Shown: positions 1-64,000 of the stretch, piece by piece
How positions within the stretch are numbered: position 1 is the first letter of the stretch
How the letters are laid out: every line of letters begins with the position of its first letter
NCBI RefSeq assembly: GCF_001077815.2
Contig: NZ_CP011310.1
Span: 1,054,001 to 1,118,000, forward strand
Direction: 5' to 3'
Length of the DNA stretch: 64,000 bases
DNA from: Aurantiacibacter atlanticus
Lineage (GTDB): Bacteria > Pseudomonadota > Alphaproteobacteria > Sphingomonadales > Sphingomonadaceae
The notes under the pieces: generated by a model
The model's input: the letters and a program-made list of their open reading frames with translations, nothing else
What the model was told of the DNA's origin: nothing
Database searches by the model: none
Made by a program: the position numbers and the translations under genes

Positions 1-83
1 GCAGTCCTCCCATGACCTGCTTCTTTCAGATGTTCGCAAGCCGGAGATGGTCTCCGGTTTGAGGAACTGAAGGAACTTTCATC

Positions 84-482
84 ATGACCAATATCGCAAT
101 CCTCACCGGCCGCATCGCCCGCGATCCCGATATCCGCGAGACCAAGGGCGGCACCAATGTCACCGGGATCACCGTCGTCACTGATCGCCCTGCGCGCGAC
201 AAGGATGGCAAGACCTACAAGGACGAGAACGGCTACACCGCCAAGGAAAGCGAGTTCCACCGGGTGACCTGCTTCAACGGCCTTGCGAAGACCGTCGGCC
301 AGTACTGCTCCAAGGGCCAGCTGGTTTCGGTCCAGGGCCGCATCCACTACACTCAGTGGGAGGACAAGGACGGGGTCACCCGCTACGGTACCGAGATCCT
401 CGCCGACAAGGTCGACTTCCTCTCCCGCGGCAATGGCTCGGGTGACGACAACGACAACACCGACGCTCCCGAGATCGACTGA
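84..482 (+). CDS. ssb: Single-stranded DNA-binding protein
   Basis: A 132-residue protein with a single OB-fold of the SSB family. It opens MTNIAILTGRIARDPDIRET, close to the usual 'GRLTRDPE' start, and has the typical 'FHRVTCFNGLAKTVGQYCSKG' type core (quoted in part) and an 'LSRGNG' linker. The acidic tail is short and ends DAPEID, unlike the DIPF tip of chromosomal SSBs, so interaction with host SSB partners may differ. A Shine-Dalgarno-like AAGGA lies about 10 nt before the ATG. Plasmid SSBs coat the single strand during conjugation, which fits the transfer genes downstream. A terminator-like hairpin follows. Confidence 0.95.
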   Translation: MTNIAILTGRIARDPDIRETKGGTNVTGITVVTDRPARDKDGKTYKDENGYTAKESEFHRVTCFNGLAKTVGQYCSKGQLVSVQGRIHYTQWEDKDGVTRYGTEILADKVDFLSRGNGSGDDNDNTDAPEID

Positions 483-506
483 TCTCTCTCGTCAATCGAT
501 CCTCTG

Positions 507-539
507 AAGGGGGCCCGTTGCAACCGAACGGGGCCCCTT
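507..539 (+). terminator. GC-rich hairpin after ssb
   Basis: Thirteen-base arms (left starts AAGGGGG, right ends GGGCCCCTT) pair with one mismatch around a short loop. The following bases are only moderately T-rich, so this is a probable rather than certain intrinsic terminator for ssb. Confidence 0.6.
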
Positions 540-690
540 CTTGCGTTGTTCAAACTCTCTGGCGGGGGAGGGGCCTGGCTCACGGTTGTCCCATTCTGAT
601 GGCCGTACAACCGGCGCGTCAAGGACGGCAGGGACCCACCATTTTGCCTCCCCTTCGCTGCGCTACGGTTCGACAAAATCGTTTCCCCTA

Positions 691-720
691 CCGCCGCTTC
701 GCGGTCGCCCTTCAGGGCGA
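691..720. repeat. Two adjacent small hairpins in the ssb-orf73 gap
   Basis: The 483-790 gap holds no convincing gene. It contains two back-to-back hairpins: CCGC/GCGG at 691-704 and a perfect TCGCCCT/AGGGCGA at 705-720. They could shape the leader of the 73-aa gene or be leftover repeat DNA; function unknown. Confidence 0.45.
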
Positions 721-790
721 TCCCTGACCCGCCGGTCGCACGCCCATCCGTCCTGCTCCTGCCGTCAACGGCAGACATCAGGAGGATATC

Positions 791-1012
791 ATGGCTACGC
801 AATTCCAACGCACTTCGACTTCGGATCGCTACTTTGCCGCGCTGGCTGTGGCAGAGCGTCGAGCACTGCACAGCTTCTTCGATCAGCATATTGTCGAGGA
901 CAAACGCCTTGGGTACTTTGCCCTGGACGAGGGCGACTACAACGCACTTCCGTCGCACCTTGCAGCGCGCGTGGTGCACACTATCCACGGGGCGATGTCA
1001 GACGAGTTCTGA
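791..1012 (+). CDS. Small hypothetical protein (73 aa)
   Basis: Not assigned to a known family. The protein is short, soluble and acidic, without a membrane segment, and ends in IHGAMSDEF. It is accepted as a gene because a near-perfect Shine-Dalgarno (GGAGG) lies 6-7 nt before the ATG and a strong intrinsic terminator follows the stop. It sits between ssb and a lipoprotein gene, in the early part of the element, where small host-modulating proteins are common; that role is only a guess. Confidence 0.75.
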   Translation: MATQFQRTSTSDRYFAALAVAERRALHSFFDQHIVEDKRLGYFALDEGDYNALPSHLAARVVHTIHGAMSDEF

Positions 1013-1024
1013 CCGCACTGACGG

Positions 1025-1057
1025 GGCAGGGACCGGCAACGGTTCCTGCCTTTTTTC
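1025..1057 (+). terminator. Intrinsic terminator
   Basis: Stem GGCAGGGACCG / CGGTTCCTGCC (one G-T wobble) with a GCAA tetraloop, followed by six T. It closes the 73-aa gene. From here to the lipoprotein start at 1359 I see no further gene. Confidence 0.85.
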
Positions 1058-1358
1058 TTGTTCGCAATTGCCGACAGTTGGCCAAGCTGGGGAATGAAAT
1101 CTCGACGGTACGGGGCATGTGAAACCGCATTGAACATCTGACTGCGCCATGGCTATCTGGTCCCCATCACAATACTTACATCGTGAGCAATCCTGCCCTG
1201 ATGATCATTGGAGTCCGACGTCTGAGAGCCAGTGCAGCACTGTCCGTAAGGGCGCTCTGTCGTTCATTTCGAACTAGGTTTCGTGGACAAAGGTTGCATA
1301 CCAGCCATCTGTTGGTAAGTGAGGGAATTGAACAATTAATTTCTGTGGAGACAATCGA

Positions 1359-1850
1359 GTGCGTGGAGCATATTTGCTGATAGCTTTTTCGGCGGCGCTG
1401 GCAGCATGCGGGCAGTCAACCGATCAAACGGCATCTTCAAATGGCGCGGAACAAGCTCAGAATCGGTCGGCACCGGCTGCGGGCGAGAGCAATGGCGATT
1501 GGTCATCACTCAGCGAATATGTCGGTCAACATCCCGTGGATAGCAAATTTTACGACGAAAGCCCGATAGCGCCGCAACTCAGGAACCTTCTGGGAGACAA
1601 GCTGAACGTGCTGATGCAGAACAGCGACACAGCCGCCCCCTTGCAACGCGATGGCGAAGTTTTCTTCACGTCGGGCAACAAGGATAATGAGGGGGGTAGC
1701 GACGCATTCTATCTGCTCGTCGATCCGTCAGCCAAGGCTGTCGAGGTCGGCCTTTGGGAAAACGGCGAGTTGACCGTTTATAAGACCCCGGGTTCCGACA
1801 TTCCGAAACCGCAAGATATCCAGACGACAATATCGAACACGGAGATGTAG
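1359..1850 (+). CDS. Putative lipoprotein (163 aa)
   Basis: Starts with GTG, preceded by GGAG at about 8 nt. The N-terminus is a short hydrophobic signal followed by the lipobox LAAC, so Cys17 is the likely lipidation site. A low-complexity Ser/Gln/Asn linker follows, then a roughly 110-residue globular part with no recognised domain. The protein should be exported and membrane-anchored. It lies just upstream of a decayed IS5-family element and has no obvious operon partner. Function unknown. Confidence 0.7.
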
Positions 1851-1935
1851 ACGTCGCTGTCGAGCGGCAGGAACGAAGAGCAATCCTTGACGCGTAACTC
1901 ATCCGCTGATTCAAGACTATCTTTTGGAGGCAGTC

Positions 1936-2720
1936 TTGGGCGAACGGATTGGCGTTACGGATGAAGAGTGGGAATTAATCGAGCCGCTGCTGCCGCCGGA
2001 ACGCGGTCGTGGCTGTCGCCCGGCGCAGCATAACCGGCCCTACTTCGAGGGCATGATGTGGATCGCGCGGACCGGGGCTCAGTGGCGGCATCTTCCCGAC
2101 GAGTATGGCAAGTGGAACAGCGTGTTCAGACGCTATCGACGATGGGTTGCGACCGGAGTGTTTGATGCCATGCTCGAGACACTGGCCGAGCTGGCGGGCC
2201 GGGACACTTCCGCCGACATGATCGACAGCACGGTTGTCCGGGCACATCATTGTGCAGTCGGCATAAAAAGGGGACTCAGCAAAGAGAGGCGCTTGGCCGA
2301 TCGCGAGGCGGCTTTTCCACCAAGCTCCACGCAAGATGCGACGCCAGAGGGCTACCGCTCGGCTTCGTGCTGACACCCGGACAGGCGCACGATGTGCAGG
2401 GCTTTGCTCCGCTGTTCCGCTTGATAACCGACCGGATCGAGGCTTTCCTGGCAGACCGGGGCTACGATGCCGATGCGATCCGCGATGAGATCGAGGCGGC
2501 AGGCGTCGAAGCTGTCATCCCGGCCAAAACCAACCGGCGCAATCCCGCCCCGCACGATCGTGCGAAATACAGGTGGCGCAATCAGATCGAGCGGCTGTTC
2601 AACAAGCTCAAGAACTGGCGAAGGATCGCAACCCGATACGACAAGACCAAGGAATCCTACCTCGGCTTCGTTGCGCTTGCTTCAGTCAAACTCTGGATAC
2701 CCTTTGTCCACGAAGCCTAG
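1936..2720 (+). mobile_element. IS5-family transposase, two frames joined by -1 frameshift, left end decayed
   Basis: The first frame (from about 1936, TTG start after GGAGG) encodes the N-terminal half, with the DDE motif 'MIDSTVVRAHH'. The second frame (to 2720) continues with 'LADRGYDADAIR' and ends 'IERLFNKLKNWRRIATRYDK'. They are joined by a slippery A5G4 run at 2265-2273, as in IS427-type IS5 elements. The right end (TTTGTC..GCC before 2718) matches the inverted repeats of the elements at 62-63.7 kb. No matching left repeat is obvious upstream; only a weak resemblance near 1857. The copy is therefore probably decayed or truncated. The TTG start is placed by analogy with the 62.7-kb element. 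Confidence 0.85.
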
Positions 2721-3182
2721 TTGCAGGGGCTGACAGGGTACCGATCAGGGACAGCAGTTTCCGCCGAACCAAGGCCAGATTGTAGCCCAGAGAATTTTTC
2801 GGCCAGAATCTCGCGTTGTCCCAGCAAGGCCCACTTGCTCTCGCTCCTGAAATAATGGCGTAAATTCAATCTATTGAGCGGAACTCGCGAGCTACCGGAG
2901 ACGTCCACACAATTGGGAACTTGACAGGCACACCGGACGCAGCGGGGCCGCCATTGTTCTTTTAATGTTCTCAATCGGTTGCAGTGCAAATTCGGTATGT
3001 GCATCGACCGATTTGACCGCAAATCGCGATTTGGATTCGCAAATTGGCAGCAAATCACCTTAGTCTAACATACTGGAATAGATAGGGAACTTTTCGTTTT
3101 CCTACATGGCCTTTCCTATTTAGTGTGATCCTCGCCTTCCGCAGGTCGAACCAGGCTTCTTGAGCACAAGGAGCTTGGAAAA
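2721..3182. promoter_or_regulatory. Regulatory region upstream of the traD module, with phased GCAAAT repeats
   Basis: This 460-bp gap carries no convincing gene. It holds four direct GCAAAT copies starting at 2986, 3019, 3039 and 3050 (spacings 33, 20 and 11, close to whole helical turns), a perfect palindrome AAATCGCGATTT at 3021-3032, an AACATAC at 3067, and the promoter-like element CTTTTCGTTTTCCTACA at 3090-3106. The last is shared almost exactly with 43408-43424. It is a good place to look for oriT or for a relaxosome accessory-protein site, but neither is proven. Confidence 0.6.
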
Positions 3183-3512
3183 ATGCAACGTTACAGGGTC
3201 CTCCAGACCTACGTCCCGCCGCTGATTGCGGACTGGATTCTGGAGCAGTCAAACACCCGCGATACCAGCGTGAGTGTGGTCATTCGTGATCACCTTGTTA
3301 CCGCATGGAACCGCGACAACGATAGCGCCGACCGTCCCGGCGGGAGCGATCCGGCACGCCAGCTGGTGTTCCTCACCACGGCGCTCGATGCGCTGCTGGC
3401 GAGCCATCCCGACGACACTCTGCGCAAGCGGACCCATGCCGCCTATCACCGCCGCCTGGCCCAGCTCGGCTTCATCCCTACGCGTGCGAAGGAGGCCGGC
3501 GATGAAGAATAG
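3183..3512 (+). CDS. Small conjugation-associated protein upstream of traD
   Basis: A 109-residue soluble protein with an AAGGAG-type ribosome site before the ATG. The segment from about residue 10 to 45 (VPPLIADWILEQSNTRDTSV...VVIRDHLV) resembles a short strand-helix-helix DNA-binding fold of the ribbon-helix-helix kind used by relaxosome accessory proteins; this is a pattern impression, not a family match. The stop overlaps the traD start by 11 nt, so translation is probably coupled. The phased GCAAAT repeats just upstream would be a natural target. Most likely it assists DNA processing or TraD. Confidence 0.65.
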   Translation: MQRYRVLQTYVPPLIADWILEQSNTRDTSVSVVIRDHLVTAWNRDNDSADRPGGSDPARQLVFLTTALDALLASHPDDTLRKRTHAAYHRRLAQLGFIPTRAKEAGDEE

Positions 3513-5844
3513 TATCGTCAACTTCACGCGCGGCACCCAGCTGCTGGGGCACTTCGGTTTCATGTTTGCAGCCGGCTTCAAGCTGCCGCTGATCATCACT
3601 GTACTGGTCGTGCTGGGGACCTGCTGGTGGCAGGTCAGCAGCGCGCTCGACGACTACCAGGCCTACCTGCTGTGGATGCATCTCTATACTTCGGGCTACA
3701 TGTTCTTGGAGTTCGATCCGGCCAAGCTCGTGAACCTACGCCTGCCCGATGGCGACATGGTTGCTTTCCCCATGGCGGTGGTACGGGATTTCCCGCCGAT
3801 GCGCGAAGCATGGGACCTGTTCTTCGCCACGGTGAAGCAGGCGGTGGTGCTCTCCACGGTGTGCCTTGTGCCGCTCATGGCACTCTTCTGGTGGGTCGCA
3901 GAGCACTTCGGTGAGAAGTCCAAAGCCAGGCGCCACCTGCGCGGTGCGCGCCTCGTCTCGCTGCCCGAACTCAAGACCGACATCGCGCGCCACAATCGCG
4001 GCAAGCGCGCCCTCGAATATGGCCGTGAGCTGGGCTGGAAATGGCGGCTCGCTGGTCGCAACGCATTGCAGGAAGCGGGGCTCTATGCGCCCGCGCATCT
4101 CGCTGGTGTCAGCTACCCGTGGCGGCAGGAACAGGGCCACGCCATGCTCGTCGGCACCACGGGCATGGGCAAGACCGTGGCGCTCTTCGAACTCGTCGAC
4201 GAGATCAGGCAGAGGGGAGAACGCGCGGTCATTTTCGACCTCACAGGGGCCTTCATCGAGACCTTCTACGAGCCCGAACGCGACGTCATCCTGAACCCGC
4301 TTGATGCCCGCTGTCCGGCCTGGAGCGTGTTCAACGACTGCACCACCAGTTCCGAGTTCCATGCCGCTGCGGAATCGCTCGTACCCCATGACGGCGGCGG
4401 AGCAGAGCAGTTCTGGGTGCTCGCAGCACGTACCCTGTTCGTCGAGACCTGCCTCAAGCTCGTCGAGAAGGGCAAGGGCACCAACGCGGCGCTCGCAAGC
4501 GACCTGATGAACGCCAATCTTTCCGACCTACACCAGCTACTCGAGGACACAATGGCGGGACCGATGACCGATCCACAGGCTGCCAAGATGGCGGAATCGG
4601 TGCGCGCCGTGTTCAACGTGAACGCCAAGGCGCTGCAATTGCTGCCGACTGAAGGCAAGCACTTCTCGATCCGCGACTGGGTCAAGGGCGAGGGCAAGGA
4701 GGGATCGATCCTGTTCCTCTCGGCGCGCTATGCTGATCTCACCGTCCTCTCGCAGATGCTCACGCTGTGGCTCGATACGGCGATCAACACGCTGATGACC
4801 GGGCGGACCTCGTCTGACCTCAGACTGTGGTTCCTGATCGACGAGCTTGGCGCCCTCCATCGGCTCCCTTCGCTCGAGAAGGGCCTGCAGACCGCGCGCA
4901 ATTACGGCGGCGCCATCGTCACTGGTGTGCATGCCTATGCCAAGCTGAAGGAGGTCTATGGAGAGAACATGGCGATGACCTTGTCGTCGCTCGCCAAGAC
5001 CAAGCTCATGCTCGGTACGGCCGACCGCGAGACCGCTACCTGGTGCTCCGACACTGTCGGTCACCGCGAGGTTCGCGAAGTCGAAGAGAACCAGAGCTAT
5101 GGGCATAACAGTGCCCGTGATGCGGTGAGTCTGACAGCCCGCCGCGAGATCGCACCGCTGCTGCTTCCCGACGAGTTCATGGGATTGAAGAGCCTGGAGG
5201 GTTACATTAAGTTTCCAGAGGGGCTTCCCACTGCACCCATCACGCTCGAGCCGCAGGACTGGCCCCGCGTTGCCGAGGGTTTCATCCCCCGCGAGATACC
5301 GAAGCTCGCAAAAACTGCCCCCCGACCGGTCGCTGACGAACCGGAAGACGACGATACCGGGCATCGTGGCAGCGACAGCGACGATTCCGGTGAACGCCGT
5401 CGCCGTGACGAGAAGCACCGCGGTCAGCAATTCGATAGCGGTCAGGAGAAGCGGACTAACCGGAGGTCTCGGAGTAAGCGCGCACAAGACCGTTCGCGCG
5501 AGGAAGCCCAGGACAAGCAATTGGCTGACGAGCATGTCAGGTCGGGTCGAAAGAGAGACACCGACAAGGCGCAGCGGCGCACCGACCAGGGAAGCAATCG
5601 GCAAAGCGAACTGCCGCTTGGCGCCGATAAGGATCGGGCGCGCGATGAGACCGCAAAGGGTCGGTCCGTGAAGAACGGTGAGGATAATGATCCGCACCGC
5701 GACAAAGCGAGCAGAGAGGGGCGCAATCGTGCGGACCAGGAGCGCCGTCAGCAGGGTCTGCTTGGTGGTGCCGCGCATGACAGGGACCGTGACAAGCCCG
5801 ACCGGGACGAACCCGACGTGGGCGATATCGAGCCCGATATCTAA
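3502..5844 (+). CDS. traD: Type IV coupling protein TraD
   Basis: A 780-residue inner-membrane ATPase that links the relaxosome to the transfer channel. Two N-terminal membrane helices (about residues 25-50 and 112-135) precede the VirD4/TraD ATPase, with Walker A 'GTTGMGKT' near residue 217 and Walker B 'LWFLIDELG' near 442. From about residue 600 the protein becomes a very charged, Arg/Asp/Lys-rich tail of roughly 170 residues, where TraD proteins contact the relaxosome. The ATG at 3502 was chosen over a longer frame because AAGGAGG precedes it and a membrane helix follows soon after. The relaxase gene follows in the same direction. Confidence 0.93.
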   Translation: MKNSIVNFTRGTQLLGHFGFMFAAGFKLPLIITVLVVLGTCWWQVSSALDDYQAYLLWMHLYTSGYMFLEFDPAKLVNLRLPDGDMVAFPMAVVRDFPPMREAWDLFFATVKQAVVLSTVCLVPLMALFWWVAEHFGEKSKARRHLRGARLVSLPELKTDIARHNRGKRALEYGRELGWKWRLAGRNALQEAGLYAPAHLAGVSYPWRQEQGHAMLVGTTGMGKTVALFELVDEIRQRGERAVIFDLTGAFIETFYEPERDVILNPLDARCPAWSVFNDCTTSSEFHAAAESLVPHDGGGAEQFWVLAARTLFVETCLKLVEKGKGTNAALASDLMNANLSDLHQLLEDTMAGPMTDPQAAKMAESVRAVFNVNAKALQLLPTEGKHFSIRDWVKGEGKEGSILFLSARYADLTVLSQMLTLWLDTAINTLMTGRTSSDLRLWFLIDELGALHRLPSLEKGLQTARNYGGAIVTGVHAYAKLKEVYGENMAMTLSSLAKTKLMLGTADRETATWCSDTVGHREVREVEENQSYGHNSARDAVSLTARREIAPLLLPDEFMGLKSLEGYIKFPEGLPTAPITLEPQDWPRVAEGFIPREIPKLAKTAPRPVADEPEDDDTGHRGSDSDDSGERRRRDEKHRGQQFDSGQEKRTNRRSRSKRAQDRSREEAQDKQLADEHVRSGRKRDTDKAQRRTDQGSNRQSELPLGADKDRARDETAKGRSVKNGEDNDPHRDKASREGRNRADQERRQQGLLGGAAHDRDRDKPDRDEPDVGDIEPDI

Positions 5845-5888
5845 TGCGTGGACGTGTGGCAGCAGTGAGCCGGTGGGAGGACTAGGCG

Positions 5889-8798
5889 ATGCTCTCAATC
5901 GCCAATGTGCGTTCGCCCTCTGCTGCCGCCAGCTACTTTGCTGACGACAATTACTATGCCCGGGCCGATGCCGATCGGTCCGGGCAATGGGTCGGCGAAG
6001 GCGCGAAGTCGCTCGGCCTATCAGGGCGCGTCGAGACAATGCAATTCGATGCCTTGTTGCGCGGTGAACTCCCCGATCGAACGAGCGTCGGCAATCCCGG
6101 CCAGGCGCACCGGCCAGGGACCGATCTTACCTTCTCGCTGCCCAAGAGCTGGTCGCTGCTGGCTCTGGTAGGCAAGGACGAGCGGATTGTTGCTGCCTAC
6201 CGCGAGGCGGTGACCGAGGCGCTCAAATGGGCCGAAAAGAACGCCGCTGAAACCCGCCTTGTCGAACGCGGCAAGGTCAAGACCGTGGCGACCGGCAACC
6301 TCGCCATCGGCCTCTTCCAGCATGACACCAACCGCAACCAGGAGCCCAACCTGCACTTCCATGCGGTCGTCGCCAATGTGACTCAGGGCAAGGACGGGAA
6401 ATGGCGCACTCTCAAGAACGACAAGCTCTTTGCGCTCGGCACCCTGCTCAATTCCATGACGATGGCGCGCTTCCGGATCGCGGTCGAGAAGCTCGGTTAC
6501 GAACCCGGACCGGTCGGCAAGCACGGCAATTTCGAGGCCCGCGGGATAACGCGCGAACAGGTGATGGCGTTCTCTTCGCGGCGCAAGGAAGTGCTCGAAG
6601 CGCGCCGTGGTCCGGGGCTGGAAGCAGGCAAGGTGGCCGCGCTTGCCACCCGTTCGCCCAAGCAACCGATCGAGGATCGCGCGGTCCTGGGTGAGCAATG
6701 GCACGCGGCTGCGCAGGCCATCGGCCTCGACCTCCCGCGACTGGTCGATACTGCCAAAACGAGGGCCAGCGAGCGCGATGCTGCCGACGCGAAGGCACCC
6801 AATCTGGTCGAGCGCGGCCTGGCGCTGCTCAAGGACTTTGCTGAACGCATCAAGGGGAAGGAGCGTGATCCGCTGGTTCCCGACCATGTCCTCAAGCGAG
6901 GTCCTCAAGAGATTGCGGCGGCTCAGGCCGCGGCATCGGCGGTGCGCCACCTGTCGCAGCGCGAGGCGGGGTTCGCGCGTGAAGACCTGTACAGGGCAGC
7001 GCTCGATTTTGGATTGCCGACGACCATCGCGCATGTCGAGAAGGCGGTGCGCTCACTGGTGCGTTCAGGCGAGCTGCTGCGGGGCAAGGGCGAGCACAAG
7101 GGATGGCTGGCAAGCCGCGAGGAAATCGAGCGCGAGGGGCGCATCCTCGCCTGGGCAAACGAGGGCAAGGGTGCAGTCGAACCCATCCTCCCTGAACGGC
7201 AGGCCGACGCCAGCATCCAGGCATCGGCTCTCGTCAATCAGGGCTTCAAACTGAACGAAGGCCAGCTAGGCGCTGCGCGGCTTATCCTGACTTCGCGCGA
7301 TCGGACCGTGGCCGTGCAGGGCGTTGCAGGTGCGGGGAAGTCGAGCGTGCTGAAGCCTGTCGCCGATGTGCTGCGCGAGGAAGGACACAAGGTGCTTGGC
7401 CTTTCGGTGCAGAACACGCTCGTACAGATGTTGGAACGCGAGACCGGGATCGAGGCGCAAACGCTCGCGAGTTTCCTCAAGCGCTGGGGACCGATCAGCG
7501 AAGGGGAGGTCCGGTCCGGTCTCGATCGCGAGGCGAGCAAGGAACTTGGCGGCAGTGTCCTCATCCTCGACGAAGCCTCGATGGTCTCGAATGCCGACAA
7601 GGAGCAACTTATTCGCATCGCCAATCGCGTCGGTGCCCACCGGCTTGTCCTGATGGGAGACCGCAAGCAACTGGGTGCGGTCGATGCAGGCAAGCCGTTC
7701 GACCTCCTGCAGCAGGGGGGCATCGCGCAGGCGCGGATGACCACCAATTTGCGCGGCCGCGATCCGGTCCTGCGCGAGGCACAGGCGGCTGCGCAGGCGG
7801 GGCTGGTTCGCACGGCGCTCAATCACCTCAAGGGCAACACAGTCGAAGCCAAAGGGGATGGAGCGATTGTTGCTGCTGAGCGCTGGCTTTCGCTCTCGCC
7901 AGATGAACGGACGCGGACCGCGATCTATGCTTCGGGCCGCAAGATCCGTGCAGCCGTCAACGAGGCCGTCCAGACCGGCCTTGCTGCCAATGGCGAGATC
8001 GGCCCGGAAAAGCTTGAACTCGAGGTCCTCGACCTTGCCAATCTCACGCGCGAGGAGCTGCGCTACCTTGCCGCCTACAAGCCCGGCATGGTGCTCGAGG
8101 TCGCGAAACTTGAGCGCGCACTTGGTCTCAAGCGCGGCGAATATGCAGTGCGCAAGGTCGACGACCGGAAGGAAATCGTCGAGCTTGAGGACAGGCAAGG
8201 CAGGCTGCACAAGCTCAAGCCGTCGCGGATCGGGCGCACGGGCAAGGACGACAATCTAGCACTGTTCGACCGGCGCGAGCTTGAAGTCCACCAGGGTGAT
8301 CGCATTCGCTGGACCAGGAATGATCATCGGCGCGGGCTGTTCAATGCCGATCAGGCTCGTGTTGTCCACATCGATGGCGATCGCGTCACTGTCGAGACCT
8401 CCAAGGGTGTCGAACAAAGGCTCGATAAAGACGACCCGATGCTGAAGCGTCTCGACCTAGCCTACGCTCTTAATGCCCATATGGCGCAGGGTCTCACCTC
8501 AGACCGAGGCATAGCGGTGATGGACAGCCGCGAGCGCAACCTTGCCAACCAGAAGACATTTCTCGTGACAGTTACTCGGCTACGCGACCACCTTACCCTC
8601 GTGGTCGACAGTGCTGCACGGCTTGGTGCTGCTGTCTCGAAAAACAAGGGTGAGAAGTCATCGGCGTTGGAAGTGACCGAGCGCTTGAAGGCGGCTGCAC
8701 AGGCGGGGACGGGTAAGGCGATGGCTAAGAATGTCCCCAAAGCTACCGAACCGGAACTCGCCAAGGAGCGCAGTCGCTCCATGGACTTTGGGATATGA
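5889..8798 (+). CDS. traI: MobF-family conjugative relaxase-helicase (TraI/TrwC)
   Basis: A 969-residue protein, about TrwC length and much shorter than F TraI. The N-terminal TrwC relaxase domain has candidate nucleophile tyrosines Y16, Y22 and Y23 and the metal-binding histidines H145, H156 and H158 in 'FQHDTNRNQEPNLHFHAVV'. A superfamily 1 helicase follows, with Walker A 'GVAGAGKSS' near residue 478, Walker B 'LILDEAS' near 558 and a C-terminal 'GLTSDRGIAV' motif. It should nick oriT, stay covalently bound to the strand and unwind it. It follows traD after 44 nt. The start is set by the relaxase fold, which begins at MLSIANV. Confidence 0.95.
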   Translation: MLSIANVRSPSAAASYFADDNYYARADADRSGQWVGEGAKSLGLSGRVETMQFDALLRGELPDRTSVGNPGQAHRPGTDLTFSLPKSWSLLALVGKDERIVAAYREAVTEALKWAEKNAAETRLVERGKVKTVATGNLAIGLFQHDTNRNQEPNLHFHAVVANVTQGKDGKWRTLKNDKLFALGTLLNSMTMARFRIAVEKLGYEPGPVGKHGNFEARGITREQVMAFSSRRKEVLEARRGPGLEAGKVAALATRSPKQPIEDRAVLGEQWHAAAQAIGLDLPRLVDTAKTRASERDAADAKAPNLVERGLALLKDFAERIKGKERDPLVPDHVLKRGPQEIAAAQAAASAVRHLSQREAGFAREDLYRAALDFGLPTTIAHVEKAVRSLVRSGELLRGKGEHKGWLASREEIEREGRILAWANEGKGAVEPILPERQADASIQASALVNQGFKLNEGQLGAARLILTSRDRTVAVQGVAGAGKSSVLKPVADVLREEGHKVLGLSVQNTLVQMLERETGIEAQTLASFLKRWGPISEGEVRSGLDREASKELGGSVLILDEASMVSNADKEQLIRIANRVGAHRLVLMGDRKQLGAVDAGKPFDLLQQGGIAQARMTTNLRGRDPVLREAQAAAQAGLVRTALNHLKGNTVEAKGDGAIVAAERWLSLSPDERTRTAIYASGRKIRAAVNEAVQTGLAANGEIGPEKLELEVLDLANLTREELRYLAAYKPGMVLEVAKLERALGLKRGEYAVRKVDDRKEIVELEDRQGRLHKLKPSRIGRTGKDDNLALFDRRELEVHQGDRIRWTRNDHRRGLFNADQARVVHIDGDRVTVETSKGVEQRLDKDDPMLKRLDLAYALNAHMAQGLTSDRGIAVMDSRERNLANQKTFLVTVTRLRDHLTLVVDSAARLGAAVSKNKGEKSSALEVTERLKAAAQAGTGKAMAKNVPKATEPELAKERSRSMDFGI

Positions 8799-9002
8799 TC
8801 AGGTACTTCCCCCGAAAAGACCGCTTAGCGCCTCAATTTCGGACATAGAAGACAATGCGCCAACCGCCTGAAAGCTGACATTCGATTGTTGCCAGATGCT
8901 GGTTAGGTCGTCTGACTGGGGCAGCCTCTCTGATTTTCGAATCCTTTGGGGCTATTACATCGTAGAGGCCGGCTCCTCACCCGTACGACCTCCCATCGGT
9001 CG

Positions 9003-10520
9003 TTAGATTGGGGGATCCTCCGCAATCAGCGTTCGAAATTCATCTATGCGTCGAAAAGGGATCACTCTCGGATTGAGTGTCACGACAGGAAAGCGGCTCA
9101 AGAGGAAGTGCCGCACTTTCGACAAACCAAGCCGTTCCTTAAGCAGGTGTTCTCGAGCTTCCTCTTTGGCCAGGGCCTTGCCGTAGTATCGATCAAGCCT
9201 GCAATTGTAACGCGCGAAACGAACAGGATCGGTCTCAATGCGATTAATATCGATGAGGTTGTTCTTGCACTGTACGTTGTAGATGACCTGATCTAGCGTC
9301 GCGACTACATCGAACTCTTTGCGGTTGATGCGCTTGACGTCGGTAACCGCAAATCCCTGTTTAGCGAGCGCGGCATTCACATTGTCTTCGAAGATAAAGC
9401 CCGACCGGATTTGAAAGCGCCGCTGGCGGTTGAGACAGGCAGTTTTCCAATAATAGAGGAATCGGCTGAGAAGGGTCACCGTCGAGATATGGGCGCCGTC
9501 TAACCTAATGAACGGCGCGATCGCATTGGTGCACGCAACGTAGTCCGCATCGTGATGCTCCAAGTGTCGGCGTAAGGCCCCGGGGAGCTCGGCCTCATCG
9601 GCGAGTTCAGTAAGACGGTCGGCCGGTAGTTTGATCAGATAGTCATCCTCACAGCAGGCCAGGCACGCTTGGACGAAATGCGCCATGGGGCCAAAATCAG
9701 TCTCCATAAGCGCAAATTCGGCATAGGCCGCCTCCATCAAACGGATATCATTGCGTAGTTCGGCAGCAGAAAAGATTAGGCGGGGATCGACCGGCTCCAG
9801 GGTGGCCATGATTTGCGCGCCATCCATGCCGGGCTGCACGTCCAAAATCCCCGCACGCTCAGGTTCCAGAAACATGCTTTCGAGCAGCTCGTACTCGTAA
9901 TTGGCTGTGAAGCCGTTCGCACTCACGTTAAGTGCGAAATCGGGGAAAATTCGAGCCAACATTTGTTTTTGATGTAGGCCGGTAATCGTTGCACCGCTGT
10001 GTTCGACCAGAGGCAGAATAAAATTCAGCGTATCTATTCGCCCCATCTCTCGCGAGCCGCGACAGGCTAGCGGCATGGCGTAGAGCATCGCGACGAGATG
10101 GCGTCGGCGGGATTGAAAATATCCGATCGCGTGTGCGATGGTTTGAAATCCGGAGGCAACTTCGAACAGGCCGTGGGCACGAAAGGCTGCACCGATCGCG
10201 CTTGCCTGTATTACAGTGAGAAGAAAACGCTCGGCGAGACGCTCGCCAAATTGATCAATCAAGGCGCTTCGTATCGACGCCAGCGCGGTCGGGTCGAGAT
10301 CGTCGAGACGAAAGGTTACGATAGCCTGTTCGAGAGCATCGTCCTCAAGGCCGAAGAGCGGCAGATTGATAAACTCTTCGATCGCGCGGATCGTATCGAG
10401 CCAAGCATATACACTGCTTTGGGCCCGGAAGGGCGCAAGCGCTTGGGCGATACCGCCACTGTGCGCTGCGATTTGCTGCTGGATAAGGGTTTCGGCTGCG
10501 GGGCCGGTGATCTGGTGCAT
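9003..10520 (-). CDS. Putative defence nuclease with C-terminal PD-(D/E)XK-like domain (505 aa)
   Basis: Last gene of a three-gene minus-strand operon, starting 4 nt after the 595-aa gene. The first 370 residues are mostly helical with no family I recognise. The C-terminus shows a restriction-endonuclease-like pattern: E378 in 'GFIFEDNV', then 'EFDVVATLD' (D404), then 'YNVQCKNN' (Q417, K419). This is the E..D..QxK arrangement, a known variant of the PD-(D/E)XK core in Mrr-like nucleases, and 'QCKN' near a hydrophobic strand is typical. I infer a DNA-cleaving effector. The 204 bp between this stop and the relaxase stop hold nothing recognisable. Confidence 0.7.
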   Translation of the reverse strand: MHQITGPAAETLIQQQIAAHSGGIAQALAPFRAQSSVYAWLDTIRAIEEFINLPLFGLEDDALEQAIVTFRLDDLDPTALASIRSALIDQFGERLAERFLLTVIQASAIGAAFRAHGLFEVASGFQTIAHAIGYFQSRRRHLVAMLYAMPLACRGSREMGRIDTLNFILPLVEHSGATITGLHQKQMLARIFPDFALNVSANGFTANYEYELLESMFLEPERAGILDVQPGMDGAQIMATLEPVDPRLIFSAAELRNDIRLMEAAYAEFALMETDFGPMAHFVQACLACCEDDYLIKLPADRLTELADEAELPGALRRHLEHHDADYVACTNAIAPFIRLDGAHISTVTLLSRFLYYWKTACLNRQRRFQIRSGFIFEDNVNAALAKQGFAVTDVKRINRKEFDVVATLDQVIYNVQCKNNLIDINRIETDPVRFARYNCRLDRYYGKALAKEEAREHLLKERLGLSKVRHFLLSRFPVVTLNPRVIPFRRIDEFRTLIAEDPPI

Positions 10521-10524
10521 GCTG

Positions 10525-12312
10525 CTAGCTGTTGCCGGCCTTGCAGTCGGGAGCTGGCGCCCCTTTTTTTGATCCGCCAGAGGGCTTGTTTTGCTTGGTG
10601 CGCCGTCGTCTTTTCGGCTTGGTTAATTTGGGCAATAGCACGCTTTGCCAGTCGATCTTCCTGCGCTGCGAGAAATCGGATTCGAGGGCGACGACGGCGG
10701 GAAGGCCCGGATGGGTTTCCACCGCACGGCCGATCCAATCCAGCGCTGCATCAAAGTCTCGCTCTTTGCGGCAGCGCTCCGCCAGCGCGAAGCACATCGC
10801 CGCGTCGAGCAGTTTCGGGGCGTGCAATCCGCCTGGTTTGGAACGCTGCTCGAAATAGCGCTCAAGCGTCTCCTTGTGGGTCTCGAGAGGCCATGCGTCG
10901 AGGGAACCGAATAGGGTCCCCATTACCAGTGCTTCGCTACTTGGTTCGCCGATCTTAGCGGAATGCTGTTGCAACAGGGCATCGAGCCTCTCGGATCGAT
11001 CATCCTTTGACATCAGAGCCGCAAACAGGGTGTAAAGCGTGAGCAGTGTCGTCCGGTTGGCTGCGCCACTCGACTTCGCCAGTCGTTCGATGTCCGGATA
11101 AATCGGCCTCAGGTCGGTAATCGTGGCCTTTTGTTTACCCGCCAGAAGTGGCACGATCTGGCTTAAATGACCTTCCAAGCGTTGCCGCGCATCTTTTGCC
11201 TTTCGCAACGGCCTACCGACCCAAAGTTCGGGCGCGAGTGGCGCCATCACCACGCCTGATTGTTCCATCATATAATCGTATGGCTCGTGCTCGACCGTGT
11301 TGCCCGTGGCGACAAACGCCGAGATCACGTGGTGCGTCAGCCGAATAAGGCCTTCGAAGCTGAGCACGGGGCGGCGATCGACTTCGGCCACTTCGCGATG
11401 ACCCTGCGCGAGGGTAAGGGCATCAGGCAGTTCGCGTAGGTTATGCACATAGCGCGAGCGATGCGCGTAGGCTTGCCTCAGCGCTTCTTCTAGTTCGTGC
11501 CGAGCAATGGCCGCGCCCGGTACGAGCCCGGAGGCCCTGAAATAGTCGCCGCCGACATGATTCAGAACGAATGCCCGGTAACGGCGCGCCAAGGAAGCAT
11601 GCTCGGTGGATCGGATCGCCTCGCGAACGCCATCACGAGTGCGTGCTGAGGCTTTCGCCAGCGCCTTGTCGACCGGACCGCGCTTGCGCTCATCGACATC
11701 GTGCCAGTGCGTCGAATATCCGTCGAATTCCTGCGCGAGCGATTCAACCGCTGAAACGAAGAGCGTGTAGGCGAGTGCCAAGTCGTCCCGCATGCGATGG
11801 AGGCCAGTGACGAAGGTGCGGATAGCGCGCATCGCCGCCAAGAAACTCTTACGATCCAGTGCGATCAGCTGGTCGACAAACGCAGAGAAAAGGGCGATCT
11901 CGTCATCGCGAAGCGGCAGGCGCTCATCGAAATAGCGCAGCGCGAATTTGCTTGGCGGGTCGTAGGATGCGAACCCAGGCCCTTTGGAGGTCAGTCGTTC
12001 GACTACTGCGGCGTCGGGGGACACGATTGCCCGCAGGCCAAAGCTGGCGAGGGCGGAGAAATCGGTGAGAAAGGGCGCGATCGTGTGCGAGATCAGTATT
12101 CCCGGCCCGGCCTCAGCCGCCTCAATCCTTTCTTCGATCTCGTAAACGATGGCCCGGTTTCCGCGAATGCCGTCGGTTTCTCGGAGGGTTCCTGCGACGG
12201 TCGGGACATCCTTCCCGTAGCAGAGCTCCAAATTGGAGTAGAGCACGCCGCGCAGTTGATTCGTCCGCCCAACACCGCGCGTATAGAGCTTGCCGCTATT
12301 GATCTGCAGCAT
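10525..12312 (-). CDS. HEPN-type protein of the putative defence operon (595 aa)
   Basis: Middle gene of the operon; its start overlaps the 3' end of the 2191-aa gene by 17 nt. Residues about 180-300 look like an Apea-type HEPN domain: 'VSAVESLAQEF' helix, then 'ALRQAYAHRSRYVHNL' with the RX4H signature R285-H290. HEPN proteins are often metal-independent RNases in abortive-infection and toxin systems. The C-terminal third has a TPR-like helix pair ('ALDWIGRAVETHPGLPAVV'), and the extreme C-terminus is strongly basic (KPKRRRRTKQNK). The RNase role is inferred from one motif; the HEPN domain could also be non-catalytic. Confidence 0.7.
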   Translation of the reverse strand: MLQINSGKLYTRGVGRTNQLRGVLYSNLELCYGKDVPTVAGTLRETDGIRGNRAIVYEIEERIEAAEAGPGILISHTIAPFLTDFSALASFGLRAIVSPDAAVVERLTSKGPGFASYDPPSKFALRYFDERLPLRDDEIALFSAFVDQLIALDRKSFLAAMRAIRTFVTGLHRMRDDLALAYTLFVSAVESLAQEFDGYSTHWHDVDERKRGPVDKALAKASARTRDGVREAIRSTEHASLARRYRAFVLNHVGGDYFRASGLVPGAAIARHELEEALRQAYAHRSRYVHNLRELPDALTLAQGHREVAEVDRRPVLSFEGLIRLTHHVISAFVATGNTVEHEPYDYMMEQSGVVMAPLAPELWVGRPLRKAKDARQRLEGHLSQIVPLLAGKQKATITDLRPIYPDIERLAKSSGAANRTTLLTLYTLFAALMSKDDRSERLDALLQQHSAKIGEPSSEALVMGTLFGSLDAWPLETHKETLERYFEQRSKPGGLHAPKLLDAAMCFALAERCRKERDFDAALDWIGRAVETHPGLPAVVALESDFSQRRKIDWQSVLLPKLTKPKRRRRTKQNKPSGGSKKGAPAPDCKAGNS

Positions 12313-15300
12313 CGCTTGGAGCCCTCTCGTCGGAGGAGGTCTTGCGGCGGGCGCGGCTTCTGGGCCAGGCTTGACGGCGCGGACATCCCGCCGCTTCGAT
12401 CGCCGTCAGTCGATCACCAAATTCGCCACGCTCATAATGGCCAAGGTTTGCAATGGCCGCGCGAACCGGCTTGGGCACCGCGTATAAGACCTCGAGGGGC
12501 TGGTCCGGGCGGACAATCAGCGCGAGCATCTGGTGTCGAAAGTGATCATCCTTGGGATCCTTCTCGATATACCGACGCACCTTGATCAGCAGGAGGAGCG
12601 CCTGCTGCTCAGCTTCGAGCAGCGGCTTTAAAGCATCCCATTTGACCGCAAGCCTAGTACCGCCTCGCTCGGTCGCATGGCGGCCATGCCCCCTGCGGGT
12701 TCCCCACGCGTTGGCGCGGAAAGTCCATTGATCGGCAGAATCTACCCATAGGCGCTCGAACGCATCGGCTTTCCACAAGGACATCTTTTCGACGGTTTGC
12801 GCGGAGGGCCGCACGCGCTGAAGCGCTGTCTTGAAACCAAAGGGGTCGCGTTCGTCGAGTTTTGTATACGCATGGTCATCGCTGCTGAGCCAGCGCGTGA
12901 GCAACTGCTTTTCGCGATTGTCGCGGCGGTCGAAACCATCATCTTGGTCAACAGGCAAGTAGGCGAAGAAGGGATCGGCCGAATAGACGGCATGAGCGAC
13001 AGTGCGGGCCATGTCGCGCTCAACAAGCTGGGATCCGATGGTAACGTCGAGACCATCGATCGATTCCCAGCTGCCACTAACGAGGAAACTGCTTGGTAGA
13101 TTCAGCGAATCATCGAAGCCAGCGAGCGGCAAGAGATCCAACGGATGGGAAGGCACCGAGCCTGTCTCGCTGGCGCCCGGCATATACGGAACGACCGATC
13201 GCGCGTCTTCCAGCGGGAACAAATCGGTTCCGTCCGCCAGCCACAGCCCATCGCTTCGCGACAAAGTTTTTTCGGCAAGCCAGCTCTCCCAAGGCGTTTC
13301 TTGCCAGCTATCGCCGATGATGGGCTTATCCGCGGCGAACTGTCCTGCGGTGAGCATAAGCGCGTGCCAGGCGAGATAACCACCATAGCGGTCAATATCG
13401 GGAAATGACGTCGAACCATAATTGCGATCGTCTTCCGATGACCAGCGAGGCCGAGGGCAATCGTACATGGTCTTGACCTCGGCATCGTAACGCCGAATCC
13501 AGTTCGTCGCTGCATCTTGTACGTCCCATTTGGGGAGGACGAACAATCTGCCCAGCGGATCGATCTGGTATTTGTCGAAATCATAATCGAAGCGGAACGG
13601 GGATGGATGTTCGGGCCGATCGGCCGGCCGTATGTCGTAAAAGCCGGGCCGGTGGCCGGATCGTGATACGCGCGGCATTGCAGGTACGTTCAGTGTCTCA
13701 AGCCAGGCAAGATAGGTACCCGGCTCCGGAATCGATCCGCTTAATGCAAGCGCGCGCAACGCCAGGATGGCGAAATGGCGACAGAGCGCGTGCGGGAAGC
13801 TTTCGCTCGTCGCGATGGCCTCAAGCGCGTTTCGATAAGGTAGAACCGTTGCGGGCGCATCGCTTGCCAAACGGGCGATGGCGATGAGCAGCCAGAGGCG
13901 CGCATGCAAATGAAAGAAAGGAAGCGTTTGATCTTGGAATGCGCCGGCGCCGGTGCGATCGATCCCTGCAACAAGCGCGTCAAGGAAGTGCGTCTCGCCC
14001 AGCGCCACCAACCGCCGAATGCTGTGCGCCGCTCGCCACCTACTTGCCGCATCGGGCGCTCCGAGGCGCATCCATAGAAGGTCTGCGACGATCGTGTCTT
14101 CCTCGTCGGTCGTCGAGAAGGTGCGCGTCCACGGTCCATCCCCGATCGTATCGGGCAGTGACTGCGTTGAATGTTCGGCATAGCGGCCCAAGGCGTCACC
14201 GATCGACGAAGCGCTTGCAGTTCTTGCCAGCTCGATCGCGCAAGCCATCCAGAAATCGCTGGAAACCTCAAGATTTTGGCCTGGTGTTGCCTTGAGCACA
14301 GCGGCGACAAGGCGTTCGCGCGCGCCACCTGCCAACCGTGCGACGCGGGACAAGGGGCGGCGCCAGCTATCCCCAGACCGAACAACTGCCCCAAGATCCC
14401 GCAGTGCAATGCCAAGGGCTGCTTCCTCCAGTTGCCCGTCAAGGGCTCGTGATTGGCCGGCCCATTGCTCCTGCGCCTCCTCCAGAAACGACAGCTTGTC
14501 GGCGAACGAGAGCTGTAGATCCTCGACGACGGTCGAGAGCAATGCTGTTCTCGGACCGGGTTCGGTGACGTCCGCCACGAATCCGCTGAGAATAAAACCG
14601 TCGGTCGGTCGATATCCCTCAAAAGCCGCGGCACCTTGCTCGATCGCTGCCCGCAATTCGTCTGCAGTGATGGCCGACGCCTTGCGAAGTGCATCGGGCG
14701 CGATGGGCTTCGGCCGCGCTGTGGGAGCCGTTTCGGCTTTAGTGCCCCGTGTCCTGTCGGCGTGCAGCGACACGATGCGCTTTCTGGCGGCTGCCTGCTC
14801 TGAAAGTTCGTCTTGGAACAATCTTTTCAAGCCGTTCACCGTCTCGCGGTGAGGCCGGGCGGCGTCCTCGCGATCTAGGTCGGCGACGATCATGTCCGCG
14901 AATACTTCGCGCAGGTGCCCGGGAAGGCGGACCATGATGGGTCTGGCCACCTCCGGGGGAAACCAGTTCCAAGTCGATTCAAAAGCGGCGAGCCCGAAGA
15001 GCCCTGCAGCGAGCGTTGGGCGTAGACGATCGCGTTCGACGAGTGCCTTCAACATCGGCGTTAGCGTCCATCCGAGGCCGACCTTGTCCCGGTCCGAGAG
15101 GCGGGCCATCGCTGCCAGTCCGCCAGTTGATCCAATGGCAGACATTGCCTTTGCGAAGTTGCGCCAATCGAGCGCTTCTGCTTCGTCGGGAAAATTGAGT
15201 TCGCACAAACGTACAAATTGGTGGACCGCAGCTGCCGGCAACGGCTCGCCGGAATATTGCGCAGCGAAGGTGATGAAGTCGCCGATCCGTTCCTGATCAT

Positions 15301-18300
15301 CCGACCCGACCGCATCTGCGAGTTCCAGTCCGATGCGAAAATAGGGCCGTGCCTCGTCGGGCGATATCGGGAGGAGCGCGCGCGCAAGCATGCCGTAGGA
15401 TTGGATCTGCTTGCTGACATCGGTGTCTGCGGCAATCACTCGCTCCGCTTGGCCGGCAAGCCGCAAGGCCGCCGCTTGAGTTTCCTTTCCACGGGCGAGC
15501 AACGCTGTATATCGCAGCCAATCCGATACGAGCTGGGATCCGGATTGCTCAAGGAAGGCGGCCAAGGCTTCGCCGCTGGCTTGATCGAGCGGAGCGCGGC
15601 ATTGCGCAGCCCATCGGAGCACATCGAGACAAAGATGTCTAAGGAAGCGATCCTGATCGCGATAGGGATAGTTCGATGCGGATGTTATCGCGTTCTCTGC
15701 GCGCGCCAACGCAGCGGCGATCGCTGGCCCGGGTCTGTCCGTGGTCAGAATTGCTGCGACATCGTCGACCAAGGACGTGAGCGGCGCCAGACGGTGGGAG
15801 AGAAGGCGTTCCCAGCGCCTCGCTTCGTCGCTGCCCGGCAGCTTCCTTTTCCGTTTCGCGCGATCATTCTGGGCTTTTGTGAGGACGGCACGCAAATGGC
15901 GTTCGAAGGCGGCTGGTCCGCGTCGACGGATCGAGAGCGGTACCAGCGCGCACATCTCCTCTGGCACAATATCCGTAATCGCTGTCGATCGCCGCCGGGC
16001 TGCGGCAGCAATCGCAGCGCGCTTAAGGTGTCGCGAGACACTTCCGCCGCTCAGAGGCCAGGGATCGTCGATCTCATAGGTGCGTAGATCTGGAGCTGGC
16101 ACATGCAAAACAATTGCTTGTGCTTCGCGCACCAGTCCCATGCCGATCGCCTGCCCACCGGCCGTGAGGAGCGCGTCGGACAGGCGGTCCTCGCGTCGAT
16201 AGTCGAAATAGCTGCCTGGTTCGAATGGCTCCGGTTCGAGCTTCGCCAGGCGCGTGAGCAACCGGCACCTTGTATCGGGCGTGACTTCAATCCGCTCCAA
16301 GATCGCAGCGATTACGACCGGGGATTGAGTTCTGCACTTCGCCATTGCTGCAATCATCTTGTCGGCAGGCGCGCTCGCATCTTTCGCTTTTGCCAGCCGG
16401 TCGACAAACGCCAACATGTCGGCGGCAATTTTGAACGCATAGATATCGTTCAAGCCGGACAACCAGCGGTCGACCCTGACGGCCTTTCCGAGCAGCAGCT
16501 GGACGAATATCGCTTCGGCTTCGAGCAGGGCCAGGTCCTTATGCCCCTTCGATCTGCCTTCGCGCCGCTCGCGGAGGGACCAATTGAACCAGGTCAGAGC
16601 GCGATCGGATTCCAAGGACGCGCTGTGCATGTCTCCTGAGAAGGCGTCCAGCACGGCCAACGCGGAATGCCGGACACCTGGCCAGCCGGATCGGTCGTCT
16701 CGAAAGCGCCGTATGGCTTCGGGGTCCTCACTGAGAGCGACGAGATCTGGATGAGCGCGCAGATAGGCATCGCTGCGTTCGGAGGCGCTGGCAATGCGGG
16801 ACGCTTCCACTGTGATCCGCGTCAAATCGTCAGTTCGCCCGCCGCGTGCGCACGCAGAGGCTGCCGCCTCGAGGCGAGCCAGCCGTATCGCGCGATGGGC
16901 CACGCGGCCGAGATCGGGGCTCGAGAGCGAATCGAATGCCAGCGTGACCAGAGTATCGATCTCGCCGACCTCCACCAAAATTCCAGGGAGTGCGCGCGCG
17001 GCGTAGATAGAACGGTCCTGCCTCGCTAGGAGACGCGCCACCAGATCGCTGCGTGCTACCGTGTCGGCCCCGATCATCTCGACGACCAAGGTTTCAGTCG
17101 GCTCATCTCGAAAGATCAGTCCGGTGAGTGTTGCTTCGATGAGAGGAAAGAGGTCCGCGACGAAGCTTTGCACGTCACCGGCGTCCAATCCCAACGCCGC
17201 GGCGAGTTCTTCGATTGGCACGGGCGGGGGCAACATCGCCATGCCCGCGAGCAGGCCGCGCGCTTCAGCTTGCGTGGCACCACGGGCAATCGCCTGCTCT
17301 TGGGCGGCGTCGATCTGTTCACGTAGAAGCCCTTCGAGTGTCTCACCCTCGCCACCTGGCCCCTCGATATCGAACGGCTCGCCGCGGCTCAGAAGATTGT
17401 CGAGCAAGCGCGGGTTGCCGGCCGATCGGCGCTGCAGGACAGTGATGTCGTTCTCGCTTGCGGTCGGAAATCTTGCTCGAACGAGACGTTCCGTTTCGTC
17501 GCGAGTGAAGATGGGGATCTCAAATTCGCGGCACCGTGCGTCGCCCTGTGCAAGATGGCGGCGATGACTACGGCACGATGCGACGACACGTATGCCGTCC
17601 AGAGGCGCTACGTTCAAACTCTGTAATAGGATTTGCGCGAAGGATTGGGTTCCCGTCCGCTCGGCCTGCATGCCGCAATGATCGATCGCATCGAGGATAA
17701 GAACGACGTGGGCGTCCGGCTTGAACGCCCGCAGCGCTTGCACGCTTGCACTAAGTCGGTCGCGAAGCGCACCGATATTGTCTTCAAGATGGCTGGCTGG
17801 AAGCTGGATATCGCACAGACCATCGGCCGCCAGCAGATTGGCGAGATGGGGCAGTGACTTGCGCGGCAAATGGCGGCCATCGGACGGCTCCCGCCACCTG
17901 CCCGCGCCGAATCCGTCGAAAAGCAGGACGCAATGCTGGTCGTCCAACTCGCGCGCAAGCGCTTGCATTAAGACGGTTTTGCCAACGCCTCCTGCAGCAT
18001 GAACCAACAAGGCACGCGTATCGGCGAACAGCGCCGCAACGAGGTCCTTCAGGACCGGGCGCGATATCGGCGTTTCGATGGCGGGGAAGGCCGCCTCTAC
18101 CGGATAGAGATCGCGTTCATAGGCGACGTCGAGCGCTCCGAGGACGTCCACCCGGCCGATGACGTTGTCATCTTGTCCGCGCATGCCGGCGCGATCGCGC
18201 ACCAGCCTGCGCAAATTTGCCAGGCGAGCATGGCTCAGATTGTCAGTCGCCCCTGACCAGGACGCGAGTACTTTCAGATTGCCATGTTCGGTCGCGTCGA

Positions 18301-18871
18301 GCGCTTCGCCGGTTCCTATAAGGCTGAGTTTTCGGGTAAACTCCTGCAGAGCTTCGCCGTCCAGGCCAATCGCTTCCCGAAGTTGTTGGGCATGCCGTGC
18401 GACCCGCCCTTCCGCCGCGGTACCGGACCGCAACGCCTCGAGGGCAGTCATCGTATCTCGATCGATAGGGCGATTGGTGATCAGCGCAAATTTCGCAAGC
18501 TCGGGTTCGGCCGGTCGGATTGTTTCGATGTCGTTGTTGGCTCCGACAAACTTATTCAGGGTCTTGGACATTTCAGCAGCCCGCATTGGCTCATGCGCCG
18601 AGCTGACGGAGTACTTAAATTGCAGGGTTTCGATTTTGGTGGCGGATAGGATCCGCGATCCGCCGCGATACCGAGTGAGGTCCGCGATTTCATGGGCAGT
18701 CTGCGAAACATCCTCTGCTTCTTCGTGGGAAAAGCCCTCAATAGCGACTGCACTGAGATCGGTGTCAGGGGGAAGCAATTCGAGACAAAGGCGCGCTGCC
18801 CAAGCCTCGTGGAATTGGTGCCCATCGCGGGATGCCCGTACTACGTCTATTTTATCTGACTGTCCGCTCAT
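12296..18871 (-). CDS. Giant STAND-type NTPase with nuclease-like N-terminus (2191 aa)
   Basis: First gene of the candidate defence operon. Residues about 15-90 (GHQFHEAWAARLCLE...EIADL...LQFKYS) resemble the DUF4297/Cap4-like endonuclease fold, with D64 and a QxK-type motif at Q84-K86. Residues about 265-500 form a P-loop STAND NTPase: Walker A 'HAAGGVGKT' (291-299), Walker B 'VVLILDAIDHC' (389-399), a sensor-like 'RVVASCRSH' and a 'GNPRLLDNL' motif. The remaining 1,600 or so residues are helical-repeat-like, with a less repetitive Trp/Asp-rich C-terminal part. The order nuclease, STAND, repeat sensor matches Avs-type anti-phage NTPases, though the length and partners are unusual. Confidence 0.75.
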   Translation of the reverse strand: MSGQSDKIDVVRASRDGHQFHEAWAARLCLELLPPDTDLSAVAIEGFSHEEAEDVSQTAHEIADLTRYRGGSRILSATKIETLQFKYSVSSAHEPMRAAEMSKTLNKFVGANNDIETIRPAEPELAKFALITNRPIDRDTMTALEALRSGTAAEGRVARHAQQLREAIGLDGEALQEFTRKLSLIGTGEALDATEHGNLKVLASWSGATDNLSHARLANLRRLVRDRAGMRGQDDNVIGRVDVLGALDVAYERDLYPVEAAFPAIETPISRPVLKDLVAALFADTRALLVHAAGGVGKTVLMQALARELDDQHCVLLFDGFGAGRWREPSDGRHLPRKSLPHLANLLAADGLCDIQLPASHLEDNIGALRDRLSASVQALRAFKPDAHVVLILDAIDHCGMQAERTGTQSFAQILLQSLNVAPLDGIRVVASCRSHRRHLAQGDARCREFEIPIFTRDETERLVRARFPTASENDITVLQRRSAGNPRLLDNLLSRGEPFDIEGPGGEGETLEGLLREQIDAAQEQAIARGATQAEARGLLAGMAMLPPPVPIEELAAALGLDAGDVQSFVADLFPLIEATLTGLIFRDEPTETLVVEMIGADTVARSDLVARLLARQDRSIYAARALPGILVEVGEIDTLVTLAFDSLSSPDLGRVAHRAIRLARLEAAASACARGGRTDDLTRITVEASRIASASERSDAYLRAHPDLVALSEDPEAIRRFRDDRSGWPGVRHSALAVLDAFSGDMHSASLESDRALTWFNWSLRERREGRSKGHKDLALLEAEAIFVQLLLGKAVRVDRWLSGLNDIYAFKIAADMLAFVDRLAKAKDASAPADKMIAAMAKCRTQSPVVIAAILERIEVTPDTRCRLLTRLAKLEPEPFEPGSYFDYRREDRLSDALLTAGGQAIGMGLVREAQAIVLHVPAPDLRTYEIDDPWPLSGGSVSRHLKRAAIAAAARRRSTAITDIVPEEMCALVPLSIRRRGPAAFERHLRAVLTKAQNDRAKRKRKLPGSDEARRWERLLSHRLAPLTSLVDDVAAILTTDRPGPAIAAALARAENAITSASNYPYRDQDRFLRHLCLDVLRWAAQCRAPLDQASGEALAAFLEQSGSQLVSDWLRYTALLARGKETQAAALRLAGQAERVIAADTDVSKQIQSYGMLARALLPISPDEARPYFRIGLELADAVGSDDQERIGDFITFAAQYSGEPLPAAAVHQFVRLCELNFPDEAEALDWRNFAKAMSAIGSTGGLAAMARLSDRDKVGLGWTLTPMLKALVERDRLRPTLAAGLFGLAAFESTWNWFPPEVARPIMVRLPGHLREVFADMIVADLDREDAARPHRETVNGLKRLFQDELSEQAAARKRIVSLHADRTRGTKAETAPTARPKPIAPDALRKASAITADELRAAIEQGAAAFEGYRPTDGFILSGFVADVTEPGPRTALLSTVVEDLQLSFADKLSFLEEAQEQWAGQSRALDGQLEEAALGIALRDLGAVVRSGDSWRRPLSRVARLAGGARERLVAAVLKATPGQNLEVSSDFWMACAIELARTASASSIGDALGRYAEHSTQSLPDTIGDGPWTRTFSTTDEEDTIVADLLWMRLGAPDAASRWRAAHSIRRLVALGETHFLDALVAGIDRTGAGAFQDQTLPFFHLHARLWLLIAIARLASDAPATVLPYRNALEAIATSESFPHALCRHFAILALRALALSGSIPEPGTYLAWLETLNVPAMPRVSRSGHRPGFYDIRPADRPEHPSPFRFDYDFDKYQIDPLGRLFVLPKWDVQDAATNWIRRYDAEVKTMYDCPRPRWSSEDDRNYGSTSFPDIDRYGGYLAWHALMLTAGQFAADKPIIGDSWQETPWESWLAEKTLSRSDGLWLADGTDLFPLEDARSVVPYMPGASETGSVPSHPLDLLPLAGFDDSLNLPSSFLVSGSWESIDGLDVTIGSQLVERDMARTVAHAVYSADPFFAYLPVDQDDGFDRRDNREKQLLTRWLSSDDHAYTKLDERDPFGFKTALQRVRPSAQTVEKMSLWKADAFERLWVDSADQWTFRANAWGTRRGHGRHATERGGTRLAVKWDALKPLLEAEQQALLLLIKVRRYIEKDPKDDHFRHQMLALIVRPDQPLEVLYAVPKPVRAAIANLGHYERGEFGDRLTAIEAAGCPRRQAWPRSRARRKTSSDERAPSDAADQ

Positions 18872-19117
18872 TAGGTTCTCAAGTTCCCGCTAGAACGAAG
18901 ATAGAACAGATGTGGATAAGGAACAAGTCGAAGGCCGACCTTATTGAGGAAGTCAAAAGGATAATTTGGGGCTCAAGATTCCTCATTCCGGAACCCTCCT
19001 AGTGCGAGCAACGTCACGATGGCGTGTAACTGGAACTATCGAATTCCGGCACGTTGGCTTTATCTGGTGCATAAACTACCCGTGGCAGACGCAGGCCGAA
19101 TCTGCCATCCTTCAAAG

Positions 19118-20254
19118 ATGACCTCGGATGATCCATTTGGCCGACGACCCCATTCGGTTGTCGAGGAGTTCTATCGCCGCGAAAAACAGAGAAGCGATCT
19201 GATTAAACAGGCGCTTGGCCCGACCTATGCGCTGCAACAGCAAATGAACGCGCTCAAACCGCATCTGGGCTTAATGTCCGAAATGCAAAACGCAGGCATA
19301 CTTGGTGCCGTAGATCAGGCGCGAAAGCTCCATGCTGAAGAATTCAGGTCGCTCAACCTATTGATGTCCTCTCAAAGACTTTCAGGTGTCACCCAAGCTG
19401 CGATGGCATTGAGCCAGCACAATGACGGGCTGCTATCCAACATCCGAAACCTGTCGCGGTCCTTTGACACAGGCATCCTTGCGACGGCGAAAGCGCTGCA
19501 AGGCAATAATTCTGTCCTAGCTGCCGCAATGGCAGCTTCCAAATGGCAGGATCAATGGAAGTCGTTGGCGGAACAGCTTTCACCTGGCCTGCTAGCTCTG
19601 CGCGCGACTGCCGAACGAGCAATGATTCTCGATATGGCGACGCTCCGTGCAACGGCTGAGCATTTGCATGGTTCAGCGGCGTACATCGCAGCCCAACAAG
19701 TCATCGAAGCCCAAGAGTTGGCGGAAGCACTCACTCACGCGGAAACGCCGGATGAAAGTGCAAAGCTCTTTGTGGCATTCGTCGCCGCGATTGCGGCAAT
19801 CTTCAAAGCTCTGGGAGACAACACGGTCGATGAGTTGCGGCGTCAAGGATTGCTTGGATTGCTGGTGATCACAATGACAATCATGGCGCTGCCGCAGCTT
19901 CAACCCGACCCTGGCATGACCGCCGAAGAACAGCAGGCATATTCAGAGCTTCAGGAAAAAGTCGATGATCTACAAGACAGCCTGCGGGAGCTTATCGAAG
20001 CGGAGGGAGAACTGAGCGGGGAGTATGTGGCTTCGCTTCCGAGAGGCGAATTGGCCCGCAAAGCCAACATTCGCTCTGGTCCTTCAGGTTCAGCGGCCCG
20101 CATTATGGTTGCCGATGCGGGAACGCCGATTGCCGTTGTGAAGAGCGAAAAGCGATGGAGACTTGTTGTCTATCGAGACCCTCTGACCGAACAACTCGCG
20201 CAGGGTTGGGTTTATGAGACGCTGGTTGCCATGGTGGGCGATGATCAGTCTTAA
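19118..20254 (+). CDS. Membrane protein with C-terminal SH3-like domain
   Basis: A 378-residue protein divergent from the 2191-aa gene. The N-terminal half is soluble and helical, possibly coiled coil (many Gln/Leu/Met). Two adjacent hydrophobic segments follow (AFVAAIAAIFKAL and GLLGLLVITMTIMAL). An acidic coiled-coil linker precedes a bacterial SH3-like domain over the last 75 residues, with 'KANIRSGPSG' and '...WRLVVY..QGWVYETLV'. Such SH3 modules usually bind peptides or cell wall. A longer start at 19019 exists, but its extra 33 residues do not look coding; neither start has a good Shine-Dalgarno. Its position suggests a link to the defence cargo, without direct evidence. Confidence 0.6.
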   Translation: MTSDDPFGRRPHSVVEEFYRREKQRSDLIKQALGPTYALQQQMNALKPHLGLMSEMQNAGILGAVDQARKLHAEEFRSLNLLMSSQRLSGVTQAAMALSQHNDGLLSNIRNLSRSFDTGILATAKALQGNNSVLAAAMAASKWQDQWKSLAEQLSPGLLALRATAERAMILDMATLRATAEHLHGSAAYIAAQQVIEAQELAEALTHAETPDESAKLFVAFVAAIAAIFKALGDNTVDELRRQGLLGLLVITMTIMALPQLQPDPGMTAEEQQAYSELQEKVDDLQDSLRELIEAEGELSGEYVASLPRGELARKANIRSGPSGSAARIMVADAGTPIAVVKSEKRWRLVVYRDPLTEQLAQGWVYETLVAMVGDDQS

Positions 20255-20354
20255 GCGATGCGGCAGGTTCATGTGATAATGATGAGGCAACGCTGCCTCG
20301 TCCCAGTGCTTAGAGCGTGAAAGTTTCGCCGGCGGGAGCGGAGGGGAATACTAG

Positions 20355-20939
20355 ATGGTCAGCTTCAGCAACTTCCAGCGGCTCGATCCCGTCGCGCGGG
20401 ATGTCGCGATCGAATTGCTCGCTAACGCGCAAGGGCAGCCGCCCTCGTTCATGGCATTCATGTACCGGTGGATGGCCTTCAACGGCTGGATGTCTGCGGT
20501 GACCCTGAAGGACACTGACAGGGAGATGATCGATGCGTTCGTGGCTGCTCCGCGGCTGATCGACGCCTTCGATCAGCTGATGGCCGGCGATCCCAATTTT
20601 CGGCAGATGGTAACCGAGTTCACCGCCTTGTGGCCCGTGCTCAACGTGCGCAGCGTGCGAGCTAAGCTCGGCTATGACGCGTTTCGCCAGCACGATCGCG
20701 CCGCGCTGCTGGCGCTCTGTGCGGCGGCGAATGTTAAGCAACAGCCCTCCGGCTGGGTCGCCGAAGGCCGTCCAAGCTGGGAGCAGCTACTGCGGACCAT
20801 CTATCAGGTGCGTTGCAATCTCTTCCACGGCGAGAAGTCGCCCCAGAGCCTCCGCGACCGTGATCTCGTGCTTGCCTCGGATCATATCCTGGCGCACTTC
20901 ATCGCGGCAACGGGATGCTTCGACTGGCACGATCATTGA
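20355..20939 (+). CDS. HEPN-like protein (194 aa)
   Basis: A good ribosome site (GGAGGGGA) precedes the ATG. The C-terminal 60 residues carry a HEPN signature: 'LLRTIYQVRCNLFHGEKSP' with R153-x4-H158, followed by 'RDLVLASDHILAHFI'. This is the usual Apea-type HEPN pattern found in toxin and abortive-infection RNases. The N-terminal part is helical and unassigned. It overlaps the next gene, so the two probably form a two-gene unit. Whether it is an active RNase cannot be told from the motif alone. Confidence 0.65.
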   Translation: MVSFSNFQRLDPVARDVAIELLANAQGQPPSFMAFMYRWMAFNGWMSAVTLKDTDREMIDAFVAAPRLIDAFDQLMAGDPNFRQMVTEFTALWPVLNVRSVRAKLGYDAFRQHDRAALLALCAAANVKQQPSGWVAEGRPSWEQLLRTIYQVRCNLFHGEKSPQSLRDRDLVLASDHILAHFIAATGCFDWHDH

Positions 20940-22222
20940 GCAAGCTCGCGCTCTGGGCAGCCGACAAGACGGTGGCGCTAACCGGTCAGCGCCGCCATCT
21001 CCACAAGGGCGCCATGGTGGCCCCAGCCTTCACTGCGCCACTGCTGGCACCGCAGATCCAATTCGGGCCAACTGCCTTGGCCGCTGCGATCGCGCGCACC
21101 GCGACTCTTCGCAACGCGCCACCGGCCTTGCTCGCGCACATGAAGGACAGCGCGCTGAGCGAAGCGCAGATTCTGCTCGCCGACGGGCCCGGTTTTGAAC
21201 TGTCGGACCTGCTATCAAACCTAGCAGACAGCGAGCGCACCCATTTCGCCTCGCGGGTCGGCGCAGGCATCACCGATCTCTATATGAACGCGTTGGGCTA
21301 TGGCTGGCGCGACAATGCGGCCTGCCTGTCGTCATCGCTCGAGCCTCATGCCGATTTCCTCTATCATGGCGGCGCCGCGCTCGGTCACGGCATCGTGCTG
21401 GCCGAGGCACGCGGCTCGTTCGCCGCGAAGGCCAGCGACGCCAAGATGGCGGCGGAGGCGCAGCGTAAATATCTGCGTCAGGTCCGACCCTATATCGGTG
21501 CGGCCTCACCCCACGGCCAGGTCATCCACGGCTACTCGATCGCGTTCGGTGCACGTCCGGGGATCGCCGGGGCCTTCCTGCGGCTGTCGCAGACATTGCG
21601 CCCCAAGGCCAAGCCCACCAAGCCCCCCGTGCCGGCCCCGGCGCCGGGAGCGTCGAACCCCGTGCCGGCAGCGATGGCGCTGGCGACGTACCGCTCGAGC
21701 TTCATTCTCATGGATACGCTGCCGGTCGCCGGCTGGATCGACTGGCTCAGTGGCGACCACGATTTGCCGGAAGACGCTGAACCTGTGACCTTCTTCAGGT
21801 TCGATTATGCGGGCCGGTCATTTCTTGCCTCGATCGACGCGCTGGCACCGTATCGATCTCCCTATCTTTGGCTCGACGAGCTCCATGACCATCCGTTCTG
21901 GCGTCACCGCTGGGAGCGGCGCTGGGCGAGCGGCCCGCCGCCGCTCTATATGTTCGCCATCGAGGAGAAAGCAGGCACCGCGTTTCTCGACGCATTGACC
22001 GGCATGATACGCTTCGGCCCTCGTGAACGGCCCGAAACCCTGGAATTGCCGGTGAACGATCTTGCGGGCTTTGCCGCCGGCGGCGCGGAACCGGCCGGAC
22101 GACGCACGGGCGAGGACTACGACTATGCGCTGTTCCGCGACGGTCTCGCCTTGCTGGCGGGGCCACCGCCGGGGAAGCTGACGGGTATTCGGACTTGGCA
22201 TCCGAAAGAAGGATTAACCTGA
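20915..22222 (+). CDS. Hypothetical protein paired with the HEPN gene (435 aa)
   Basis: I do not recognise a family. The protein is soluble, Ala/Pro-rich in the middle (a 'KPTKPPVPAPAPGAS' linker near residue 235), with a possible second globular domain after it ('RFDYAGRSFLAS..APYRSPYLWLDEL'). The start is uncertain: the ATG at 20915 lies inside the HEPN gene, and an in-frame TTG at 20936 overlaps its stop codon. Either way the genes are translationally linked, so this may be the partner (antitoxin, sensor or second effector) of the HEPN protein. Confidence 0.6.
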   Translation: MLRLARSLSKLALWAADKTVALTGQRRHLHKGAMVAPAFTAPLLAPQIQFGPTALAAAIARTATLRNAPPALLAHMKDSALSEAQILLADGPGFELSDLLSNLADSERTHFASRVGAGITDLYMNALGYGWRDNAACLSSSLEPHADFLYHGGAALGHGIVLAEARGSFAAKASDAKMAAEAQRKYLRQVRPYIGAASPHGQVIHGYSIAFGARPGIAGAFLRLSQTLRPKAKPTKPPVPAPAPGASNPVPAAMALATYRSSFILMDTLPVAGWIDWLSGDHDLPEDAEPVTFFRFDYAGRSFLASIDALAPYRSPYLWLDELHDHPFWRHRWERRWASGPPPLYMFAIEEKAGTAFLDALTGMIRFGPRERPETLELPVNDLAGFAAGGAEPAGRRTGEDYDYALFRDGLALLAGPPPGKLTGIRTWHPKEGLT

Positions 22223-22486
22223 GGATTGCGCGAGGCACGGAGCGCGGATGGGCGTAGTTTTGGCATTCAACGAGTGAAGTAGGTCAGGCTCGGCTCGTCG
22301 GCCAACGATAGAAGTTCATCCCCGGCAAGTTTCAGTCGTCATTCGTCCTAGCAAGAAACTTGCGGCCGCTTTCTCCAGTGTCTCGTCGCAAAGCCGCCTT
22401 TCCGCTTTCGGCCCAGGAGTAGGCGCTAAATTGGCTCGGAGCCTTCCTTTGCTTGTGGCGATACTTCACGCAACCATGCGCAAAGG

Positions 22487-22520
22487 TGTCCGAAATTTGC
22501 ATGTATTTTTCGGACACCCG
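22487..22520. repeat. Perfect 11-bp inverted repeat in the gap before abiE
   Basis: Arms GGTGTCCGAAA and TTTCGGACACC are perfectly complementary around a 12-base AT-rich centre. It lies about 40 bp past the abiEii stop. No T-run follows, so a simple terminator is not obvious; a recombinase or protein-binding site is equally possible. The rest of 22223-22560 shows no gene. Confidence 0.55.
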
Positions 22521-22560
22521 CCTTTTGACGAAGTGGCTGCACAGCGGAAAGGCTTCACCA

Positions 22561-23427
22561 TCATGAAGCCCGAGTGAGGCGCTCGCATGCAGGACCGATC
22601 AGGGCCCATATGGCATCAACGACTTCCTGCAGTTCGACATTCTCGAGCTCGATTGAGGCTGCGTAGGCTTTCCACTGTCGCTGCTTGTTCGGATCGTCCG
22701 CCATCTCCGGCGTAAGGCCGGCAGGTCGTTCAGTAGGGATGGCTGTTTCCCGCCGCTCGAAAGTCGCGGCCAAGGCGGCATCGAGTTCTTCGTCGGGGAC
22801 ATTGATTGACCTTGGGATCGCCCACAGATCGTAGAAGTCCTTCATGCGTCCGTTGGCAATTCCGAGCACCACGATTGCCTGGAACTTCTCGGCTATCACT
22901 GTTGCGGGAGGATAGGTCCGGATGTTCGGCGCGGGCAGATCGAGCAGCGTTGGATAGTCCAGCTGACGTGTCGGGTCGGCCATCGCGTCGCCGAAACCAA
23001 TGTCGATGGTGATCGGGATGCGCGTCTTCTCGAGATAGGCGACGGTCTTCAGGCGAGTGCCGCCATACTCCATCTCCTCGCGGATTGCCGTCGCCGAGAG
23101 GTTGTCGATATCGAAGACCAGTCCGTCGTCTACATCAACGCTCATGATTTCCTTGAAATCGGCCACAAGCCGGTCGGCATCCGCATCGCCGTGGCCGAGG
23201 AAATCCGCATCGCGCGTGACCCGGTTATCGTCGTCGAGCCAGATGGTCACGAGCATCCCGCCCTTGAGGACGAAGCGATTCCGATGCTCGGAGAGTGACA
23301 GGCGATAGAGAAGCCGCTCGAGCGCGAAACGCACGAGCACCACATCGAACACCTTTCCTTCCGCCCGTGCCAGATTGAGCAGGCGGTCTTTGACCGACTT
23401 GGCGAGGTTGACCGGCTGCCTAGCCAT
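22561..23427 (-). CDS. abiEii: AbiEii/AbiGii-family nucleotidyltransferase toxin
   Basis: A 288-residue member of the nucleotidyltransferase family that provides the toxin in type IV AbiE toxin-antitoxin and abortive-infection systems. The polymerase-beta-like core shows 'FVLKGGMLV' (residues 53-60) and 'VTRDADFLG' (70-78), then 'PITIDIGFGD' and 'RTYPPATVIAEKFQAIV', all typical of AbiEii. It overlaps the upstream antitoxin gene by 8 nt, the usual AbiE arrangement. Known relatives modify tRNA acceptor ends and block growth reversibly; that activity is inferred here. Confidence 0.88.
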   Translation of the reverse strand: MARQPVNLAKSVKDRLLNLARAEGKVFDVVLVRFALERLLYRLSLSEHRNRFVLKGGMLVTIWLDDDNRVTRDADFLGHGDADADRLVADFKEIMSVDVDDGLVFDIDNLSATAIREEMEYGGTRLKTVAYLEKTRIPITIDIGFGDAMADPTRQLDYPTLLDLPAPNIRTYPPATVIAEKFQAIVVLGIANGRMKDFYDLWAIPRSINVPDEELDAALAATFERRETAIPTERPAGLTPEMADDPNKQRQWKAYAASIELENVELQEVVDAIWALIGPACERLTRAS

Positions 23428-24040
23428 TGGAGGTGAGGGCCTCGAGATAGGGTTGCATCTTCTTCCAGGCGCCGCCTTCGACGGCAGCCTGGGCTATTTC
23501 GCCGGGCCGAGCTTTTCTCTGTTCGATCGCGGCACGAAGGCCTTCAATTGCGACCGAGCGGTCAACGAGTCTCGAGTTCCTGAAGACATCCGCCAGCGTC
23601 TTGGGCACGGAATAGATGGGTACGGATACCCCGGCGATCTGGTGGTGCTCGATTCCCTGCTGGAGGTATTTGTCGCTGAAGCGAACGGTGCGGATTGGGG
23701 GATAGGTCAGGGTAGGCGACCAGTCCTGGTTTCCGATCGCGACCCAGATGCGGCGCGGCATCTGGTCGGTAAGGCCGTGAAAGGCGAGCGCCGAGAGCAT
23801 TGCAATCACGCCTTTGGGGATCTTCTTTGCTATTTCCGCCAGAGCTTGGTCAGCGTCGGTCTCGGCATCGGCGTATTGATAGAGGCCGCGCGATATTCGC
23901 TCGATTTCGCCGTCTTCGAGGGCCCGGGCTATGGTTTGAGGAGCGACGCCTGCCTTGCGCAGTTCGCGCGCGCGCAGGATTGGCTGCGCGCCGAACAGTT
24001 CGCGCAGGGTGTCGCGCTGTGTTCCTTGCTCTTGTGGCAT
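23420..24040 (-). CDS. abiEi: AbiEi-type antitoxin/transcriptional repressor
   Basis: A 206-residue protein starting MPQEQGTQRD, with a winged-helix N-terminus ('ILRARELRKAGVAPQTIARALEDGEIERISRGLYQYA') typical of AbiEi, and a C-terminal domain including 'YSVPKTLADVFRNSRLVDRSVAIEGLRAAIE' (quoted in parts). It precedes and overlaps abiEii. I chose the internal ATG at 24040 because the upstream extension to 24400 runs antisense through the S24 repressor gene. AbiEi proteins repress their own operon; an inverted repeat TTCCTC/GAGGAA (24051-24056 and 24078-24083) just upstream is a possible operator. Confidence 0.85.
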   Translation of the reverse strand: MPQEQGTQRDTLRELFGAQPILRARELRKAGVAPQTIARALEDGEIERISRGLYQYADAETDADQALAEIAKKIPKGVIAMLSALAFHGLTDQMPRRIWVAIGNQDWSPTLTYPPIRTVRFSDKYLQQGIEHHQIAGVSVPIYSVPKTLADVFRNSRLVDRSVAIEGLRAAIEQRKARPGEIAQAAVEGGAWKKMQPYLEALTSNG

Positions 24041-24167
24041 CGCGTGACATTTCCTCAAACTGGAATTAATATTATCCGAGGAATTGTCACATAGCACTGG
24101 ACTGCTTTGGATCGCAAGCGCGCAGTCCATTTCGAGCTTATGACTTCGGTCTATCGACCGCAAAAGG

Positions 24168-24803
24168 TCAGAGCGCTCGCCCGAACCAGATGACCCGCCC
24201 AACCACGTGCACTTCGGAGCGGTCCATATCGTTCCAGGTCGGATATGCCGGATTGTCGCTGGCGACGGTGATCTGCCTCGCTCCTGGCTTGATAGCGATG
24301 CGTTTGACAGCCAGCACATCGTCGGTGCGCAGAACATAGATGCCATCGCGCAGCCGCGAGCCATGATCCGACGCATCGACGAGGACCTCGTCGCCGTCAC
24401 TCAGAGTAGGCTCCATGGAATCCCCAAGGACACGCACAATCGACAGGCTGGCGCTCTTGGCGGGCGTCAGTGCGCGCAGCCAGCGTTCATCGAAGCCGAA
24501 CCTTGTATAGGCATTTTCGCTGGCCGCAATCGCGCCAAACCCGGCCGAGGCCTGCACATCGAGAATGGGGATCTCGACCATGCCATCATTGTCGCTCTTT
24601 TCCGGGCCACCGAGCACGTGCTCATCGACCCCCAAGAAGGAGGCGAGCATTCGGCGATCCTCCGGCTCGAGCGTCTTGGGCGAACCGCGCTTGATGAACT
24701 GCTGGATGTAGCTGGGGTTGCGACCGAGCATCCGCGAGATCGCGGCATAGCCGCTTCCTCGCTCACGCAGGAGCCGGTCGAGCTCTTGTCGGACTTGTTC
24801 CAT
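24168..24803 (-). CDS. XRE-S24 (LexA/CI-like) repressor
   Basis: A 211-residue repressor. Residues 1-60 form a helix-turn-helix ('AAISRMLGRNPSYIQQFIKRG'-type, quoted in part). Residues 85-211 are a peptidase S24 domain with catalytic Ser129 in 'LGDSMEPTLSDGDEV' and Lys167 in 'DVLAVKRIA'. An Ala87-Gly88 pair is a candidate self-cleavage site. Such proteins are cleaved during the SOS response, releasing phage or conjugative-element genes. It is divergent from the small gene at 24914. The intergenic region contains paired AGAACATA-type repeats that also occur at the transfer promoters, so it is the leading candidate for their regulator. Confidence 0.88.
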   Translation of the reverse strand: MEQVRQELDRLLRERGSGYAAISRMLGRNPSYIQQFIKRGSPKTLEPEDRRMLASFLGVDEHVLGGPEKSDNDGMVEIPILDVQASAGFGAIAASENAYTRFGFDERWLRALTPAKSASLSIVRVLGDSMEPTLSDGDEVLVDASDHGSRLRDGIYVLRTDDVLAVKRIAIKPGARQITVASDNPAYPTWNDMDRSEVHVVGRVIWFGRAL

Positions 24804-24855
24804 TGTCTCGTGCCTTCGTTCCGGATCGTAGGATTCTTCCTAGACCTGAGGCTGC

Positions 24856-24884
24856 TTTCCTACTAAGAACATAACAAGAACACA
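24856..24884. promoter_or_regulatory. Candidate operator/promoter between the S24 repressor and orf24914
   Basis: TTTCCTAC (24856-24863) is followed at once by AGAACATA (24866-24873) and AGAACACA (24877-24884), the latter two being direct repeats 11 bp apart. The same TTTCCTAC lies 55-85 bp before the starts of three other genes, and similar 11-bp repeats lie near the traA and 43.5-kb promoters. Confidence 0.6.
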
Positions 24885-24913
24885 AGTGATTCTTGAGTTG
24901 ATGCGAGTTGTAG

Positions 24914-25246
24914 ATGACCCTGCTGGAACGGATCGAAAACCATCTGAGAGATAACGACATTTCCGCGACCACCTTCGGGAGAGAAGCTGTTGGTGATCCA
25001 CGCTTTGTGCTCGATCTCAGGAAAGGCCGCAATCCGCGCCGCAGGACCGTGATGCGGCTGGAGGCCTACCTGGCTGAGTGTGGCGCCAACGCCGGTGTCT
25101 GCCAGTGTGGGAACGACCGCATCACGAACGGGCGTTCCAGCAAGCAATTCAAATATCCGGCCAAGTCGGCTATGGTCGACAGGCTCGAAACTGGAGCATC
25201 CCAGAGGGGAGGCCACTCTGGATCTGGCGAAGGAGACAATCGATGA
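24914..25246 (+). CDS. Small putative DNA-binding protein divergent from the S24 repressor
   Basis: 110 residues. The first 55 (MTLLERIENHLRDNDISATT...DPRFVLDLRKGRNPRRRTVMRLEAYL) look like the small helix-turn-helix proteins that accompany phage-type repressors in alphaproteobacteria. The rest is low-complexity, ending GGHSGSGEGDNR, and may be disordered. No good Shine-Dalgarno is visible. Its stop overlaps the next start as ATGA, so the two are translationally coupled. A Cro-like opposing regulator is a reasonable guess, not shown. Confidence 0.6.
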   Translation: MTLLERIENHLRDNDISATTFGREAVGDPRFVLDLRKGRNPRRRTVMRLEAYLAECGANAGVCQCGNDRITNGRSSKQFKYPAKSAMVDRLETGASQRGGHSGSGEGDNR

Positions 25247-25452
25247 GCAATCCTGACAACTCCCTGCCGCCTTCCAAGGACGACTGGCAGGGCTTTCGCG
25301 AAATCGATCGCGCAATCGCCGAGAATCGAATGACCGCGTATAATTGGAGGAAAGCCTGGGCGGACCCGTGGAGTCGAGCTGGCCTGATCCTCTTTGCCAT
25401 ACTATTCACGGCTTTCGTTATCTTCGTCGTGATCTACGACGGCCTGCTCTGA
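25243..25452 (+). CDS. Small single-pass membrane protein (69 aa)
   Basis: Starts at an ATG overlapping the previous stop (ATGA), with AAGGAG 8 nt upstream. A soluble N-terminal half (SNPDNSLPPSKDDWQGFREI) precedes one membrane helix (RAGLILFAILFTAFVIFVVIY). It ends one base before the converging traG stop. Function unknown; its coupling to the regulator suggests an accessory role in transfer or entry control. Confidence 0.65.
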   Translation: MSNPDNSLPPSKDDWQGFREIDRAIAENRMTAYNWRKAWADPWSRAGLILFAILFTAFVIFVVIYDGLL

Positions 25453-25453
25453 C

Positions 25454-28159
25454 CTACCATTCCTTGATCTCGTCGGCCGCTTCCGCGCTTGCTCCCCGCG
25501 CATTGCGTGTACGCCCGTCAAGATAGTCGCCAACGCTATCGACGCGTTCGCCGCCACGGCTCTGCACACGGTCCACGGTGCGGCCAATATCCTCTCTTGC
25601 ACTTGAAGGATCCGACAGGCTTACTGGCACCGACCCAAGCCTTGCCGAGCCGCGGACGTCACCTCTGCTACCAACATTAGGTCGCGAGACCGGTGCGGCG
25701 GCAGGCAGGGCAAGTTCGCCCTCGATATCCGCATGGAGCTGGTCTGCGTAGCTGCCGACAAAGCGCGCCTGCAGCTGCTGTCCGGCCGGGCTCATCTGGA
25801 ATGCGATATCGTCAAAGCGCACGGGGCCATAGTAGTCCCTGTTGGCTTCGATCTCGGCCATACCCCATTCGCGATAGGCCTGGCTCAGGTTGAGTGTGCC
25901 GGCGGCGTTGGCACTTTCGTACCAGCTCGCCTGGTCTTCGAGACGGCTGGCAAGTTCCTCGGCACGACGGGCCTCGATCGTGTAGCTCTGGGCTTCGGTG
26001 AGCGAGGTGTTGAGACCGGACGCGGAGGTCGATACGAGGCTCTCCGAACTCGAACTTGTCTCGCGCAGGAAGCCTTCTCGCGTACTCGACCAGTTGCGGC
26101 TGTCGGAGATCTGGGTGAGCGCGGCCAGCAGGCGGGAGCGATCCTCGGAAGCAATGCCGATATCGCTGTCGGTCCAACTGTGATTGCGCCCGCCGCGCAA
26201 GCCAACATCGCCCCGCAGCGGTCCTCTTTGGCCGCGAAGTCCGAGGCCAGCATCTCCATTCAGGAACCAAGACACGGTGATATCGTCCGAGGCCCGCCGC
26301 GACAGACCGAACTGCTGCTGCAGCGTACGCGAGGCGTTGTCGATCTCGCTGAACGCGGTGCCAATGCTGTCACCGCTCGAGGTGCCACTGACGGTCTCGT
26401 TCGACTGCCCGGTCGAGTAGGCATCGCGCAGCTCGAAGAAGCGGGTGATCGCCGAGCTCGTCGATTGCTGCGCAAGGTTGGAATAGGTCTCGCTCTGGCT
26501 GCGGCTCTGCCCGGCAATGGTCGAGAGCCTGCTCGAGAAATCCGAGCCCAGCGTCGGCGAGAAGGGATAACTCGAGGTCGGAACGTGGGCGAATTCGGCA
26601 TCAGGAAAGCCCGTGGTTTGGGTACCGCTATCACCGAAACTACGCGTCTGGCCCGCACCATAGGCAATGTTAGGTGCCAGATTACCCTGAGCAAACTGCC
26701 GCGAGAACACCGAGGAGTTTTCAAGGTTGGTGTTGCCGAGCGAAATATTGCCTGTGCTGGCTTCGCGCGCGGCTTCCTCGGCGGCGTTCTGGCTCGGATT
26801 GAGGTAGGATGTCGCTTGGCCGGAGATGGCCATGGCGCCGCGCGCCACGCCGCCCGCCAAGAACGGAATTGACGCAACGAGATAGCCAGCAAGCACGCCG
26901 ATATCGGAGTTCACGTCTGACATCCCGGCGAAGGTCGCGAGGCTGAGACCGGTATCGCCGCCTGCCGCTGCAACATCGCTCGCGCCTTTGAACATGAGGA
27001 TCATGTGGAGGATCACGAAGAGCGGTCCCCAGGCGGCGAGGTAGAAGAAGCCGGTGACATAGCCGCGCAGCGCAATCGGTCCGGTCCTTGGCATCAGAAA
27101 CAGCGGGAAGAGCACCGGGAACAGCGCGTAGAAAACGACCGTCAGCACCACATTGAGGATCGGCACCCATTTCATCGAATTGTGCGCGATCGAGGAATAG
27201 GTGCGCTCGGTCTGGATATCGGCGCGGGTCTGGGCAAAGACATCGATGCTGCCCATGCCGCTCGCTCCGGCAAAGCCGTGCATCGCCTGGTTCATCGCAT
27301 TGATAGAGAGCACTTGGCGGAAGATGTCGCTGGCATTGCTCGAAACCCCTGAGAGGTAGCTGTAGGCAATCGGCAGGTCGGCAAAGAGCTTGGCGCGCGC
27401 GAGCGCTTCGGACTGGCGCGGAAAAAGCTGGCGCCCGAAGGCCGTGCCCATGTCGTCGATAAGGCCTGCCCATTGGCCGGAGAGCGTGTTGTAGGCCGTC
27501 CGGCAGGTGGTAACCGCAGAGGTGACCTCGCCGGTACTGTCATTGCGGGTCAGGAAACGCTGCGCGCGCGCTTCGCTGCCGGGACCAATGGTCGCCCAGA
27601 TATCGGCAGACTGGCTGAGTTCCTGCATCGAGTAACGGCCCAGAAGCACGTCGTAGAACACGCATTGCTTGAAGTGCTCGTCGAGATTGGCGGCGAATTC
27701 CGGATCGGAGATGCGCAGACCCCTTGTCGCCTCCAGGAGCCGCGCGCCGTAGATCATGCCGTTCTTCGAGTAGTTGAGATCGTCGGGCAGGCCAAAGACC
27801 AGTTCGGCCGAGCGGGTAAGGTAGTCGCCCGCCTGGCTGGTGAAGCTCGCCATCAGCGCGAGTCCGAGCGGGACATTGGCCACCGTTGCCGGTGCAAGGC
27901 TAGGATTGACGCGGTCGGTGACATGGACGTCCATGCGCGGGACCATCAGGCACATGTAGATGAGCGTGGCGCCAAGGAACCAGTTCACCCAGGCGCGCCA
28001 GTCCTGGTTGAAGGCGAGCACGACGACGCCGAGCGCCATGCCCATCACCAGCGCGACCTGGATCAGGCCCTTGTATCCGCCTGCGCCGGTCCAGGCGGCG
28101 ACCGCGTTGAAGACATTGACGAGATATTCGCCGCCGCCGACCGTGTAGACTTCGACCAT
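25454..28159 (-). CDS. traG: Mating-pair stabilisation protein TraG
   Basis: 901 residues, close to F TraG length. The N-terminal third is an inner-membrane domain with several helices ('GLIQVALVMGMALGVVVLAF', 'WFLGATLIYMCLMV') matching the TraG-N family. A middle membrane cluster (about residues 340-450) follows, and then a long Ser/Thr/Gln-rich periplasmic C-terminus without membrane segments. F TraG acts in pilus assembly and mating-pair stabilisation through its N-terminus, and in entry exclusion with TraS through its C-terminus. It is the last gene of the operon, 9 nt after traH. Confidence 0.88.
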   Translation of the reverse strand: MVEVYTVGGGEYLVNVFNAVAAWTGAGGYKGLIQVALVMGMALGVVVLAFNQDWRAWVNWFLGATLIYMCLMVPRMDVHVTDRVNPSLAPATVANVPLGLALMASFTSQAGDYLTRSAELVFGLPDDLNYSKNGMIYGARLLEATRGLRISDPEFAANLDEHFKQCVFYDVLLGRYSMQELSQSADIWATIGPGSEARAQRFLTRNDSTGEVTSAVTTCRTAYNTLSGQWAGLIDDMGTAFGRQLFPRQSEALARAKLFADLPIAYSYLSGVSSNASDIFRQVLSINAMNQAMHGFAGASGMGSIDVFAQTRADIQTERTYSSIAHNSMKWVPILNVVLTVVFYALFPVLFPLFLMPRTGPIALRGYVTGFFYLAAWGPLFVILHMILMFKGASDVAAAGGDTGLSLATFAGMSDVNSDIGVLAGYLVASIPFLAGGVARGAMAISGQATSYLNPSQNAAEEAAREASTGNISLGNTNLENSSVFSRQFAQGNLAPNIAYGAGQTRSFGDSGTQTTGFPDAEFAHVPTSSYPFSPTLGSDFSSRLSTIAGQSRSQSETYSNLAQQSTSSAITRFFELRDAYSTGQSNETVSGTSSGDSIGTAFSEIDNASRTLQQQFGLSRRASDDITVSWFLNGDAGLGLRGQRGPLRGDVGLRGGRNHSWTDSDIGIASEDRSRLLAALTQISDSRNWSSTREGFLRETSSSSESLVSTSASGLNTSLTEAQSYTIEARRAEELASRLEDQASWYESANAAGTLNLSQAYREWGMAEIEANRDYYGPVRFDDIAFQMSPAGQQLQARFVGSYADQLHADIEGELALPAAAPVSRPNVGSRGDVRGSARLGSVPVSLSDPSSAREDIGRTVDRVQSRGGERVDSVGDYLDGRTRNARGASAEAADEIKEW

Positions 28160-28168
28160 GGTATTTCC

Positions 28169-29614
28169 TCAGGGAACGATCGAGCGTGACTGGATGCCGC
28201 GCGACCAGTCGAGTGCGGCGGCCATCGAGGGCGACATGGAAGCTGCGAGCATGTTCTCGATCATCGCGGTCTTCTCGATGATCTGGACGATGGCGGTGAC
28301 GCGCGCTTGTCCGGTCGCCTGCCGGCTGGCGAGCTGGTTCCGCACCTCGGCCACCTGCGCGCGCCAGAGCGTCAGCTTGGCTTCGTCGGCGGCGATGAAG
28401 CTCGCCATCGAGCGGCTCGCCTCGGACGATATCCGCTCGAGCACCGCGTGCAGCAGGTCGATGCTGGTGACTTCGGCGAGCGTCGCGCGGTCGTCGGTCG
28501 CCATGCCGCGGCCATAGGCGGCCTGGACCGTGAGGATCTTGTACAAGGGCAGCGAAGCCACCTGCAGCAGTTCGATCTCGGCAGCGCCGATGGCGGTATC
28601 CTCGCGGATCGCTTCGACCATATTGCCGATCATGGTAGCCACCCGCGGGCGGATCGCTTTCGTAGAGGACAAGCTCAATTGCTGGAAGGTCGGGTTGAGG
28701 CAGAGATCGGGCTCGTCGCAGCGGAAGACCTGCACGCTCTGGCCCTGCGTCCCGTCGAGCAGCGCGGTTACCAGCGTCGAGGAGGCATCGCCCGCAAAAG
28801 GCACGAAGCTGCCCGGATCATCATCGCTCGGCGGTACGTAGATGACCGTGCCAATCAGCGTCATGGCATATTCGGCGAGGTCGCGGTCAAAGGTCCCTCC
28901 AGGATTGAAGAAGGCAGACTCCTTCAGGACATGCCAGGTGTAGTTGCGCGGCACGCCGGGATTGACGTCCTCGAAATCGGTGCCGCCTGCATTGTTCGTA
29001 CTCTCACGCTGGCCGCGCGTGCCGCAGCCATGCTTAGCGGCGGCGTAGTCGGTGAAGATGCCGGTCGAATTGCCGATCGCTTCACAGATCGCCTTGTCGG
29101 CGAGATCGCCTTGCGGCCAGACGCCGCCAACCAGACCTTGCGCCATTTCGCAGGAGTTGATCGACAGCTCGTTCATGAGCTGCGCCTTCTGGCTAAACTC
29201 CTGCATGATCTTGTTGCACTCGGGGCAGATGGTGTCGATCGCGAGGCTGAAGGCGAAACCCACCGCATTGTTGGCGACGGCTTTCAAGAGCGCGACCATT
29301 TCGCTGGCGTTGATGAAGGAGAAGGACCCGGCAAAGATGTCGATCCCGCCGCAGCCCGCGCGTGCACGTGGCAGCTGGAGATTGGCAATGTTGGTGGTCT
29401 TCTGGGGAAAGCGCGTCCAGACATTGCCCATGGAGTAGTAGCCTGCCGACTGACCTTCGAAGGCAGTGGGGCCGGTGACATTGGCGGCCGCGCCCATGTC
29501 GTCCATGAACCGGTCCATGCTGTTTCCGACGTCTTGGGCGGTCGCCGCCATCGGAGCCGTGGTCATGGCGAGAGCGCCCAGCGTGAGCGCGAGTGTTCCG
29601 ATCCTAGTAGTCAT
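28169..29614 (-). CDS. traH: F-type pilus assembly protein TraH
   Basis: 481 residues with a clear signal peptide (MTTRIGTLALTLGALAMTTA, cleaved after TAQ or ATA). The TraH hallmarks are 'RFPQKTTNIANLQLPRARAGCGGIDIFAGSFSFI' (quoted for identification only in part: 'AGCGGIDIFAGSFSF') and paired cysteines (CPEC). In F, TraH is a periplasmic/outer-membrane component needed for pilus extension. The start at 29614 was preferred because it begins a signal peptide and overlaps the end of traF by 11 nt; the longer frame would run far into traF. Confidence 0.9.
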   Translation of the reverse strand: MTTRIGTLALTLGALAMTTAPMAATAQDVGNSMDRFMDDMGAAANVTGPTAFEGQSAGYYSMGNVWTRFPQKTTNIANLQLPRARAGCGGIDIFAGSFSFINASEMVALLKAVANNAVGFAFSLAIDTICPECNKIMQEFSQKAQLMNELSINSCEMAQGLVGGVWPQGDLADKAICEAIGNSTGIFTDYAAAKHGCGTRGQRESTNNAGGTDFEDVNPGVPRNYTWHVLKESAFFNPGGTFDRDLAEYAMTLIGTVIYVPPSDDDPGSFVPFAGDASSTLVTALLDGTQGQSVQVFRCDEPDLCLNPTFQQLSLSSTKAIRPRVATMIGNMVEAIREDTAIGAAEIELLQVASLPLYKILTVQAAYGRGMATDDRATLAEVTSIDLLHAVLERISSEASRSMASFIAADEAKLTLWRAQVAEVRNQLASRQATGQARVTAIVQIIEKTAMIENMLAASMSPSMAAALDWSRGIQSRSIVP

Positions 29615-30413
29615 GGCCTGCTTCCCTGGTGGTGAGGAGGTAGATGCGGTCCTGCAGCTCGTCGGCCGAGAGCACGCCGTAACCGATCGGGATCGGGCGG
29701 CGGGTCTCGCTGTCCCACAGGACGACCGCAGGGGTGATGCCGGGTTCGAGGCCCATGCGCGGACGCTGGCCGTTCTCGACAGTATAGTTCGGGAAATGCC
29801 GCGAAGGCCCGCCATCGGTCGAGATCGCGCGCACGGTGATGCGCCAGCGATCCGCGACCGATTTGACGATCGGGCTCATGACCTCGCAGGCGCCGCAGGT
29901 CTGGGCGAAGAAATAGAACAGGCCGTAGCGTTCGGAGAGCCGCGCCATCACAACGTCACGCTCGGCAGCGCGCGCATCCTGCCATTGCCGTTTGGCAAGC
30001 GCGCCGACAGGGCGTTCGAGCGTGTAGTCGAGCGCGGGATCCTGCCACAGCGCGCGCTGCCAGACATCGGAGAAGAGCGAGGCGCGGTCGAGTTGCTCGC
30101 GCTGGAAGCGGATATAGGCGGTGACGTTGGCGGGCGTGGGATAGAGGATTGCCTGGGCCTTCAATTCTCGCAAGGTCCCGGTGATGGCGTCGAGTTCTTC
30201 GACTGCGTTAGCTGTCGGCATTGGCGTGGTTTCAGCTTCGCGTGGCTCCGGTTCGGGTTCGATGCAGTAGAACCAGTATCCGAGCTGACGCTTCTCGCAG
30301 TAGATCGTTTCGGCAGTTTCGGCGCCGGGCTGCGCGCCCTGCGCGAGAGCGGGCATTCCGGTACACAAAGCGGTCAGTGCCAGGATGATGGGAAAGGAAC
30401 GGCAGCGCATCAC
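29604..30413 (-). CDS. traF: F-type pilus assembly protein TraF with a CXXC site
   Basis: 269 residues with a signal peptide (ILALTALCTGMPALAQG). The C-terminal thioredoxin-like domain has a CGAC motif at residues 173-176 ('FFAQTCGACEVMSP'). The classical F TraF lacks this CXXC, so the version here may be an active periplasmic thiol oxidoreductase. That suits an operon with very cysteine-rich products (TraN, TraU, TraH) and a DsbC-like protein. It overlaps traN by 4 nt. Confidence 0.88.
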   Translation of the reverse strand: MMRCRSFPIILALTALCTGMPALAQGAQPGAETAETIYCEKRQLGYWFYCIEPEPEPREAETTPMPTANAVEELDAITGTLRELKAQAILYPTPANVTAYIRFQREQLDRASLFSDVWQRALWQDPALDYTLERPVGALAKRQWQDARAAERDVVMARLSERYGLFYFFAQTCGACEVMSPIVKSVADRWRITVRAISTDGGPSRHFPNYTVENGQRPRMGLEPGITPAVVLWDSETRRPIPIGYGVLSADELQDRIYLLTTREAGHDY

Positions 30414-32134
30414 GGAGTGCTCCTCGCGTAATAGTCTTCGATTTTCTGCTGGATCAGCACGCTGGTCTCGAGTTCGTCGGGCAGCCGTGCAGCCTCGGTG
30501 AACTCGGCATAGACTTCGGAGAAATCCATCTGGCTGAGATCCAGCTGCGCAAACTCGTCGAGCGTGAAACCCTCGCAGGTCTCTTTCTTGGGCTCGTCCC
30601 AGGGCTTGGGCAGCTGCGCGCGGCCCTGTTCCTGGAGTATGCGCGAGAGCTTGGACTCAAAGCAGCAATAGGCCTTGCGCTTGGTGAGGCACACGCCAAG
30701 AAACTTGTCCGAGCAATAGGTCCCGACATAGGCGCAAAGGCCTTGGGCATCGCGCTCGTGGAGCAGCACTTCTTCGCGGTCGCAGCCGAGCGCGACGAGC
30801 AGGCTGATTCCCGGAATGAGCGGGAAACCTTTGCCCTTGCAGCAATTGAGGACGCCGAAGACCTTGGACGAGCAGGTGTTGCGCGTGCCGGTAAAGAGCG
30901 TGAGCGTTTGCGCGTCGAATTCGCCGCGCGCCTGGTTCATCGCATTGAGGGCAACGACCGCATCCTTGAACTCGTCATTGGCGGTGCGCTCAATGGTCTC
31001 GCACGAGCCGTCGATGCAATAGACATCGCCATCGCAGATATATTGCGCAGGCGCCGAGCCATCGGGCGGAAGCGCGCATTCGTAGAGCCGCTCGCTGGTC
31101 TGGCAGGGTGTATCGTCGGTGAGGCATTCTTCGCGCAGGAAGCGGCATTCGGGATTGGCTTCGATTTCACCGCAATCATTGCCCGACACCGTGTCGAGGC
31201 ACTCGTAGTCGCGCTGCCATTCCCAACAGCTGCGGGTGATCGAAACACCATCGACCACGCGCGTCTGCGGACTGGCATCGGTGCAGGTCTCGGTGACCTG
31301 CGAGCAGGTGGAAGCCTGGGCAAGCGGCAGGCACTGGCTGTCGTCGAGCCGGACATCGAGTGTCCGGGTGGTCGTCACATCGTCGGGCGCGAAGCCACCG
31401 ATCTGCTCGCCGCAGCGGAAGCGGTGCACCTCGATCATGTTCTGCCCGCGGCAGGGGATGCTCGAGAATTGCGGCAGGCTCGCGCAATGCACGAAAGCGG
31501 TCTGGTAGAGATAGCAACTGCCGCCGGTATAGTTCGTACACGACCACTTGCCGTTATCGGGCGCATTGTTGGGCAGACAGTAATAGTCGTATTCGCTCGT
31601 CGTCGTTACTTCGGGCACGAGGCTCGCCGTGCAACTGGCGTCGACAAGTTCGCCCGAGGTCCCGCTGTTGCAGGTCGCGATATAGGTGCCTGCCGAGGAG
31701 GAACCCGGCGGTAATTCAACACACTGGCCCTGGCTACCGCCGATGGCCATGCCGCTGGTATAGTCGATCGGGGCATCGCTGATGGCTCCCGCGCGCGCGA
31801 TCACCGCCTCGATCTCGGTGGGTCCAAACCGCGCGCGGCGCGCGAGGCTTTCTTCCATCGCCCGGTAACCTTCGTGGACCAGGGCAGCACTTCGCGAATT
31901 GCTCTCGATCCGGTCGGGATCGTCAGCCAGTGTCTCGAGGTCCTGCACGCCTGCCGGATCGAAATTGGGCAGACGATTGGCATCGACCGGGGCCGATGCT
32001 GCGCCGCGTGCGGTTTCAAGCAGCTCGCGCGCAGTCTCCTTGCCATCGGCGCGCGCGGCGTCGGTCGATTGCGACAGGGCGCTTCCCGGCAAGGCGAGGG
32101 CCAGCAGGCAAGCGAATAAAGGTGCCAATTTCAT
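30410..32134 (-). CDS. traN: Mating-pair stabilisation protein TraN
   Basis: 574 residues with a signal peptide (LFACLLALALPGSALSQS). The mature protein is very cysteine-rich, as all TraN proteins are, with many CX2-5C pairs and the conserved end region 'GTYCSDKFLGVCLTKRKAYCCF'. TraN is an outer-membrane adhesin that contacts recipient surface proteins and stabilises mating pairs; its variable middle sets recipient preference. The start overlaps trbC by 4 nt. Its folding probably depends on the DsbC and TraF homologues of the operon. Confidence 0.9.
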   Translation of the reverse strand: MKLAPLFACLLALALPGSALSQSTDAARADGKETARELLETARGAASAPVDANRLPNFDPAGVQDLETLADDPDRIESNSRSAALVHEGYRAMEESLARRARFGPTEIEAVIARAGAISDAPIDYTSGMAIGGSQGQCVELPPGSSSAGTYIATCNSGTSGELVDASCTASLVPEVTTTSEYDYYCLPNNAPDNGKWSCTNYTGGSCYLYQTAFVHCASLPQFSSIPCRGQNMIEVHRFRCGEQIGGFAPDDVTTTRTLDVRLDDSQCLPLAQASTCSQVTETCTDASPQTRVVDGVSITRSCWEWQRDYECLDTVSGNDCGEIEANPECRFLREECLTDDTPCQTSERLYECALPPDGSAPAQYICDGDVYCIDGSCETIERTANDEFKDAVVALNAMNQARGEFDAQTLTLFTGTRNTCSSKVFGVLNCCKGKGFPLIPGISLLVALGCDREEVLLHERDAQGLCAYVGTYCSDKFLGVCLTKRKAYCCFESKLSRILQEQGRAQLPKPWDEPKKETCEGFTLDEFAQLDLSQMDFSEVYAEFTEAARLPDELETSVLIQQKIEDYYARSTP

Positions 32135-32882
32135 GGCCGGGCTCCTTCAAGCTGGGTGAGGTGTTGACGGGCTGCACTTGCGCCTGGACCTCCGCCTGAA
32201 GCGAAGGTTTCGAGGACGTAGGCGACGCTGACATTGCCGGCGATGCGGTCGTGCGGTGGCACGTTGCTGGTGCAATCGAAGCCATCGCAGGACGAAAAGT
32301 CGCCGCCGAGCATGACGAAACTCGGTGCGGCTTCGATTTCAAAGTCACGGAAGAGGCGCGGATCGATGCCGAGTGCGCTGGTCTCGCTGCCATCGCTCCA
32401 GATCGCCGCGAGGCGGCGCTTGAAGAGATCGGCATTGCCTTCGGGAAATCCGCGCAGCACGGTGACGCCGCCTGCGCGCGCCATGTCCTGCACCAGCGCC
32501 TTGAGCGAAGCCTCAGGCATGGAAAGCGAGGCAAAGGCTATAAAGCGCGGGCTTGTTCCCATGGCGCTGCGCTCGGCAGCGGCCTGGTCGCGCACCATGG
32601 CATCGAAATCGAGCACCTCGCCCGAAGTGCTTGTACCGACGCTTGCGACATAGGCAGTACGGTTGGCTTGCGCCTCGCCTTGGGTGGTGCGCGCATCCTC
32701 GACGAGTGTTTCGGCGCGATTGCGCACGCTGATTGCAAGCGCTTCGGCATCTTCGGTGAACTCTCCGGCCCGCGCACGGATTTCTTCGAGATCGAGCTCA
32801 GGATCGGTGTCCTGCGCGGCGACGGCGGCGAAGCCTGCGGCGGTTAGAAGCGAAATGGCGACGAGAAGGGGAAAGGCATGTT

Positions 32883-32886
<4 letters not shown>
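32131..32886 (-). CDS. trbC: F-type conjugative transfer protein TrbC
   Basis: 251 residues with a signal peptide (LLVAISLLTAAGFAAVAAQD). The C-terminal half matches TrbC of F-type systems: 'RFIAFASLSMPEASLKALVQDMARAGGVTVLRGF' region (key part 'FASLSMPEASLK') and '...APSFVML'. The protein is periplasmic and needed for pilus assembly. The ATG at 32886 makes a 4-nt overlap with the traU stop and begins the signal peptide, so the longer upstream frame was rejected. Confidence 0.88.
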
Positions 32887-33892
<1,006 letters not shown>

Positions 33893-33896
<4 letters not shown>

Positions 33897-34528
33897 TTGC
33901 CTGCCTCCGCCCTAGCGGGGAGAGCGATCTCGCTGACTTCGAGCTGGCGGCCCTGCTGGCGCAAGCGTGCAGGCACCGCCGTGATGCCGAAGCGCGAGGT
34001 CAGCGTCCCCTGCTGGTCGAAATAGAACCGCCGCTGGCGTGCGCGCATCAGCTGCAGCGGCGCGCCGTTCACAAGGATCAGCTTGGGCTGGCCTTGCTGG
34101 CGCAGCGCCCAGGCAAGCTGTTCGGCATCGTCGCCATCGAGGAAGAGAAGATCGGCACGCAGGGAGACGCTGTCGAGCGGATTGACGCGCGTTCCCGCGG
34201 CATGGATGAGCTCGCCGCGCGCACCCCTGATATCCTGTTGCAAGGCGATGGTCGGATCGAAGATCCACGAGCGGCTTTCGCTGGCGCGCACTATCCCGGA
34301 GACGGACACGGGGCGTTCGACGCGCGCGAGTGTGCGGCGCTTCAGCTCTTCGTTGAGCCGCGCGGTCTCGCCTGAGGCCTCCATCGCCGTGAGGCGCGAC
34401 TGGATCTGTTCGAGCAGGTCGCGCTCCACCACCGGGAATACCGTGCCGCGCTGGCCGTAGTCGCGGGCATGCGCCGTTGCGGGCATGGCGAGCGCGAGGG
34501 CGAGAAAGAGAAGGGCGCGGCGCATCAC
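33893..34528 (-). CDS. traW: Conjugal transfer protein TraW
   Basis: 211 residues with a signal peptide (ALLFLALALAMPATAHA). The mature N-terminus 'RDYGQRGTVFPVVERDLL' is the TraW hallmark (G..FP..E.DLL). The C-terminal half resembles TrbC-type thioredoxin-like folds ('PKLILVNGAPL..RFYFDQQG'). TraW is periplasmic and interacts with TraU and TrbC during pilus assembly. Overlaps both neighbours by 4 nt. Confidence 0.9.
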
Positions 34529-35031
34529 AGGATCGCCTTTCCGCTGCCGAGGATCTGGCCCCGGCAGACAAAGCCGATCTCGCCGTAGCGGCTGTCGAAG
34601 CCGCGCGGATGATCGGTTCCGACATAGAAGCAGTTTTCAGGTACTGGCCCTGCGGGGCCGCGCGTCAGCGTGATGCCGAGCCGGGTCCGGGCAAGCCGCG
34701 TGGCGACCTGCTTCCCGTTAACGAAGACCTCCATGCCCTCATGGCTCACCACATCGCCGGGCAGGCCGATCACCTTTTTCCCGAACATCTGCGGGTCGTC
34801 CCCGAAATGCTTCGCCACGAGCGCGCTTGCGGGCGGCTTGAAGAAAATGAGGCTGCCGCGCCCGATGGGCGCTGCCTTGTCGAGCCAGAAGGCCCAATTG
34901 GGGAGGCTCGGGCTCGCATTGATGAGGAAGGCATGGCTCTTGCTGAAGGCATCGATCGGTGCCCAGGCGAGCGGTAGCGCGACGAGGGCGCACAGCAGGG
35001 CAACGCGCTTCCAGTTAAAGAGGCGGCTCAT
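34525..35031 (-). CDS. S26-family signal peptidase of the transfer operon (TraF/TrhF-like)
   Basis: 168 residues with one N-terminal membrane helix (VALLCALVALPLAWAPI). A TraF-type S26 active site is seen: the serine box 'INASPSLPNWAFWLDK' (Ser40 or Ser42) and the lysine box 'KKVIGLPGDVV' (Lys85/Lys86 then GLPGD). A late 'GTDHPRGFDSRYGEIG' is the conserved C-terminal box. It probably matures the pilin or other exported Tra proteins. The F plasmid uses host LepB here, while many other F-like systems carry their own peptidase. The start overlaps trbI by 4 nt. Confidence 0.88.
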   Translation of the reverse strand: MSRLFNWKRVALLCALVALPLAWAPIDAFSKSHAFLINASPSLPNWAFWLDKAAPIGRGSLIFFKPPASALVAKHFGDDPQMFGKKVIGLPGDVVSHEGMEVFVNGKQVATRLARTRLGITLTRGPAGPVPENCFYVGTDHPRGFDSRYGEIGFVCRGQILGSGKAIL

Positions 35032-35405
35032 GGCTGTACCTCCGCTTGGAGCCTTGCGGCGATGCGGGCTTCGAGTTCGGGGGTTGCGTCTTCGGCAGCG
35101 CCAGCAAGCACAGCTTCGGCGACCAGCACCACGCGCCCGTCCTTGCCCATGTCCGCGACCGCCAGTTCGGCAGCCTGGAGGTAAGCGAGGCTCGCTGCCT
35201 GCACGGTGGCGGGGTCGGCATCGGCGCGTGCGGCCTCGTCGATGAACTGGCCGATGGTCTCGGCAAGGCGAACGGTGACGATCCGGGGCGGCTCGTCTAT
35301 GACCACCGCGCGCGTGATCCATCCGGCCCAGAGCAGCGCGGCTGCGATTGCGAGCGTGGCGGCGACTTTCAGCGCCAGCGGGCGCGAAAAAGCTTGCTCA
35401 GTCAT
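35028..35405 (-). CDS. trbI: F-type TrbI protein
   Basis: 125 residues: a short cytosolic N-terminus, one membrane helix (VAATLAIAAALLWAGWITRAV) and a helical periplasmic part with 'RIVTVRLAETIGQFIDEAA'. This layout and its place after traC match the F-type TrbI family, which influences pilus extension or retraction. Similarity is mainly from size, topology and position, so the name is less certain than for its neighbours. Start chosen to give an 8-nt overlap with the preceding gene. Confidence 0.75.
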   Translation of the reverse strand: MTEQAFSRPLALKVAATLAIAAALLWAGWITRAVVIDEPPRIVTVRLAETIGQFIDEAARADADPATVQAASLAYLQAAELAVADMGKDGRVVLVAEAVLAGAAEDATPELEARIAARLQAEVQP

Positions 35406-35787
35406 GCGGCATCTCCCGTTCGAGCCTGGTGCAAAGACGCCGGATGAAGGCCGGCAGGCGAAGAAGGGTGAACCCGCCGGCGAGGACCAGAAACGCCAGC
35501 TGCAGGTCGCGGCTGAAGGCGATGCGCGCAGGTCCTTCGGCGCTGGCATAGTGATCGGCGAGATTGCCGAGCTGGGCGAACAGCAGCCCCAGGTCCCATC
35601 CGGCAAGGAACAGGAAGACAAACAGCGGCAGGCCGAGCACGGTGAGCAGCGTGCTCGCGGCAAAACCTGCCGCTTCGATCAGAACCAGGCAGGTGCCTTG
35701 CACCATTTCCCTGATCGTGATCTTGGGCTTTGGAAATGTGCCGTGCTCGATCCGGTCAAGCATGGTTTCGACATGCATGCACATCAT
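35398..35787 (-). CDS. Hypothetical membrane protein in the transfer operon (129 aa)
   Basis: Two to three hydrophobic segments (LVLIEAAGFAASTLLTVLG, LPLFVFLFLAGWDLGLLFAQL, LQLAFLVLAGGFTLLRL) between basic ends. No family recognised. Overlaps traC by 4 nt and trbI by 8 nt, so it is translated as part of the operon. F has no clear counterpart at this position, so it may be specific to this lineage of transfer system. Confidence 0.65.
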   Translation of the reverse strand: MMCMHVETMLDRIEHGTFPKPKITIREMVQGTCLVLIEAAGFAASTLLTVLGLPLFVFLFLAGWDLGLLFAQLGNLADHYASAEGPARIAFSRDLQLAFLVLAGGFTLLRLPAFIRRLCTRLEREMPHD

Positions 35788-38333
35788 GCCTCTCCTTCTA
35801 GGCCAGCAACGAGCGCGATGGCCTTGTCGAGCGGCATGCCGCTTTCGACATGGGTGTGGATTGCGGCGTAGGTGTCGGGATCGGAGGAGAAGATCGTCGC
35901 CGAAAGCGGGTCGAGCACGAGCCGTCCGACGGCTTCGACCTCAGGTCCCTTGATGTAGAGCTCGCTGTATTCGCTGCCCGAACGTTTGAGGGAGCGGATC
36001 AGCGTCTCCGTGCGGTCGTCCATGTCGAGCCGCGCTTCCTTGCGAAAGTCGGCGATGGTCTCGGGCTTTTGCTGGAGCACCAGCATCCAGTCGGAGTTCT
36101 CGAGCGCGGCGCGCGCACCGTCGGACTTGTAGTAGTCGTTCAAGGACTGGGTGGCGGTGGCGAGCGCGCCGCCATATTTGCGCGCGGTGCGGGCATAGGT
36201 CTCGACGAACTCGCCCATCGAGCCGCCCTTGAGCATGGCCCAGGCCTCGTCGATCAACAGCAGCTTCTTGGTTGACCGCGATGAGCGCGTCATCGCCTGG
36301 CCGGTCATGAACATGATCGCCGAAAGGACCACGCTCCTCAATTCCTCGCGTGAGGCGAGATCGCTCATTTCGAAGACGGTGAAATCATCGTCGAAAGCGA
36401 AACTCGCCTTGCCCGAAAAGAACCCGGCATAGCTGCCGCCGCGGCAGAATGGCGCGATCGCGAGTGCAAGTTCCTTGCCGGTCTCGTTCTCGCCTTCGTG
36501 CAAGGCATGGGCGACATCGTCGATCGATCCGCCACTGCCAAGGCTCGCCCAGACCTGCGATATCGCCTTGTCGATAAGGCCGCGCTCGGTGTCCGAAGGC
36601 GCAGTGCTTGGCCGCGCCATCTGTCCGACGATCGCTTTCACCATGGCGAAGCAGTCGAGGCGGTAGTCTTCGTCTCCTTCCGCGCGTGCATCGTCGATCA
36701 GCGAGAAGGGATTCAGGGAGAAGCCCGAGGCGAGCGTGAACTCGACGAAGCGTCCGCCCTGCAATTTGACCGAATGCTCGAAGCTGCGGCCGTCATCGAT
36801 GACGACGACCTTGGCGCCTGCGCCGCGAAGCGCTGCGCAGAGCTCCTGCAGCAGCACCGACTTGCCCGAGCCCGACTTGCCGCAGATCGCGATATTGTGG
36901 TTGCCCGCACCGTTCTCGAACGGCGACCAGAAGAAGGGCTGGCCGCGCCTGCCGACCAGCAGGAGGTGAGGGACGGGGCCGCCCAAATACTCGCCCTGCA
37001 TCGGGGCGATATTGGCCGCCGTGGTCGAAAGCATGGTGCGAAGGCGCTTCAAACGCGTCATGTCGGCAGCGAGCCCATCGGCAAGGCTCAAGGGAAAGGC
37101 CGCGACCAGGCCCTGCAATTGCAGGAAGCGTTCGTCGGCGAGATCCCAGCCTGCCGCCTTGTAGATGGCTTTCACCACGCGTTCGTGGGCATCGCCTTCG
37201 CCGAGCGGCGAATAGGTGGTGAGCCCGTAGAAAAGCTTGACCAGCTTCTTGCCTTCCTGGAGCTCGGCCTGGACGTGCTTCCACTCGGCCGACTGCTCAC
37301 CAAGCCGCGGCAGGAAGCGCGCGCTTTTGGTATCGGCGAGGCTGGTTGTGCGCATGAATTTGTAGCCCGCGCGCGCGGCGGCGGCTTCCTGGTCGGGATA
37401 GACAAGGCACAGCATGGTGGCTGCAGGGCAGGGGAAGCGCAGCTTGTCGGTGAACATGTCGCCGATCAGCCGCGCGCATTCCCACGGCGCCCAGCGTTCG
37501 GGCGCGGTGCGGAAGGCATAGTGGCGCAGGTCAAAACGGTCGGGATAGCATTCGCCGACCTGCGGCACGCCCTGCCGGTCGCGACCGGTCTCGCGGAAGC
37601 GTTCAGTTCGAAGGACCAACCGGTCGTCCTCGACCTCCAGTTCGATATCGCGGCGGATCGCCTGGACATCGAGCGTCTCGTGCGGGTTCCAGTCGATCCG
37701 GTCAGGCTCGCGCGCCGTGGTGGGCGAGGTCAGCTCGTCGATAAGCGCGAGAAGTCCAGCGGGTTCTAGCGGCGCGGCATGCAAGCCCAGCGAATGGAGC
37801 ATGCCGAGCAGGCCTTCGCGGCATTCGGTGAGTTCCGCATCGGTAATGCTGCCGGGAACCGGCACGCCCAGGGAGACGACCAGGCGGCTGCTGCGCGCAT
37901 GGAACGGCGCATGCGCGCTCCCCGATTGCCAGACGAGATCGTAGAACCGGCTCGTGCGCGCCCTGGCAATGGCTTCGTAGATCCCGCCCTGTTCGTAGCG
38001 CGGCGCGAACCACGGGGCCACGACATTGCCGATCCTGGGCGAAGCGAAATTGAGAACCTGCAGGCAGGCACCGGGCGGCAGTCCTTCGGAGAAGAACTGG
38101 CCGAGGATCTCGCCGGTGCGTTCGTCCGCTCCGACCAGCGGGGTCACTTCGAGCACGAAGCCTTTCGAGGCACGATTGCGATAGAGCCCCGCGCGCTCGT
38201 CATAGACGCGGTAGGGCAGCCAGTCCGAGAGCATGTCGAGCGCGAAATGCGCGGCCCCCTTCTCGGCGCGGTCTGTATCGGCGAACAGGCCTGCCATGAG
38301 CGCGTCGCGCGCGGCAGAAAAGGAGAGGTTCAT
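35784..38333 (-). CDS. traC: Type IV secretion ATPase TraC (VirB4-like)
   Basis: 849 residues, normal for F TraC. The N-terminal TraC/VirB4 domain is followed by the ATPase, with Walker A 'CGKSGSGKSVL' near residue 480 and Walker B 'KLLLIDEAWAML' near 690. The conserved 'RTARKYGGALATATQSLNDYY' region is typical of VirB4 proteins. It powers pilus assembly at the inner-membrane face of the channel. Overlaps traV by 4 nt and the following gene by 4 nt. Confidence 0.95.
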   Translation of the reverse strand: MNLSFSAARDALMAGLFADTDRAEKGAAHFALDMLSDWLPYRVYDERAGLYRNRASKGFVLEVTPLVGADERTGEILGQFFSEGLPPGACLQVLNFASPRIGNVVAPWFAPRYEQGGIYEAIARARTSRFYDLVWQSGSAHAPFHARSSRLVVSLGVPVPGSITDAELTECREGLLGMLHSLGLHAAPLEPAGLLALIDELTSPTTAREPDRIDWNPHETLDVQAIRRDIELEVEDDRLVLRTERFRETGRDRQGVPQVGECYPDRFDLRHYAFRTAPERWAPWECARLIGDMFTDKLRFPCPAATMLCLVYPDQEAAAARAGYKFMRTTSLADTKSARFLPRLGEQSAEWKHVQAELQEGKKLVKLFYGLTTYSPLGEGDAHERVVKAIYKAAGWDLADERFLQLQGLVAAFPLSLADGLAADMTRLKRLRTMLSTTAANIAPMQGEYLGGPVPHLLLVGRRGQPFFWSPFENGAGNHNIAICGKSGSGKSVLLQELCAALRGAGAKVVVIDDGRSFEHSVKLQGGRFVEFTLASGFSLNPFSLIDDARAEGDEDYRLDCFAMVKAIVGQMARPSTAPSDTERGLIDKAISQVWASLGSGGSIDDVAHALHEGENETGKELALAIAPFCRGGSYAGFFSGKASFAFDDDFTVFEMSDLASREELRSVVLSAIMFMTGQAMTRSSRSTKKLLLIDEAWAMLKGGSMGEFVETYARTARKYGGALATATQSLNDYYKSDGARAALENSDWMLVLQQKPETIADFRKEARLDMDDRTETLIRSLKRSGSEYSELYIKGPEVEAVGRLVLDPLSATIFSSDPDTYAAIHTHVESGMPLDKAIALVAGLEGEA

Positions 38334-38899
38334 TCCTCGTCTCCATGGGTCTGGGAAGGGTGGGGCACCCGGACGCGGGCCGCCTGCTCGGCGCCGGGTA
38401 CCCCTGTTGCCGGCGCATCAGCGCCGGGCTCTGCCGGAACGGGCTGCCAGGGGGGAAGCAGCATGTCCGACATTTGCTCGGAGGGGTTTGTGGAAGCGTT
38501 CGATCGCACCTCGTTGGATGCTTCGATCGAGTTGCCGATCGCGCGCAGGACCTCGCCCGTGCGTTGCGGCGCGCGCCAGCTAGCACTTGCCGGTTCGGGC
38601 AGGGTGACATGGACGACGCGCGCTTCGTGCGTGCGGCCTGCCTCGTCGCGATGGGCCGCGAGCACGATCCGCAGGCTTTGGCCGGTGGTGTTTGAGGGCG
38701 TTGATGCTGGTATCGGGGCAGCGTTTGCCTGGGCATCGATCCCGGTGGCTGCTGCATCGATCAGCGTCGTCGGCGCACACGACCCTTCGGGCGCGCGGCA
38801 GGCAAAATCGCCCGACACATTGCCGCCCAGTGTCGAGCAGCCGCCCGTCAGCATGAGCAAGGCAAGGCCCGGCGCGCGCAGATGCGAGAGCCCGCTCAC
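38330..38899 (-). CDS. traV: Outer-membrane lipoprotein TraV
   Basis: 189 residues. Signal ending in a lipobox-like 'LTGGC', then 'CSTLGGNVSGDFACRAPEG', matching the TraV signature (C-S-x-L-x-G-x-x-x..F.C). The C-terminus is Pro/Ala-rich. TraV is the VirB7 counterpart and anchors TraK in the outer-membrane core. Overlaps dsbC and traC by 4 nt each. Confidence 0.88.
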   Translation of the reverse strand: MSGLSHLRAPGLALLMLTGGCSTLGGNVSGDFACRAPEGSCAPTTLIDAAATGIDAQANAAPIPASTPSNTTGQSLRIVLAAHRDEAGRTHEARVVHVTLPEPASASWRAPQRTGEVLRAIGNSIEASNEVRSNASTNPSEQMSDMLLPPWQPVPAEPGADAPATGVPGAEQAARVRVPHPSQTHGDEE

Positions 38900-39759
38900 T
38901 TGCGCTGCTCCTTCGTGGGGGCTGCAAACTCGCGCAGCGTGTCGGCATCGCGGTAGCCATGGAGCACTGCGCCATCGCTTGCGCGCACGATCACCGGTGT
39001 TCCGCCAAAGCCGTTGGCGCGGGCGAAGGCCTCGTTGGCATCGAGCCCGCGTACCTCCGCGCAGCTTGCCCCGCCGGGATCGAGCGCGCCTTCATAGGCC
39101 TGGTGCAGCGCGCTTGCCGGATAGTTGGAACAAATCACGGTCTCAGCAAGGCGGCGGCTTTGAGAGCCAAGGATGGAGATCGGTCGCTCCTCGACCCGCA
39201 CACCCGCCTTGCCGAGTTCATCGACCAGGCGGCGGCAATAGCCGCACTGGAAATCGGAGAAGACGACGAGTTTTGGACCCTTTTTGTTCCCCCAATGAAT
39301 GGCCCCTTCGGCGGGCAGAGTGGAAAGATCGACTGTGTCGGCCGCAGGCTCGGCGGCGGCATCTTCTTGTGCCGATGGCTTTGCACGCGCTGCGCCTGCT
39401 GCGATCAGGTCGGGGTTGAGTTCGAGCAGCCGCGAAGCGGTGACATCGCGCCGCTCTTCCATGTCGTAGAGGCGGCCGACCAGCAGGTAGCGGGCACTCT
39501 TGTCGATATAGAACAGCGTCTCGCCCGAAACGACCTCGCACCAGGGACCGAATGTGTCGCAGGCGATCTCGTCGATCGGCGTCTTCGGCAGCCGCAACTT
39601 CAGTGCCTGCGCAACTTCGCTGGCCAGGCTCTGGGCCGATGCGGGCATGGCGGTGACCGCGCTGACTCCGACGGTCAGCACCGCAGCTGCGCTGCTCGCA
39701 GCAATGGCAACATGGGCGAGGCGCGCCTTGAGGCCGGGCTGGTTCTCGGAATACTTCAT
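38896..39759 (-). CDS. dsbC: DsbC-type thiol:disulfide interchange protein
   Basis: 287 residues with an N-terminal membrane/signal segment. A DsbC-like dimerisation region ('SGETLFYIDKSARYLLVGRLYDM') precedes a thioredoxin domain with CGYC at 172-175 ('FSDFQCGYCRRLV') and the cis-Pro loop 'GFGGTPVIV'. It should isomerise disulfides of the cysteine-rich TraN, TraU and TraH in the periplasm. Its placement between traB and traV is common in non-enterobacterial F-type operons. Overlaps both neighbours by 4 nt. Confidence 0.9.
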   Translation of the reverse strand: MKYSENQPGLKARLAHVAIAASSAAAVLTVGVSAVTAMPASAQSLASEVAQALKLRLPKTPIDEIACDTFGPWCEVVSGETLFYIDKSARYLLVGRLYDMEERRDVTASRLLELNPDLIAAGAARAKPSAQEDAAAEPAADTVDLSTLPAEGAIHWGNKKGPKLVVFSDFQCGYCRRLVDELGKAGVRVEERPISILGSQSRRLAETVICSNYPASALHQAYEGALDPGGASCAEVRGLDANEAFARANGFGGTPVIVRASDGAVLHGYRDADTLREFAAPTKEQRK

Positions 39760-41087
39760 TGTGGTGTGCTCCTGACATGGACGCCGTCGAGAAAGACGAT
39801 CTCGACCTCGATGCCGGTCGGCATCTCGACGACTGGTTGGTATTGTTCGGCGCGTTCGATGAGGTAGCGGCTGACCGTATCGGCCGCTTCGCCCGCGCCC
39901 TGGCCGATGCCGCCGGCAAGAATGTCGGTCGGCGAGAGTGCCTCGCGCTGGCCATTGGCTCTGACCTGGCCGGTGAAGATCCCATTGGCGTTGGCGGAAA
40001 AGCCGCGCCCGAACCCGCCAACGATCCCGGCGAGTAGGGCCTGGCTGACGAGGCTGCCTTCGCGGCTGACTACACGGCCGCGCACGCCCGACTTGCCGGC
40101 GAAGGCGATGAAGCCCTTGACCTCGGAGACCGCATAGCGGCCTCCGGGCTGGGCGCAGGTCATGCGCACCAGCTGGACATAGACCTTCTCCGCCGAGAGA
40201 TCGCCGCGCGCCGCGCCGTTGACAAGGCAGCCGGTGATATCGGTCGAGAGCAGTTCGTTGCCGCGCATCACCGAGCGGGCAGGGCCGGTGATCCGCAGCA
40301 CCACGGGCAACGGATCGGTCTGGCTGGCAACGCCGGTCGAGGCATCGACCCCGACGATCACGCGAGCGGGCGCATAGGAATTGGGCGGCAGATAGTCGCG
40401 GCTTGCTTCGAGCATCAGCGCGGGCGCGTGTTCGGCAGCGGCGGGCCGCGCATTCGTAGGCGAGCGCTCGCCGAAGGTCAGCATATCGAGCCCGCCGGGG
40501 CGTGCAGCAGGACTTGCTACATTGCCGTTTCCTTCGTCGGGCGGTGTCACGCCCGGACCGTAGGCAGGCGGCGGCATGGCAGGCGCAGCGGGCACGGCTT
40601 CGCGCGAGCGTTCGAGTTCGGTTCTGAGCGCGGCATTCTCGGCCGAGATCGCGTCGATCGCGACTTGGCCGTCGCTCATCATCCGCGCGTTTTCTGCGCG
40701 CAGCGCTTCGAGTTCCTGCTCGATCTGGGGACGCGGGAGCTGGGTATCCTGCAGGTCCTTGATCGCGCGGCCCTGCGCATCGAGACGATTGCCATAGGTG
40801 GCGACGAACTCGCGCTGAGAAAGGTTGCGATTGACGAGCCCACCGGTGTCGATGCTGGCGACATTGTCGCTGTCACCCGGCGCGCTGTCGTCGTCGTCGA
40901 GGATGAACCAGCCTCCGGCCAGCAGCGCCACGCCGCCAATCCCTGCGAGCAGCAGTTTCTGCCGCTGCGCGATATTCGCATTGAGGTTGCGCCGTGTATC
41001 CTTGCGCCCAGAATCCCTGTGCCCAGAATCCTTGTGTTCGCTGGGGCTGGTTTCGCTCTGGCCCTTAGTGTCGTCGGCTTCGGCCAT
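39756..41087 (-). CDS. traB: Conjugal transfer protein TraB (VirB10-like)
   Basis: 443 residues. One membrane helix (QKLLLAGIGGVALLAGGWFIL, about residues 38-57), then a coiled coil ('QIEQELEALRAENARMMSDG', residues about 120-160), a Pro-rich stretch, and the C-terminal VirB10/TraB beta-barrel ('EYAPARVIVGVDAS..' type, ending in a 'VEIVFLDGVHV' strand). TraB spans the periplasm and links inner and outer parts of the channel. Its start overlaps the traK stop by one base (TAATG). Confidence 0.92.
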   Translation of the reverse strand: MAEADDTKGQSETSPSEHKDSGHRDSGRKDTRRNLNANIAQRQKLLLAGIGGVALLAGGWFILDDDDSAPGDSDNVASIDTGGLVNRNLSQREFVATYGNRLDAQGRAIKDLQDTQLPRPQIEQELEALRAENARMMSDGQVAIDAISAENAALRTELERSREAVPAAPAMPPPAYGPGVTPPDEGNGNVASPAARPGGLDMLTFGERSPTNARPAAAEHAPALMLEASRDYLPPNSYAPARVIVGVDASTGVASQTDPLPVVLRITGPARSVMRGNELLSTDITGCLVNGAARGDLSAEKVYVQLVRMTCAQPGGRYAVSEVKGFIAFAGKSGVRGRVVSREGSLVSQALLAGIVGGFGRGFSANANGIFTGQVRANGQREALSPTDILAGGIGQGAGEAADTVSRYLIERAEQYQPVVEMPTGIEVEIVFLDGVHVRSTPQ

Positions 41088-41902
41088 TATTCGAGCCCTC
41101 CCGCAGCAAAGACAAGGAATGCGCTGGTCGCTTCGCCGGGAGCGAGGCTTTCGCGGCCATAGGCGAAGGCAAGGGCACCGGCAGGAGCCTCGCGTTCGCT
41201 GGCAAGGTCCAGTGCATCGTTGCCGAGATTACGGATGACGAAGCGCTGGCCGGTCAGCTCGGCGCCGTCATATTGCGCGACCTGCTGAACTTCGATGGAA
41301 CCGGTGCGGCGCAGGCGCGACAGTTCGGCGCGCGCGGCAAATCCCGGAAGGACAGCGTCGCTCGCCATGGCCTCGATCAGCCGGATGGCATTGTCGGACG
41401 GGCTTGCACTTGCCTCCCATTCTTCGGCTTCGCTGCGTGCAAGTGCGGGATTGGTGATGAAGAGCTGGGTCGCTTCATTGCCGCCAAGGCGGCAGGCGAA
41501 CTTGTAGACATGGCCTGCCTGGCTGGTGGCGAAGAAGCTGATCCGGTCCGAGGCATATTGCGGCGGGACCGAGATATAGATGTCGCCGCGCACCGGCTCG
41601 TGCGTCACCTGAAAGTCGTTATAGGGAAAGCCGCTGGCGATCTTCGAGACATTGGCAAAACCGTCCTCGATAAGCGCGATGCGGGTGAGCTCGCCGCGCG
41701 CCAGCTCGCAGTCGATCGTCGAGCCATCGCTTGCTTCGATGAACTGGTCGGCGAAAGCGGGTGTTGGCACGAGCGCAAGCCCGAGTGCGGTCAGGCCGGC
41801 GAGCTTCAATGCGACATCGCGGCGCTGCTGTGCGCCCACGCTGAAGAATGCGAGGCCGGTTGCGGCAAGCGCGGCGGATGCGGGATTGCTGAGGAGGTTC
41901 AT
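41087..41902 (-). CDS. traK: Conjugal transfer protein TraK (VirB9-like)
   Basis: 271 residues. The TraK core follows a hydrophobic signal-like stretch (LKLAGLTALGLALVPTPAFA) near residue 33-52, and reads 'IEASDGSTIDCELARGELTRI'-like, with a VirB9/TraK-type C-terminus. The first 30 residues make the signal region unusually long, so a downstream non-ATG start (TTG in 'VALKLAG') is possible. TraK forms the outer-membrane ring with TraV and TraB. Overlaps traE by 4 nt. Confidence 0.85.
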   Translation of the reverse strand: MNLLSNPASAALAATGLAFFSVGAQQRRDVALKLAGLTALGLALVPTPAFADQFIEASDGSTIDCELARGELTRIALIEDGFANVSKIASGFPYNDFQVTHEPVRGDIYISVPPQYASDRISFFATSQAGHVYKFACRLGGNEATQLFITNPALARSEAEEWEASASPSDNAIRLIEAMASDAVLPGFAARAELSRLRRTGSIEVQQVAQYDGAELTGQRFVIRNLGNDALDLASEREAPAGALAFAYGRESLAPGEATSAFLVFAAGGLE

Positions 41903-42465
41903 TGGTTCTGGTCCTCTTGGGTTGAATTCTGTTCGAAGCCGGTGAGCGCGAGGCTGAGCCCGCGCTTCGACCAGCGGAATGTGAAGCTGCGCTCCTGGCT
42001 CGCGATCACCTGCGCGCCGACGAAGGTCTTAAGTGTGCCGCTGACCGTGGAAGTCAGCGCCATGGTGTCGACTTCCATCGCGCGGATGACGAAGGCCTGG
42101 CTGATATCCGAGCCGCGTTGCTCCTCGACAATGGCAACCAGCTCGGCCTTGAGGCGGCCGTGCGCTGCCGGGTCGGCGACCTTGAGGATCTGCTCCATCC
42201 AGTAGTCGAGGCTTTCGGGCGCGCGATTGAGCAGCATCAGCGCGGTGTCGCGGGTGACGAGCTCGAGATAATGCGCGTCCACCCCGCCACTCGAGACGGT
42301 CAGCGTCTCGGCGGTGATCGGCACCAGCACGACCTGTTCGTCGCTGGTGACGGCGGCACCGATGCCGACGAGGCTGGTAACTCCGAGTACACCGGCAAGC
42401 GCGGCAAAGCGGTTGCGCTGCGCCAGATGACGCTGGGCCTGTTCGTGCGCGATTTCGGATTCCAT
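41899..42465 (-). CDS. traE: Conjugal transfer protein TraE (VirB5/8-like)
   Basis: 188 residues with one N-terminal membrane helix (FAALAGVLGVTSLVGIGAAV) and the conserved TraE segments 'VVLVPITAETLTVSSGGVDA' and 'LTSTVSGTLKTFVGAQVI'. TraE is an inner-membrane pilus assembly factor. The ATG at 42465 has GGAGG-like sequence 8 nt upstream, favoured over an upstream in-frame start. Confidence 0.9.
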   Translation of the reverse strand: MESEIAHEQAQRHLAQRNRFAALAGVLGVTSLVGIGAAVTSDEQVVLVPITAETLTVSSGGVDAHYLELVTRDTALMLLNRAPESLDYWMEQILKVADPAAHGRLKAELVAIVEEQRGSDISQAFVIRAMEVDTMALTSTVSGTLKTFVGAQVIASQERSFTFRWSKRGLSLALTGFEQNSTQEDQNQ

Positions 42466-42479
42466 GGATGGTCCTCCCC

Positions 42480-42767
42480 TCAGCCTGCGATCAGGCGGCA
42501 ATGGGAGGGCGGTGTGGCCTTGAGCCCGAGGAAGCTCCCCGGCAGGTACCAGTAGGCAGCATGCACCAGCTTCGCGCCCTTGTTGCCTGACTTCGCCTTC
42601 CGCAGGCCGAACCAGGCAATGACCGACAGGCCTGTGCCGATGATGATGTGCTGCGTGAGGATGCCCCAGGCGAAGGGGATCAGCATCCCCGCAAACTCGT
42701 CCACGGTCCAGAAGCCGATAAGCTCCGGATCGTCGAGCCGCCGTGGCACAATATACCTGTCGGCCAT
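42480..42767 (-). CDS. traL: Conjugal transfer protein TraL
   Basis: 95 residues with the TraL/VirB3-like pattern: 'RRLDDPELIGFWTVDEF', followed by two hydrophobic segments (GMLIPFAWGILTQHIIIGTG, LSVIAWFGLRKAK) and a 'YWYLP' end. A short inner-membrane assembly protein. GGGAGG lies upstream of the ATG. Confidence 0.9.
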   Translation of the reverse strand: MADRYIVPRRLDDPELIGFWTVDEFAGMLIPFAWGILTQHIIIGTGLSVIAWFGLRKAKSGNKGAKLVHAAYWYLPGSFLGLKATPPSHCRLIAG

Positions 42768-42794
42768 GCCGCCCTCCCGTCGTTCGACCAGCGA

Positions 42795-43109
42795 TCAGAT
42801 GGTCGCGGTCACGACAGAGGTGACGATGGGCACGCCGGTGCCGACACCGATCCCGACGCCCACCGGCACTGCCACCTGGCCGAGCGCGAAGCGTCCCGAG
42901 GCGAGCGCGATGAGGCCGCCTGCTAGCGAGAGCACGGTGATGATCTTGCCGCCCGAACCTTCGAGGAAGTCGGTGAACATGGTCAGCGCGGGATCGAAGG
43001 TGGTGTCGGCGCCTGCATAGGCGGCACCCGCGATCGCCAGTGCCAGCGCAGCGGGCACGAGATAGTCGCGCATCCGCGGGGCGGAACGGGTCAGGGTCTT
43101 GGTGGTCAT
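42795..43109 (-). CDS. traA: F-type propilin TraA
   Basis: 104 residues. A long leader ending near 'AIAGAAYAGA' is followed by a mature pilin of about 70 residues with two hydrophobic helices ('IITVLSLAGGLIALASG', 'VAVPVGVGIGVGTGVPIV') and a Gly/Lys turn, as in F-type pilins. First gene of the operon, so promoter elements lie just upstream (43150-43198). The start at 43109 was chosen for pilin-like size; GGAG lies about 12 nt before it. Confidence 0.82.
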   Translation of the reverse strand: MTTKTLTRSAPRMRDYLVPAALALAIAGAAYAGADTTFDPALTMFTDFLEGSGGKIITVLSLAGGLIALASGRFALGQVAVPVGVGIGVGTGVPIVTSVVTATI

Positions 43110-43149
43110 GAAGGAAAACTCCGGTTGGTTAATCGACAACAGCGACTGT

Positions 43150-43424
43150 GATGTTCGCTGTATGTTTCTTCCTTCACCCGGAACCAGCGTGTAGGAAATG
43201 GTCGACCGCGAACTTGCGTCCTCCGACAAAGCAAAAAGCGACATTTGGGACGATGCCGACGCGATTTCGCGCGCTCAGGACGGGATTTTGCGCCGGTTCT
43301 GCGGCAATCCACGCGCAACCTGCCGGATTTTGCGTTTTCGGGTTCGGATTCTGAGCGAATCACTCTCGAGTGGTGATTCGTTGCATCCTGTATGTTCTAT
43401 GTATGTTCTTTTCGGTTTCCTACA
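43150..43424. promoter_or_regulatory. Divergent transfer-control region (traA operon versus orf43481)
   Basis: The 43110-43480 gap has no convincing gene. On the minus strand, TTTCCTAC (complement of 43191-43198) is followed, towards traA, by AAACATA and GAACATC in direct repeat 11 bp apart (43150-43169). On the plus strand, TGTATGTTCT occurs twice, 11 bp apart (43389-43398, 43400-43409), running into CTTTTCGGTTTCCTACA (43408-43424). That 17-mer differs by one base from the one upstream of the traD module at 3090-3106. Confidence 0.65.
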
Positions 43425-43480
43425 GATGTCCTTCGAAGCTAGCCAATAGGGCGAGTATTATCGAAGCATAGGATTCGCCC

Positions 43481-43972
43481 GTGTCAAAAGCCTCCCTTCC
43501 TCCCGAACCTGAGATCCGCGCCGGGCTCGCGCGACTGCTGTTTGCTGCGGTCGAAGCGAGCACACGGCCCCGATGCGAGATCGCGCTGGACGCAAATATT
43601 CACAAGGACAGCTTGCGACGGGTGCTCTTGGGGCAACGTGCAGCGAGCGTCGGTGAAGCGCTTCGCATTCTTGCCGCAGCCGGAGTGGCGCCCCAAGCGC
43701 ATCTGTTCCTGTTTCTCGCGGGCAGCGGCGATAAGGCTGTCGCTTGGCTGCACTCGGATCTCGCGAAATTCTTCGAGGAGTTTACCGTCGAGCTGCCTTC
43801 AGCTTTCGAACGCGTGCTTGGCAATCAGGTTCATGATGTCAAACCACGCTGGGCGAAAGGCACGGCGCATCGTGTCGCCCGGCTTTTGTCCGACCACATC
43901 GAAGACCTTGAGCGTAAGGATCGGCTCTTCGGCACGATGTTCGAGGCAACCTCGGAGCATCCGCATGGCTGA
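43481..43972 (+). CDS. Putative helix-turn-helix regulator (163 aa)
   Basis: GTG start. Residues about 30-70 ('CEIALDANIHKDSLRRVLLGQRAASVGEALRILAAAGV', quoted for the key part 'HKDSLRRVLLGQRAA') form a helix-turn-helix of the XRE type. The C-terminal half is helical without a known domain. Divergent from the traA operon and preceded by the shared TTTCCTAC element, so it is a likely transfer regulator or is itself under the same control. Overlaps the next gene by 8 nt. Confidence 0.65.
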   Translation: MSKASLPPEPEIRAGLARLLFAAVEASTRPRCEIALDANIHKDSLRRVLLGQRAASVGEALRILAAAGVAPQAHLFLFLAGSGDKAVAWLHSDLAKFFEEFTVELPSAFERVLGNQVHDVKPRWAKGTAHRVARLLSDHIEDLERKDRLFGTMFEATSEHPHG

Positions 43973-44186
43973 GCAAGTCCGTGACACCGACTCCGGCACT
44001 CAGAATGTAAGTCGGCTTATCCGGTTGAAGGAGGTTCAGCATCGGGTCGGGCTCGGTCGCTCGACGATTTATCGCTGGATCTCGGAAGGCCACTTTCCCA
44101 GGCCGGTGCAGTTGGGAGGTCACGCCGTTGCGTGGCAGGAGAGCGAAGTCGAGGAGTGGATCAGGAGGCGCATTCAGGACTCCTGA
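43965..44186 (+). CDS. AlpA/excisionase-like HTH protein (73 aa)
   Basis: 'LIRLKEVQHRVGLGRSTIYRWISEGHFPRPVQLGG' (key part 'GLGRSTIYRWISEGHFP') followed by 'AWQESEVEEWI' is the classical AlpA/helix-turn-helix-17 fold. AlpA proteins activate excision or gene expression in phages and integrative elements. Translationally coupled to the preceding regulator. No integrase is visible in the window, which leaves the excision role open. Confidence 0.82.
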   Translation: MAEQVRDTDSGTQNVSRLIRLKEVQHRVGLGRSTIYRWISEGHFPRPVQLGGHAVAWQESEVEEWIRRRIQDS

Positions 44187-44277
44187 AAGTCCGCCCTGAT
44201 CGTATCAAGGTTTGGATTCATCGGAGCTGATAGGCTAGTTGAGATCAAGTATTGCTACCAATCGGGAGAGTTCACGA

Positions 44278-44307
44278 TGTCTCAAGAGTATTCCGGTGAC
44301 CAACGCG
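44278..44307 (+). pseudogene. Start of an unidentified gene cut by an IS3-family copy
   Basis: An ATG opens the frame MSQEYSGDQR and runs straight into the terminal repeat of IS copy A. Ten codons are too few to identify it. The interrupted end is not seen elsewhere in the window. Confidence 0.3.
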
Positions 44308-44381
44308 TGTCCGTCGTCAAAACATTTGGCACAACTCGCGGCGTAGGATTGCGGAGTGCGGGCCTCGTCTGGGTTTGATGT

Positions 44382-45402
44382 TTAGGCGGCGAGCTTGCGG
44401 TGTTGCAAGCGCCGATGTTCGAGTGTCTTTCGCTTGATCCTTTCTCGTCGTTTGATGATGGCGGGAGCCCTGCCGAAGTAGGCATCGGCAGGCGTCACGT
44501 TGTCGAGGCTTTCGTGATAGCGCTGGTGGTTGTAATGCTCGACGAACGCCTCGATCTGCTGTTCGAGGTCGCCAGGCAGGAAGTAGTTTTCGAGCAGCAC
44601 GCGGTTCTTTAGCGTTTGATGCCATCTCTCGATCTTGCCCTGGGTCTGCGGATGGAAGGGTGCACCGCGCACATGGCTCATCCGGTTCGCTTCGATGTAT
44701 TCGGCCAGTTCCCCGGCGATGTAGCTGGGACCGTTGTCGCTCAGCAGACGTGGTCTGTGCAGCACATTGGCATGGTCGCAGCCTGAGGCTGCCAGAGCCA
44801 TGTCGAGCGTGTCGGTGACGTCCTCGGCTCGCATGGTGGTGCAGAGCTTCCAGGCGATGATGTAGCGCGAGTAATCGTCGAGCACGGTCGAGAGGTAGAC
44901 CCAGCCCCACCCGATGATCTTGAAGTAGGTAAAGTCGGTCTGCCACATCTCGTTGGGGCGCGTGGTCTGGGTGTGGAACGCCTCTGCCGCCTTGATCACA
45001 GTATAGGCCGGACTGGTGATCAGATCGTGGGCCTTGAGCAGCCGGTAGACGGTGGCTTCCGACACGGATTCGAAGCGAAGCGAAGAAGGGCAAGCGGAGC
45101 GCGCCCAACTAGCGCTTCTCGTCAGTGAAGCGCACCGCCAGTTCCCTTGGGCTGAGGTCAGTCTGCTCCAGCGCCATCTCGACGATCTGATCCTGAACCT
45201 CGGGTGCGATCCTGTTCCACACGCGGATCGGCGTCGATGACCTGTCTGCCAGCGCCTCCGGCCCGCCTTCAAGGTAACGGTCATACCAGCGGTAGAAGGT
45301 GCGCCGTGCGACGCCGAGCTGGTCCAACGTGCGCTTGGCCGGGAGATGCGATTGCTCAACGATCCTGATGATCTCCAGCTTCTCGGATGCGGGGTATCTC
45401 AT
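44382..45402 (-). pseudogene. IS3-family OrfB, interrupted (copy A)
   Basis: The N-terminal part (MRYPASEKLEIIRI... to ...RFTDEKR) ends at a TAG in the 40-nt insertion. The catalytic part resumes at 'VSEATVYRLLKAHDL' in another frame and is otherwise intact to the end. Copy B reads through this point as DEKRYFVSEATVYR. The element should not make functional transposase but could be moved by copy B. Confidence 0.88.
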
Positions 45403-45773
45403 GCGTCGTCTCCCCCATCCGCGATCATGCTTTTTTTGAGCAAGCGGTTCTCCAGGATGAGGTCGGCCACGCATTCCTTCAGATCGCGGGCCTCACGGCG
45501 CAGATCCCTGACTTCGTCCGTAGTTGCTGCACGGGCGGTGTCGCCAGCCAGGCGGCGTTTGCCGGCCTCCATGAACTCCTTGGACCAGGTGTAGTACAGG
45601 CTCTGGGCAATGCCTTCCTTGCGGCACAACTCAGCTATCGAGTCATCGCCGCGCAGGCCTTCCAGCACGATCCTGATCTTGTCTTCCGATGAAAAATGCC
45701 GACGGGTCTTGCGGCGGATGTCCTTGACCACCTGCTCGGCAGGCAATTTGGACCTTGAGGATTTGGGCTTCAT
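45399..45773 (-). CDS. IS3-family OrfA (copy A)
   Basis: 124 residues, MKPKSSRSKLPAEQVVKDIR start, with a helix-turn-helix ('SIAELCRKEGIAQSLYYTWSKEF') and a leucine-zipper-like C-terminus ('LKECVADLILENRLLKKS'). The gene ends at ATGA overlapping orfB, and an A7G run just before it is the usual -1 frameshift site for making OrfAB. Confidence 0.9.
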   Translation of the reverse strand: MKPKSSRSKLPAEQVVKDIRRKTRRHFSSEDKIRIVLEGLRGDDSIAELCRKEGIAQSLYYTWSKEFMEAGKRRLAGDTARAATTDEVRDLRREARDLKECVADLILENRLLKKSMIADGGDDA

Positions 45774-45858
45774 CTTCGTTCCTTCGTCACTACGACGAAG
45801 CCCAAATCCTCCTTAAATCACAACCTCAAATCTGTGCCATAGGTGCTGACGGGGGACA

Positions 45859-45978
45859 GTCAACGCAGTAGCGCTCCTCTTCCAGCATCTTTGCGATCCC
45901 GCGGGCCTGGCCCTCGATCCGGCGCATGCGTGTAATGACACGCTTGAATTTTCCGTCCTGACTGTCGATCACGAGCAT
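45859..45978 (-). pseudogene. CsoR/RcnR-family metal-sensing repressor, 3' end removed by IS copy A
   Basis: Forty codons remain (MLVIDSQDGKFKRVITRMRR..., with 'RRIEGQARGIAKMLEEERYCVD'). This is the conserved start of CsoR/FrmR-family proteins, including the first Cys ligand of the 'RYC-D' motif. The frame then enters the IS terminal repeat, so the C-terminal half is lost. A matching operator stands just upstream. Confidence 0.8.
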
Positions 45979-46037
45979 CTCTCGGTGGTTAAACGGGCTT
46001 TGAACTCTGGATAGCACAGTTGCAAATGAGCGGATAG

Positions 46038-46061
46038 TATACCATACCCCTGCATGGTATA
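46038..46061. promoter_or_regulatory. CsoR-type operator
   Basis: Perfect arms TATACCAT and ATGGTATA flank an 8-base centre with a C tract (ACCCCTGC). AT-rich inverted arms around a G/C run are the usual CsoR operator design. It sits between the truncated repressor and the truncated membrane-protein gene, so it would control one or both. Confidence 0.65.
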
Positions 46062-46066
46062 AATAT

Positions 46067-46275
46067 ATGGAGTTATGTATGACCGGTACGACGATGAAGG
46101 GCTCGATACTCACATGGGGCTGGGCACTCAGCATTTTCCTGCTAATCACCTATCTGATCTGTGTCGTCTTCGGTCTGCTGGTACCCCAGACCTTTCACAT
46201 GCATGAGGCGTGGGCGCCGCTGCTTCCAGGATTTGACTGGCTCACGTGGCCCGGTTTCTTCGCCGGGGCCGTGGG
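46067..46275 (+). pseudogene. DUF5676-like membrane protein, 3' end removed by IS copy B
   Basis: About 66-70 residues remain: 'ILTWGWALSIFLLITYLICVVFGLL', then 'MHEAWAPLLPGFDWLTWPGFFAGAVG'. The 'MH.AW..LLPGF.WL' pattern is that of small two-helix DUF5676 membrane proteins often found beside copper-handling genes. The frame enters the IS repeat before the final helix. Several ATGs (46067, 46079, 46082 region) are possible starts. Confidence 0.6.
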
Positions 46276-46349
46276 TGTCCGTCGTCAGAACATTTGGCAC
46301 AACTCGCGGCGTAGATCAGCGGAGTGTGGGCCTCGTCTCGGATTGATGT

Positions 46350-47330
46350 TTAGGCGGCGAGCTTGCAGTGTTGCAAGCGCCGATGTTCGAGTGTCTTTCG
46401 CTTGATCCTTTCTCTTCGTTTGATGATGGCGGCAGCCCTGCCGAAGTAGGCATCGGCGGGTGTCACATTGTCCAGGCTCTCGTGGTAGCGCTGGTGGTTA
46501 TAGTGCTCGACGAAGGCCTCGATCTGCTGTTGGAGATCGCCGGGCAGGAAGTAGTTTTCCAGCAGCACGCGGTTCTTCAGGGTCTGGTGCCAGCGTTCGA
46601 TCTTGCCCTGCGTCTGCGGATGGAAGGGAGCGCCGCGCACATGGCTCATCCTGTTTGCCTCGATGTATTCGGCTAGTTCCCCGGCAATGTAGCTGGGGCC
46701 ATTGTCCGACAGCAGGCGGGGCCTGTGCAGCACGTTGGCGTGGTTGCAGCCTGAAGCTGCCAGCGCCATATCGAGCGTGTCAGTGACGTCCTCGGCTCGC
46801 ATGGTGGTGCAGAGCTTCCAGGCGATGATGTAGCGTGAGTAATCGTCGAGCACGGTCGAGAGATAGACCCAGCCCCATCCGATGATCTTGAAGTAGGTAA
46901 AATCCGTCTGCCACATCTCATTGGGTCGAGAGGTCTGCGTGTGGAACGCCTCTGCCGCCTTGATCACCGTGTAGGCCGGGCTGGTGATCAGATCATGGGC
47001 CTTCAGCAGCCGGTAAACCGTGGCTTCGGACACGAAGTAGCGCTTCTCGTCGGTGAAGCGCACCGCCAGCTCGCGGGGACTGAGATCGGTCTGCTCCAGA
47101 GCCATCTCGACGATCTGGTCCTGCACCTCGGGCCCAATACGGTTCCACACCCGGCTCGGCGCTGAAGGACGGTCCTGGAGCGCCTCCGGCCCACCTTCGA
47201 GGTAGCGGTCATACCAGCGATAGAAGGTCCGCCGTGCCACGCCGAGCTGGTCCAGCGTACGCTTGGCGGGCAGGTGCGACTGCTCGACGATCCTGATGAT
47301 CTCCAGCTTCTCGGATGCGGGATACCTCAT
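46350..47330 (-). CDS. IS3-family OrfB transposase (copy B)
   Basis: 326 residues from MRYPASEKLEII. Contains an N-terminal helix-turn-helix, an HTH_21-like linker ('YFVSEATVYRLLKAHDLI') and an rve integrase core with the DDE residues in 'WQTDFTYFKI', 'LLSDNGPSY' and 'TQGKIERWHQ'. The frame is uninterrupted, unlike copies A and C. It is normally made as an OrfAB fusion. Confidence 0.92.
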   Translation of the reverse strand: MRYPASEKLEIIRIVEQSHLPAKRTLDQLGVARRTFYRWYDRYLEGGPEALQDRPSAPSRVWNRIGPEVQDQIVEMALEQTDLSPRELAVRFTDEKRYFVSEATVYRLLKAHDLITSPAYTVIKAAEAFHTQTSRPNEMWQTDFTYFKIIGWGWVYLSTVLDDYSRYIIAWKLCTTMRAEDVTDTLDMALAASGCNHANVLHRPRLLSDNGPSYIAGELAEYIEANRMSHVRGAPFHPQTQGKIERWHQTLKNRVLLENYFLPGDLQQQIEAFVEHYNHQRYHESLDNVTPADAYFGRAAAIIKRRERIKRKTLEHRRLQHCKLAA

Positions 47331-47701
47331 TCGTCGTCTCCCCCATCCGCGATCATGCTTTTTTTGAGCAGACGGTTCTCCAGCGTCAGGTCCGCCACGC
47401 ATTCCTTCAGATCGCGCGCTTCACGGCGCAGATCCTTTACCTCGTCGGTGGTAGCAGCACGGGCTGTATCGCCAGCAAGCCTGCGCTTGCCGGCCTCCAT
47501 GAACTCCTTGGACCAGGTGTAATACAGGCTCTGTGCGATCCCTTCACGGCGGCACAGCTCGGCAATGGAGTCATCGCCGCGTAGGCCATCGAGCACGATG
47601 CGGATCTTGTCTTCAGCAGAGAAATGCCGACGGGTCTTGCGGCGGATGTCCTTCACCACCTGCTCGGCAGGCAATTTGGGCTTTGAGGATTTGGGCTTCA
47701 T
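47327..47701 (-). CDS. IS3-family OrfA (copy B)
   Basis: 124 residues, close to the copy A/C protein with scattered substitutions (for example SKPK for SRSK and IVLDGLRG for IVLEGLRG). Helix-turn-helix plus zipper. Overlaps orfB by a short stretch after an A7 run, as expected for programmed frameshifting. Confidence 0.9.
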   Translation of the reverse strand: MKPKSSKPKLPAEQVVKDIRRKTRRHFSAEDKIRIVLDGLRGDDSIAELCRREGIAQSLYYTWSKEFMEAGKRRLAGDTARAATTDEVKDLRREARDLKECVADLTLENRLLKKSMIADGGDDE

Positions 47702-47786
47702 CTTCGTTCCTTCGTCACTACGACGAAGCCCAAATCCTCCTTAAATCACAACCTCTAATCTGTGCCATAGGTGCTGACGGGGGACA

Positions 47787-47906
47787 GACACCAGCTATGC
47801 CAGCATCATCGAAAGCGATGTTCCGATCATCGTCCAGCATACCCGGCTCGACAGTCGCGCTGCTGAGATTTCCCTCCTGTCGACGATGGCCTTTCCCGCA
47901 GAATAG
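47787..47906 (+). pseudogene. C-terminal fragment of a sensory rhodopsin transducer (ASRT) family protein
   Basis: Thirty-nine codons read DTSYASIIESDVPIIVQHTR then LDSRAAEISLLSTMAFPAE and stop at TAG. This matches the conserved C-terminus of the Anabaena sensory rhodopsin transducer family (FASVIQSNVPIVVQHTRLDS-type). The N-terminal two thirds lie beyond IS copy B and are absent. Recognised from memory of the family, so the name should be checked. Confidence 0.7.
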
Positions 47907-47913
47907 TTCCGGA

Positions 47914-49017
47914 CTAGAGCGGCAGACGGTCTTCCCGGACAAACAGGTCGGGCGAAAGCGCATCGAGGTTCGACACGCCATACTGGCCAAGCTCGTTCAC
48001 CATTTCGGACTGGAGAAGTTCGATCGCGCGGCTGACCCCCGCGGCCCCGAAAGCGCAAAGGCCATAAAGCGTGGCCCGGCCGGTCAGCACCGCGTCCGCG
48101 CCCAAGGCGCGCGCCTTGAGGATGTCGCTGCCTCGGCGAATGCCGCCCGAGATATAAAGCGCGATGTCGTCTCCGGACAGCTCCCGGGCGCGCGGTAGGA
48201 TATCCAGCGCCGAAACCGCCCAGTCTGCCTGCCTGCCGCCATGGCCGCCAAGGATTACGCCATCGACACCATGCTCAATCGCGCGTGACACGTCCTTGAG
48301 ATTGAGAACGCCTTTGAGAAAAAGAGGTTTGCGCCATCGTTCGCGGATCCTGGCGAGGTCGTCCCAAGCAAGCGATTTCGGCATTTGCTCTCGAATCCAG
48401 TTCGCGCTGTCAAAGAACGAGCGTTTGTCCTTCGGAACGAAGTCGATGACATTGGAAAACTCCGGCAGACCACGCGAAAGCGTCCTCACCAGCCAGCGCG
48501 GATGCCGTGCAGCGTCGGTCAGCGCGGGAAGGTTGGGGAAGCCGCTGGCGGTGCGGTTCCGCTCGTCCCACTCGCGCTGCCCGAATATCTGCGCGTTACT
48601 GGTGAGGACCAGCGCTTCGCATCCTGCGCGGTCGGCACGGTCGACGAGCTCCTGCCAGATTTCCTCGCCACCGAAGACATAGAGCTGCCACCAGTGCCGC
48701 AGCCCCGGCACCGCCGCGACATCTTCCATCCTGTCGTTCGACATCGTGCTCTGAATGAACGGAACGCCGGCTTCGGCAGCGCCTTGCGCCAGTGCGATAT
48801 CGGCGTTGCGCATGAAAATGCCGTTCAGGCCGGTTGGCGCGAGCGCGAGAGGGAGCGATGCGGAGCGGCCCAGGATTTTTACGGAGACGTCGCGGCACGC
48901 CTCGTCGGACAGCGTGAAGGGCATGGCCCGCCATTCTGCAAAGGCTTTGCGTTCCCTGTCGAGTGTGGCTTCTTGCCCCGCGCCGCCCTCGAGATATTCA
49001 AGCACGAACCGGGGCAT
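47914..49017 (-). CDS. FMN-dependent 2-hydroxyacid dehydrogenase (L-lactate/mandelate type)
   Basis: 367 residues of the FMN alpha-hydroxyacid dehydrogenase family. It shows 'YLEGGAGQE' near the N-terminus, 'LALAPTGLNGIFM', the catalytic 'GGHGGRQAD' (His/Arg pair) and the phosphate-binding 'ISGGIRRGSDILKARALGADAV' region. Oxidises 2-hydroxyacids, probably feeding the respiratory chain. The family normally has about 15-20 more residues before this Met. The upstream frame stays open and codes IARVRSVADLRARAHKL, a plausible N-terminus, but has no ATG/GTG/TTG. The start may be unusual or the 5' end damaged. Confidence 0.85.
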   Translation of the reverse strand: MPRFVLEYLEGGAGQEATLDRERKAFAEWRAMPFTLSDEACRDVSVKILGRSASLPLALAPTGLNGIFMRNADIALAQGAAEAGVPFIQSTMSNDRMEDVAAVPGLRHWWQLYVFGGEEIWQELVDRADRAGCEALVLTSNAQIFGQREWDERNRTASGFPNLPALTDAARHPRWLVRTLSRGLPEFSNVIDFVPKDKRSFFDSANWIREQMPKSLAWDDLARIRERWRKPLFLKGVLNLKDVSRAIEHGVDGVILGGHGGRQADWAVSALDILPRARELSGDDIALYISGGIRRGSDILKARALGADAVLTGRATLYGLCAFGAAGVSRAIELLQSEMVNELGQYGVSNLDALSPDLFVREDRLPL

Positions 49018-49197
49018 GAGCTTGTGGGCCCGGGCGCGAAGATCCGCGACCGACCGGACCCGCGCTATTTTCCTGCCGGCATAGTGAATGCGCCGGGGAG
49101 ATGATCCGAGTTGGGCGACGGTGCCACTCGCTTCTCCCCGCCTGCTCAGCTTCCGTCTCCTGTCCGATCTGAGCTACTGAACCGCACGACCTGGCAT

Positions 49198-50505
49198 TTA
49201 CTCGTCGGACACGCGCCAGACGCTGTTGCCCACATCGTCTGCCACCAGCAGTCCTCCTCGTAAATCGAGGGCCACCCCGACGGGCCGGCCGTAAGCCTCG
49301 CCACCAGCACTGAGAAAGCCTGTGAGGATATCGTAGACCGGTCCGCTGGGAAGGCCTTGCTCAAAAGGGACAAACACGACCTTGTAGCCGCTCGGCGGCT
49401 TGCGGTTCCACGAACCGTGCTGACCCACGAAAGCGCCTTGCAGGCCTAGCGGCGCCGGGTTGGAAGGATCAGTAAACGCCAGCCCCAGCGACGCGGTGTG
49501 CGGGCCGAGCGCATAATCGGGTATCAAGGCTCGGGCGACCAGATCGGGGCGTTGGGGCTCGACCCTCTCGTCGACATGATCGCCCCAGTAGGAATAAGGC
49601 CAGCCATAGAACCCGTCTTCTTCGACCGCTGTCATGTAGTCGGGCGGAACGTCCGACCCCAGCTCGTCACGTTCGTTGACTGCCGTCCAGAGCCGGTCGC
49701 TCTCCGGTTCGAATGCCATGCCGACCGGATTGCGCAAACCGCTGGCGAACAGCCGTTCGGCACCGGTGCGTAGATCGATCTCACGAATGGCGGCGCGGCC
49801 GACTTCGTGCTCCAGCCCGTACTCGCCGATATTGCTCGCCGAACCGATGGCCACATACAGTTTCGTGTTGTCGGGACTGACGGCGAGGCTGCGCGTCCAG
49901 TGCTGGTTGTATGGTCCGGCGGGAAGGGCGGCGATTGTCTCGCCCGCTCCGGCGATGCTCATGGCGCCGGTTTCGTAGCGGAAACGCAGGACCGCGTCGG
50001 TATTGGCGACGTAGAGATCGGACCCGACCAGCGCCATTCCGAAGGGAGAGTTGAGTCCGGTGATGAAAGGCGTCCGCATATCGGCAACCCCGTCGGCGTC
50101 CGTATCGCGCAACAGCGTGATCCGGTCCGCACTCGGCACTGCGGATCCGGCCTTCTTCATGAACAGCTTCATGAAAAAACCCTTGATACCTTTCCCCAGC
50201 TCGGGCTGCGGCGGCGCTGCGGATTCCGCGACGAGGACATCGCCATTGGGCAGAACATGGAGCCAGCGAGGGTGATCCAGCCCTACGGCGAATGGCGTGA
50301 CCGCCAGGCCCTGTGCCGGCACGGGCGCGGTGCCGTCGGGCCAACCGGTAGCGGGGGCGACATCGAACGTCGGCAGAAGAGTCTCGGCCGGTTCGACGAT
50401 CTGCGGTGCCCGGCCGCTTGCGGCTTCGACCGGTATGTCGGCCACATGACCGCATCCGGCGAGAGCAAGCGAGGCAAGGCAGGTTGAAAAAGCGTTCAGG
50501 CGCAT
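49198..50505 (-). CDS. PQQ-dependent sugar (sorbosone-type) dehydrogenase, lipoprotein
   Basis: 435 residues with a lipobox (LALAGC), so anchored in the envelope. The rest is a six-bladed beta-propeller of the soluble glucose/L-sorbosone dehydrogenase family: 'VGLDHPRWLHVLPNGDVLVAES', 'SGLRNPVGMAFEPESDRLW', 'VGQHGSWNRKPPSGYKV' and 'GRPVGVALDLRGGLLVADD' (parts quoted). Substrate unknown. It follows the next methyltransferase gene in the same direction with a 10-nt overlap, so they share a transcript. Confidence 0.85.
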   Translation of the reverse strand: MRLNAFSTCLASLALAGCGHVADIPVEAASGRAPQIVEPAETLLPTFDVAPATGWPDGTAPVPAQGLAVTPFAVGLDHPRWLHVLPNGDVLVAESAAPPQPELGKGIKGFFMKLFMKKAGSAVPSADRITLLRDTDADGVADMRTPFITGLNSPFGMALVGSDLYVANTDAVLRFRYETGAMSIAGAGETIAALPAGPYNQHWTRSLAVSPDNTKLYVAIGSASNIGEYGLEHEVGRAAIREIDLRTGAERLFASGLRNPVGMAFEPESDRLWTAVNERDELGSDVPPDYMTAVEEDGFYGWPYSYWGDHVDERVEPQRPDLVARALIPDYALGPHTASLGLAFTDPSNPAPLGLQGAFVGQHGSWNRKPPSGYKVVFVPFEQGLPSGPVYDILTGFLSAGGEAYGRPVGVALDLRGGLLVADDVGNSVWRVSDE

Positions 50506-51407
50506 GGAGCCTCCTTCTGCAATTCGGGTTCGGATACGCCGCGCACGGCGGGTTCGCCACCCGGCCGCGTAAACTTGAACAGGCCATACCGCATGGCACC
50601 GGTCCGGTAGGCAAGCATCAACCTGGGTAAGCTTAGTGCAAAGCTGCGGTTGCGCGTCTCGCTGCTGGTGACAAGTTTACGATAGGAACTGTCGGTGGCG
50701 AGCCGTTTCATGAGCCTGCGCAGGCAAATGTCCCAGGTCCGCCTTACCTGGCGGCTGCTATCCTCGAAAGAGAGAAGTTCGAACCCAGCGCGTTCGGCGA
50801 AGTCGACATACTCCTCGCGCGTCCCCATTCCGGGAAGTTGTCCCTCGCGGCAAATCGGCTCGAGCAAATGGCGGACCTCCCATGGGTGCGCGCTTTCCGA
50901 TGCAAGCCAGGCGCAGACCACCAACTTCCCGCCGGGCTTGATCACGCGGCAGGCCTCGTCGAAGCATTGCTGCTTGTCGGACATGTGTTCGGTGCTCTCG
51001 ATCGCGTAGGCGCCGTCGAAGGACCGTTCCGCCAGATCGTTGTACAGCCAGTCGCGAAGTAGAAAACGAACACTGCCAGTCCGCTGTGCTGCCCGCGCAT
51101 ATTGCTCATTCGAAATCGTGAGGCCGGTTACCTCCACGTCATAGGACGCCGCAAGACGCTCGGCCGTCGCGCCATAGCCGCATCCGATATCGCAGAGATG
51201 CTGGCCGGCTTCGGGTTCCATGCGTTCGCCGACCAAATCGACCAGTGCTTCTACTGCTTCGCTGGTCCGCTCATCGCCCGATCGCCAATAGCCGTGATGC
51301 ACATGTTCGCCCCAGACCTCGCGATAAACACGATCGAGTTCGTCATAGTGACCAGAAACATCGCACGATTGCGGTCGGGAACGGGGAACGATCATCACCG
51401 GTTCCAA
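50496..51407 (-). CDS. SAM-dependent methyltransferase
   Basis: 303 residues of the class I methyltransferase fold with motif I 'LCDIGCGYGATAERLA' (about residues 71-86), 'VTGLTISNEQYARAAQR' and 'YAIESTEHMSDKQQCF'. It resembles the UbiE/tocopherol/CFA-like group acting on lipids or quinones. Overlaps the downstream dehydrogenase gene by 10 nt and diverges from the CFA synthase gene. The substrate cannot be told from sequence. Confidence 0.82.
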   Translation of the reverse strand: MEPVMIVPRSRPQSCDVSGHYDELDRVYREVWGEHVHHGYWRSGDERTSEAVEALVDLVGERMEPEAGQHLCDIGCGYGATAERLAASYDVEVTGLTISNEQYARAAQRTGSVRFLLRDWLYNDLAERSFDGAYAIESTEHMSDKQQCFDEACRVIKPGGKLVVCAWLASESAHPWEVRHLLEPICREGQLPGMGTREEYVDFAERAGFELLSFEDSSRQVRRTWDICLRRLMKRLATDSSYRKLVTSSETRNRSFALSLPRLMLAYRTGAMRYGLFKFTRPGGEPAVRGVSEPELQKEAPCA

Positions 51408-51502
51408 TCCGTGTGGCCGGGGACTTGTTCCGAGTTGCTCTGCAGATAGTATAGAAAATCAGAGATTTGGTGGCGGAGTGCCACGCAGCGTAGGGTGACT
51501 GA

Positions 51503-52750
51503 ATGAGCAAGCGTCTGATCACTCGCTATCTTTCCGGCATCGTCGAGCGCGGAACCTTGGTGGTGCGTTTTGCCGATGGTTCGAACGAGAATTTCGGCAA
51601 GCCCGCGGAAGGCTTTCCGGATGTCGTCATCCGATTTGTCGACCGGAAGGTCTCGCGGGACATACTCCTCGACCCGCGGCTGGGCGCGGCGGAGGCGTTC
51701 ATGGACGGGCGGCTGCTTGTCGAGCGCGGCGGGATCATGGAACTGGTCGAATTGTTGCGCGCCAATGCGCCGTGGGACCGCGGGGGCTCGATCGGCCGGC
51801 CGAGCCGTTTGCGGCGATGGCGCAACAGTGCCGCCTTCGCGCTCGATTCAGTGAATTCGCGGATCGGCTCGCAGCGCAATGTTGCGCATCATTACGATAT
51901 CGGAAATGCGTTCTACCAGCTGATGCTCGACGCCGAGCACATGCAATATAGCTGCGCCTATTGGGACGATGGTGTCGAGACCTTGGCCGAGGCGCAGGAG
52001 GCCAAACTCGCCCATATCGCCGCGAAGCTCGCGCTCGCTCCGGGCCAGGAGGTTCTCGATCTCGGCTGCGGCTGGGGCGGAATGGCGATCTATCTCGCCC
52101 GAAGAATGGACCTGCGCGTCACGGGCATCACGCTCAGCGAGGAGCAGCTAAGCCTGGCTCGGACCCGCGCCGAGCAAGCGAGTGTCTCCGACCGCGTGAA
52201 GTTCGAGCTGGTCGATTATCGCGACCTCGCCGCACGCGGCCAGCGCTTCGATCGGATCGTCTCTGTCGGCATGTTCGAGCACGTCGGACGCCCGCAATTC
52301 GAGGCATTCTTCCGCAGCTGCGCCAATATGCTCGCGGATGACGGGGTGATGCTGCTCCACACGATCGGCCGGATAGGCGCACCGGGCACAACCGATGCTT
52401 TCACGCGCAAATATATCTTCCCCGGCGGCTATATCCCGGCGCTTTCGGAAACCGTCGCGGCGAGCGAGAAATACCGTCTCATTGCCAGCGACGTCGAGAT
52501 GCTGCGGCTGCATTACGCCAGAACGCTGCGCGCCTGGTATGCCAATTGCGAAGCCAATCGCGAACGGATCGAGGCAATGTTCGATGCGCGCTTCTATCGC
52601 ATGTGGACCTTCTATCTCGCCGGAGCCACGGCGGCTTTCGAACATGGCGGCATGTGCAATTACCAGATTCAGTATTGCCGCGATCGCAGGGCCCTGCCCC
52701 TGACACGCGGATACATCGACGAGGCAGAGGGGGCGTTGCGAGACAGGTAA
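51503..52750 (+). CDS. cfa: Cyclopropane-fatty-acyl-phospholipid synthase family protein
   Basis: 415 residues. The N-terminal domain is typical of CFA synthases, and the SAM site is 'VLDLGCGWGGMAIYLARRM' near residue 185. Also visible are 'HYDIGNAFYQLMLD..MQYSCAYW', 'GMFEHVGRPQFEAFF' and a C-terminal 'MCNYQIQYCR'. These are all family signatures. It modifies unsaturated membrane lipids. Its neighbour on the other strand is another methyltransferase, suggesting a lipid-modification pair. Confidence 0.9.
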   Translation: MSKRLITRYLSGIVERGTLVVRFADGSNENFGKPAEGFPDVVIRFVDRKVSRDILLDPRLGAAEAFMDGRLLVERGGIMELVELLRANAPWDRGGSIGRPSRLRRWRNSAAFALDSVNSRIGSQRNVAHHYDIGNAFYQLMLDAEHMQYSCAYWDDGVETLAEAQEAKLAHIAAKLALAPGQEVLDLGCGWGGMAIYLARRMDLRVTGITLSEEQLSLARTRAEQASVSDRVKFELVDYRDLAARGQRFDRIVSVGMFEHVGRPQFEAFFRSCANMLADDGVMLLHTIGRIGAPGTTDAFTRKYIFPGGYIPALSETVAASEKYRLIASDVEMLRLHYARTLRAWYANCEANRERIEAMFDARFYRMWTFYLAGATAAFEHGGMCNYQIQYCRDRRALPLTRGYIDEAEGALRDR

Positions 52751-52887
52751 TAGAAGCCGACAAGGTTCTTGCGAAACCTGATCCGATCGAACTCCAAACC
52801 GTGCGGACACTTAACCAGTCTATTCCTTGCAATGAGTCGCGAAGACCTTCTTCGAAAGGTTCGCGACCCTTGGAGGATCAGCGGCGC

Positions 52888-54003
52888 TTAGGAACCCGGC
52901 GACCCTGAGGAATCAGCGGTGCGTGCTGAAATCTCGCTGCTCCACCTTCCTGCTCTTTTGCTGGATATATCGGTAGCTTGTCTTGTCCAGAAGCTCCAGG
53001 TAGCCAGCGCGCCCAGGAGCACCAGAGCCAATCCGCTTGCAGTCAAGAGCAGCCGCCAGACCATACCGCCGATTTTTCCGGCGTGAACCGGATAAAACTT
53101 TTCGGTCGCTGCGGAAGCCAAATCCTGCTTGGCGGGGTCGCTTGTGCCAACAATTCCGGCACTGCCAGGGTCGAGCCAGACATAGGTGCGGCCGTTGGGC
53201 GTCCATTCGAAATCCTGCCGGAAACGAATAGCTATCGGCGCTCCTGCTTCGGCGGGCAACATGAGCCTCCGCGGCTCGGCATCCGGGAAGGCGGCTTGCG
53301 CCCGCGTCATGACCAGCGTCCAGTCGGTCTGTGCCGAATGGTCGGTAAGGTCGTCGGGCAGGGCGACATCTTGCATCTCATGTGCCAGCGGCGAAAGAAG
53401 CCAACCCGAAATGGCAGGGAAGACCATCATCGCCCCGGTGAATGCCACCAGGATCAGCAGCGGGGATGCGACGGCTCCCAGGTCGCGATGATGGCGGACC
53501 ACGGCACTCGCAGTGAAGCGGGCGGGCCAGAGGCGGAAGCGGAATGTCTTTCGGGTGCGCCACCACAGGACCAGACCGCTAATGCAGAATGCCAGGAGCA
53601 AGAGACCGAGAATGCCGGTGACGGTCTTCCCGGTCTCGCCCATCAACAGGTAGTGATGGAGATCGAACAGCCACAGTTCGGGCCGTTCCCAGACGCTTGC
53701 CCAGCGATCGACCAGAACCCCGTCCTGCGCGAAATAGGCGCCGCTGCCGTCGGCATAGACAGCCTGGTGCAATCCAATCTCCTCGCTTGCGAAAGTGAGG
53801 CGCGACAGCTCGGGTCCCGCTTCCAGCGCCGCGGCGACCGAGCGGCCAAGCATGGCCGGATCGTTGGCTACGGGATCGCCAGCCCCGGGCAGCAGAATCC
53901 AGCTATCTTCCCACAGTAGCACCGTGCCGGACAGGCCGAGAATGGCGAGCAGCAGCCCGACAATTCCGCCCGTCCAGCGATGCAGCCATGAGAGCAGCGT
54001 CAT
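52888..54003 (-). CDS. PepSY-domain membrane protein (PiuB-like)
   Basis: 371 residues. About four membrane helices: 'GGIVGLLLAILGLSGTVLLW' at the N-terminus, 'GILGLLLLAFCISGLVLWW', 'LLILVAFTGAMMVFPAISGWLLS' and one near the C-terminus. A periplasmic PepSY region follows the first helix. Such proteins pair with TonB-dependent siderophore receptors and are thought to act as ferric-siderophore reductases. The start overlaps the receptor stop (TGATG), so the two are coupled. Confidence 0.85.
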   Translation of the reverse strand: MTLLSWLHRWTGGIVGLLLAILGLSGTVLLWEDSWILLPGAGDPVANDPAMLGRSVAAALEAGPELSRLTFASEEIGLHQAVYADGSGAYFAQDGVLVDRWASVWERPELWLFDLHHYLLMGETGKTVTGILGLLLLAFCISGLVLWWRTRKTFRFRLWPARFTASAVVRHHRDLGAVASPLLILVAFTGAMMVFPAISGWLLSPLAHEMQDVALPDDLTDHSAQTDWTLVMTRAQAAFPDAEPRRLMLPAEAGAPIAIRFRQDFEWTPNGRTYVWLDPGSAGIVGTSDPAKQDLASAATEKFYPVHAGKIGGMVWRLLLTASGLALVLLGALATWSFWTRQATDISSKRAGRWSSEISARTADSSGSPGS

Positions 54004-56138
54004 CAGAAGTCACCGCGCCATGCCAGCGTGAAGGTGCGTCCGCGCCCCGCAAAGAACCGATTATTGTCCGTCACCCGGACGGTATCGCTGTCGTAAGTGA
54101 TATAGAATTCATCGGTGAGGTTCTGCGCGGCGAGCGAGAATTCGCCGATTTCGGTGCGGTACGCAATGAAGGCGTCGAGCAGCGTGTAGCCTTCGAAATC
54201 CGTCTCCGTCGCGGTATCGTTGAATTCGCGCGAGAGATAGACGCGGGCCTGTGCGCGAGCGCTAAACGGGCCCGCCGTGTAATCGGCGGCCAGATTGACG
54301 CGGTCGGGCGAAATGTTCGCCCCGTCGAGATCCTCATCGACCTGGCCGTCGGCATCGCCGTCGGTCTGTCCGGACAGATTGGCATAACCGCCGCTGAGCG
54401 AAAACCCGGGCAGGGGCGTCTGCCAATCGAGGCTGGCCTCGAAACCCTCGATCTCGATCGGCTGGCGTTCCACTTCGAACACACCGCCGCGAAGCACGAG
54501 CAGCGAGCCGAAATCGCTCGACGACCAGAAGTAGCTTGCCGAAGCCTTCAATGGGCCACGATCCCATTCGATTCCCAGTTCGCGATTGTTCGAGACGACC
54601 GGTTCGAGCGACAGGAAATCGTCCACGTCCACGCCCGGCTGGGTGATGCCGCGAAGGATTCGGCCGACATCGGCAATCGTAAAACCCTCTGCATAGCTGC
54701 CATAAGCGCGCAGGCCGTCAATGGGCTCGACGATAACGCCGGCATTCCAGAGCAGGTCTTGGAAAGAGGGAGAGCCACCTTCCACCTGGACCGGGCCGTA
54801 GCTTGCCAGAGTCTCGAAGTCGTCGACCGACAGTTGTACGTTTTCGTAGCGCAGGCCGCCAGCCAGGCGGACGAGTTTGTCAGCCAGCGCGAGATTGCCC
54901 TGGACGAAGGGCGCTAGGCTGCGGAAATCGCTGCGCGGCACCCACACCCGACCGGTCTGGACCAGCGACTGCTGGGTCCGATCGAACAGGGCATCGAAGC
55001 CGGCGGTCAGAACGAGGTCCTCGAAGTCGGGAACGGAACGTTCGTAGCTGACCTTGCCGCCCAGCTTGCGCGACTGGTTGGCCGACTGGTCGAACAGAGT
55101 ACCGGGCGGAGCAATGGCGGGATCCTGGAACACGCCAAACACGCCGCCACCAAAGACGTCGTCGGTCCGGCTGTAGAAACCCTGCAGGACGAATGTGCCA
55201 CCGCCGAGATCGGGATCAATGAGCGATGCGGATAGCAGTTCGGCGGTATTCGATGGCGGATCGCCAGGCGTCACTCCTCGCTCGCTGGTCGCCGGAATAC
55301 CGGCAGCGCGATCGCCGGGGACGAGCACGTAATTGGCATTGCCTTCGAGCTCATAGCGATTGGCCACCAGTTCGAACCGGGCACCGCTCGCCAGTTCGTA
55401 TCCCAACCGGCCGAACACCGACCAGCTGTCGCTGTCCTGGATTTCGCCTTGGGTTCCGTCGACTCCGATCCGGTTGCCTGCCCCGTCGAAGAAGGCACCG
55501 CGCCGCTCCAATGTTGCTCCGAAACTCGCATCGAAGGCGCCTTCGCGGTAGCCGACGAGGGCAGCGGTCTTGGCGCCGATCCCTTCGCCGTCGAAACTGT
55601 CCGGCAGGGTCAATTGCGCGAGAGCCCGCACGGCGATGCCGTCTTCGCTCGGAGCGCCCACAGTCACCTGGTTCACCACACCGCCGGTCGCGCCGATGCC
55701 CTGCAAGGCGTTGGAGCCGTAGATGACCTCGACACGGTCGATGAAGAAGGGATCGATGGTGTAGCCATCGCGCGAGCCGTCGCGCACGGGCGTCGATTGC
55801 GGGATGCCGTTGATCGCGTAGAGCGGCGAGCGACCGCGCAGGCTCTCTCCTGACCCGCTCAGCTTCTCTCTCGTGGGAGAAAAGGATGGCAAGAGGGCGG
55901 AGACTGCGTCGACCGTCGAGCCGGATATCAGAACCTGCCGATCAAGCGCCTCGCTATCGATCACATCGACTGTCAGGGGCAGAGCGCTCGCCGGCAATTG
56001 TGTGCGCGCAGCCGTAACGATTATCGGTGCGTTTTCGCTCGAACTGCGTTCGTTTTCGGCGTCTTCCTGCCCGGCGGTCTGGGCCAGTGCCGGGGTGGCG
56101 AGGACGAGCGCTAGGGCGCCGGCGAGATAACTATGCAT
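54003..56138 (-). CDS. TonB-dependent outer-membrane receptor
   Basis: 711 residues with a signal peptide (LAGALALVLATPALAQTAG), TonB-box-like 'PIIVTAART', a plug domain ('GSGESLRGRSPLYAINGIPQ', 'FIDRVEVIYGSNALQGIGA') and a 22-strand-type barrel ending in aromatic 'FTLAWRGDF'. Together with the coupled PepSY protein this suggests ferric-siderophore or other iron-complex uptake. AAGGAGT lies 7 nt before the chosen ATG; a start five codons upstream is less well supported. Confidence 0.9.
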   Translation of the reverse strand: MHSYLAGALALVLATPALAQTAGQEDAENERSSSENAPIIVTAARTQLPASALPLTVDVIDSEALDRQVLISGSTVDAVSALLPSFSPTREKLSGSGESLRGRSPLYAINGIPQSTPVRDGSRDGYTIDPFFIDRVEVIYGSNALQGIGATGGVVNQVTVGAPSEDGIAVRALAQLTLPDSFDGEGIGAKTAALVGYREGAFDASFGATLERRGAFFDGAGNRIGVDGTQGEIQDSDSWSVFGRLGYELASGARFELVANRYELEGNANYVLVPGDRAAGIPATSERGVTPGDPPSNTAELLSASLIDPDLGGGTFVLQGFYSRTDDVFGGGVFGVFQDPAIAPPGTLFDQSANQSRKLGGKVSYERSVPDFEDLVLTAGFDALFDRTQQSLVQTGRVWVPRSDFRSLAPFVQGNLALADKLVRLAGGLRYENVQLSVDDFETLASYGPVQVEGGSPSFQDLLWNAGVIVEPIDGLRAYGSYAEGFTIADVGRILRGITQPGVDVDDFLSLEPVVSNNRELGIEWDRGPLKASASYFWSSSDFGSLLVLRGGVFEVERQPIEIEGFEASLDWQTPLPGFSLSGGYANLSGQTDGDADGQVDEDLDGANISPDRVNLAADYTAGPFSARAQARVYLSREFNDTATETDFEGYTLLDAFIAYRTEIGEFSLAAQNLTDEFYITYDSDTVRVTDNNRFFAGRGRTFTLAWRGDF

Positions 56139-56293
56139 GAAGACTCCTTCCATTCTTGAAGGCGCCGATATTGTGAATGCGAGTAAGTCGCAATAGCATT
56201 TTGAAGTCCCCAGCGAAGGTTATGAGTTGGGGGCTGCATCAAAGCCGGAACCCGTAGCCACTCCAGCTTCATTAAGCAGGTAGGAGAATTGCT

Positions 56294-56335
56294 ATGGAAT
56301 ACGACTTGGTAATCATCGGCACGGGTACGGCAGCC
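56294..56335 (+). pseudogene. Start of a flavoprotein oxidoreductase gene cut by IS copy C
   Basis: AGGAGA precedes ATG, then MEYDLVIIGTGTAA: an N-terminal FAD-binding motif (GxGxxA) of the pyridine-nucleotide disulfide reductase/mercuric reductase kind. The frame runs into the IS end after 14 codons. The rest of the gene is not in the window. Confidence 0.65.
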
Positions 56336-56420
56336 TGTCCCCCGTCAGCACCTATGGCACAGATTTGAGGTTGTGATTTAAGGAGGATTTGGGCTTCGTC
56401 GTAGTGACGAAGGAACGAAG

Positions 56421-56795
56421 ATGAAGCCCAAATCCTCAAGGTCCAAATTGCCTGCCGAGCAGGTGGTCAAGGACATCCGCCGCAAGACCCGTCGGCATTT
56501 TTCATCGGAAGACAAGATCAGGATCGTGCTGGAAGGCCTGCGCGGCGATGACTCGATAGCTGAGTTGTGCCGCAAGGAAGGCATTGCCCAGAGCCTGTAC
56601 TACACCTGGTCCAAGGAGTTCATGGAGGCCGGCAAACGCCGCCTGGCTGGCGACACCGCCCGTGCAGCAACTACGGACGAAGTCAGGGATCTGCGCCGTG
56701 AGGCCCGCGATCTGAAGGAATGCGTGGCCGACCTCATCCTGGAGAACCGCTTGCTCAAAAAAAGCATGATCGCGGATGGGGGAGACGACGCATGA
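56421..56795 (+). CDS. IS3-family OrfA (copy C)
   Basis: Same 124-residue protein as copy A. Slippery A7G at 56757-56764 and ATGA overlap with orfB at 56792-56795. Confidence 0.9.
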   Translation: MKPKSSRSKLPAEQVVKDIRRKTRRHFSSEDKIRIVLEGLRGDDSIAELCRKEGIAQSLYYTWSKEFMEAGKRRLAGDTARAATTDEVRDLRREARDLKECVADLILENRLLKKSMIADGGDDA

Positions 56796-57812
56796 GATAC
56801 CCCGCATCCGAGAAGCTGGAGATCATCAGGATCGTTGAGCAATCGCATCTCCCGGCCAAGCGCACGTTGGACCAGCTCGGCGTCGCACGGCGCACCTTCT
56901 ACCGCTGGTATGACCGTTACCTTGAAGGCGGGCCGGAGGCGCTGGCAGACAGGTCATCGACGCCGATCCGCGTGTGGAACAGGATCGCACCCGAGGTTCA
57001 GGATCAGATCGTCGAGATGGCGCTGGAGCAGACTGACCTCAGCCCAAGGGAACTGGCGGTGCGCTTCACTGACGAGAAGCGCTAGTTGGGCGCGCTCCGC
57101 TTGCCCTTCTTCGCTTCGCTTCGAATCCGTGTCGGAAGCCACCGTCTACCGGCTGCTCAAGGCCCACGATCTGATCACCAGTCCGGCCTATACTGTGATC
57201 AAGGCGGCAGAGGCGTTCCACACCCAGACCACGCGCCCCAACGAGATGTGGCAGACCGACTTTACCTACTTCAAGATCATCGGGTGGGGCTGGGTCTACC
57301 TCTCGACCGTGCTCGACGATTACTCGCGCTACATCATCGCCTGGAAGCTCTGCACCACCATGCGAGCCGAGGACGTCACCGACACGCTCGACATGGCTCT
57401 GGCAGCCTCAGGCTGCGACCATGCCAATGTGCTGCACAGACCACGTCTGCTGAGCGACAACGGTCCCAGCTACATCGCCGGGGAACTGGCCGAATACATC
57501 GAAGCGAACCGGATGAGCCATGTGCGCGGTGCACCCTTCCATCCGCAGACCCAGGGCAAGATCGAGAGATGGCATCAAACGCTAAAGAACCGCGTGCTGC
57601 TCGAAAACTACTTCCTGCCTGGCGACCTCGAACAGCAGATCGAGGCGTTCGTCGAGCATTACAACCACCAGCGCTATCACGAAAGCCTCGACAACGTGAC
57701 GCCTGCCGATGCCTACTTCGGCAGGGCTCCCGCCATCATCAAACGACGAGAAAGGATCAAGCGAAAGACACTCGAACATCGGCGCTTGCAACACCGCAAG
57801 CTCGCCGCCTAA
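56792..57812 (+). pseudogene. IS3-family OrfB, interrupted (copy C)
   Basis: Same lesion as copy A: the first 97 codons end at a TAG at 57083-57085, and the integrase core continues from 57129 in another frame to the stop at 57812. Confidence 0.88.
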
Positions 57813-57886
57813 ACATCAAACCCAGACGAGGCCCGCACTCCGCAATCCTACGCCGCGAGTTGTGCCAAATGTTTTGACGACGGACA

Positions 57887-58191
57887 CCTGATCGGTTTTG
57901 CCCGGTTATCATGACAAGCGGGAATGCGCCCAGAGCGGCATAAGCTGCGGGCGTCGTGAGGTTTGTTGCCCCTGGACCAAGCGTGGCAAGGCATACGCCG
58001 GCTTTACCGGTCAGGCGTCCATAGGTAGCCGCCATGAAACCCGCCCCTTGCTCGTGCCGGGTAACGATCAGGCGGATCGACGAGGTGCGCAGCGACTCCA
58101 GGAGATCGAGATTTTCCTCGCCCGGCACCGCAAAGATATATTCGACGCCTTCGGCTTCCAACGCGGCGACAAGAAGATCGGATGCTTTCAT
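57887..58191 (-). pseudogene. Acetolactate synthase-like TPP enzyme, N-terminal fragment
   Basis: About 101 codons from MKASDLLVAALEAEGVEYIF. The TPP-binding PYR domain is clear: 'AVPGEENLDLL', 'VTRHEQGAGFMAATYGRLTGK' (part), 'CLATLGPGATNL' and 'PLVMITGQN', with the catalytic Glu in 'RHEQGA'. The frame enters IS copy C and the rest (of about 550 residues) is missing. Not functional. Confidence 0.85.
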
Positions 58192-58282
58192 GAAATGGTT
58201 CTCGCGTTGGTGTGACAAGTCTTTGCTCTGCGTCTGATCCAGGATGTGCCGGTGAATTGCCGCCTCCTTGCTCGAAGGTGTA

Positions 58283-58510
58283 TCAGCGGTACATGCAAGG
58301 CAAATTCAAGTCGGTGTAGTCCTCGAACCGCAAAACAAGCCGCAAGGCCTCGCCTGAATATAGGACAACCGTTCCATCTAGCCCCTGTTCCGAGACTTCA
58401 GGCACCGGTCGTTGCGGGATAGAACAAAGAGCTGCCCCGCGAATCGCACAGTCCAGCTGCTTCCCGGTTCGATCGGTTGATCGCCCGTTCAGAAAAAGTG
58501 CGGCTTGCAT
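58283..58510 (-). CDS. Small hypothetical protein (75 aa)
   Basis: No family recognised. Frame is open with a C-terminal 'DGTVVLYSGEALRLVLRFEDYTDLNLP'-type stretch (part quoted) that looks protein-like. It starts 3 nt after the stop of another doubtful frame (58514-58852), which could be its operon partner. Kept at low confidence because neither has a clear ribosome site. Confidence 0.35.
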   Translation of the reverse strand: MQAALFLNGRSTDRTGKQLDCAIRGAALCSIPQRPVPEVSEQGLDGTVVLYSGEALRLVLRFEDYTDLNLPCMYR

Positions 58511-58794
58511 TCATCAGACCCGTATCGTCGGCTTCTCGATGCCTTCGAAGAATTGCGAGACACCGTCGCGCAGATTGAAATCAAAAACCCGCTCGCCACT
58601 TTCTCGTTCGTCTAAACAGAGTGTAGGAATGCGAAGTTGCCAGCGCTCCGTTACCGAAGCGAGCGTCGCACTCCTGCATGTTAACAGGTCACGTCCGCCG
58701 TACGCGGCTGTTCCCAAAGCATCGGCGCCAAGCACCGCAGCCCCAAAGATAGAATGTCTATCGATTATATCGCTTCCCTGCGCCCATGGCGCAA

Positions 58795-60735
58795 TCAACC
58801 GGTTTCGGCATGCAGTGTCCGGACTTGCATGCCCTTCCTTTTGTTGCGCCAATATCCCAGCGCAATGAGGGCGAGCGTGAGAATTTGCGCGACCACCGGC
58901 TCGAGCGCCGGTGCCACACCGAGGATTGGTATACGGGGCAGCCCTGGAAGCGGGGTGATGCCCAGCAATCCGGCTTCCTGAAGGCCCGAAATGCCCTTCC
59001 CGGCCAGAACAACGGCGAGAATGCCGATGAGGACCGAACTATACGCGAAGAAGGTTCCGACCGGCAGTCGGCGGCTGTAGCGCAGCATCACCCAGGCAAT
59101 CAGCGCCAGTAACACGACTGCGGACGCGGAGCCGGCGAAAATCGCGCCGGTATGCCCCTGCGTCCAGAGCGCTGCGAAGAACAGGATCGTCTCGAAGACT
59201 TCCCGATAAACCACGAGAAACGCCAGCCCGAACAGAAACCATGCGGACCTGCGCGACAGAGCGTGCTGCATGGTCTTCTGGATATAGCGTTGCCATTCGC
59301 CGGCCTGCGATTTGCCGTGCATCCAAATGCCAACCGACAACAGTACGAGAGCGGCAAAAAGCGACCCGAACCCCTCTACCAGCTCGCGACCTGCCCCACT
59401 TATGCCGATCAGGTAAGTCGCTGCCACCCAAGTCAGGCCACCGGCGACAAGGGCCGACAGCCATCCGCCATGGACGAAGGGCAGAACTTCGGTTCTCTCG
59501 GCCTTGCGCAGGAACGCGATCATCGCGATCACGATCAGCAACGCCTCGAGCCCTTCGCGCAACAGGATCGCAAAGGCTCCTGCGAATGCCGACGCCTCAC
59601 TGGCATTGTCCGGGGCGAGGACCGTCTCGGCGCGGTAGAAAAGAACGTCGAGCGCCTTCACCCTCTGGGCGACAGTGGCCACCGGATCCCCGCGACCTAT
59701 TGCCGCTCGAAGCTCGGCCATGCCGGTTTCGACAGATGCGAGCAGGTCTGCATCGCGCGTGCTTAAAACGGCTTCCAATGGTTCGAAGCCATCGAGATAG
59801 GCCGAGAGTGCGAGTTCGCGCGCTTCGGCATTATTACCCGCTTCGTAGGCGGCAAGACTTTGCTGCAAGCGTTCGCGTGCCAAAGCGAGTGAGCCTGCCG
59901 TATCGCTCGTCACGGCTTCGGGATGAGCCCGCAAATAGGCCATAACGGCATCGGCACGCTCGGTGCCGATCGCCTCGCCAAGGGCTGCCGGGGTAAGGCC
60001 GGATAGAGCGGCGAGGTCAGGAATACGCGCCCGGATTTTCGGATCGTCGTTCCAGATCCGTCTGCCGCGCTCTATATCCTCAAATGCGATCGACCCTGAA
60101 TAATAGGCAAGGCTCCAGCGATCTTCCGCCGGGAGATCGGAAAAGCCCGGCATGGCCGTTCCTTCCAGCCCTTGTCCGATGACCTGGTAGAGCGCGAAAG
60201 CGCTTCGCTCGCGGGCACGGACGACGTCGTCAAAAGCGATTGGCGGGGGATCGAGTCCCTCTGCGGCAGGGCCGTCGCCGCCACCGCTTGGGCCATGACA
60301 GCTTGCGCAGTTCTGGGCGTACAGTGCGGCACCTCGCGCGAGGTCGGGTGCCGCCTCGGGCGCAAGCGGAACGGGAAACGCCGCGATCAGCTCGCTTGCC
60401 AATCTGCGCGCGTCTCGCGCGACGACAGCAGGCTCCACCTTCGCCGAGATTGACTCGGCGAGCGTCTCGGCATCCGCAACCAGCTGGGCACGTTCCGCGT
60501 TTGCGGGCAGGGCCGCCATGCGTTCGGCTACCGAGGCAGAAAATTCCTGCATTTCGGTATATTCCAGCTCGTTCGTGACTTCACCGCCGCTAACGGCTTC
60601 GGTGTAATCCACGGCGATATAATCGAGCAGGCGCCAGGTCGTCTGAACCGCGCCATGCGTGCCTGCAGCAGCGGGCATTGCGACTGCGATGGACAGGAAA
60701 GCGATCAATTGGACCGCAAAAGCACGTAGCGTCAT
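58795..60735 (-). CDS. Cytochrome c-FTR1 fusion permease (PbrT-like)
   Basis: 646 residues with a signal peptide (IAFLSIAVAMPAAAG). A periplasmic cytochrome c domain has 'QNCASCHGPSG' (CXXCH at 143-147, axial Met195 in 'GTAMPGF'). From about residue 385 a seven-helix FTR1 permease has both REXXE motifs: REGLE (393-397) and REVFE (511-515). FTR1 proteins couple oxidation to iron uptake. In pbr loci the lead-uptake protein PbrT belongs to this family, and the neighbours here (CDF transporter, MerR) fit that. The start overlaps the CDF stop (ATGA). Confidence 0.9.
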   Translation of the reverse strand: MTLRAFAVQLIAFLSIAVAMPAAAGTHGAVQTTWRLLDYIAVDYTEAVSGGEVTNELEYTEMQEFSASVAERMAALPANAERAQLVADAETLAESISAKVEPAVVARDARRLASELIAAFPVPLAPEAAPDLARGAALYAQNCASCHGPSGGGDGPAAEGLDPPPIAFDDVVRARERSAFALYQVIGQGLEGTAMPGFSDLPAEDRWSLAYYSGSIAFEDIERGRRIWNDDPKIRARIPDLAALSGLTPAALGEAIGTERADAVMAYLRAHPEAVTSDTAGSLALARERLQQSLAAYEAGNNAEARELALSAYLDGFEPLEAVLSTRDADLLASVETGMAELRAAIGRGDPVATVAQRVKALDVLFYRAETVLAPDNASEASAFAGAFAILLREGLEALLIVIAMIAFLRKAERTEVLPFVHGGWLSALVAGGLTWVAATYLIGISGAGRELVEGFGSLFAALVLLSVGIWMHGKSQAGEWQRYIQKTMQHALSRRSAWFLFGLAFLVVYREVFETILFFAALWTQGHTGAIFAGSASAVVLLALIAWVMLRYSRRLPVGTFFAYSSVLIGILAVVLAGKGISGLQEAGLLGITPLPGLPRIPILGVAPALEPVVAQILTLALIALGYWRNKRKGMQVRTLHAETG

Positions 60736-61394
60736 TTGGAGGCGGCCTTTCCGAGAGCCGAAGCATGTTGCGCGCGAAGTTCCTCGATCGCACGCCGGAC
60801 AATAAGATAGGCCGAATGCAGGAAGATCAGGGCGATCACCGCTGCGACCAGCAGATCGGGCCAAGCTTGCCCGGTCCAGGCGACCAGGGCAGCAGCGATG
60901 ATCACTCCGACATTGGCGATCGCGTCATTGCGGCTGAACAGCCAGATCGCGGATACATGTGCGTCGCCTTCGCGAAACCGCATGAGCACAAGCGCCGCCG
61001 CGATGTTGACTATCAAGGCCGCGACGGCGATCCCGCCCATCAAGTCGGCTTCAGGCGCGACCGCGTTAAGCGAGCGCCAGACTGCCAGACCGATCACTCC
61101 AATGCCCAACGCGCCCAGAAACAGGCCCTGTGCCAGCGCGACCCGGGCGCGCGTGCGGGCACTCCACGCCAGAGCAAGGATGCCGATGAGCGTGATCGAT
61201 CCATCGCCGATGAAGTCGAGAGCGTCGGCCTTGAGCGCTTGGCTGTCCGCCAGAAACCCGCCGAAGGCCTCGACAATCCCGAACCCCAGATTGAGTATGA
61301 CAACTATCCAGAGCGAGCGGCGATAGGCAGGGTCTGCGCCTGCTCTTTGCGTATCGCCTGTGCAGCCACAGCCCGATGTTTCGTTTTCCAACAT
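60732..61394 (-). CDS. Cation diffusion facilitator (CDF) metal transporter
   Basis: 220 residues, six membrane helices. Cys-rich N-terminus (CGCTGDT). Metal site pattern 'ADALDFIGDGS' in helix 2 and 'FSRNDAIANVGVII' in helix 5. The usual cytosolic C-terminal domain is missing, making this a short CDF. Exports divalent or similar metal ions. First gene after a MerR-type promoter and coupled to the FTR1 fusion gene, so both should be metal-induced. Confidence 0.88.
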   Translation of the reverse strand: MLENETSGCGCTGDTQRAGADPAYRRSLWIVVILNLGFGIVEAFGGFLADSQALKADALDFIGDGSITLIGILALAWSARTRARVALAQGLFLGALGIGVIGLAVWRSLNAVAPEADLMGGIAVAALIVNIAAALVLMRFREGDAHVSAIWLFSRNDAIANVGVIIAAALVAWTGQAWPDLLVAAVIALIFLHSAYLIVRRAIEELRAQHASALGKAASK

Positions 61395-61401
61395 GACGCG
61401 T

Positions 61402-61432
61402 TAGATAACACCTCCAGTTGCTGTAGAGGCAA
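61402..61432 (-). promoter_or_regulatory. MerR-type promoter of the CDF-FTR1 operon
   Basis: On the minus strand: -35 TTGCCT (61427-61432), a 19-bp spacer and -10 TATCTA (61402-61407). The over-long spacer contains an imperfect dyad with CCTC and GAGG arms at 61411-61429. This is the hallmark of promoters activated by DNA distortion by MerR proteins. The regulator gene is divergent at 61481. Confidence 0.8.
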
Positions 61433-61480
61433 GCCGAAATTGCGAATGGTTCGCGGTTTCAGGATTAGAGGAATGAGTTC

Positions 61481-61894
61481 ATGCTTATCGGAGGTATCGC
61501 GAAAGCCACGGGCACCAAGGTCAACACGATCAGATTTTATGAGGACATCGGACTGATGCCCGAAGCCGCGCGTACGGCAGCGGGGCAGCGAACCTACAAA
61601 GAGCAGGACGTCGAGCGCCTTTCCTTTATTCGGCATGCTCGAAAATTGGGGTTTTCGATCGATGAAACACGCTCGCTTTTAAGCGTGAAGGCGAGACCGT
61701 ATCAGAGCTGTGACGAGGCGGGTGACATCGCTATGCGGCACCTTCGAGCCGTGGACGAGCGCATCAGTCAGCTACAAGCGCTTCGTTCCGAACTGAGAAG
61801 TGTGGTCGCGGCCTGCACGGGCGGCGAGGTTTCCGAATGCAAAATCATCGAAACGCTTTCTCGAAACCCAGCTGCCTCTTCCGCGGGTCGCTGA
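61481..61894 (+). CDS. MerR-family metal-responsive regulator (PbrR/CadR/ZntR group)
   Basis: 137 residues. N-terminal MerR helix-turn-helix ('IAKATGTKVNTIRFYEDIGL'), a dimerisation helix, and cysteines C77, C112 and C120 in the positions of the soft-metal site of PbrR/CadR/ZntR proteins. Divergent from the CDF operon, whose promoter has a 19-bp spacer, so metal-dependent activation is expected. Lead, cadmium or zinc cannot be distinguished by sequence alone. Confidence 0.88.
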   Translation: MLIGGIAKATGTKVNTIRFYEDIGLMPEAARTAAGQRTYKEQDVERLSFIRHARKLGFSIDETRSLLSVKARPYQSCDEAGDIAMRHLRAVDERISQLQALRSELRSVVAACTGGEVSECKIIETLSRNPAASSAGR

Positions 61895-61990
61895 CGCGAA
61901 AGCTATAATGGGACTATGGGCACCGTTTCCAGACAGCAAAAAAAGTGCTTGCACCTCCAGTCTCTGGAGGGGTTATCGTCTTTTTCTGAT

Positions 61991-62772
61991 TTAGGCTCTG
62001 TTGACAAACTGATTTGTCCAGAGGCGGACGGCTGCGATATGTATGAAGCCGAGATAGCTTGCTGAGGTTTTGTCGTATCGGGTTGCGAGGCGGCGCGAGC
62101 ATTTGAGCTTGGCGAAGCACCGCTCTATGCGGTTCCGCAAGGCGTAGGTGACGGTGTCGTGCGGGATCGGCTCTTTGCGATTGGCCTTGGCCGGGATCAC
62201 TGGTGTTCCGCCACGCTCAGCGATCGTTTTGCGGATATGGTCGCTATCATAGCCCCGGTCGGCCAGGAATACGCGAGCGGTTGGCAGATCATCATCGACC
62301 AGCGCATCAAAGCCCTTGAAGTCGGAAACCTCACCGCCGGTTACTTCCGCCCGGACAGGGAGGCCGTGAGCGTTGCTAATGAGGTGGATTTTGGACGTGA
62401 AGCCACCTTTTGAACGGCCAAAACCCTGTCTTTGAGTCCCCCTTTTGCGCCCGCTGCCAAGTGGTGCGCGCGGATCACGGTGCTGTCGATCATCTGGACG
62501 CTGTCTGGCGCTGCGCCGCTATCGTTGAGGGCATCGAGCACCAGTTCCCAAAGTCCGGCTAGGGTCCAGCGCCGGAACTGGCGATACACGCTCGACCACT
62601 TGCCGAACTCTTCAGGCAGATCACGCCAGGCAGCACCAGTGCGAGCAATCCAGAAAATGCCATCGAGAACAAGGCGGTGGTTGGAGGCCGGGCGACCGCC
62701 TTGCCCCCGGATCGCCATCAAAAAGGGTTCAAAGAATGCCCACTCGGTATCCTCCATCAGCAACCGCGCCAA
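61991..62772 (-). CDS. IS5-family transposase (two frames, -1 frameshift)
   Basis: Frame 1 starts at a TTG (62772) after GGAGG and encodes 'MEDTEWAFFEPFLMAIRGQG', 'VQMIDSTVIRAHH' and then AAGAKGG. Frame 2 continues 'GGFTSKIHLISNAHG', 'FLADRGYDSDHIRK' and 'NRIERCFAKLKCSRRLATRY'. DDE-type catalytic residues are present. The TAA stop is completed by the flanking target TA outside the inverted repeat. Confidence 0.85.
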
Positions 62773-62842
62773 GATAACCTCCGCAAAAGCTATCTTGAAT
62801 CACAACTCAGCCCGTTTGTGAATCCTGTTTGTCAACAGGGCC
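61994..62842 (-). mobile_element. IS5-family element (849 bp), first of a tandem pair
   Basis: Ends GGCTCTGTTGACAAAC and TTTGTCAACAGGGCC are inverted repeats; TA dinucleotides flank both sides (61992-61993, 62843-62844). Transposase is in two frames joined at A4G5 (62438-62446). It shares its right-hand TA with the next element. Confidence 0.88.
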
Positions 62843-62844
62843 TA

Positions 62845-63702
62845 GGTCCTGTTGACAAAAGCTTGGTAGGGATTCCCAAAACCGCCATCGGGTGATTCAA
62901 GGCTGCTTTTTGCAGGAGCAGGCATGGCGCGCGGAGATTTGACGGACGCGGAATGGGAACTGATCGGGCCACTGTTGCCGTCAGAACGGGGCCGCTGGGC
63001 ACGACCGGCGCAGGATAATCGGCGCTTTCTCGATGGCATGCTCCATGTTCTGCGGGTCGGTTGCCCCTGGCGCGACATGCACGAGCGATACGGCAAGTGG
63101 AACTCGGTCTACGTCCGCTTCCGACGATGGGCCGAGCAAGGCGTATGGGATGCCTTGCTCGCCACGCTGGTCGAGCTGGGCCTGACGGACGATTGGCAAC
63201 ACATGATCGACAGCACCAGTGTCCGGGGCCATTCGCAGGCCGCCGGCGCAAGGGGGGGACTCATAAGGAGGCTTTTGGTCGATCACGCGGCGGTTTTACG
63301 AGCAAAATCCACGCCCGATGTGACAATCAGGGACGGCCTATCGGCTTCATCCTGACCGGCGGTGAGGCATCCGATTACACCGCCGCCGGACCGCTGATGG
63401 ATATACCGGTTGCCGCGCCCAAAGCGCTGCTGGCCGACAAAGGCTATGACGGGGATCGGTTCCGCGAAAGCCTGCTGATTCGGGGCATCCTGCCGATCAT
63501 ACCACCCCGCTCAAACCGCAAGGTTCCTGCGCATCCCGACTATCGTCGTTACAAGGATCGCAACCGCATCGAGCGCATGTTCAACAAGCTCAAACAGTCC
63601 CGCCGGATCGCCACACGATATGACAAGACCGCTCTGTCATTCGCCAGCTTCCTCAACCTCGCCAGCATCCGCCTATGGTTGAAGTCTTTTGTCAACAGGG
63701 CC
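62845..63702 (+). mobile_element. IS5-family element (858 bp), second of a tandem pair
   Basis: Ends GGTCCTGTTGACAAAA and TTTTGTCAACAGGGCC; flanked by TA on both sides (62843-62844 and 63703-63704). Opposite orientation to its neighbour and diverged from it. Confidence 0.88.
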
Positions 63703-63705
63703 TAG
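62924..63705 (+). CDS. IS5-family transposase (two frames, -1 frameshift)
   Basis: Frame 1 (MARGDLTDAEWELIGPLLPS...) carries 'HMIDSTSVRGHSQAAGARGG'; frame 2 carries 'HKEAFGRSRGGFTSKIHARC', 'LLADKGYDGDRFRES' and 'NRIERMFNKLKQSRRIATRY'. They join at a G7 run (63252-63258). The TAG stop again uses the flanking TA. Confidence 0.88.
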
Positions 63706-64000
63706 GTTCCAGCGTCATGGCGCAGGATCGGATAGCCGACTATGACCCAACCTCAGTGATTGGAGTTTAATCGGTTTTATTTTTTAGGACCGCTGTACTA
63801 TTCTAAGAAATTCAGTCGTGATGGAAACTATGCGGACGGGGATTCATCGCCGTCCGCTTGGTGACAACATCACATTAAGACTTGTGATAAAATTTTTTGT
63901 GTCAACTTTCGTTTCATCTTGTTGGGGCGCCTGAACAGGCGCGTTCGGACAAGCGACTTGCGGACGCGGAACTGGCGCGCGAGCAGGAATTGTGGGAGTT
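63706..64000 (+). other. Right-edge region: hairpin and an open partial frame
   Basis: An inverted repeat GCGGACGG/CCGTCCGC lies at 63832-63857 without a T-run. From about 63898 a frame open to the window edge reads LVGAPEQARSDKRLADAELA then REQELWE; it looks protein-like (charged helix), with a possible TTG start and no clear ribosome site. Unrecognised; may be the start of a gene that continues beyond the window. Confidence 0.35.

Follow-up and report, generated by a model that had tools for sequence, protein, structure and literature searches.

Three genes lie one behind another on the minus strand of the window, the 64,000-nucleotide stretch of Aurantiacibacter atlanticus DNA analyzed here (Table 1). 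Re-deriving the open reading frames gave exactly the places and lengths of the preliminary description: a 2191-aa giant is followed by a 595-aa gene, sharing 17 nt with the 3' end of the giant, and by a 505-aa gene that starts 4 nt past the stop of the 595-aa gene. Since full-length homologues were found for each of the three proteins, these are not chance ORFs. Profile searches in the neighborhood recovered a TrwC relaxase, a TrwB-type coupling protein, TraG, TraH, AbiEi and AbiEii, in agreement with the earlier view of a tight operon carried as cargo of a conjugative element beside abiE.

Table 1. Genes and motifs at the locus, in window positions.
Feature	Position	Strand	Basis or description
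Avs3-like giant, 2191 aa	12296..18871	-	N-terminal nuclease, NACHT/STAND NTPase at about residues 270-470, long C-terminal sensor
Giant nuclease core E45, D64, Q84-K86	18614..18739	-	Conserved at at least 90% in 21 sequences
Giant Walker A, residues 290-301	17969..18004	-	Sequence and alignment
595-aa HEPN-candidate protein	10525..12312	-	ORF, homologues and conserved motif
RX4H motif R285-H290 of the 595-aa protein	11443..11460	-	Invariant in 53 and 23 sequences
505-aa Mrr-like PD-(D/E)XK nuclease	9003..10520	-	Conserved core; Pfam matches in family members
505-aa catalytic core E378, D404, Q417, K419	9264..9389	-	Invariant in 49 sequences
194-aa ORF	20355..20939	+	RX4H-type RCNLFHG motif, read by eye

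The giant had been described as a nuclease joined to a STAND NTPase, and this reading held. It matched Pfam NACHT (E 5.9e-9) and PADLOC Avs3a (E 1.1e-205), and scored 780 bits (E 6e-234) against NCBIfam Avs3a (NF041816); since the equivalog cut-off of that model is 2800 bits, the giant is related to Avs3a but is no equivalog by the NCBIfam rule. SeAvs3 (PDB 8dgc) aligned to residues 10-816 (i-Evalue 6.6e-82) and 1152-2104 (6.5e-55), with 817-1151 unaligned. The nuclease and Walker motifs are both intact: among 21 giants, the window's own included, E45, D64, Q84 and K86 are each conserved at at least 90%, the QFK of the giant pairing with the QLK of SeAvs3, and the Walker A residues G295, G297, K298 and T299, together with D394, are invariant (21/21). 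We take the N-terminal nuclease to be of the DUF4297/Cap4 type; a Pfam search returned no match to a DUF4297/Cap4 model. When viral contigs were scanned for the giant, 37 pattern matches came up, none of them a relative. Judged by its sequence, the giant is a divergent Avs3 (AVAST type III) relative of full length: it has the same succession of nuclease, STAND domain and long sensor, with both the nuclease/STAND half and the C-terminal half matched by SeAvs3, and differs in falling far under the Avs3a equivalog cut-off.

The 595-aa protein had been presented as a HEPN protein with an RX4H motif. Its motif proved strictly conserved: R285 and H290 were invariant in 53/53 sequences and in 23/23 of a more diverse set (the window's own counted), and the pattern Y..RS...H occurred in 119 of the 120 homologues among the matches listed, again including the window's own. 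The HEPN matches, in contrast, were no better than chance. HepT-like_2 was recovered in 3/53 family members (best E 0.052) and HEPN-type Pfam models in 1/18 each (0.053, 0.2), with unrelated families scoring equally or better in both cases, and the top PDB matches of the family were unrelated chains (0.037, 0.021). Tha, a proven HEPN protein, reaches merely 0.025-0.029 in Pfam. The window protein itself had no PADLOC or NCBIfam match and, in Pfam, a weak TPR match and nothing else. Crude helix periodicity covers 60% of residues 140-330, and the RX4H motif falls within such a stretch. Profile comparisons of the RX4H region with Tha (hhalign), with an AbiV and with a HEPN/Toprim-associated protein gave nothing, each a weak test with a single sequence on one side; a search for HEPN_Apea members, meant for a reference alignment, gave none in 59 and 42 genomes (0/59, 0/42), its control likewise giving no match. 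On the strength of its RX4H motif, we regard the protein as a candidate HEPN RNase. That it is Avs3b under another name was ruled out, as it had no PADLOC Avs3b match and hhalign found nothing.

Counting the window's own, the family of this protein comprises 213 members at E <=0.001 out of the 8000 candidates that were scored, and is mostly giant-free, on plasmids and viral contigs. On the viral contigs the gene lies on the strand opposite to its phage neighbors, and in the two that were profiled (L043 and L048) it sits amid tail and baseplate genes. The phage records searched held one match (L071), and E. coli genomes had no DNA-level match to two viral relatives. We consider this undescribed, plasmid- and virus-borne family a candidate single-gene phage defense. 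Its likely working model, by analogy, is Tha of Staphylococcus phages, described as a single-gene, prophage-borne system of 301 aa with a C-terminal HEPN domain and an RX4H motif at R265/H270 (PMC11087260). The family shares with Tha the single gene, the prophage setting and the RX4H motif; unlike it, Tha is 301 aa long with its HEPN domain at the C-terminus, showed no profile relation in the one single-sequence comparison, and is described in that source without an Avs link.

The 505-aa protein had been credited with an E..D..QxK nuclease core, which the homologues bore out. E378, D404, Q417 and K419 are invariant in 49/49 family sequences (the window's own counted), and Pfam recognized Mrr_cat in 22/49 (best E 8.9e-5) and PDDEXK_5 in 18/49 (best E 0.0022). 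The E...D...(E/Q)xK core and the profile matches in relatives place it in the PD-(D/E)XK/Mrr group. The window protein itself had no Pfam match, and its best E values were 0.043 in PADLOC and 0.11 in NCBIfam. It resembles Mrr-type restriction nucleases in its core and in the Mrr_cat matches of its relatives, and differs from them in an N-terminal part of about 340 residues with no assigned domain. The phage records searched gave no match to it. Few neighbors were profiled at other 505-aa loci; one relative, in Sphingobium baderi (L009), lies directly behind GajAB of Gabija, whereas no GajAB-like gene was found within the window operon.

Across genomes, the three genes are unequally linked. In Mesorhizobium camelthorni (L001), a giant and a 595-aa gene, 64% and 70% identical to those of the window, stand 7 nt apart, with no 505-aa gene within 21.7 kb. 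Among 28 other 595-aa loci read directly, a giant is present in 1/28 and the 505-aa family in 0/28; with 27/28 lacking the giant, the 595-aa family evidently needs no Avs partner. None of 11 other 505-aa loci holds a giant or a 595-aa gene, and of 13 other giant-like loci one (L001) has the 595-aa gene, the neighbors of giant relatives at 45-65% identity lying mostly outside the loci read. The three-gene order, proposed as a conserved system to be sought in other genomes, was thus absent from all of these loci (0/28, 0/11 and 0/13), and a three-gene unit is rejected for the 505-aa gene, whose relatives stand without either partner in the 11 other loci read.

Four further contigs (15458, 3734931, 12734 and 41903 bases) are common to giant and 595-aa homologues when matched by equal size, a comparison that drew on 119 homologues of each among the 120 matches listed for each. 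Equal size was used for positive linkage only, because the window's own genes differ in the tabled longest contig (14026, 3012400, 111282). By equal size alone, the 15458-base contig carries homologues of the giant, the 595-aa and the 505-aa protein, each 87-88% identical, and probably holds all three genes. The distance matrices of six giant/595-aa pairs (the window, L001 and the four contigs joined by size, three of the six being close kin) agree with a Mantel r of 0.95, a value reached in 2/720 permutations, over divergence of up to 43% for the giant and 38% for the 595-aa protein. In trees of 47 and 38 rows the pairs follow the same order, several forks being weak, and the giant-linked 595-aa proteins form no single clade. 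These comparisons suggest that the giant and the 595-aa gene are a two-gene unit that recurs in several bacterial lineages, joined by the 505-aa gene only here and, by size, on the 15458-base contig; the co-inheritance may be mere co-location.

Partner genes of Avs3 have a precedent, as some Avs3 relatives have avs3b downstream. Such a gene was found in 4/13 other giant-like loci, by PADLOC in L023 (7e-58) and L024 (1.5e-74) and by tblastn alone in L025 and L065, and is not universal; four loci with giants 32-38% identical (L018, L019, L020 and L026) have neither avs3b nor the 595-aa gene within reach. No avs3b was found directly downstream of the window giant. Its partner is likewise directly downstream and in the same direction, but is a 595-aa RX4H protein, whereas Avs3b has 231 aa. 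As worded, the claim of an undescribed system does not hold, the giant being an Avs3 relative. The locus seems to be the known Avs3 defense in an unusual two-gene form and not a wholly new three-gene system, the new part being a candidate HEPN RNase at the position where some Avs3 genes carry avs3b.

Avs3 is activated by the phage large terminase. The reading we favor, with its chances about evenly balanced, is that of a divergent two-gene defense module of Avs3 type, followed by a nuclease gene independent of it. The giant is expected to recognize a phage protein, for which the large terminase bound by Avs3 is the likeliest candidate; its STAND domain would mediate oligomerization and its N-terminal nuclease would cut DNA. 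The 595-aa protein, presumably co-translated with the giant, is a candidate HEPN RNase whose tail is TPR-like, and sits in the slot held by avs3b behind other Avs3 genes; it is probably an RNA-cutting second effector, triggered with the giant or by a phage trigger of its own. The 505-aa Mrr-like nuclease would act separately, as an added defense gene behind the pair. We infer the terminase sensing, the cutting of DNA and RNA, and any functional contact between the giant and the 595-aa protein.

A serious competitor, though one we believe somewhat less, holds that three independent defense genes are stacked in mobile-element cargo, each sensing and acting alone, the overlap merely sparing a promoter and the 595-aa protein being Tha-like. 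The mostly giant-free occurrence of both the 595-aa and the 505-aa family fits this, as do the opposite-strand placement of the 595-aa gene on viral contigs and its tail and baseplate surroundings in L043 and L048, given the precedent of Tha as a prophage HEPN RNase triggered by phage tail proteins (PMC11087260). Phages and satellites are also described as carrying defense cargo in hotspots (PMC9122126), to which the present site may be likened by analogy. However, in both places read the 595-aa gene lies next to the giant or overlaps it, and the matched divergence of the six pairs exceeds what is usual for loose stacking in a fast-shuffled island.

A closer coupling, tentative and in our judgment unlikely, would make the giant an NLR-like STAND sensor with two outputs that, on meeting terminase, cuts DNA and switches on a separate HEPN RNase; a phage evading one arm would still meet the other. 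In an Avs1-type AVAST system, an MBL-fold DNase effector is described as activated by the system's protease (PMC12799240), which offers an analogy for an extra effector turned on upon sensor triggering; here the effector would be a candidate RNase with an RX4H motif, and no protease was found. A literature search by titles and the beginnings of abstracts found no description of an Avs with a dedicated RNA-cutting partner. A true three-protein system, with the giant controlling both the HEPN RNase and the Mrr-like DNase, is very improbable: the 4-nt spacing before the 505-aa gene and the size-matched homologues on the 15458-base contig would suit it, but the L001 pair stands without a 505-aa gene and 11/11 other 505-aa loci lack both partners. 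Least probable is a toxin-antitoxin style of restraint between the 595-aa protein and the giant, in either direction and with RX4H catalysis lost, for although the two genes overlap, as is common in toxin-antitoxin pairs, R285/H290 are retained in giant-free relatives as well, which argues for a function of the 595-aa protein's own.

The comparison suggests that Avs3-type sensors exchange their partner gene, with avs3b in some lineages and the RX4H protein in others. A functional pair would amount to an Avs with a second arm that cuts RNA, and would make the role of the Avs3 partner gene testable. The locus also brings to light the undescribed RX4H family, a candidate defense family on plasmids and viruses. 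The preliminary description placed another HEPN gene beside the operon; a nearby 194-aa ORF has an RX4H-type motif, read by eye, and no Pfam match.

Open reading frame calling found the three minus-strand genes at precisely the places where the preliminary description had put them. The 595-aa gene starts inside the 3' end of the giant gene (a 17-nt overlap), and a 4-nt spacer separates its stop from the start of the 505-aa gene. The conjugative element described around the operon was likewise recovered, with a TrwC relaxase, a TrwB-type coupling protein, TraG and TraH, and AbiEi/AbiEii close by. The contig spans 3,012,400 bases of a 3.2-Mb genome.

Positions of the features discussed, in the window or in the comparison locus named
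Feature	Sequence	Position	Strand
Mobile piece	Window	1886-2721	
505-aa nuclease	Window	9003-10520	-
595-aa protein	Window	10525-12312	-
Avs3-like giant	Window	12296-18871	-
411-aa neighbour	Window	19019-20254	+
194-aa ORF	Window	20355-20939	+
Peptidase S24-like protein	Window	24168-24803	-
Gene after giant	L018	12139-12822	
Gene after giant	L019	12075-13247	
Gene after giant	L021	11639-13300	
Gene after giant	L027	10919-13159	

The giant was assigned to Avs3a by both PADLOC (E 1.1e-205; the runner-up, mad8, reached only E 0.027) and NCBIfam (E 6e-234), and Pfam identified a NACHT domain. SeAvs3 (8dgc) was the sole PDB chain matching it at E 5 or better, with one aligned stretch over the nuclease/STAND half and a second over most of the C-terminal half. 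Since the giant scores far below the NCBI Avs3a equivalog cut-off, it appears to represent a distant Avs3-like branch. The Walker A residues do not vary among 21 sequences chosen from 120 listed, and at least 90% of these keep the E45/D64/Q84-K86 core, so that both nuclease and NTPase look intact. The profiles, the SeAvs3 match and the retained motifs bear out the earlier view of a giant combining a nuclease with a STAND NTPase. SeAvs3 is triggered by the phage large terminase. By analogy, we infer that the giant has this trigger too. Published Avs1-Avs4 recognize phage packaging proteins (large terminase or portal) or another protein, and kill through a nuclease (PMC12931631).

The 595-aa protein matched nothing in NCBIfam or PADLOC, and Pfam returned only weak TPR similarity (TPR_14, best E 0.00041, hit 27 of the 53 family members). 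Of the 120 listed homologues, counting the window protein, 119 show a Y..RS...H pattern, and the 15 invariant columns among 23 sequences, down to 18% identity, include R285, H290 and E190. By a crude test of hydrophobic periodicity, the RX4H region appears mostly helical. HEPN-type Pfam matches in the family score no better than unrelated families, PDB searches returned unrelated chains only, and PHROGs contained no family matching the two viral members tested. Tha, a proven HEPN RNase of Staphylococcus prophages, itself reaches only 0.025-0.029 in Pfam. The 595-aa protein is a likely, though unconfirmed, HEPN candidate.

The same pair was found in Mesorhizobium camelthorni (L001), where only 7 nt lie between a giant 64% identical to ours and, behind it, a 595-aa gene 70% identical; the 21.7 kb read there contain no 505-aa gene. 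Matching homologues solely by equal contig size (119 with a size of 120 listed for each protein) yielded four sizes common to both, 15458, 3734931, 12734 and 41903 bases; this matching is informative for positives only, as it does not recover even the window's own genes. The distance matrices of six giant/595-aa pairs are in agreement (Mantel r 0.95, a value reached in 2 of 720 permutations), and the pairs fall in the same order in both trees, several forks being weakly supported. Giant-linked 595-aa proteins do not group as a single clade (four changes needed on the tree), which may reflect losses, gains or linkage beyond view.

We also read 13 other giant-like loci (L001, L018-L028, L064/L065; 8 of 18 matched plasmid records), with flanks mostly of 5 kb (1.5 kb for L064/L065). 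One of them holds the 595-aa gene and four hold avs3b (L023, L024, L025, L065), a count that for giants at 45-65% identity covers just the loci named here; PADLOC confirmed avs3b in both loci tested, L023 and L024. The 595-aa gene therefore holds the position that avs3b, a second gene downstream, occupies in other lineages. The partner slot seems to vary: the genes after four others of these giants (table) gave one weak PtuB match, the rest lacking a PADLOC match and one of the rest being annotated TIGR04141. In Rhizobium leguminosarum (L022), the Avs3-like gene is broken up, its fragments separated by IS481 and IS3 transposase genes.

Besides the window, 28 distinct 595-aa loci were collected (L001-L008, L035-L050, L056, L066, L067, L071), excluding duplicates (L030, L061-L063, L070) and own-genome copies; six of nine matching plasmid records were used, the other three being partial matches. 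By tblastn, one of the 28 carries the giant. The flank runs off the end of several viral contigs, L037-L044 are closely related to one another, and the copies in L005, L007 and L067 are split or truncated. The family is rare, occurring in 2/398 genomes of the phylum sample (alignment query), 3/397 of the family sample and 1/365 of the Mesorhizobium genome's family, the own or known genome counted. It recurs in viral contigs (L035-L050) as an opposite-strand cargo gene; in the two with profiled neighbours (L043, L048; the directly adjacent genes in part), it lies on that strand among tail or baseplate genes. Outside the viral contigs, its neighbours include GajAB (L003) and, in L004, a CBASS cyclase together with a TrlF-family ATPase. 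These viral members are a candidate undescribed single-gene defence.

Whether the giant and the 595-aa protein form a functional module is, in our judgement, close to evenly balanced. The giant would sense a phage packaging protein, oligomerize and cut DNA, while the 595-aa protein would cut RNA, either together with the giant or, like Tha, on its own trigger (PMC11087260 for Tha). An Avs1-type AVAST, in which the sensor switches on an effector, offers a precedent (PMC12799240). Simple stacking of defence genes is a less probable, still appreciable, alternative. The open-access papers searched included none combining Avs3, STAND and HEPN, and among those listed no title or abstract opening describes the pair; most subscription papers and preprints fall outside this scope, making the absence weak evidence.

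The best interpretation of the 505-aa protein is an add-on to the operon, a separate nuclease that would act as an independent barrier. Mrr_cat was detected in 22 and PDDEXK_5 in 18 of 49 family members (Pfam), the window protein itself matching neither, and the catalytic residues are invariant across the family, in keeping with the PD-(D/E)XK fold first proposed. Among the loci read, the three-gene linkage was not conserved: tblastn detected the 505-aa gene at none of the 28 595-aa loci, and giant and 595-aa gene were both absent from all 11 other 505-aa loci (L009-L011, L051-L055, L057-L059; three of four plasmid records used), among which L054 and L055 are apparently the same element and L053 starts within the gene. 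At L009, the relative lies downstream of GajA and GajB. The sole candidate for all three genes is the 15458-base contig, which, by equal size, seems to carry them, each 87-88% identical. The 505-aa gene occurred in 4/398 phylum-sample genomes, our own included.

Several neighbouring features were also recorded. The 194-aa ORF carries an RX4H-type motif (RCNLFHG), had no Pfam match and is probably the second HEPN-like gene noted previously. The divergently oriented 411-aa neighbour has a C-terminal bacterial SH3 domain and no PADLOC match at E 0.01. The Peptidase S24-like protein adjoining AbiEi/AbiEii is perhaps a regulator of the mobile element. Finally, the segment at 1886-2721 is 79-88% identical to plasmid DNA in six records (Sphingopyxis, Mesorhizobium, Paracoccus), one of which annotates it as transposase/signal peptidase II, and is a mobile piece common to the window and those plasmids.
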